A DNA stretch of 32,740 bases from Chitinophagaceae bacterium (GTDB lineage: Bacteria; Bacteroidota; Bacteroidia; Chitinophagales; Chitinophagaceae). A program made the translations under genes and the position numbers. Positions 1 through 32,740 of this stretch are shown one piece after another. The first letter of the stretch is position 1. The number at the start of each line of letters is the position of its first letter. The notes beneath the pieces are model-generated. The model did no database searches, was not told the DNA's origin, and worked only from the letters and a program-made list of their open reading frames with translations. The stretch spans positions 1 through 32,740 of the forward strand of contig JAICZH010000033.1 in NCBI GenBank assembly GCA_025933775.1, in the 5' to 3' direction.

Positions 1-404
1 ATGCTTGGTGAGCTGTCAACTTTTAAAGAAGCAACTCTATAATGTTGCCAAATTTTTTCGTTTGCAACTAATTCTTTAATGTCAGCAAAGTCAGTAGAAA
101 CCCAATACAAGTTTAGTCCGCTTGGTTTTGATGTGCCGACTATTCTTGTCATGAAACCAATTTCTTTGCTAATATCTGTGTCAACGATTATTTCAATTCT
201 TCTTTCAAAAATTCCGATTAAATAAATGTGTCCGAACATTATGCTTAAACTCGCTTTTGTCGGGGGAAAACCAAACCAGCTTTTGTCTGGAAGCAAAGTG
301 TTTTCAAGAGCAACTTGAAACAACGAAATTATGTCGTCCCTATGCTGTCTGAATGAACGTTTCTTATCTAAATATTGGTCTATGATTTCTTTAAAGTCTG
401 GCAT
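1..404 (-). CDS. Partial uncharacterised protein, C-terminus beyond the window edge (MPDFKEIIDQYLDKKRSFRQHRDDIISLFQVALENTLLPDKSWFGFPPTKASLSIMFGHIYLIGIFERR...)
   Basis: Reverse-strand frame open from ATG at 404 to the window edge, about 134 codons without a stop; absent from the ORF track because no stop is included. Promoter-like TTTG-N17-TAAATTTG upstream at 464-492. Confidence 0.75.
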   Translation of the reverse strand, partial: MPDFKEIIDQYLDKKRSFRQHRDDIISLFQVALENTLLPDKSWFGFPPTKASLSIMFGHIYLIGIFERRIEIIVDTDISKEIGFMTRIVGTSKPSGLNLYWVSTDFADIKELVANEKIWQHYRVASLKVDSSPS

Positions 405-431
405 AAAAGCTGGTCAAATAATATGGCCACG

Positions 432-522
432 AACATTAAAATATACGCAATGTCTCGCTTCTCCAAATTTAATAATCGGATTTATTTTCAAAGCGTTTAT
501 TATTTATATTTTTATTTCTTAA
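432..522. repeat. Direct repeat copy 1 (~90 bp), paired with 1763-1854
   Basis: Hand alignment: ...GCAATGTCTCGCTTCTCCAAATTTAATAATCGGATTTATTTTCAAAGC... against ...GCAATACCTCTCTTCTCCAAATTTATCAATCCGATTTATTTTCAAAGC...; the similarity continues on both sides. Confidence 0.85.
464..492 (-). promoter_or_regulatory. Bacteroidota-type promoter (TTTG-N17-TAAATTTG) within repeat copy 1
   Basis: Minus strand reads TTTGAAAATAAATCCGATTATTAAATTTG, matching -33 TTTG / -7 TAnnTTTG. Confidence 0.55.
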
Positions 523-530
523 AGGGCTAA

Positions 531-1133
531 CTATAAGTTCGTTACAATTGCTAATGATTTTTTTACATGTTCATCAGGCGATATATGATCGGTCTTAGAT
601 GAAAAGACAGCTACAATTTTATCATTTTTATCAATAACAAATGTAGTCCGCGGGATGAAGCCATGCGTAATCTGCACGCCCCGCAAATCTTTGGCTTCGG
701 CTTGTGGAGGAATCAATTGCAATCCATACATTGCTGCAATTTTACCATCCGAGTCTGAAGCCACAGGGAATTTTCCTGCACAGTAATTAGGATCAGATGA
801 GAACGAATTCAGTCGCTGAATATCATCTGCTGATACGCCGATAATCGTGGCTCCTGCTGCAGTAAATTTATCTTTGAGTTCGGCGAAAGTATGTGCTTCC
901 AGATCACAACCACCTGTATATGCGGAAGGATAGAAGTATAATACCACCGGTCCATTGGCAAGTGCTTTCTTTAATGCAAAATCAAATGCGTTGCCCGCAA
1001 GGCTGGCTTTAGCAGCGAACATTGGCGCTGTTGAACCATTTGACAATACTTCTGATTGCGCAAAACTTTTTCGACTGATGAAGAGCAGAAACCCTAAAAT
1101 TAAAAGGAAGACGGAATAATTTCTCTTTGACAT
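531..1133 (-). CDS. Secreted/lipid-anchored-type peroxiredoxin (AhpC/TSA, thioredoxin fold)
   Basis: N-terminal hydrophobic signal; YPSAYTGGCDLEAHTF peroxidatic-Cys motif; GVSADD, TTFVIDKNDKIVAVF thioredoxin-fold segments. Confidence 0.88.
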   Translation of the reverse strand: MSKRNYSVFLLILGFLLFISRKSFAQSEVLSNGSTAPMFAAKASLAGNAFDFALKKALANGPVVLYFYPSAYTGGCDLEAHTFAELKDKFTAAGATIIGVSADDIQRLNSFSSDPNYCAGKFPVASDSDGKIAAMYGLQLIPPQAEAKDLRGVQITHGFIPRTTFVIDKNDKIVAVFSSKTDHISPDEHVKKSLAIVTNL

Positions 1134-1328
1134 GGCGGATTATTTTTAAATACAATTATAAATTACAAATCATTCACAAGGTACAAAAAATTGAGGGTAA
1201 ATCGTGGAGATTACGTGAATCATTAAAGAAGAGAGGAAATGAATTATTTTTTATGTTGAACTGAAACACTTGTGTCAAACAATAATAGGCTTGTAACTAA
1301 GTAAAGTGTTTATAAAAATTTATTTTTG

Positions 1329-1718
1329 TTAAGATTTAGGTCGTCCGAAAAACAAAACATATCCATCAGCATCTGTTATTTCAAAGCCACGCAAACCATC
1401 ATCGTCATCTTGAATAGATTGCTTAAATGATACGCCATTTGAACGATATTCATTAAACAAAGTATCTGGGTCTGCAGTAGAAATATAAGCATCCCAACGT
1501 GCCCATTCATGTCGTTTAGAATTTGGAATTGGTTTTATGTCAGGTGTAATTTCCTTCAACATGATAGAAACATTATCACGACCAACAATAGCAAAAAAAG
1601 GGTTCTCGTCTGGACTGATGTGTTGAACTTCAAACCCAAGCTTATTTACATAAAATGAAACCGCAGCTTTCAAGTTTCCGACAATAAAAGAAGGTGATAT
1701 GTAATTAAGATTTGTCAT
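1329..1718 (-). CDS. VOC (glyoxalase/bleomycin-resistance-like) family protein
   Basis: SPSFIVGNLKAAVSFYVNKLGFEV N-terminus and C-terminal GLRGFEITDADGYVLFFGRP typical of the VOC fold. Confidence 0.88.
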   Translation of the reverse strand: MTNLNYISPSFIVGNLKAAVSFYVNKLGFEVQHISPDENPFFAIVGRDNVSIMLKEITPDIKPIPNSKRHEWARWDAYISTADPDTLFNEYRSNGVSFKQSIQDDDDGLRGFEITDADGYVLFFGRPKS

Positions 1719-1762
1719 TGCTTAAATTTTAAAATTGAAAGTTGTCAAATCGCATTTCTGCC

Positions 1763-1854
1763 AACACTAAAAATATATGCAATACCTCTCTTCTCCAAAT
1801 TTATCAATCCGATTTATTTTCAAAGCATTATTATTATACATTTTTATTTTTTAT
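1763..1854. repeat. Direct repeat copy 2 (~90 bp), paired with 432-522
   Basis: See copy 1; both lie immediately upstream of a minus-strand gene. Confidence 0.85.
1796..1824 (-). promoter_or_regulatory. Bacteroidota-type promoter (TTTG-N17-TAAATTTG) within repeat copy 2, for the VOC-peroxiredoxin genes
   Basis: Minus strand TTTGAAAATAAATCGGATTGATAAATTTG; same boxes and spacing as copy 1. Confidence 0.55.
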
Positions 1855-2016
1855 TGCGTTAATGACAATGATGAAAATTATAATACAATTATATTTTGTT
1901 TCTCAATAAATTATTCAATCAAATTTTTATTGGGCTATCATCAATCAAATTTGAAATACACCTGATTACTTTATATTGTATTTTTATAAAAATTAATTTG
2001 CTTCATTTACCAATTC

Positions 2017-3507
2017 ATGTCAAAATATATTTTATCATTCGACCAGGGAACTACCAGCTCACGTGCTATTATTTTTGATAAACACGGCGCAATAAAAGCA
2101 GTAGCGCAAAAAGAATTTACACAAATATTTTCTCAACCCGGTTGGGTAGAGCATGATGCAAATGAAATCTGGTACACACAATTGAGCGTTGCTACAGAAG
2201 TGATTTTAAAAGCAGGGCTCACCATTCATGATATAGCTGCCATTGGCATTACTAACCAAAGAGAAACGACTGTAGTATGGGACAGACACACGCAACAACC
2301 AATTTATAATGCTATTGTATGGCAGGACAGGCGTACATCTGCGTATTGTAATGAATTAAAAAAATTAAACTATGCTGATAATATTCAGCAAAAAACGGGA
2401 CTTGTTATTGATGCATATTTTTCTGCAACAAAACTAAAATGGATTTTAGATAATGTATCGGGTGCAAGAGAAAAAGCAAACAATGGCGATTTATGTTTTG
2501 GAACAATTGATACATGGCTTTTATATAAACTTACTAACGGGAACGCACACACGACAGACGTTAGCAACGCATCACGAACAATGTTGTTTAATATTCATGC
2601 ATTACAATGGGATGAAGAATTATTAAAATTGTTTGATATTCCTGCATCCATATTACCCGAAGTAAAATCGAGCAGCGAAGTGTATGGATATACTGAAGAA
2701 ATATTTACAGCAAATAAAATTCCCATCAGCGGCATTGCGGGAGACCAGCAGGCAGCGCTTTTCGGGCAGATGTGTATGAAGCCGGGCATGGTAAAAAATA
2801 CTTATGGTACCGGCTGTTTTATGCTGATGAATACAGGAGATAAACCAGTGTTAAGTAAAAATAATTTGCTTACAACCATTGCATGGAAAATTAATAATGT
2901 AACAACGTATGCTTTGGAAGGCAGCGTATTTATTGGCGGCGCTGTTGTGCAATGGTTGCGTGATGGATTAGGAATTATTAAAACTTCTGCTGATGTAGAA
3001 ACATTGGCAACATCAGTTAATGATAATGGCGGCGTTTATTTTGTTCCTGCATTTACAGGGCTTGGAGCGCCCTATTGGAACCAGTTTGCAAGAGGCACAA
3101 TGGTGGGCATTACTCGCGGCACATCAGCAGCGCACATTGCAAGAGCATCTATTGAAAGTATTGCATTGCAAACAATGGATGTATTGCATGCAATGAATGA
3201 AGATGCATCTTTGCCGATTACAGAATTAAGAGTGGATGGCGGCGCAACTGCAAATGATTTATTAATGCAATTTCAAAGCGATGTATTAAACTGCAAAGTG
3301 ATTCGTCCGAAAATTACTGAGACAACTGCATTAGGCGCTGCATATCTTGCAGGGCTTGCAATTGGTTTCTGGAAAGACATTGCAGAGATTGAAAATTATT
3401 GGGAAGCAGAAAAAAATTTTATTCCAAATATGAATGAAAAAGACAGGCAAAAAGAAATTCATCAATGGAAGAAAGCCGTTAATGCAGCGCAGATCTGGGC
3501 GGGTTAG
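2017..3507 (+). CDS. glpK: Glycerol kinase
   Basis: [15 protein letters not shown]-terminus, [60 protein letters not shown]; full-length FGGY kinase. Confidence 0.98.
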
Positions 3508-3654
3508 TGAGTTGTGGATGGTTAATAAACAATGGGCAATAGGCAATAGCAATAGGTAAAAAATGAAAAATTAAAAAAAATCTGCAAAAAAATAAATCAA
3601 TAAATCAGAAATTCAATAATCAATAATTCATAATTCTTAACTTAAACTCTTCTC

Positions 3655-4362
3655 ATGTCAATTTTTTTAAGCGAATTTATTGGAACAGCCATTTTAATTG
3701 CTTTAGGAAATGGTGTTGTTGCTAATGTAATTTTAAACAAAACAAAAGGCCACAATAGTGGCTGGATCGTTATTGCATTCGGTTGGGCAATGGCAGTTTT
3801 TGTTGGCGTTTATATTTCTGCTGCATCAAGCGGCGCACATCTCAATCCTGCAGTAACCATTGCATTGTGGTACACAAAAAAAATATCAGCAGATGTAGTT
3901 CCGCAATATTTAGCAGGTCAATTGTTAGGCGCAATGGCTGGCAGCGTGCTTGTGTGGCTTTCTTATTTGCAACATTATAAAGCTACTGATAATGCCGAAG
4001 GTATTTTAATGACCTTTGCAACAAGCCCTGCTATAAAAAGCGCGGGTTATAATTTTCTTACAGAATTTTTAGCAACATTTATTTTTGTTTTGGGCGTATT
4101 ATTTATTGTTTCACCTGCTAATAGTTTGGGTGCGTTGGATGCTTTGCCCGTTGCTTTGTTAGTGTTGGCAATTGGATTGAGTTTTGGCGGCCCAACTGGT
4201 TATGCAATTAACCCTGTTCGAGACCTTGGCCCTCGCATTATGCATCAGGTATTACCTATTTCAAATAAAGGAACAAGTGATTGGAAATATGCGCTGGTGC
4301 CTATTTTTGGGCCATTGGCAGGAGGGCTTTTAGCAGCAATTATTTATAGTTTAATTTTTTAG
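3655..4362 (+). CDS. glpF: MIP family channel, glycerol facilitator/aquaporin
   Basis: First half HLNPAVTIALW, second half GGPTGYAINPVRDLGPRIMHQ, directly downstream of glpK. Confidence 0.95.
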   Translation: MSIFLSEFIGTAILIALGNGVVANVILNKTKGHNSGWIVIAFGWAMAVFVGVYISAASSGAHLNPAVTIALWYTKKISADVVPQYLAGQLLGAMAGSVLVWLSYLQHYKATDNAEGILMTFATSPAIKSAGYNFLTEFLATFIFVLGVLFIVSPANSLGALDALPVALLVLAIGLSFGGPTGYAINPVRDLGPRIMHQVLPISNKGTSDWKYALVPIFGPLAGGLLAAIIYSLIF

Positions 4363-4539
4363 TTTTTAAGAAAATATTTAATTTCTTTAAACATCAGAAG
4401 TTCATACTATTGATGCTAATTCTTTATTTGAAAAAAAGCTGGCCTTTATTTTAATTTAAAAATTCAACAAACATTTTGTTTAATCAAAAATTTAAAACTA
4501 ATACTTTTTTTTATCAGCCAATTGTTAATGGCACATAAT

Positions 4540-6501
4540 TTATTCATTTCCTGTCCAACTATTGTTTTTACGGTTAATATCCGGTAATTCAGTATTGGGA
4601 TCTAAAATAACTGAAGTTATCGGCGAAGTAGAATTATATTTGAAAGTCCATTCAGCATTGCGCTGCCAGATGTTTACAGGCAATCTTATTTCTTGAGTAT
4701 TACCATTTTTTTCAGTAATCTTTACAATTGCAGGGAGCGCCATTTGTTGCAAATTTTCAATCGTGATTAATGCACCATTAGCAGGATTATCATTTACATA
4801 CTTCACTCCTTTTACGGATTGATCCAACTTCCATGTTTCATAAAACCATTCTTTCCAAAACCAATTGAGATTATCGCCGGCAGCATCATTCATTGTTCTA
4901 AAAAAATCTTCTGGCTGCGGATGCTTAAAAGCCCACCGGCTGATGTATGTTTTAAATGCATAATCAAACCTTGCCGCGCCAATAACGCTGTTACGTAAAA
5001 TATTTAAGCCTGTTGCAGTTTTAGAATAATATTGTCCATAATCATTAAGACTTATTGATTCAGGAGGAGTCATTAAAGGATCTTTACTTCTCACCAAAGT
5101 CCGCGCCATTCCTAAAATGCTTCTGTGAGTAGTATCACCATACTCACCATGGTTAAACCAATTGGAAGAATATCCATTTATAAAAGTATTCATGCCTTCA
5201 TCCATCCACATGAAACGTCTTTCGTTTGTACCCACAATCATCGGAAACCAATTGTGGCCAATCTCATGTGTTACATCATGCCATAAATTTGCTTTGCCAA
5301 TTTTATAACTGCAAAAAACAATTCCGGGATATTCCATTCCTAATGCAACGCCGGCAACCACTACGGCAGAATTCCAGGGATATTCAAAATAATTTTTTGA
5401 ATAAAATTCTATGCTTTGTTTTAAATATTGAGCGGAGCGGCCATAAGCATTGTAGCCTTTACTTTCAACAGGATATACAGCCATTGAAATTCCTTTTCTG
5501 CCGGAAGAAAAATTGATTCGCGCTGCATCCCACATAAATGCCTTGGACGCCGTCCATGAAACATCACGCGAATTATGCATTTTATAATGCCAGGTAAGCA
5601 TTCCATTTTTTATGGGACGCATAGCCGAAGATGCGATTTCATTTTCTTTAATAATGGCTACAGTACTGTCGCTTCCGCGTGCTTCATTGAGTCTTTTTAT
5701 TTCAGTTGCCGTTAATACTTGTTGAGGGTTTTGCAAATCGCCAGAGCCCGCAACAATCATATCCGCAGGTACAGTAACGTAATAATCGAAGTTACCATAT
5801 TCGCAATAAAATTCTCCAAGCCCCATGTAAGGAAGTGTGTTCCATCCCTGCACATCATCGTACACACACATGCGCGGATACCATTGTGCTAATTGATATA
5901 TAACACCATTTTTTGAATATAATCTTCCCATGCGATCGGCGCCATATTGTGGAATAGAAAAGAAATAATTTACGGTGATATTTATTTTATCACCATTAGG
6001 TCTAACGGTGAAGGGTAAACGCAGTTGCATTCGTGTATCGGTAATAACGGGATCTATTTTATATGTTTTTCCTTTATAAAAAACAGATGCAGATTGAATA
6101 TGATAACCGCCTTTGGTATAACCTTTCACATCAAAGCGATCGCCTGAAACCGGCGTTGCTGCTGCTCCGCGTGAATCAGGATTAAAAAGATTTTGATCGA
6201 GCTGCAGCCATAAATATTTTAATTCGTCAGGACTGTTGTTGGTATAACTAATAGTTACATCACCTTTAAGCGTGGTATCTTTTTCATCTAATGTTGAATG
6301 AATGATATAGCTCGCACTATTTTGCCAATACTTTGGTCCGGGTGCGCCGTTGGCACTTCTGAACTCCGTTGCCGTCTGCGGCATAAACACAGGATCAAAT
6401 ACTTCATTCTTATTATAAATTGAAGAATCCTGCGCTGAAATATTTGGTGAAAAAATAATAAAGCTTAATAATAAAATGGAAGAGGTAATAAAAGTTTTCA
6501 T
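4540..6501 (-). CDS. M1-family (gluzincin) metallopeptidase, secreted
   Basis: HEIGHNWFP zinc motif, downstream [17 protein letters not shown] in place of GxMEN; signal peptide from Met at 6501 (track ORF begins at 6534). Confidence 0.92.
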
Positions 6502-6671
6502 TGAAATTTTCTTTAAAGAAATAAAAGTATGCAATAATGTGAAAAGATGATGAGATTGGAATGTGAAAATTATTATTAAAGTTTATAAATTAAAAATATT
6601 GGTGTTGCTTTTATTATGAGCACTAACGGTGAAGCATACTCGAAGTTTCTGCATTTTTATTAAAATAATTT

Positions 6672-8345
6672 TTAATCGTTTAATCTCTCTTTAATATCCA
6701 AATTAAATTTTCGTGCATAATCTTTTGCAATGTCATAACCAGCATCTGCATGACGAATAATACCAATGCCCGGATCATTGCGCAACACACGGGCAAGTTT
6801 ATCTGCAGCTTCATCTGTACCATCCGCCACTATAACCATTCCTGCATGAATGCTGTAACCCATACCCACTCCGCCTCCATGATGCAGACTCACCCAACTT
6901 GCGCCACCCGCAGTATTTACAAGCGCATTAAGTATTGGCCAATCAGCAACAGCATCGCTGCCATCGAGCATTGCTTCTGTTTCACGATTGGGGCTTGCAA
7001 CAGAGCCAGTATCTAAATGATCGCGGCCAATAACAATCGGCGCTTTTACTTTTTTATTTTTTACCAAATCATTAAATGCAATCCCTGCTTTTTCTCTTTC
7101 TCCCTGCCCTATCCAGCAAATTCGTGCAGGCAATCCCTGGAAAGCAATTTTTTGCTGCGCCATTTTTATCCAGCGGATCATTCCTTCATTTTCGGGAAAT
7201 AATTCCATCATAACGGTGTCGGTTATACGAATATCTTCCGGATCTCCGCTTAACGCTGCCCAACGAAAAGGGCCTTTGCCTTTGCAAAATAAAGGACGAA
7301 TATATGCAGGAACAAATCCGGGAAAATCAAAAGCATTTTGCAAACCTGCTTCGTGTGCCCGTGCCCGTAAGTTATTACCATAATCAAAAGTAATAGCGCC
7401 TTTTTTCTGTAACTCAAGCATTAGTTGCACATGCAACTTCATACTATCATACGCAAGAGAAATATATTTTTCAGGATTCGATTCGCGCAACGCTGCTGCT
7501 GCTTCAGTTGAAAGTGTATGCGGCACATAACCAATCAATGGATCGTGCGCCGATGTTTGATCGGTTAACACATCAACTTTAATATTTCTTTCAATTAATC
7601 TTTGTAATAAATCAACTGCATTGCAGTGCACGCCTATACTCCAGGCCTTTCCATTTTCTTTTAATTTTACTGCTTTATCAATTGCTTCATCAATATCTTC
7701 AATCATTTCATCAAGATATTTTGTTTCAATTCTTTTTTCAATTCTCCATTTTTCCACTTCTGCAATTAATGCCACTCCTTCATTCATGGTAATTGAAAGT
7801 GGCTGTGCTCCGCCCATTCCACCCAATCCTGCTGTAATGCTTAATGTATTTTTAAGTGTTCCTTTAAAATGTTTTTTTGCAACCGCTCCAAATGTTTCAT
7901 ACGTTCCCTGCACAATTCCCTGGCTGCCGATGTATATCCATGAGCCTGCAGTCATTTGTCCGAACATCATTAACCCTTTTTTTTCTAATTCGTCAAAATG
8001 TTCCCACGTTGCCCATTTAGGAACCAATTGTGAATTGGAAATAAGAATACGCGGAGCATTGGGATGTGTTTTTAAAATGCCCACAGGTTTGCCGCTTTGT
8101 ATTAAAAGCGATTCATCATTATCCAAATCTTTCAATGCTTTAATAATAAGATCAAGGCTTTCAAAATTTCTTGCTGCTTTTCCACGGCCGCCGTAAACAA
8201 TAAGCTCATCGGGCTTTTCAGCCACTTCGGGATTCAGATTATTTAATAACATTCGCAATGCTGCTTCCTGAATCCAGCCTTTGCAATTTAATTTTGTGCC
8301 TGTTGGTGTTTTATATTTTATGGGATCGTAAGTTGTTTGAACCAT
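6672..8345 (-). CDS. hutU: Urocanate hydratase
   Basis: [69 protein letters not shown]. Confidence 0.98.
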
Positions 8346-8382
8346 AATTTAAAGATTAAAAGATTTTGCAGATGCAAAAATG

Positions 8383-8682
8383 TTATTCATATTTATTTCT
8401 TTTTGGATTTTGTTTTGATTCAAACAGTGCCAAAATAATGACCTCATTATTTTGGACCCGGTAATAAATTTTATTATGTTTTGTAATTGTAAGTTTACGA
8501 ATGTGTTTATTTTTCGCAATTGAGCTGCCTATTTTGGGATTAATAGAAAGACTATTAATTTTTGAATCCAAAATTGATTGAAATTTTTCGGAAGATTTAA
8601 TTCCCCATTCTTTTTCAATATAAGTTTGAACCCTAAGTACGTTATGTAAAAATTCTTTACTCTTTCTTATTTTGTACGCCAT
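8383..8682 (-). CDS. RelE/ParE-superfamily toxin-like protein
   Basis: 99 aa; LSINPKIGSSI...IRKLTITKHNKIYYRVQNNEVIILALFESKQNP typical of the ParE/RelE fold; overlaps an upstream acidic small ORF. Confidence 0.82.
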   Translation of the reverse strand: MAYKIRKSKEFLHNVLRVQTYIEKEWGIKSSEKFQSILDSKINSLSINPKIGSSIAKNKHIRKLTITKHNKIYYRVQNNEVIILALFESKQNPKRNKYE

Positions 8683-8918
8683 CTGGCAGTTGCTTTTAAA
8701 TATTCTTCCTCTGAAATAAATTCTCCTGCATCCACCTGCCTTATGGCTTCTTCCAATTGTTTTTCCTGTTCTTCAGTTAATTCATCATCCTCTTCAGTCT
8801 CCGATTCTTTTTTAAGATAAGAAGCTACATCTTCATGAACGATCATTAATGTTTCTTCATCATTGATGTTGTCAATATATTCATGAAGTTCTTTTTTTAT
8901 TTCTTCAAATGATTTCAT
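8667..8918 (-). CDS. Putative cognate antitoxin (small acidic protein)
   Basis: MKSFEEIKKELHEYIDNINDEETLMIVHEDVASYLKKESETEEDDELTEEQEKQLEEAIRQVDAGEFISEEEYLKATARWRTK; 16-nt overlap with the toxin ORF. The track start at 8960 lies inside a repeat, so Met at 8918 is preferred. Confidence 0.75.
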   Translation of the reverse strand: MKSFEEIKKELHEYIDNINDEETLMIVHEDVASYLKKESETEEDDELTEEQEKQLEEAIRQVDAGEFISEEEYLKATARWRTK

Positions 8919-8950
8919 AAAAAAATGTTTTATCAAATTTACAATTTTGA

Positions 8951-9031
8951 TTTCACGCAAAGAAGCAAAGAAGATAAAGTCGCAAAGAAGTTTTTTTGCA
9001 ACTTGATTTATCTTAGCGCTTTTGCGTGAAA
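8951..9031. repeat. 81-nt imperfect inverted repeat with TTTCACGCAAA termini (GCAAAG-type)
   Basis: TTTCACGCAAAG...AAGATAAAGTCGCAAA...TTTGCAACTTGATTTATCTT...CTTTTGCGTGAAA; arms pair over most of their length. Confidence 0.8.
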
Positions 9032-9035
9032 TATT

Positions 9036-10529
9036 TTATAATTCATATTCTTTCATAAACTCCATGGCTTTCATCATATCATCATGTAAAAATCTATCAG
9101 CTTCATTAAAAGAAATTTTTTCACGGAAAGCTATAATAATTTTTTCCAACGCTGATGAAGATTTCATTGGCCTTCTGTATTCGATTGCCTGGACTGCTGA
9201 TAATAATTCTATCGCTAAAACTTTTTCTACATTATTAACTACACGCAAACATTTTGTTGCCGCGTTAGCGCCCATGCTCACATGATCTTCCTGGTTGTTA
9301 CTTGATGAAATAGAATCAACAGAAGCCGGTGTGCACAATTGTTTGTTTTCGCTTACAATCCCTGCAGCAGTGTATTGCGGAATCATTAAACCAGAATTCA
9401 ATCCCGGATTTTTTACTAAAAACAATGGCAGATTTCTTTGACCGCTTAATAACTGATAAATTCTTCTTTCAGAAATATTAGCCAGTTCACTCATTGCGAT
9501 TGCAAGAAAATCCAAACATAATGCTAATGGTTGTCCGTGAAAATTTCCGCCGCTTAATATCAAATCATCATCAGGAAAAATATTTGGATTATCAGTAACC
9601 GAATTAATTTCTTTTAAAAAAGTTTTTAATACAAAATCATAAGCATCTTTTGTAGCGCCATGAACTTGCGGAATACATCGGAACGAATATGGATCCTGTG
9701 ATTTTGATTTTTGCTGCGAAGCAATTTCACTTCCATTTAAAAATTTTCTTAAACATGCTGCAACAGAAACCTGTCCCGGATGATCTCTTATTAACTGAAG
9801 TTTTTCATTAAGCGAATCCATATTGCCATCAAATGCATCAAAAGAAATTGCTGCAATTAAATTTGCCCAATTCAATAACTTTTCTGAATGTATAAGGCAA
9901 CATAATCCGTAAGCGCTCATAAATTGTGTGCCATTAATTAAAGCAAGCCCTTCCTTACTTTGCAGTTCAATTGGCTTCCAATTCAATTTTTTTAAAGCTT
10001 CTTCAGCAGCAATTTTTTTTCCTTCATAATTTACTTCGCCCATTCCAATTAATGGAAGACTCAAATGGCTAAGCGGCGCCAGATCGCCCGATGCACCCAA
10101 TGATCCTTGTGTATAAATAACCGGAAGCATATCGTTGTTATGCATATCCAGCAAGCGTTTCACTACTTCTATACCAATGCCCGAATATCCATAGCTCAAT
10201 GATTTTATTTTGAGCATCATCATGAGTTTTACAATTTCATCTGGCACTTCCTCTCCCATTCCACAGGCATGAGATAATAATAAATTACTTTGCAATGTGC
10301 GTAATTGTTCTTTATCTATCTGCACATTTTGTAAAAAACCAAAGCCGGTATTGATGCCATAGAAAAGTTCATCCGATGTGCTTAATTTTTCATCTAAATA
10401 TTTTCTGCATTTTAAAATAGCATCATGCGCAGCAAATGTTATTGATATTAATTGTTTGTATTTTAAAAAATTTTTTACTTGTTGAAATGTAAGCTCACTG
10501 GCATCGAGCGGAAGATAATTATAACTCAT
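9036..10529 (-). CDS. hutH: Histidine ammonia-lyase
   Basis: GSLGASGDLAPLSHLSLPLIG (MIO Ala-Ser-Gly), NGTQFMSAYG, GNFHGQPLALCLDF, SSNNQEDHVSMGANAATK. Confidence 0.97.
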   Translation of the reverse strand: MSYNYLPLDASELTFQQVKNFLKYKQLISITFAAHDAILKCRKYLDEKLSTSDELFYGINTGFGFLQNVQIDKEQLRTLQSNLLLSHACGMGEEVPDEIVKLMMMLKIKSLSYGYSGIGIEVVKRLLDMHNNDMLPVIYTQGSLGASGDLAPLSHLSLPLIGMGEVNYEGKKIAAEEALKKLNWKPIELQSKEGLALINGTQFMSAYGLCCLIHSEKLLNWANLIAAISFDAFDGNMDSLNEKLQLIRDHPGQVSVAACLRKFLNGSEIASQQKSKSQDPYSFRCIPQVHGATKDAYDFVLKTFLKEINSVTDNPNIFPDDDLILSGGNFHGQPLALCLDFLAIAMSELANISERRIYQLLSGQRNLPLFLVKNPGLNSGLMIPQYTAAGIVSENKQLCTPASVDSISSSNNQEDHVSMGANAATKCLRVVNNVEKVLAIELLSAVQAIEYRRPMKSSSALEKIIIAFREKISFNEADRFLHDDMMKAMEFMKEYEL

Positions 10530-10533
10530 GCGT

Positions 10534-10541
10534 CAAAAGTA
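10534..10541 (-). promoter_or_regulatory. -7 box TACTTTTG for hutH, four nt from the start codon
   Basis: Plus strand CAAAAGTA at 10534-10541; possible -33 TTTG (CAAA at 10560-10563). Confidence 0.4.
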
Positions 10542-10550
10542 AGAAAAAAC

Positions 10551-10586
10551 AGGCTCCCCAAACCCCTCCAGAGAAGGGGCTTAAAA
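10551..10586. repeat. GC-rich dispersed-type hairpin repeat (GGCTCCCCAAACCCCTCCAGAGAAGGGGCTT)
   Basis: CCCCT...AGGGG inverted arms in an otherwise AT-rich intergenic region. Confidence 0.55.
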
Positions 10587-10674
10587 ACTCTTAAGATTTA
10601 CGAAGTATGAAGAAAAACTTTGCGAAATTTTGCGTTTAACTTTGCAATCTTTGCGACACAAAACAATTTATCAA

Positions 10675-11667
10675 ATGAAAAATATTTTTCTTTTATTCAT
10701 TTTTATTTGTTCCAATATTTATGCGCAACAAATAAAAATTATAAACAGCGGAACGAAAACTTCTTTACGAGGATTAAGTGTTGTAAACGATAAAATTATT
10801 TGGGTAAGCGGAAGCAATGGAATGATCGGAAAATCAATTGACAGCGGAAACACGTGGAAATGGTTGCAGGTAAAGGATTTTACAAAAAATGATTTTCGTG
10901 ATATTGAAGCTTTTGATGAAAACATTGCTGTAATAATGGGTGTTGATTCGCCCGCATATGTTTTAAGAACAATTGATGGTGGCGAAACATGGAAGATGGT
11001 TTATGAAAATAAAACCAAAGGAATGTTTTTGGATGCAATGGAATTCTGGAATGAACAAAGCGGAATTGTTATCGGCGATCCCATTAATGGAAAATTTTTT
11101 ATTGCGCGAACTTTTGATGGAGGCAACACATGGAAAAATATTCCCGAAAAAAATTATCCAATTGCCGATAGTGGCGAAGCGTGTTTTGCGGCCAGCGGAA
11201 CCAACATCAGAAAATATGGAAACGATGCCGCAGCGTTTGTTACAGGCGGGTTGGTTTCAAGATTATTTATAAAAAATAAAATTATTGATTTGCCGATTGT
11301 ACAAGGAACATCCACTACCGGCGCTAATTCTATCGCAATAAAAAATAAAAAAATATTTATTGTTGTTGGCGGCGATTTTATAAAGCCCGACTCAATTTAT
11401 AAAAATTGTGTAATTACTAAAGATGGCGGAAATACATGGACATATCCATTAACGCCCCCTTTTGGTTACAGAAGTTGTGTGGAATATATTGATGATAAAA
11501 AATGGATCGCTTGCGGACTGAACGGAGTTGATATATCTAACGATGATGGCTATTCGTGGAAATGGATTTCCAAAGAAAGTTTTAATGTTTGCAGAAAAGC
11601 AAAGAAAGGAAAAAGTATTTTTTTTGCAGGTGGAAAAGGAAAGATTGGAAAATTGGTTGAAGAGTGA
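10675..11667 (+). CDS. Secreted BNR/YCF48-like beta-propeller protein
   Basis: Signal MKNIFLLFIFICSNIYAQ; repeated SIDSGNTWKW, TIDGGETWKMV, TFDGGNTWKNI, TKDGGNTWTYP, NDDGYSWKWI. Confidence 0.85.
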   Translation: MKNIFLLFIFICSNIYAQQIKIINSGTKTSLRGLSVVNDKIIWVSGSNGMIGKSIDSGNTWKWLQVKDFTKNDFRDIEAFDENIAVIMGVDSPAYVLRTIDGGETWKMVYENKTKGMFLDAMEFWNEQSGIVIGDPINGKFFIARTFDGGNTWKNIPEKNYPIADSGEACFAASGTNIRKYGNDAAAFVTGGLVSRLFIKNKIIDLPIVQGTSTTGANSIAIKNKKIFIVVGGDFIKPDSIYKNCVITKDGGNTWTYPLTPPFGYRSCVEYIDDKKWIACGLNGVDISNDDGYSWKWISKESFNVCRKAKKGKSIFFAGGKGKIGKLVEE

Positions 11668-11676
11668 TTTAAAATT

Positions 11677-12306
11677 TCAATAAGAAAAAGCAGTCGTAAT
11701 AATATTTTTTATTTCTTCCCAATTTTTAGTATAAGGTGGAAAACCATCAATATCCGGATCATTTTCTGCATCTTCAAAATATAAAATGCTGCGCCATAAA
11801 AAAATCAGTTGTGTTTCATCATATTTTTGCGTAAACCATTCAATCAGTTTTTCGCGGCTATAAAGCTGCAGCAGTGCATAGACATCAAAAAAATCTTTTT
11901 TCTTTCCTCTTCCGCAAATAGTGTGCAATTTCATGGCAGCTATATCTTTCACACTAAAATAATTTATACCATCCATAACAATAAATGATTCCAACAAAGA
12001 AGCAGGCTCATTTACAAAATCGCATTTTATATCATTTATATCCCCAAACAACATCCTGGAATTATTAGCCCTATATTTAAAAGTATAATCATTGCTTGTT
12101 GATAATACAATTTCTAATTCTTTAACATCAAACTCATTCGGATTAAAAATATCCAGGTCAATAGATTTACGATGTCCTATTTGCAGAGCCAACGAAGTGC
12201 CACCGGCTAGAGCAAAATTATTTTTTATGAGTGCAGTTTTAAAAATTTTTTGCAACAGCTCATATAAAACAGGATCAACTGTAAAAAGATGAAGCATGCA
12301 ATTCAT
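11677..12306 (-). CDS. AbiEii/AbiGii-type nucleotidyltransferase (toxin-like)
   Basis: ALAGGTSLALQIGHRKSIDLDIF (NTase motif) and VKDIAAMKLHTICGRGKKKDFFDVYALL. Alternative Met at 12297. Confidence 0.88.
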   Translation of the reverse strand: MNCMLHLFTVDPVLYELLQKIFKTALIKNNFALAGGTSLALQIGHRKSIDLDIFNPNEFDVKELEIVLSTSNDYTFKYRANNSRMLFGDINDIKCDFVNEPASLLESFIVMDGINYFSVKDIAAMKLHTICGRGKKKDFFDVYALLQLYSREKLIEWFTQKYDETQLIFLWRSILYFEDAENDPDIDGFPPYTKNWEEIKNIITTAFSY

Positions 12307-12598
12307 TTATAGGTATCTTAAAATAATGACTGCAAAAATTTATCGTTTTTTTATCAAGCGTTTTACTTTTTTTTACAGCGTCCGTTATTTCTTCGGAAGT
12401 ATAAAGTTGCAGTAAAAAATAAAAATCGGCCAGCAGCCCGCGGCTTAGTACTCTTTCAATAATATAATCTTTATGCTTTTCAATATCTATTTTTTCAATT
12501 GAAGTATCCCAAAATAAATTTTGGGAAAAAGGAAAACTGTTTTTATCTATTTTTTTTGAAAGAATGTTTTCAGAAAGATATTTAAAAAAGAAGTTCAT
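12275..12598 (-). CDS. Small partner protein overlapping the AbiEii-like gene (DUF6922-like by recollection); candidate antitoxin
   Basis: FPFSQNLFWDTSIEKIDIEKHKDYIIERVLSRGLLADFYFLLQLYTSEEITDAVKKSKTLDKKTINFCSHYFKIP; coding overlap of about 23-32 nt with the downstream NTase. Confidence 0.75.
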   Translation of the reverse strand: MNFFFKYLSENILSKKIDKNSFPFSQNLFWDTSIEKIDIEKHKDYIIERVLSRGLLADFYFLLQLYTSEEITDAVKKSKTLDKKTINFCSHYFKIPINELHASSFYS

Positions 12599-12854
12599 TT
12601 ATTTGTTATGAGATATTAAAAAAAATCTTAGTATTAGCTAATTAAAATTATGAAGATAAAGTAATTTTTAAAGTTGATCCTATCACCAAGATTTTCCATT
12701 TCATTAAAACGATTTATTTTAAAAAAGAAAAAAATTATTCACATCTTTTCAATTGCAATACTAATTTTTCATCCACATTTATTTTTATTTGCAGCAGGGT
12801 ACATTTTACTTATTTATCTTTACAGAAATAATATAAAATTTTCAAGCGCTTGCC

Positions 12855-13724
12855 ATGCAGGAAAGTAAAGAAATATCTGCACTCTTTCATCTAATTGACG
12901 ATCCCGATGAAGAAGTTTTCGGTTCCGTAAGCGACCGCATTGTTTCCATCGGGCGGGCTATTATTCCCAATCTTGAAAATTTATGGGAAAACACTCCCGA
13001 CCATAATGTGCAGGAAAGAATTGAAATGCTTATTCATCGTTTGCATTTCAGAGACCTGGTTGAAGATTTCACCAATTGGAAAAACGGTTCATGCGAATTG
13101 TTGCAAGGCGCGCTGCTTGCTTCGCGCTATCACTACCCTGAAATGAACGCCACCACTACATTGCAGGAGATGGAAAAAATAAGAAGAAACATCTGGCTTG
13201 AGTTGAACAGCTATCTTACTCCGCTTGAACAAGTGAATGTAATTACAGGAATTTTGTACAGTTATTATAAACTCAAAGGCAATGAAGTTTCTTACGATTA
13301 TCCTGAAGATTTTTTAATAACTAAAGTGATTGAACAAAAAAAAGGAAACGCTATTACTAACGGAATCCTGTACCTGATTGTATGCGAGCTGCTCGATATT
13401 CCGGTACGCGCCATCAATATTCCAAAGCAATTTATTCTTGGCTATTTTGATGTTGATTATAATTTTCCCAATCCTACAAAACAAAAAAGTGAAAAAATAA
13501 ATTTTTATATTGATCCGCTTAACGGACAAATTTATTCACATAAAGATGTAGAAAATTATTTCAAACGAATTTCTGTACCACCCACTCCGTCTTATTTCAG
13601 GCAACTTGGCAACAAGCGAATTATTCAGCACCTTCTTGAAGAATATGCAAAATGTTTCACCAACGATACTTCTCTTTACAAAAAAAATGATTTAATTTTT
13701 TTGGCTAAATTATTAGATGATTAA
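12855..13724 (+). CDS. SirB1/transglutaminase-like family protein
   Basis: GNAITNGILYLIVCELLDIPVRAINIPKQFILGYFD and FYIDPLNGQIYSHKDVENYF segments. Confidence 0.75.
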   Translation: MQESKEISALFHLIDDPDEEVFGSVSDRIVSIGRAIIPNLENLWENTPDHNVQERIEMLIHRLHFRDLVEDFTNWKNGSCELLQGALLASRYHYPEMNATTTLQEMEKIRRNIWLELNSYLTPLEQVNVITGILYSYYKLKGNEVSYDYPEDFLITKVIEQKKGNAITNGILYLIVCELLDIPVRAINIPKQFILGYFDVDYNFPNPTKQKSEKINFYIDPLNGQIYSHKDVENYFKRISVPPTPSYFRQLGNKRIIQHLLEEYAKCFTNDTSLYKKNDLIFLAKLLDD

Positions 13725-13735
13725 TATTTGTTTCT

Positions 13736-14227
13736 ATGTTGTATCATTCGCCCGTTGGTATTATTAAAATAAAAGTTTCCGGTAATTACATCTGCGAACT
13801 TTTATACATTGATGAGGAAACAAAATCATCATCTGGCGATGACGAATTACCTTCAAAAGAAAAAAAGATTTTACAAAAATGCATCAAACAATTTGATGAA
13901 TATTTTTCAGGCAAAAGAAAAATATTTGATCTTCCTGTACAACAAACCGGAACTGCATTTCAACAAAAAGTATGGAAAGAATTAATTACAATTCCATTTG
14001 GCAAAACGATAAGTTATCTTCAGTTGGCTCAACGGCTGGGCGACTCAAAATCAATACGGGCTGCAGCTTCAGCCAATGGCCGAAACAAACTTAATATTAT
14101 AGTTCCGTGCCACCGCGTAATAGGTTCTGACGGAAGTCTTGTTGGTTACGGCGGCGGATTGGCGCGAAAAAAGTGGTTGCTCAATCATGAAAATAAATTT
14201 GCTAATGGCGTTTCTCTGTTATTTTAA
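13736..14227 (+). CDS. ogt: Methylated-DNA--[protein]-cysteine S-methyltransferase
   Basis: GTAFQQKVWKELITIPFGKTISYLQLAQRLG, NIIVPCHRVIGSDGSLVGYGGGLARKKWLL (PCHR active site). Confidence 0.96.
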   Translation: MLYHSPVGIIKIKVSGNYICELLYIDEETKSSSGDDELPSKEKKILQKCIKQFDEYFSGKRKIFDLPVQQTGTAFQQKVWKELITIPFGKTISYLQLAQRLGDSKSIRAAASANGRNKLNIIVPCHRVIGSDGSLVGYGGGLARKKWLLNHENKFANGVSLLF

Positions 14228-14300
14228 ATAACTCTTTGGCTGCATTATTGATGTAAAAATTTTTGATCTTTAATTTTTAATTTTTAATAAAAATAATATT

Positions 14301-15482
14301 ATGCATCTTTTATTTTCATCAATAAAAAAATTATTGTTTTTTTTATTTGCGTTAGCGATTATATCATCATGCAAGAATAATAAAACTGAAAATACTAAAT
14401 CAGAAGCAACCGCTGTTTCGCAAAACAGCGCTTCGCTTTTTAAAAAATATAATCTTGATAAAATAAAATTACCTGCGGGATTTAAAATAGAAGTGTATGC
14501 AGAAACGCCGGATGCAAGAAGTTTATGCGTATCACCAAACGGAACTTTATTTGTAGGAACACGCAGTAAAAAAGTTTATGCAATAACAGATGAAAACCAC
14601 GATGGCAAAGCAGATAAAGTATATGTAATTGCAAGCGGATTGAATGTGCCAAACGGCGTTGCGTTTAAAGACGGCAGTTTATACATCGGTACCATTTCTA
14701 CCATTTACCGGCTCGACAGTATCGAATCGAGATTAGATAATCCGCCGGCGCCGGTTGTTGTGTATGATAAATATCCCTCCGATACGCATCACGGGCCAAA
14801 GTTTATTGCATTCGGTCCCGATAATAAATTATATGTTCCTGTTGGCGCACCATGTAATATTTGCATACCAGAACCGCCGCATGGCACTATAACACGTATC
14901 AATGCTGATGGTTCAGGCTTTGAAATTTATGCAACAGGAATAAGGAATTCTGTTGGCTTTGCATGGAACCCAACCAACAAAGAACTTTGGTTTACCGATA
15001 ATGGCCGCGATGAATTGGGAGATGATATACCGAGTGATGAATTGAATACCGCGCCGAAAGCAGGAATGAATTTCGGTTACCCTTATTGCCATGAAGGAGA
15101 TATATTAGATCCGGAATTTGGCAAAGGAAAAAGTTGTCTTGATTACACACCGCCTGTAAAAAAATTAGGCGCTCATGTAGCATCGCTGGGTATGCGTTTT
15201 TATACAGGAAATATGTTTCCTGCAGATTATAAAAATGCCATTTTTATTGCAGAGCATGGAAGCTGGAACCGTAGTACTCTTGTGGGTTACCGGGTTGTTG
15301 TTGCAAAAATGAACAGCAATGGTTCGTTTACTGATCCGGTTCCTTTTGCAGAAGGCTGGTTGCAAAATGTAACGAATGTAAATGGGCGACCTGTGGATGT
15401 ACAAGTTTTAGCTGATGGTTCGTTGCTCGTGAGTGATGATTACAAAGGAGCTGTTTATAGAATCAGTTATAAAGCCCTCTAA
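14301..15482 (+). CDS. PQQ-dependent sugar (sorbosone-type) dehydrogenase, lipoprotein
   Basis: Lipobox-like ALAIISSCKNNK; LPAGFKIEVYAETPDARSLCVSPNGTLFVGTR, ATGIRNSVGFAWNP, LWFTDNGRDELGDDIPSDELN, ISYKAL C-terminus. Confidence 0.9.
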   Translation: MHLLFSSIKKLLFFLFALAIISSCKNNKTENTKSEATAVSQNSASLFKKYNLDKIKLPAGFKIEVYAETPDARSLCVSPNGTLFVGTRSKKVYAITDENHDGKADKVYVIASGLNVPNGVAFKDGSLYIGTISTIYRLDSIESRLDNPPAPVVVYDKYPSDTHHGPKFIAFGPDNKLYVPVGAPCNICIPEPPHGTITRINADGSGFEIYATGIRNSVGFAWNPTNKELWFTDNGRDELGDDIPSDELNTAPKAGMNFGYPYCHEGDILDPEFGKGKSCLDYTPPVKKLGAHVASLGMRFYTGNMFPADYKNAIFIAEHGSWNRSTLVGYRVVVAKMNSNGSFTDPVPFAEGWLQNVTNVNGRPVDVQVLADGSLLVSDDYKGAVYRISYKAL

Positions 15483-15495
15483 CCCCCGAAGGGGG
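15483..15495. repeat. CCCCC-GAA-GGGGG hairpin adjoining the stop codon
   Basis: AAAGCCCTCTAACCCCCGAAGGGGGAG; stop TAA at 15480-15482 overlaps the repeat-like stretch. Confidence 0.6.
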
Positions 15496-15541
15496 AGATG
15501 CAGAATAAAGATTTTTATTTTATTTAATTCAATTATAAAAT

Positions 15542-15605
15542 GGTAACTTATTAACTCATCAACTTATTAACTTATCAATTTATCAACTTATCAACTTATC
15601 AACTT
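15542..15605. repeat. Octamer tandem repeat, about 8 units of ATYAAYTT
   Basis: ggtaactt|attaactc|atcaactt|attaactt|atcaattt|atcaactt|atcaactt|atcaactt. Confidence 0.9.
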
Positions 15606-15636
15606 TTTAAAACCATAAAATTTCAACTAAAACTAA

Positions 15637-16332
15637 ATGCACGATCATCACCATCACGAAGAACATCTGCAAAGTTCTGATCTTTTAAGAGATGTTGTAA
15701 TTGGAATGAGCGATGGGCTTACAGTTCCTTTTGCTTTGGCGGCAGGACTCAGCGGCGCGGTATCTTCAAGTGGTATCATTGTGATAGCAGGTATCGCAGA
15801 GATAGCAGCAGGCGGAATAGCGATGGGGCTGGGTGGTTATCTTGCCGGAAAAACAGAACAGGATCATTATGACAGCGAATTAAAAAGAGAATATGAAGAA
15901 GTAGATCGCATTCCCGAAATGGAAAAGCAGGAAGTAAAAGATTTTTTTCAGCATATTGGGTTGAGTGAAGAAATACAAAAACAGGCAACAGAAGAAATTG
16001 CAAATAATAAAAAAAGATGGGTGGATTTTATGATGAAGTTTGAATTGAATCTTGATAAGCCTGATCCGAAACGTGCAAGAAACAGCGCATTAAATATTGG
16101 CGTGTCATATATTGTTGGCGGGATCATTCCATTAAGTCCGTATATTTTTATAAATAATTCTCATGAAGCATTAAAATATTCGGTTGTTGCCACATTAATT
16201 TGCCTTTTTGTTTTTGGATATTTTAAAAGCAAAATAACGGGCGTGCCTGTAATTTCGGGAGCGCTGAAAGTAATGCTCATCGGCGCTTTGGCAGCAGGCG
16301 CAGCATATTGCGTGGCATTGTTATTTAAATAA
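15637..16332 (+). CDS. VIT1/CCC1-family iron/manganese transporter
   Basis: DLLRDVVIGMSDGLTVPFALAAGLSGAV, AEIAAGGIAMGLGGYLAGKTE, C-terminal GALKVMLIGALAAGAAYCVA; His-rich N-terminus MHDHHHHEEH. Confidence 0.94.
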   Translation: MHDHHHHEEHLQSSDLLRDVVIGMSDGLTVPFALAAGLSGAVSSSGIIVIAGIAEIAAGGIAMGLGGYLAGKTEQDHYDSELKREYEEVDRIPEMEKQEVKDFFQHIGLSEEIQKQATEEIANNKKRWVDFMMKFELNLDKPDPKRARNSALNIGVSYIVGGIIPLSPYIFINNSHEALKYSVVATLICLFVFGYFKSKITGVPVISGALKVMLIGALAAGAAYCVALLFK

Positions 16333-16633
16333 TTATTCGTAAAAATTCTTGTGGGTTTTACTTTTTATGAAGTAACAGTACTCAATTTTTTACATTCATA
16401 AAATATCTAAAAACAAACCTCGTTTTATAAGCATGAAGGCGTTGCTAACCCTATTTTTACTTCACTTTCTCTACACCTGTTTCACTTACAAAAAAACTTT
16501 TGAATTGTTATTTGTTTCACGTATTACAAATGATTTTGTGTAATCATTTTTTTATTAAGACAAAAAAAATTTCATTTATATATTATTAAGTGTAGAAGAG
16601 CTTAATGGATAATCAGTTTTTGAATTTTGGAAA

Positions 16634-16668
16634 ATCCCCTCATTTCTATGAGGGGATATTTTTTTATT
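16634..16668. terminator. Rho-independent terminator hairpin
   Basis: ATCCCCTCAT-TTCT-ATGAGGGGAT perfect 10-bp stem followed by ATTTTTTTAT. Confidence 0.85.
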
Positions 16669-16780
16669 TGTTGCCACAAATTAAAAACGAATTACGCGAA
16701 TTGATTTAATAGATTAAATTTTTATTATTTCTTTTGGATGCTGAAAAGTAGTATAATCAAAAAAGGTGAGTGTATAGCAT

Positions 16781-17770
16781 TCAGCTCAAAATTCCATGTC
16801 GCGAATCTTTTGAAATATTTTTTATTGTCCACGTTATTTTTTTTTCAAAATCATGCTGGCGTACCATGCAATTTTGCTTGCTGCAAATCGGGCAAGAAAA
16901 TTCTTTGCATCCATCTGTATGAACAAACATTTCTACCGCTTCGCCAAATTCTTTTCTTACCAGTTTTGCCAACGCTTCAACTTCTTCATGGGCTTCAGAA
17001 ACATTTAAGTACCATGGCACGGTAAGATGGCAATCGCAATGCAAAGTGCTTCCATATTTAATGAAACGCAGGTTATGCAGATCAATCCAGTTTTCTTTTC
17101 TGTTTTTATTTAATACATCCACGAGGCTGTGCAATAATTTAATATCCGCTTCATCCATAATACCGGCAATAGAGGTACGCATAATTTTGATTCCGGTATA
17201 AATAATTATTACAGCAAAAAGACATGCCACAGCGCCATCGAGCCATGTTTGTTTTGTAAATAAAATTAAAATCAATCCCACAAAAATTCCAATGGTAGAA
17301 TAGGTATCTGTTTTTAAATGCTTGCCTTCAGCAATTAACGGCAATGAATTATTTTTTTTGCCCGTACGTTCGCATATTGCTCCTGCTACATAATTTACAA
17401 TTCCTGTTGCTGCCAATAAAATTATTCCATAATCAAGCTTTGCAATTTGATAAGGATGAAAAAAACTTAACGCTGCTTTATAAATAATAAATAATCCGGC
17501 AACGGTTATTAAAGTTCCTTCCACTCCGGCAGAAATAAATTCAACCTTTCCATGACCATAAGGATGGTCGGCATCTTTGGGCTTTGCCGACAAATAAACA
17601 CTGTACAATGCCAAAAGCCCGGAAACAATATTCACAATACTTTCAAGCGCATCTGTAAGTATGGCAAGCGACCGCGTGAGATACCATGCAATAATTTTTA
17701 CTGCAAATAAAACAATGGCAATAACGGTAATTATTTTTTGAAGCCTGATATTTTCTTTTGAAGCAATCAA
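16781..17770 (-). CDS. Cation diffusion facilitator (CDF) family transporter
   Basis: TDALESIVNIVSGLLALYSVYLSAKPKDADHPYGHGKVEF, C-terminal Cys-rich CKEFSCPICSKQNCMVRQ; start codon appears to be TTG. Confidence 0.95.
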   Translation of the reverse strand: MIASKENIRLQKIITVIAIVLFAVKIIAWYLTRSLAILTDALESIVNIVSGLLALYSVYLSAKPKDADHPYGHGKVEFISAGVEGTLITVAGLFIIYKAALSFFHPYQIAKLDYGIILLAATGIVNYVAGAICERTGKKNNSLPLIAEGKHLKTDTYSTIGIFVGLILILFTKQTWLDGAVACLFAVIIIYTGIKIMRTSIAGIMDEADIKLLHSLVDVLNKNRKENWIDLHNLRFIKYGSTLHCDCHLTVPWYLNVSEAHEEVEALAKLVRKEFGEAVEMFVHTDGCKEFSCPICSKQNCMVRQHDFEKKITWTIKNISKDSRHGILS

Positions 17771-17790
17771 TCGAAATAATTTGCGGGCAG

Positions 17791-17798
17791 CAAAAGTA
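17791..17798 (-). promoter_or_regulatory. -7 box TACTTTTG upstream of the CDF transporter
   Basis: Plus strand CAAAAGTA, about 20 bp upstream of the TTG start. Confidence 0.4.
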
Positions 17799-17811
17799 CG
17801 AACTTGTATCT

Positions 17812-17846
17812 GGTTTCAGGTTGCAGGTTGCAGGTTTCAGGTAAAC
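17812..17846. repeat. Heptamer tandem repeat GGTTKCA x ~5
   Basis: ggtttca|ggttgca|ggttgca|ggtttca|ggtaaac. Confidence 0.8.
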
Positions 17847-17960
17847 TTTTATTTTTATTTATTATGAAATTTTGGCTGATAGTTGGCATACAACTCTGCC
17901 ATGCTTAGTTACGAATATGACAACAAAACTTATTCATAAGGTTTGGTACAATTATTCGTG

Positions 17961-17968
17961 TACATTTG
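17961..17968 (+). promoter_or_regulatory. -7 box TACATTTG for groESL
   Basis: Matches TAnnTTTG; TTTG at 17942-17945 as possible -33 (15-nt spacer, a little short). Confidence 0.45.
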
Positions 17969-17974
17969 CAACCC

Positions 17975-17994
17975 TCCAAAGGGAGTCCTTTGGA
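17975..17994 (+). promoter_or_regulatory. Hairpin in the groES 5' leader
   Basis: TCCAAAGG-GAGT-CCTTTGGA, perfect 8-bp stem with 4-nt loop. Confidence 0.7.
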
Positions 17995-18024
17995 CAAAAA
18001 AAAATCAATAAAAATTTTACTATT

Positions 18025-18324
18025 ATGGCAAAAGAAAATTTTGAGCTCTTTGATGACAGAGTTCTTGTGAAGCCCAATGCGGCTGAAGAAAAAACTGCAG
18101 GCGGTATTATTATTCCCGATACTGCAAAAGAAAAACCCCAGAAAGGTACTGTAGTTGCAGTAGGTAAAGGAAAATATGCCGAGCAAACCGGCCAGCTTAT
18201 TCCGCTACAAATTAAAGCCGGTGATACCGTTATGTATGGAAAATACGGCGGTACAGAAATTACAATTGAAGGAGCAGATTATTTAATCATGAGGGCTTCG
18301 GATATTTTAATGAAAGTGAAATAA
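18025..18324 (+). CDS. groES: Co-chaperonin GroES
   Basis: [42 protein letters not shown]; Met at 18025 is preferred over the track start at 17872. Confidence 0.98.
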
Positions 18325-18352
18325 TTTTTTTAAAACTTTAATCATTAATAAA

Positions 18353-19990
18353 ATGTCAAAACAAATATTTTTTGAAATTGAAGCCCGCAATAAAATGAAA
18401 AAGGGCGTAGATACTTTAGCCAATGCAGTTAAAGTAACTCTTGGTCCAAAAGGCCGCAACGTTGTTATCGAAAAAAAATTCGGCGCACCCGCTATTACTA
18501 AGGATGGCGTAACCGTTGCAAAAGAAATTGAATTGGAAGACCCGATTGAAAACATGGGTGCTCAAATGGTAAAAGAAGTTGCTTCTAAAACTGCAGATAT
18601 TGCAGGAGACGGAACAACTACTGCAACTGTTCTTGCACAATCTATCATCAGCGAAGGATTGAAAAACGTAGCAGCCGGCGCTAATCCAATGGATTTGAAA
18701 CGTGGTATTGATAAAGCTGTAATTGCTGTTGTAGAAAATTTGAAAAAACAATCAGTAGCCGTTGGCGATAATAATAGTAAAATTGAACAGGTAGCCTCCA
18801 TATCAGCCAACAACGAAGAATCAATTGGAAAGCTTATCGCCGAAGCAATGACCAAAGTGGGCAAAGAAGGCGTGATAACTGTAGAAGAAGCAAAAGGAAC
18901 TGATACCACTGTTGAAGTTGTTGAGGGTATGCAATTCGACAGAGGATATATTTCTCCATACTTTGTAACCAACAGCGAAAAGATGGAAGCTGAGTTACAA
19001 AATCCTTACATTTTAATTTATGACAAGAAGGTATCTACCATGAAAGATATTCTTCATATTCTTGAAAAAGTGGCGCAAGGTGGCCGTCCGCTATTAATTA
19101 TTTCGGAAGATCTCGAAGGCGAAGCATTGGCAACTTTAGTTGTAAATAAATTACGCGGTACGCTGAAAGTGGCTGCTGTAAAGGCTCCTGGCTTTGGCGA
19201 TCGGCGTAAAGAAATGTTGCAGGATTTGGCAGTGCTTACAAAAGGTATTGTAATAAGTGAAGAGCAAGGTTACAAATTAGAAAATGCTGATCTTACATAT
19301 CTTGGCGAAGCAACATCAGTTACTATTGATAAAGACAATACAACAATCGTTGGTGGCAAAGGCGATAAAAAAGATATTACTGCAAGAGTAAATCAAATAA
19401 AAGCGCAGATAGAAACTACCACATCAGATTATGATAAAGAAAAATTACAAGAACGTTTGGCAAAATTAAGTGGTGGTGTTGCGGTATTGTATGTTGGCGC
19501 TGCAACAGAAGTAGAAATGAAAGAAAAGAAAGACCGTGTTGATGATGCGCTTCATGCAACCAGAGCCGCAGTGGAAGAAGGAATTGTACCGGGTGGCGGC
19601 GTGGCTTATGTACGCACTATTGAAGCGCTTGACAAACTGAAAGGCGCCAATGAAGATGAAACAACCGGCATTCAAATAGTGAAGCGTGCTGTGGAAGAAC
19701 CTTTACGCCAAATCGTTATAAACAGTGGCATTGAAGGCAGCATTGTAGTACAAAAAATAAAAGAAGGTAAAGGTGATTTTGGTTTTAATGCACGCACTGA
19801 AAAGTATGAAAATCTTTTAGCCGCAGGCGTAATTGATCCTACAAAAGTTACCCGTATTGCATTAGAAAATGCAGCTTCTATTGCAGGCATGTTGTTAACT
19901 ACCGAATGTGTAGTAAGCGATAAACCTGAAAAAGAAAAACCAGCAATGCCTCCAATGGGCGGCGGCGGAATGGGTGATATGGGCTATTAG
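18353..19990 (+). CDS. groEL: Chaperonin GroEL
   Basis: [61 protein letters not shown]-type tail [14 protein letters not shown]. Confidence 0.99.
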
Positions 19991-20030
19991 TCGAATGTAC
20001 AAATTAAGATGTACTATGTAAATATTTTAA

Positions 20031-20062
20031 ATCCCTTTGCAGCAATGCAAGGGGATTTTTTT
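20031..20062 (+). terminator. Rho-independent terminator after groEL
   Basis: ATCCCTTTGCA-GCAA-TGCAAGGGGAT (one G-T wobble) followed by a T-tract. Confidence 0.88.
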
Positions 20063-20131
20063 ATTGGCTAAATGTTACGGAATGATCTGCGTTTAGCCGT
20101 AACCGTTATATTTATAATTTTTTACAAAATT

Positions 20132-20139
20132 TATTTTTG
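20132..20139 (+). promoter_or_regulatory. -7 box TATTTTTG upstream of the HupE-like gene
   Basis: TAnnTTTG match 16 nt before the ATG. Confidence 0.35.
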
Positions 20140-20155
20140 TAAATTACTTTTATAA

Positions 20156-20737
20156 ATGAATGATTTTACTTTTTATTTCAGTATCGGATGGCAACACATC
20201 ATTAATGCTGAAGCGCTGGATCACATTTTTTTTATCACTGTATTGGCAGCCATTTATATGCTGAAAGATTGGCGCAGCGTGCTTATACTCGTTACTGCAT
20301 TTACCGTTGGCCATACCATTACACTTATACTTAGTACAAAAAGAATTGTAGAAGTAAATGAACATTGGATTGAATTTTTAATTCCATGTACTATTGTGCT
20401 CACTGCGCTTAGCAACTTTTTTCAAAAATCGTTTACAACAAAAGCCATAAGAATAAATTATTTTTTGGCACTTTTTTTCGGGCTTATTCACGGGCTTGCT
20501 TTTGCAAACACATTGCGAATGATTCTTGCGCCAGAGCAAAGCTTTGCATTATCAATGTTTAGCTTTAGCATGGGCTTGGAAACAGGACAAATTTTAATCG
20601 TATTTATTATTTTATTGCTTTCGCAATTTTTCATTGGCATATTAAAAATTAAAAGAAGAGATTGGGTAATTTTTCTTTCGGCAATTGTTTTTGGTTTAGC
20701 GATGCAAATGGCAATACAAAGATGGCCTGCTTTATGA
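20156..20737 (+). CDS. HupE/UreJ-family membrane protein
   Basis: GWQHIINAEALDHIFFITVL, AFTVGHTITLILS, FFGLIHGLAFANTLR; multiple TM segments. Confidence 0.85.
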   Translation: MNDFTFYFSIGWQHIINAEALDHIFFITVLAAIYMLKDWRSVLILVTAFTVGHTITLILSTKRIVEVNEHWIEFLIPCTIVLTALSNFFQKSFTTKAIRINYFLALFFGLIHGLAFANTLRMILAPEQSFALSMFSFSMGLETGQILIVFIILLLSQFFIGILKIKRRDWVIFLSAIVFGLAMQMAIQRWPAL

Positions 20738-20776
20738 AAATAAAACCAGTATGATAATAACTCATAAATTTATTAC

Positions 20777-21697
20777 ATGAAAAATTTTTTTCTGATTGTC
20801 TTACTTATAATTTTTTTTATGCAGCCGATGTATGCACAACAAACTATTCAATTATATGATGGCAATGTTCCCAACAGCAAAGCCTATTCTACAAAAGAAT
20901 TTTGGGAGCCGCAGAGCAACGGAGATACTTTGGTGCATTATATTTCCGAGCCAACGTTAAGTATTTTTCTTCCTGATAAAAAAATAGCAAACGGAACAGC
21001 AGTAATCATTTGCCCCGGCGGTGGTTATTGGATCAATTCAATTGTAAAAGAAGGATATGATGTTGCGCGAAAATTTAATGAATGGGGCGTTGCGGCGTTT
21101 GTTTTAAAATATCGTATTCCAAACGACTCATCAATGATTGATAAAAAAATTGCTCCCTTGCAAGATGCGCAAAGAGCCATTCAGCTTGTAAGAATTCATG
21201 CAAAAGAATGGAATATTGATTCCACTAAAATAGGCATCATGGGTTTTTCTGCAGGCGGTCATGTAGCTGCTACAGCCGCAACACATTTTCAAAAAAATTA
21301 CATTGAAAATAAAAATAAAATAAATTTGCGCCCCGATTTTGTTATGCTCATTTATCCTGTAATCAGCTTCCAGAGCGGCATTGGCCACGTTGGTTCCAAA
21401 GATCAGCTTATTGGAAAAAATCCTTCTCAAAAATTAATTGATTTTTTTTCAAATGAAAAACAGGTTACGACGCAAACTCCGCCGGCATTTATTGTACAGG
21501 CAACGGACGACAGCACCGTGCCTGTAATAAACAGCATTGTTTTTTATGAGGCGCTGTTAAAAAATAAAATACCAGCAGAAATGCATATTTATAAAAGCGG
21601 CGGCCATGGATTTGGAATGCACAACTCAACCACGAAAGATGAATGGATGGAACGATGCAAAAACTGGATGCAAAGCATGAATTGGTTGAGTAAATAA
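20777..21697 (+). CDS. Secreted alpha/beta hydrolase (BD-FAE/esterase-like)
   Basis: Signal peptide; IICPGGGYWINS, IGIMGFSAGGHVAATAATH nucleophile elbow, C-terminal YKSGGHGFGMH. Confidence 0.92.
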   Translation: MKNFFLIVLLIIFFMQPMYAQQTIQLYDGNVPNSKAYSTKEFWEPQSNGDTLVHYISEPTLSIFLPDKKIANGTAVIICPGGGYWINSIVKEGYDVARKFNEWGVAAFVLKYRIPNDSSMIDKKIAPLQDAQRAIQLVRIHAKEWNIDSTKIGIMGFSAGGHVAATAATHFQKNYIENKNKINLRPDFVMLIYPVISFQSGIGHVGSKDQLIGKNPSQKLIDFFSNEKQVTTQTPPAFIVQATDDSTVPVINSIVFYEALLKNKIPAEMHIYKSGGHGFGMHNSTTKDEWMERCKNWMQSMNWLSK

Positions 21698-21734
21698 GCA
21701 TTTGTTATTTTCGTGTATCCGTTACCGTTAGTAA

Positions 21735-21762
21735 AGCGGGAAGATTAAAAAATCTTCCCGCT
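21735..21762. terminator. Bidirectional Rho-independent terminator between convergent genes
   Basis: AGCGGGAAGATT-AAAA-AATCTTCCCGCT, perfect 12-bp stem. Confidence 0.92.
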
Positions 21763-21771
21763 AAGTTTAAT

Positions 21772-22878
21772 TTAGTTAATATCTTTTCCTGCATTCAAAT
21801 CTTCAATCATCTTATCAACCGCATCTTTATTAAGTTTATTTGGAGCTAATGGTTGTGCCAGCTTTGCATATTTTAATGCATTTTTATAATCGCCGTTTGC
21901 AGAATAGCCTCTCACCAAACCCATATCGGTAGTAAATTGTCCCGGATTTTTTTGAGCATTCATTTTAAAAATTTCCAGTGCTTCTTTAGGTTTTTTTTCC
22001 GAAATCAATTGCTTTCCGTAATTATGTAAATCCTGCATACTTCCCAATGGGAGCGCTTCTTTCATCATTGCATCGGCTTCTGATGTTTTGTTTTCTTTTT
22101 GAAGTATCATTGCTTTATTGCTTAAAGTATTAAAATTTTTTTGCCCAACAAATCTTCCATTAATAGAATAATCGCTCCATTCGTCTGCATCTTCAAAGTC
22201 ATTATTATTTGCTGCAAAGTTCGAAGCCTGCACCCATGCATCTGCATTAAATCCTTTGCTCGATTTCAATTCATTTCTGAACATAGCCAATTGGGTTTTT
22301 GGATAATCCACTTCTACTTTAAAAGGTATTTTTAATTTTTCCCACATCAAAGCTATTACAGCGCTATTGGGCGTTTCATTCATAAATTCATATTTGAGCC
22401 ATTCTACATTTTCATTTAGCGGTTCAGTTTTTACAGTTACTCTCAACGCATCTTCTTTCGGATCATAAAAAAAAGAACCCCACGATGTGGAGTTGTTGCT
22501 GAAAATTAAAGTAGCTTCTCCGTCTCCCATTGCTACAAAAAAGCCATACGTTCCTGCTGCCAAAGGTTTACCTTCTACTGTAACATCGGTGCTGAATGAA
22601 ATAGTTGTATTTTCATTGGCTCCTCCCCGCCAGGGAGCAGCAGTGCTGATGCCAAAACCAAGGTCTTTAAAACCGGTATGCACTAATCCATTCCATATTT
22701 TTCCTTCACGACCTTTTACGCCGGGCCTGTCGTAATGTATTGTAACATCAGTAATGCCGATGCGCTCGCTCACCGAGGCTTTTTTATTACCGCCATCGGG
22801 TGGCGTAGTAAGCGATTGCGAAAATGCGCAATTGCTTAAAAAAATAGTTATTGCAATCAGATAAATTTTTTGTTTCAT
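21772..22878 (-). CDS. DUF2911-domain secreted protein with C-terminal TPR-like region
   Basis: TTPPDGGNKKASVSERIGITDVTIHYDRPGVKGREGKIWNGLV, TAAPWRGGANENTTISFSTDVTVEGKPLAAGTYGFFVA; Met at 22878 gives a signal peptide. Confidence 0.9.
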   Translation of the reverse strand: MKQKIYLIAITIFLSNCAFSQSLTTPPDGGNKKASVSERIGITDVTIHYDRPGVKGREGKIWNGLVHTGFKDLGFGISTAAPWRGGANENTTISFSTDVTVEGKPLAAGTYGFFVAMGDGEATLIFSNNSTSWGSFFYDPKEDALRVTVKTEPLNENVEWLKYEFMNETPNSAVIALMWEKLKIPFKVEVDYPKTQLAMFRNELKSSKGFNADAWVQASNFAANNNDFEDADEWSDYSINGRFVGQKNFNTLSNKAMILQKENKTSEADAMMKEALPLGSMQDLHNYGKQLISEKKPKEALEIFKMNAQKNPGQFTTDMGLVRGYSANGDYKNALKYAKLAQPLAPNKLNKDAVDKMIEDLNAGKDIN

Positions 22879-23145
22879 AAAAAATTTGTTTAGATGCTGA
22901 AAGTAAAAAATAAATTTTTTTGACTTAAATAGTTTTTGATGAATGGTATAAATTTTCATGGGAGCCTGCATCGAAAAATATTTTTTATTTTTTTTTGAAT
23001 TAATAAACGGCGAAGTTTATATACTTTTTTAAAATGTAAATTTGCCAAATAAAAATTATTTACAAAAAATTATTAAAAAATAAACTGAAAGATAAAGATG
23101 ATAATTTAATGCAATCATTTTGGATGAGCAATTTTTATTGTTGCA

Positions 23146-23153
23146 TAAATTTG
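23146..23153 (+). promoter_or_regulatory. -7 box TAAATTTG upstream of the first ClC gene
   Basis: TAnnTTTG, TTTG about 23 nt upstream, ATG 22 nt downstream. Confidence 0.4.
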
Positions 23154-23175
23154 TTTTATTTTTTTAGTAAAATTA

Positions 23176-24549
23176 ATGCCAGCAAAAACCATAAGAAAAA
23201 TTTTAAAAAGAGCTTTTGACAAAATAAGTAATGAAAAAGTTAAGCAAAATCTTTTACAGGCAATACCATTTTGGGTAGCTTCTATAATTACCGGATTAAT
23301 TGCTGTTTTTTATTCCCGCATTTTTGCTTTTTTAGAGAGCCAGTCATTTTCGATTATTCATTATCATTCGTGGCAAATATTTATTTTAACGCCTTTATGT
23401 TTTTTAATTGCCTGGTGGCTGGTAAAAAAATTTGCACCAAACGCACGCGGAAGCGGTATTCCACAAGTTGTAGCGGCAATTGAACTTGCCAATCCGCGTG
23501 ATGATAAAAAAATTAAAAAACTGTTAAGCATAAAAGTTTTTATTGTAAAAATTATTTCAAGCTTTATGATGATACTTGGCGGAGGCATTATAGGAAAGGA
23601 AGGCCCTACTGTTCAAATTGCGGGAACTGTTTTTAGAAAAATTAATGAATGGCTTCCTTCGTGGTGGCCTAAAATTTCAAAACGCAATATGATTATGACG
23701 GGCGCCGCCGCCGGGCTTGCCGCTGCATTTAATACACCGTTAGGCGGTATTGTATTTGCTGTTGAAGAGCTTACCAAAACACACATCAGTTATTTTAAAA
23801 CAGCATTGTTTACCGCAGTAATTATAGCAGGGTTAACTGCACAAGGTTTATTAGGTCCTTATTTATATCTCGGCTATCCTGATGTTACCGGGCTTTCCAA
23901 TTTTATATTTTTTCCATTGATATTTGTTGCAATTATTGCAGGCTTATCAGGAAGCATTATGTCGAAAATTATATTATTAATTTTTCGCTGGAAAAGAAAT
24001 TTTAAATTTCAGTACCAGCATATTTTATATGTTTTATCATGCGCTATTATTATTGCATCAATTGCATTTTTTTTCGATCCGCGCATACTTGGTTCAGGAA
24101 AAGAAATAATGACAACTACTTTATTCAGCGCTCAAAAAAATGTACAGTGGTACACAGCTATTGATAGAATAATTGGTACAATGTTCAGTTTTACAACAGG
24201 AGCAGCAGGTGGAATATTTGCGCCCTCGCTCGGCGCCGGCGCCGGTATCGGCTCGCTTATGGCCGGATGGCTGGAGGTTACTGCAAACAATGCCAACTTA
24301 CTTATTTTATGCGGCATGGTTGGGTTTTTAACAGGCGTTACACGCACTCCATTTACTTCTGCAATTCTTGTTTTGGAAATGACCGACAGGCACAATGTAA
24401 TTTTTCATTTAATGATCGCGGGCCTTGTAGCAAGCCTTGTTTCAATGTTTATTGATAAACATTCTTTGTATGATCATTTGAAAGTTCAAACATTACACGA
24501 TTTATATCATGAAGATAAAAAATCTGAATCGCTGAAACACACCCACTGA
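23176..24549 (+). CDS. ClC-family chloride channel/transporter (no CBS)
   Basis: GSGIPQVVAAIELA, GGGIIGKEGPTVQIAG, AAFNTPLGGIVFAVEEL, GAAGGIFAPSLGAGAGIG, HSLYDHL. Confidence 0.96.
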   Translation: MPAKTIRKILKRAFDKISNEKVKQNLLQAIPFWVASIITGLIAVFYSRIFAFLESQSFSIIHYHSWQIFILTPLCFLIAWWLVKKFAPNARGSGIPQVVAAIELANPRDDKKIKKLLSIKVFIVKIISSFMMILGGGIIGKEGPTVQIAGTVFRKINEWLPSWWPKISKRNMIMTGAAAGLAAAFNTPLGGIVFAVEELTKTHISYFKTALFTAVIIAGLTAQGLLGPYLYLGYPDVTGLSNFIFFPLIFVAIIAGLSGSIMSKIILLIFRWKRNFKFQYQHILYVLSCAIIIASIAFFFDPRILGSGKEIMTTTLFSAQKNVQWYTAIDRIIGTMFSFTTGAAGGIFAPSLGAGAGIGSLMAGWLEVTANNANLLILCGMVGFLTGVTRTPFTSAILVLEMTDRHNVIFHLMIAGLVASLVSMFIDKHSLYDHLKVQTLHDLYHEDKKSESLKHTH

Positions 24550-24654
24550 TTTGAGCAAATCAAGAAAGCGTGGAATTATTTAAAGTTTGCTAAAAAAAGC
24601 TTGTTGAAATAAAGAAATGATGCTAAATTGTAATTTATAGATTGGCGCTATTAA

Positions 24655-26592
24655 ATGAATAAGCAGAACAGCAGTAATAAAAAGGAAAATAAAGACAAAA
24701 AAAACAAAGCGCTTTCCTCTGGGACAGCTCAGAAGCTAAGTGATTTTACTATGCCCGCTTCTGTTCTGAAACTGATTCCACATTCTATTATTATCGGTAT
24801 CGCGGGCGCTTTTGTAGCACTTATTCTTCTGGACCTGATCGGCCTTATTACTAATTTTTTATATTACCAGCGTTTTAGTCTGGTACTTATTTCTCCGAGA
24901 AATAATACCCTTGGATGGCTGGCGGTTTTAATCCCTATGGCCGGAGGATTGATTGTAGGATTCATGGCCCGCTATGGTTCAGAACGTATCCGTGGTCATG
25001 GTATCCCTGAAGCAATGGAAACCATTCTGGTTGGTGGCAGTAAGGTAGAGCCAAAACTCACCATTTTGAAGCCCATTGCCAGTGCTATAAGTATCGGTAC
25101 CGGAGGGCCGTTTGGAGCTGAAGGCCCGATTATTTTAACAGGAGGAGCCGTCGGTTCTGTATTGGCGCAATTTCTTAGTCTTACAGCTATTGAACGGCGA
25201 AGCCTTCTTGTGGCAGGCGCTGTGGCAGGTATGAGCGCTGTATTCGGAACTCCAATTGCAGCCGTAATTCTCGGCGTTGAGCTGCTTTTGTTCGAATGGA
25301 AACCCCGCTCTTTTATTCCTGCCGCGGTTGCAAGTATTATTGCCGATGGAGTACGGCATTTATTTGTAAATGAAGGGTGGATGCGGGCTGAGCCATTATT
25401 TCCTGTACATAAAATGATAGCATTGGGAAGCACAGGGCTGATGGATGCTGTAATACTTGGAATTATTTGTGGCGGAATGGCATGGCTGTTAACAAAAGCG
25501 GTGTATGGCGCCGAAGATGCTTTCAGAAAATTACCCATACACTGGATGTGGTGGCCCGTGCTGGGCGGTTTAGTTGTAGGCATCGGCGGACTTATTGAAC
25601 CCCATTCGCTCGGAGTAGGTTATGATACTATTGCAGATGAACTTGCAGGAAATCTTGCTGTTACTACACTGGTAAGCATATTTGTTGTAAAATTAATTAT
25701 TTGGGCTGTTGCGTTAGGTTCAGGAACGAGTGGTGGTATTCTTGCACCTATATTAATGATGGGGGCTGCATTAGGTGGGTTATTAGGATTGGTATTTCCC
25801 GGTAAAATTCCTGCTGAATGGGCTTTGCTGGGAATGGCCGGTGCATTGGCAGGTGTAATGCGTTCACCCTTTACCTCAATTATTTTTCCTGTTGAACTTA
25901 CTCATAGTACTGATTTATTTCTTCCTCTGTTAATTACAGTTACACTGGCACATCTTATAAGCGTGCTTACTTTGAAACGCTCCATTCTTACGGAGAAAGT
26001 AGCCAGGCGTGGGTTTCATGTGTTAAGAGAATATGCAGTGGAGCCTCTTGAAGTTCTTTTTGCTGAAGATGTAATGTCAACAAATATACTCACAATAAGT
26101 ACCGGTACTAATATGGAGGATGTGAAAACAATGATACAGGCAAACCGACACATGCGAAGACAACGTTTATTGCCGGTGATAACACCAGCAGGAATTGTCG
26201 TGGGTGCTATTTCCTGGCAGGATATAATGGAAAGATCCTTAGCGGAAGATCTTTCAGGAACTGTAGATGACTTTATGATAAAAGATATAATTACCACTTT
26301 TCCCGGAGAATCGCTTCGCATAATAGCCGATAGAATGGCAGCGAAACATGTAGGGGCGCTTCCCGTGGTAGATAATATTGAAAAGGGAAAGCTTTGCGGA
26401 CTTATTACGCAATTTGAATTGCTCGCAGCCAGAGATCGCATATTACAGGAAGAACGCAAACGCGAAAGAATCTTAAAAATGTGGTCTATATCTAAGTATG
26501 GGAATCTTAGTGGTATCACCCGATTTTTTTCTTCAGCAGATGATTTGCAACATGCCAAAGATGCAAAAAAAGATAACGATGAATTTTCTTAA
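24655..26592 (+). CDS. ClC-family transporter with C-terminal CBS-domain pair
   Basis: GHGIPEAMETILVGG, GGPFGAEGPIILTGG, AVFGTPIAAVILGVELL, GTSGGILAPILMMGAALG; C-terminal CBS repeats (EDVMSTNILTISTG, DFMIKDIITTFPGES). Confidence 0.95.
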   Translation: MNKQNSSNKKENKDKKNKALSSGTAQKLSDFTMPASVLKLIPHSIIIGIAGAFVALILLDLIGLITNFLYYQRFSLVLISPRNNTLGWLAVLIPMAGGLIVGFMARYGSERIRGHGIPEAMETILVGGSKVEPKLTILKPIASAISIGTGGPFGAEGPIILTGGAVGSVLAQFLSLTAIERRSLLVAGAVAGMSAVFGTPIAAVILGVELLLFEWKPRSFIPAAVASIIADGVRHLFVNEGWMRAEPLFPVHKMIALGSTGLMDAVILGIICGGMAWLLTKAVYGAEDAFRKLPIHWMWWPVLGGLVVGIGGLIEPHSLGVGYDTIADELAGNLAVTTLVSIFVVKLIIWAVALGSGTSGGILAPILMMGAALGGLLGLVFPGKIPAEWALLGMAGALAGVMRSPFTSIIFPVELTHSTDLFLPLLITVTLAHLISVLTLKRSILTEKVARRGFHVLREYAVEPLEVLFAEDVMSTNILTISTGTNMEDVKTMIQANRHMRRQRLLPVITPAGIVVGAISWQDIMERSLAEDLSGTVDDFMIKDIITTFPGESLRIIADRMAAKHVGALPVVDNIEKGKLCGLITQFELLAARDRILQEERKRERILKMWSISKYGNLSGITRFFSSADDLQHAKDAKKDNDEFS

Positions 26593-26684
26593 CATGGGGA
26601 TGAGTGCTGCCCTCTTGCGCAAAAAACAAAACATCAAGCACTTTTTTATAAATTCCTTTTTTTCAACATAATAACATGCAAACA

Positions 26685-29210
26685 CTATTTCACCGAATCC
26701 TTATACAATTTCTGCACTTCATTAAGAGAAGTAATATAAATACTTCTTCCATGAGTAGCAACCACAATATCATTATCTCTTTTTTGGATGGCAATATCAT
26801 GAACTGGAACTGACGGAAGATCATTTCCGAGAGTCATAAAAGTTTTTCCTTTGTTGAAAGATGCATATAAACCATTATCGCTTCCAACATATAAAATGTC
26901 TTCATACTTAGGATCTTCTTTTACTACGTTCAACGGGCCTTCGGGCAAATTACTTCCAAGTTGAGCCCACGTTTGCCCATAATCTTCGCTTACATATAAC
27001 CATGGAGTAAAATTATCATTACGATACCCGTTAAGCGTTGCATATACTCTTCCTTCTTTAAATGATGATGCCGTAATTCTGCTTACGTATAATCCTTTGG
27101 GTAATTTAGCGTTTACTAACGTCCATGTGTATCCGCCATCTTTTGATACTTGTATGTTTCCATCATCAGTACCTGCATAAATAAGCCCGAATTTTAATGG
27201 CGATTCACTCAACGTTACAATAGTTCCGTAAGGCACATCGCCAATTTTTTTTCCATTGGTTAAATCTTTACTCAACGGAACCATTTTATCTCCTTTGTTC
27301 ATGCTGCGGTAAAAAATATCCGTTCCCATGTATAAAATATCCTGATTAAAGCTGCTTAATAAAATCGGCGTTTGCCAGTTGTAGCGCAGCTTTTCGGCCT
27401 CAATATCAGGCATAGGATGAATGCGTTTTCTTTTTCTTTCATCAATAGTTTTTCTTTCATACTCGCCAAACTGCGAGCCGAAGTAAACCGTTTTATTATG
27501 GCGAGTATCTACCTGCACCTGCATTCCATCGCCGCCGCCCAGGTTTTTCCAATCATTATCCAGTTGCACCTCTTCATCATTTTCTTCTGATTGCCGCTCG
27601 CCATTTATTTTTGATGAACCATACCACACGCCATTATCCTGAATGCCGCCATATACATTATACGGTTTAGCGTTATCAACAGTAATTGCATAAAACTGCG
27701 CAACAGCCGGCGTATTGGCTTTGAACCAATGCTTGCCATTATCGTAAGTTATGTTGCATCCGCCATCGTTGCCTGCTACCCAATTGCTATCTCGCAAAGG
27801 ATTGATCCATTCTCCATGCCAATCACCATGTGTAGTAGATTTATCAACTGCTTTAAAAGTTTTACCGCCATCATTGCTCAGCATTAAATTAAATCCGTTG
27901 ATGATCACTTTATTTTCATTTACCGGCGATATAGCTATTTTACCAAAATAATATCCATAAGTATTATATAAATCCAATCCTTTTGTATTTACTTTTTTCC
28001 AACTGTTGCCACTATCATCACTTCTATACACTTCGCAACCGATAACAGGTGTATTAAACATTTCGGTGTTGGCATCATTTAAATAATCATAAATAGAAGT
28101 TGGTTTTATTTTTCCGGTTCGCACCATTTCTTTTACTGTAGAGTCATTATATTTTTCATCAAAATCATTTTCAAGAAAAAAAGTATCCAGCTTTTTATCA
28201 TTAAGCGATAAAAATTTTTCTTTAGAAATATTTTTAAAGTCACTTAAAACATATCGCGATGTGTCATGTTTTTTTGTTGCTGTATCAGGCCGGTGATTTT
28301 GATTATCTAAAGTTGCATAAACAACTTTTGGATCAGATGCGTATACGGCAACGCCAATTCTTCCGGTTCCATCATTTTGCGGAAAGCCGCTACCACTACC
28401 GGTTATCTTCTTCCATGTATCGCCGCCATCTATGCTTTTATAAATGGCAGAAGTATTGCCGCTTTCTACAAAATTCCATGCACGCCGCTCGCGATGCCAC
28501 ATACATGCAAATAATTCATCAGGATTTTTTGGATTAATATCCATATCAATTGCGCCGGTATTATCATCCACATACAAAGTTTGTTTCCATGTTTTACCGC
28601 CATCAATTGTTTTATAAACGCCTCTTTCTTTATTGGGCGAATACAAATGCCCTGTTGCTGCAACCCATGCAATGTTTTTATTTTGAGGATGCAAAATTAT
28701 TTTTCCGATATGCTGGCTTTCGGGCAAGCCAAGATATTGCCATGTTTTACCCTGATCATTACTTTTATAAATTCCAATTCCTGAATAAGAAGAGCGGCTG
28801 CTGTTGGCTTCCCCGGTTCCCACCCATATTTCCCCATCATTCCAATTCACAGCGATATCGCCAATGCCAATCACATCTTCATGATCAAAAACCGGAACAA
28901 AACTTTGTCCATTATTGGTAGTGTGCCATAAACCGCCGGTTGCATAAGCCACATAAAATTCTGTCGGGTCTTTTGGATTTACATCTACATCCACCACTCG
29001 GCCGCTCATTACAGATGGCCCAATGTTTCGGAACTTTATATCTTTTAATAAAGATTCTTTTTGCAATAATTTTCTTTTTGATAAACCGTTCAATCTATCA
29101 GAAGCTTTGGTAGGCGTCACTTGTGCATACAAATTATAAAAGGTTAAAGTTGATACAAACAAAATTGCAATTGGCATAATGCGAAAATGTAATTTGGTAA
29201 ATTTGTTCAT
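26685..29210 (-). CDS. Secreted WD40/YVTN/BNR (sortilin/VPS10-like) beta-propeller protein
   Basis: RNIGPSVMSGRVVDVDVNPKDPTEFYVAYATGGLWHTTNNGQSF, many xSxDxGxTW motifs; Met at 29210 gives a signal peptide. Confidence 0.93.
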   Translation of the reverse strand: MNKFTKLHFRIMPIAILFVSTLTFYNLYAQVTPTKASDRLNGLSKRKLLQKESLLKDIKFRNIGPSVMSGRVVDVDVNPKDPTEFYVAYATGGLWHTTNNGQSFVPVFDHEDVIGIGDIAVNWNDGEIWVGTGEANSSRSSYSGIGIYKSNDQGKTWQYLGLPESQHIGKIILHPQNKNIAWVAATGHLYSPNKERGVYKTIDGGKTWKQTLYVDDNTGAIDMDINPKNPDELFACMWHRERRAWNFVESGNTSAIYKSIDGGDTWKKITGSGSGFPQNDGTGRIGVAVYASDPKVVYATLDNQNHRPDTATKKHDTSRYVLSDFKNISKEKFLSLNDKKLDTFFLENDFDEKYNDSTVKEMVRTGKIKPTSIYDYLNDANTEMFNTPVIGCEVYRSDDSGNSWKKVNTKGLDLYNTYGYYFGKIAISPVNENKVIINGFNLMLSNDGGKTFKAVDKSTTHGDWHGEWINPLRDSNWVAGNDGGCNITYDNGKHWFKANTPAVAQFYAITVDNAKPYNVYGGIQDNGVWYGSSKINGERQSEENDEEVQLDNDWKNLGGGDGMQVQVDTRHNKTVYFGSQFGEYERKTIDERKRKRIHPMPDIEAEKLRYNWQTPILLSSFNQDILYMGTDIFYRSMNKGDKMVPLSKDLTNGKKIGDVPYGTIVTLSESPLKFGLIYAGTDDGNIQVSKDGGYTWTLVNAKLPKGLYVSRITASSFKEGRVYATLNGYRNDNFTPWLYVSEDYGQTWAQLGSNLPEGPLNVVKEDPKYEDILYVGSDNGLYASFNKGKTFMTLGNDLPSVPVHDIAIQKRDNDIVVATHGRSIYITSLNEVQKLYKDSVK

Positions 29211-29260
29211 AGAACTTTGGCAATAGAATTGGAAAAACATCTTTAAATTTTTTTATTGAT

Positions 29261-29929
29261 ATGATTTTAAAAATACAAAAACTGTTATTATTATTTATTG
29301 CAATACAGTTTTGCTACGCAGCCGATGCACAATATAAAACTTATATCATTTCTGTGCATGGAGATACTTTAAATGCCATTGATAAAAAAAATTTAAAGCA
29401 AGGCAAATGGGTAGTTCATGTTGATCCTTTGCGTGGCAACCCGGGTTATGAAGAAGAAGGAATTTTTGTAAATGATAAAAGAGAAGGCCGTTGGCGAAAA
29501 TATACTTTGCAAGGCGATTTAATATCAATTGAAAATTATAAATATGGCGGCAAAGACGGGCTGTGCCAATATTTTACGCCTTACGGAGATTTAATAAGAG
29601 AAGAAAACTGGCACGCTTATAATCCTGATTCGCCTTATGATACGATTGCTGTTTATGGAACAGGAAACAATGAAATTATTAGTTATAAAATTGTAAAGGC
29701 TGAACAATACAGCGTAAAAGATGGTGACCAGACTTATTATGATGAGCACACGGGAAGAATACAAAGAATAGAAAAATATGATCGGGGCCATTTATTGCAG
29801 CAACCCAAAACTGAAGAAGTTACACAAGCACCTAAAAAAATAGAAAAGCCAAAAGAGGTTCTCGAATATGAAAAAAAGAATTCGGGTAAAAAGAAAGTAA
29901 GAACCCGAGACGGACAAACTTCGAATTAA
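29261..29929 (+). CDS. MORN-repeat-like (YwqK-type) secreted protein
   Basis: Signal peptide; KQGKWVVHVDPLRG, EEGIFVNDKREGRWRKY, YKYGGKDGLCQYFTPYGDLIREENW repeats. Confidence 0.75.
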   Translation: MILKIQKLLLLFIAIQFCYAADAQYKTYIISVHGDTLNAIDKKNLKQGKWVVHVDPLRGNPGYEEEGIFVNDKREGRWRKYTLQGDLISIENYKYGGKDGLCQYFTPYGDLIREENWHAYNPDSPYDTIAVYGTGNNEIISYKIVKAEQYSVKDGDQTYYDEHTGRIQRIEKYDRGHLLQQPKTEEVTQAPKKIEKPKEVLEYEKKNSGKKKVRTRDGQTSN

Positions 29930-29967
29930 CTTATTTATTTTTGAATGAAACTCTAAAAAAAATTAAA

Positions 29968-29990
29968 GCAGCATATTTTAAAAATGCTGC
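29968..29990. terminator. Putative terminator hairpin
   Basis: GCAGCAT-N9-ATGCTGC; T-tract follows on the minus-strand reading (TTTAATTTTTTTT). Confidence 0.5.
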
Positions 29991-30300
29991 CTTAATCAAT
30001 CAGGTTTTTCAAAACAATAATGTAAAATAAAGTGGGAGTTTTAAACAGAAATTATTGAAAATTTTCGATCTTTCAATGAATAAGGACACCTTATAAAAGC
30101 AAAAATTTTGCCACAAATTTTAAAAGAATAAATATTTAACTGCCAATCGTTTATAAAATTATTTTTTTATTATGTTTTTTAAAAATTTATAATTTTTGAA
30201 AAAATAGATTGAAATTTAAAAATACAAAATAAAAAATAATCATTCCATTTTTTATAAGTTTATTGGAATTTTTCATTGGTAATTTTTTAATAATTTATCT

Positions 30301-32043
30301 TTATTTAAGATTCATTGATGAAATTATTTTTTGAATTTTTTCTTCTAATTTTTTATTAGTTCTTTCAAATTCATCTTTATTTTTTAAAGGCATATTGACA
30401 CTGAAATAAAATTTTATTTTTGGTTCTGTACCGCTGGGCCGTGCAGAAATTTTACTGCCATCTTCTGTTATAAATTGAAGCACGTTGCTTTTGGGCAAAT
30501 CAATTTTTTCAACAGAACCGGTTTGTAAATTTTTCTTTTCCTGTTTTTCATAATCATATAATTCCACAACCGGGCTGCCCGCAATTTCCTTTGGAGGATT
30601 ATCACGATAATGCTGCATCATCTGTGCAATTTCTTTGGAACCATTCATTCCTTTTTTTGTAAGCGAAATCAAATCTTCTTTATACAATCCACATTTCACA
30701 TACAGGTCAATTAATTTATTGTAAAGCGTTTGTCCGTTATTTTTTTCAACCGCAGCCATTTCGCAAATAATAGCCACAGCGCTTACGGCATCTTTATCAC
30801 GCACTTTGTCGCCAATCATTAATCCAAAACTTTCTTCGCCGCCGACAATATAATCTTCTTTGCCTTCTTTTTCTTTTATCAAGGCTGCAATCCATTTAAA
30901 ACCCGTAAGCACATTGTAACACGTGATATTATTTTTTGCCGCAATTATATCAATCATATCGGTAGTTACAATTGTTTTTATCACCATATCATTCGACTTT
31001 GCAAGCCCTTTATTTTTTCTTGCTTCAATAATATAATTAAAAACCAACAACGCCGTTTGATTGCCATTTAATAAAATCCATTCATTTTTATTGTTTCTAA
31101 CGGCAATGCCTACACGATCTGCATCTGGATCGGTTCCTGCTAAAATATCTGCATTTAATTCTTCTGCTTTTTTTAATCCAATGCTCATCGTTTCTTTTTC
31201 TTCAGGATTGGGATAATTAACGGTTGGAAAATTTCCATCGGGCTTTTCCTGTTCTTCAACAATATGAAAATTATCAAACCCAAATGCCTGTAATGCTTGT
31301 GGCACCAGCATTATGCCGGAACCGTGAATAGGAGTATAAACAATTTTAAGATCGTGTTGCGTTTTACATGCGTCAGGATTTATGCTTAATCCTTTCACCA
31401 TTTCAATATATTTATCATCCATATCTTTTCCAATGATGGTAATCCCTGCCTGTCCGGTAGGCAGGTTATTTTCATTTCCTTTCCATTTCACATCATCCAC
31501 ACTTTGTATTTTTTCCACTTCTTTAATTACATTTTTATCATGCGGCGAAACCATTTGAGCGCCATCATCCCAATACGCTTTGTAACCATTATATTCTTTT
31601 GGATTATGCGAAGCGGTGCATACCACCCCACCCCGGCAACCTAACGTTCTTATTGCAAAACTCAGTTCCGGCGTGGGCCGCAGCGATTCAAATAAAAAAA
31701 CCTTTATATCATTAGCCGCAAAAATATTTGCAGCGATCTCTGCAAACTTTCTACTGTTATTGCGCGAATCGTGTGCTATAGCCACTTTCACGGTTTCAAA
31801 ACATTTTTTTAAATAATTCGCATATCCCTGCGTTGCCATTCCAACGGTATAAATATTCATACGATTGGTGCCGGTTCCCATAATTCCGCGAAGCCCGCCG
31901 GTGCCAAATTCGAGGTCTTTATAAAATGCATCTTCCAGTTCTACAGGGTTTTCTTTTTGCAAACGGCGAATTTCATTTTTAGTTGCTTCATCATAATTTC
32001 CAGATAGCCATTCGTTTATTTTATTTTCAGTTTTTGCTTCCAT
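30301..32043 (-). CDS. Phosphoglucomutase/phosphomannomutase (PGM2-type alpha-D-phosphohexomutase)
   Basis: FGTGGLRGIMGTGTNRMN, CTASHNPKEYNGYKAYWDDGAQ, GTDPDADRVGIAV, GGEESFGLMIGD, ARPSGTEPKIKFYF. Confidence 0.97.
   Translation of the reverse strand: MEAKTENKINEWLSGNYDEATKNEIRRLQKENPVELEDAFYKDLEFGTGGLRGIMGTGTNRMNIYTVGMATQGYANYLKKCFETVKVAIAHDSRNNSRKFAEIAANIFAANDIKVFLFESLRPTPELSFAIRTLGCRGGVVCTASHNPKEYNGYKAYWDDGAQMVSPHDKNVIKEVEKIQSVDDVKWKGNENNLPTGQAGITIIGKDMDDKYIEMVKGLSINPDACKTQHDLKIVYTPIHGSGIMLVPQALQAFGFDNFHIVEEQEKPDGNFPTVNYPNPEEKETMSIGLKKAEELNADILAGTDPDADRVGIAVRNNKNEWILLNGNQTALLVFNYIIEARKNKGLAKSNDMVIKTIVTTDMIDIIAAKNNITCYNVLTGFKWIAALIKEKEGKEDYIVGGEESFGLMIGDKVRDKDAVSAVAIICEMAAVEKNNGQTLYNKLIDLYVKCGLYKEDLISLTKKGMNGSKEIAQMMQHYRDNPPKEIAGSPVVELYDYEKQEKKNLQTGSVEKIDLPKSNVLQFITEDGSKISARPSGTEPKIKFYFSVNMPLKNKDEFERTNKKLEEKIQKIISSMNLK
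31445..31465. repeat. 21-bp palindromic insertion inside the phosphoglucomutase CDS
   Basis: CCTGCCTGTCCGGTAGGCAGG; 7-bp perfect outer arms plus wobble-compatible inner pairs; encodes in-frame LPTGQAG. Confidence 0.8.
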
Positions 32044-32111
32044 TTTATTTTTTTTTACAATTTGAAGATATTCATTTTTATTATTTTGAAACCTCCAATG
32101 TTCATTACACG

Positions 32112-32119
32112 TATTTTTG
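32112..32119 (+). promoter_or_regulatory. -7 box TATTTTTG abutting the start codon of the DUF2279-like gene
   Basis: TAnnTTTG match; TTTG at about 32085-32088 as possible -33. Confidence 0.4.
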
Positions 32120-32120
32120 T

Positions 32121-32740
32121 ATGATGTATCTTTTTAATAATAATAAACAAAAATATTTTTTATTTACGGCAATTGTTTGTGTGTGTTGTTGTAATAATTC
32201 TTATGCACAATATACTTTTAAGCCAGATATTTCTTTAAGCAAATTCCAAAATTTAATTGACACTTCGCATTCTGTTTATCCTTACAATAAAAAAAGAATA
32301 AGATTAATTACGGCTGCAAATCTTGTTGGATATGGTGGTGCATTAGTTGCATTGAATGCAGAATGGTATGCAAAATATCCACGCTCGTCTTTTCATTTTT
32401 TTAATGATGATGCTGAATGGCTGCAGGTTGATAAAGTAGGCCATGCTTACAGCGCATATAGTGAAAGCCGCGCCAGCATGGAATTATGGCGATGGGCAGG
32501 TCTTCCGCGAAATAAAAGAATATGGATTGGCGGATTGAGCGGCGTGGCATACCAATCTATTATTGAAATACTCGATGGCTTTTCCTCACAATACGGATTT
32601 AGCCCCGGCGATTTTGCTGCAAACATTTTTGGTTCGGGAATTTTTTTAGCGCAGGAATTTGCGTGGAACGATCAGAGAATAAAATTTAAATTTTCTTTTC
32701 ATAAAAAATATTATGGCGAAGCTGATCTCGATAAAAGAGC
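32121..32740 (+). CDS. Partial DUF2279-like secreted protein, truncated by the window end
   Basis: Continuous frame from ATGATG to the window end: signal-like N-terminus ...NSYAQ, then WLQVDKVGHAYSAYSESRASMELWRWAGL...GGLSGVAYQSIIEILDGFSSQYGFSPGDFAANIFGSGIFLAQEF. Absent from the ORF track because no stop is included. Confidence 0.85.
   Translation, partial: MMYLFNNNKQKYFLFTAIVCVCCCNNSYAQYTFKPDISLSKFQNLIDTSHSVYPYNKKRIRLITAANLVGYGGALVALNAEWYAKYPRSSFHFFNDDAEWLQVDKVGHAYSAYSESRASMELWRWAGLPRNKRIWIGGLSGVAYQSIIEILDGFSSQYGFSPGDFAANIFGSGIFLAQEFAWNDQRIKFKFSFHKKYYGEADLDKR

Follow-up and report, generated by a model that had tools for sequence, protein, structure and literature searches.

Two overlapping reading frames

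On the minus strand of the window, by which we mean the whole stretch of 32,740 nucleotides that was analysed, two open reading frames overlap, as a preliminary description of this DNA had reported. The first encodes a protein of the DUF6922 family and the second a nucleotidyltransferase (NTase) of the AbiEii/DUF1814 type (Table 1). Each gene is present in one copy in the 3.25-Mb draft genome, which belongs to Bacteroidota and probably to Chitinophagales.

Table 1. Coordinates of the two genes and of their overlap, with the roles proposed for them
Feature	Position	Strand	Evidence
DUF6922 protein, 107 aa, proposed antitoxin, operon gene 1	12275..12598	-	PF21956 E=2.3e-19, residues 24-74
AbiEii/DUF1814 nucleotidyltransferase, proposed toxin	11677..12306 (209 aa) or 11677..12297 (206 aa, preferred)	-	PF08843 E=1.5e-15
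Overlap of both frames	12275..12297 (23 nt), or 12275..12306 (32 nt) from first ATG	-	sequence

The NTase frame has two candidate start codons, the first ATG at 12306 and a second at 12297, from which the product begins MLHLFTV. In the alignment of relatives the conserved start reads MLxxxTV, and we prefer the second ATG because it is aligned with the start of nearly all of them. As the NTase probably starts there, the likely overlap in the window is the shorter one, which is also found in the close relatives L025, L058 and L059; L058, a Chitinophagales MAG, is the nearest relative of the window locus with a named record. Upstream of the pair, the search for a promoter or operator gave sigma-70 and Bacteroidetes-type patterns not above chance and only AT-rich inverted repeats.

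The downstream protein reaches 58.2 bits against PF08843 (Pfam, curated cut-off 22.5), and the two AbiEii-type motifs quoted in the preliminary description, GGTSLALQIGHRKSIDLDIF and RGKKKDFFDVYALL, are present in the frame, bearing out the assignment made there. PADLOC gave moderate AbiEii matches (best E=2.8e-8), and an NCBIfam scan found no family. The PF08843 match is one at superfamily level, and neither the nucleotide nor the target can be predicted from sequence. AbiEii motifs I-IV have been defined as hG[G/S]...DhD with an arginine in motif II, K...R in motif III and +DxxD in motif IV (PMC3985639). The window NTase has GG32-33, R43, D47-x-D49, K123...R130 and K134-D135-x-x-D138; across 69 aligned sequences there is no variation at G33, R43, S45, D47, D49, K123, D135 or D138 and very little at G32, R130 and K134, all motif residues being invariant or at least 90% conserved. 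The toxicity of AbiEii is abolished by G49A, G49A/G50A, R63A, D67A, D69A, K173A, R180A and D192A (PMC3985639). The spacing from lysine to arginine in motif III is the same in both proteins (7; K173-R180 in AbiEii, K123-R130 in the window), whereas motif I is 13 residues from the first aspartate of motif II in the window NTase and 15 in AbiEii.

The active site can also be aligned with those of the MenT toxins. By motif and spacing, the window NTase matches the quartet T39/D41/K137/D152 of MenT1 and R76/S78/K189 of MenT3 (PMC10435456, PMC11375011), and the distance from lysine to aspartate is 15 residues, as in MenT1 (K137-D152; mutants in PMC10435456). In this sequence-based mapping, S45 takes the place of T39 in MenT1 and S78 in MenT3, the residues that are phosphorylated in these toxins (PMC11375011). 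The AlphaFold2 model of the NTase has a pLDDT of 97.4, and the solved folds nearest to it are JHP933, MenT1 and MenT4, with other NTases ranking next; the aminoglycoside nucleotidyltransferase ANT(2'')-Ia is also among the matches of the fold search. MenT1 chains are matched at Foldseek E=1.2e-5 to 5.6e-4. JHP933 from Helicobacter pylori J99 (4o8s, 4ok0) is the nearest solved NTase (profile E=0.003, fold E=4e-7), with about 17% identity to the window protein. The intact motifs, and the confident model with NTase folds nearest to it, make it very likely that the enzyme is catalytically active.

The preliminary description had likened the upstream partner to DUF6922 and had seen no AbiEi sequence in it. 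The name was right: the 107-aa protein reaches 69.1 bits against PF21956 (Pfam, curated cut-off 27). None of the Pfam, NCBIfam and PADLOC scans matched an AbiEi or winged-helix family in it, NCBIfam giving a negligible match only and PADLOC none. Its AlphaFold2 model (pLDDT 83.7) is all-helical, and since it has no strands, the protein is not predicted to be a winged helix. Alignment by hhalign with the AbiEi-type partners of ordinary AbiEii loci gave a probability of 0.3% (E=0.23), and on this result and the strandless model we rejected, for the window gene, a classical AbiE with a divergent AbiEi. A fold search of the PDB with the DUF6922 model returned nothing at E<=0.001, from a library that includes the MenAT1 complex chains (8an5), and no solved sequence relative was convincing. 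The most conserved residues are F29-W30-D31, R49, G54, Y66 and L81. A likeness to Pumilio/PUF proteins was confined to a single short stretch below threshold and was dismissed.

Linkage of the two genes

An alignment of the NTase was scanned against 84,980 species genomes, which yielded at least 578 relatives, and the best 80 were analysed. A DUF6922 frame lies directly upstream and on the same strand in 79 of these 80 loci, a figure that describes this NTase subfamily and not AbiEii at large, since the query consisted of NTases linked to DUF6922. At the 80th locus, L133, there are only about 160 bases of contig ahead of the NTase match. A stricter count omits L063, L064, L105 and L126, in which the NTase frame is open further upstream; DUF6922 ends near the NTase match in these too (offsets of 2, -46, 1 and -37 nt, respectively). 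In L095, L115 and L117 the best DUF6922 match is another copy, and a second DUF6922 adjoins the NTase. With order and strand recurring in this way, and the genes nearly always overlapping or abutting, the overlap in the window is not accidental. The preliminary description had made the idea of a different antitoxin class depend on the recurrence of the pair, and the pair does recur.

At ordinary AbiEii control loci of Bacteroidota, DUF6922 was found in none of 30; partners were displayed for 14 of them, most being AbiEi-like. A tree of 53 NTases splits the 12 controls from the 41 others at a supported branch (97/94), with some long branches unsure. Pairwise distances of NTase and DUF6922 are correlated (Mantel r=0.74, 0 of 2000 permutations). 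Pairs also occur outside Bacteroidota, in Verrucomicrobiota, Pseudomonadota, Chlorobiota, Cyanobacteriota and others, largely on MAG contigs that are possibly misbinned.

The overlap measures exactly 46 nt in 57 of the 80 loci (56 by the stricter count, plus L064). The third codon positions of the NTase carry 0.73 bits inside this 46-nt overlap versus 0.22 bits outside it, and this higher information shows that both frames are constrained and that the DUF6922 frame is genuinely coding. An overlap of fixed length, with both frames conserved over a broad taxonomic range, is unusual for unrelated proteins.

On the other side of the pair, DUF6922 occurs in 20 of 248 Bacteroidota genomes (26 places). 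Within the window's family, 58 of 150 genomes have it, and an NTase match, broken in a few cases, lies just downstream at 27 of 30 loci. When both sets are taken together and the window is left out, the NTase is intact at 36 of 55 DUF6922 loci and broken or absent at 19; for this count L190 was taken as intact and L202 as split by a stop, both set by hand, and the two cancel out. Several loci that lack an NTase, such as L012, L015 and L026, seem to retain the first residues of a dead one after DUF6922. DUF6922 is absent at 0 of 79 NTase loci, as against 19 of 55 for a broken or absent NTase (Fisher p=5e-9), a one-sidedness that is partly due to ascertainment, because the NTases were chosen by similarity to intact DUF6922-linked NTases and the two sets were found differently. 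Loss of the NTase while DUF6922 survives is as expected of a harmful NTase with a protective partner.

DUF6922 as a module

DUF6922 also occurs as part of larger proteins. It is preceded by HTH_3 in L138 and L145, above cut-off, and in L004, where HTH_3 falls below the curated cut-off; the proteins of L002, L003, L022, L144 and L146 align over their full length with HTH-DUF6922 proteins. Plasmids of Bacteroides, Phocaeicola and Microscilla carry HTH-DUF6922/NTase pairs in the gene order of the window, and in the tree the NTases of these pairs fall with the window NTase, across the branch from the AbiEi-type group. The proposed antitoxin of these pairs has an N-terminal HTH (XRE/HigA-like by appearance), whereas the window protein has none; they are annotated merely as a 'helix-turn-helix' protein and an 'AbiEii/AbiGii toxin family protein'. 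In L012 (1462-2031), DUF6922 is followed by a C-terminal UPF0175, with the apparent dead NTase start in another frame, and the fusion is apparently an orphan antitoxin put to new use. The DUF6922 proteins of L005 and L007 share a stretch in their first 70 residues (VVHWKRF...YNTLNNYLSKKK in L005) that has no Pfam match and is perhaps a further DNA-binding head.

Judging by analogy, DUF6922 fused to HTH or UPF0175 looks like the neutralising module of two-domain antitoxins. AbiEi joins an N-terminal winged helix-turn-helix to a C-terminal domain that neutralises by itself (PMC3985639), and where DUF6922 has no DNA-binding domain it may be a minimal antitoxin, the equivalent of that C-terminal domain. 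On three viral contigs (L141-L143), a DUF6088/AbiEi-like protein upstream of an AbiEii NTase has a C-terminus that resembles DUF6922 (hmmsearch E=2e-4 to 7e-4; hhalign E=1.6e-4, probability 50%), and these proteins are a possible bridge between the DUF6922 and AbiEi-like antitoxin types. These matches only suggest that DUF6922 is homologous to the C-terminal domain of such proteins, and we keep the idea as a lead.

The Aquifex aeolicus plasmid ece1 (L147), a complete record, carries an 82-aa hypothetical protein (2290-2538) that overlaps an AbiEii-family NTase (2474-3094). Pfam does not recognise the 82-aa protein, which looks in its sequence like a divergent DUF6922.

Proposed function and alternative readings

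The pair in the window can be compared with several known systems. With AbiE, a toxin-antitoxin (TA) system of Streptococcus and Lactococcus of type IV, the type in which the two proteins make no direct contact, it shares motifs I-IV of the DUF1814 NTase, a bicistronic layout with the antitoxin first, and mobile copies. It differs from AbiE in that DUF6922, in which no AbiEi domain is detectable, stands in the antitoxin's place, and in its NTase, which has fewer residues (206, against about 300 in most of the Bacteroidota controls) and falls on its own branch of the tree. With MenAT1 (Rv0078A/B) and MenAT3 of Mycobacterium tuberculosis, it has the NTase fold and the catalytic quartet in common. 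Like DUF6922, the antitoxin MenA1 is short, is not an AbiEi and has no evident DNA-binding domain, but its 68 residues form a long helix and a short one (PMC10435456), whereas the roughly 100 residues of DUF6922 make up a multi-helix domain. No fold match between the two was found, and DUF6922 does not classify as a MenA1-like two-helix antitoxin. Pairings of DUF1814 NTases on record are COG5340-COG2253 and COG4861-COG4849 (PMC3985639), and the four MenA antitoxins belong to three independent families (PMC11375011), so that the antitoxins of DUF1814 toxins were already known to be diverse.

Together, the data suggest that the pair is probably a two-gene TA module, formed by a MenT/AbiEii-like toxin and an all-helical DUF6922 antitoxin. 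Within it, we are fairly confident that the NTase would be the toxin and DUF6922 the antitoxin. It is from known families that we infer toxicity, a tRNA target, direct contact between the proteins, a role for S45 and translational coupling, and on this analogy the following model can be proposed. The NTase would most likely extend tRNA, or a similar RNA, by nucleotides added at its 3' end and so stop translation; that the tRNA 3' end is the target seems somewhat favoured. DUF6922 would most likely bind the NTase and block it. It could do so by occluding the active site, or it could induce auto-phosphorylation of the conserved S45, in the way that MenA1 and MenA3 act on their toxins. That S45 phosphorylation is part of the control is conceivable, if rather uncertain. 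The overlapping genes would couple translation, with the antitoxin made first.

The preliminary description had proposed a role in abortive infection or defence, and the surroundings of the pair do not bear this out. In the window the pair is flanked by a YCF48-like frame and by a three-gene group (transglutaminase-, methyltransferase- and dehydrogenase-like, all by appearance), and its neighbours look like housekeeping genes. The right-hand genes (12855, 13736, 14301) tend to remain linked within the genus. The pair was found beside this group in none of 29 relatives, two of whose contigs are short upstream, and it is absent from 15-kb stretches around the group in three of the closest relatives; the left-hand window genes are likewise missing beside the group in relatives. 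Most of the 145 frames sampled next to related loci are housekeeping genes, and matches to any one PADLOC family number at most 4 of them, a count with no matched control set. On these neighbourhoods we favour a scattered, stand-alone, addiction-like module over a component of defence islands.

A second TA candidate lies 2.7 kb from the pair, where a frame for a ParE-type toxin (8383-8682, minus strand; PF05016, E=1.1e-7) overlaps by 16 nt a 97-aa frame of no known family (8667-8960, minus strand).

Relatives are also found in 8 records of the plasmid collection, in 2 of the phage collection and on 6 viral contigs, with DUF6922/NTase pairs on viral contigs including L138, L139 and L148. The latter would fit a unit that acts against superinfection, and AbiE, with its related NTase, confers phage resistance (PMC3985639). 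A phage-defence unit would be the same TA pair with the NTase freed on infection, and is compatible with the TA reading; given the neighbourhoods, and since plasmid and viral-contig copies are equally explained by addiction, we consider it rather unlikely. An obligate heteromer, too, would be expected to show strict co-occurrence and an overlap of fixed length, and linkage and catalysis would fit a non-toxic, two-subunit enzyme that modifies RNA or a metabolite, with DUF6922 as its structural or targeting subunit; ANT(2'')-Ia is, after all, among the fold matches. The patchy spread of DUF6922 in Bacteroidota and in the window's family, the frequent decay of the NTase, the HTH and UPF0175 fusions and the plasmid copies all speak against such an enzyme, which we regard as improbable.

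Reversed roles, in which a small helical toxin, DUF6922, would be modified by the NTase as its antitoxin, would follow the example of HEPN/MNT systems. DUF6922 is small and all-helical, as is HEPN, and the antitoxin of HepT/MntA is its nucleotidyltransferase (PMC7641770). The window NTase, however, is of the DUF1814 type, and the DNA-binding fusions are on DUF6922, not on the NTase. To our knowledge, the DUF1814-type NTases tested so far are toxins. The HEPN signature, RX4-6H, is present in just 13 of 70 DUF6922 proteins, which have no conserved histidine, and Pfam gave no HEPN match. With this motif missing, and with decay in the opposite direction (DUF6922 persists without the NTase, and the reverse is not seen), we rejected this reading as highly improbable.

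If the NTase is the toxin and DUF6922 its antitoxin, DUF6922 is probably a new kind of antidote to a known growth-arresting enzyme. The papers searched (most subscription journals and preprints being outside their scope) do not mention DUF6922, and its partnership with a DUF1814 NTase appears undescribed in them under that name. A more specific proposal joins several of these points: DUF6922 would be a self-sufficient neutralising domain of unsolved fold, an unrelated further way of checking DUF1814 toxins, which stands alone or is bolted to HTH, UPF0175 or AbiEi-like modules, forces auto-phosphorylation of S45, and has its C-terminal tail locked to the toxin N-terminus by the dual-coded overlap over a broad taxonomic range. 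Taken as a whole, this combination is doubtful.

How unrelated antitoxins control one NTase fold is an open question (PMC11375011), and NTase toxins of the DUF1814 group are widespread. With versions that have DNA-binding domains and versions that do not, DUF6922 offers a clean system in which to ask whether auto-phosphorylation of the active-site serine or threonine is the general means of control. The dual-coded 46-nt overlap is an unusual case of an overlap that has been kept across a broad taxonomic range. If the proposed role is true, an annotated antitoxin would take the place of a domain of unknown function that occurs in 20 of the 248 Bacteroidota genomes sampled and, within the window's family, in 58 of 150.
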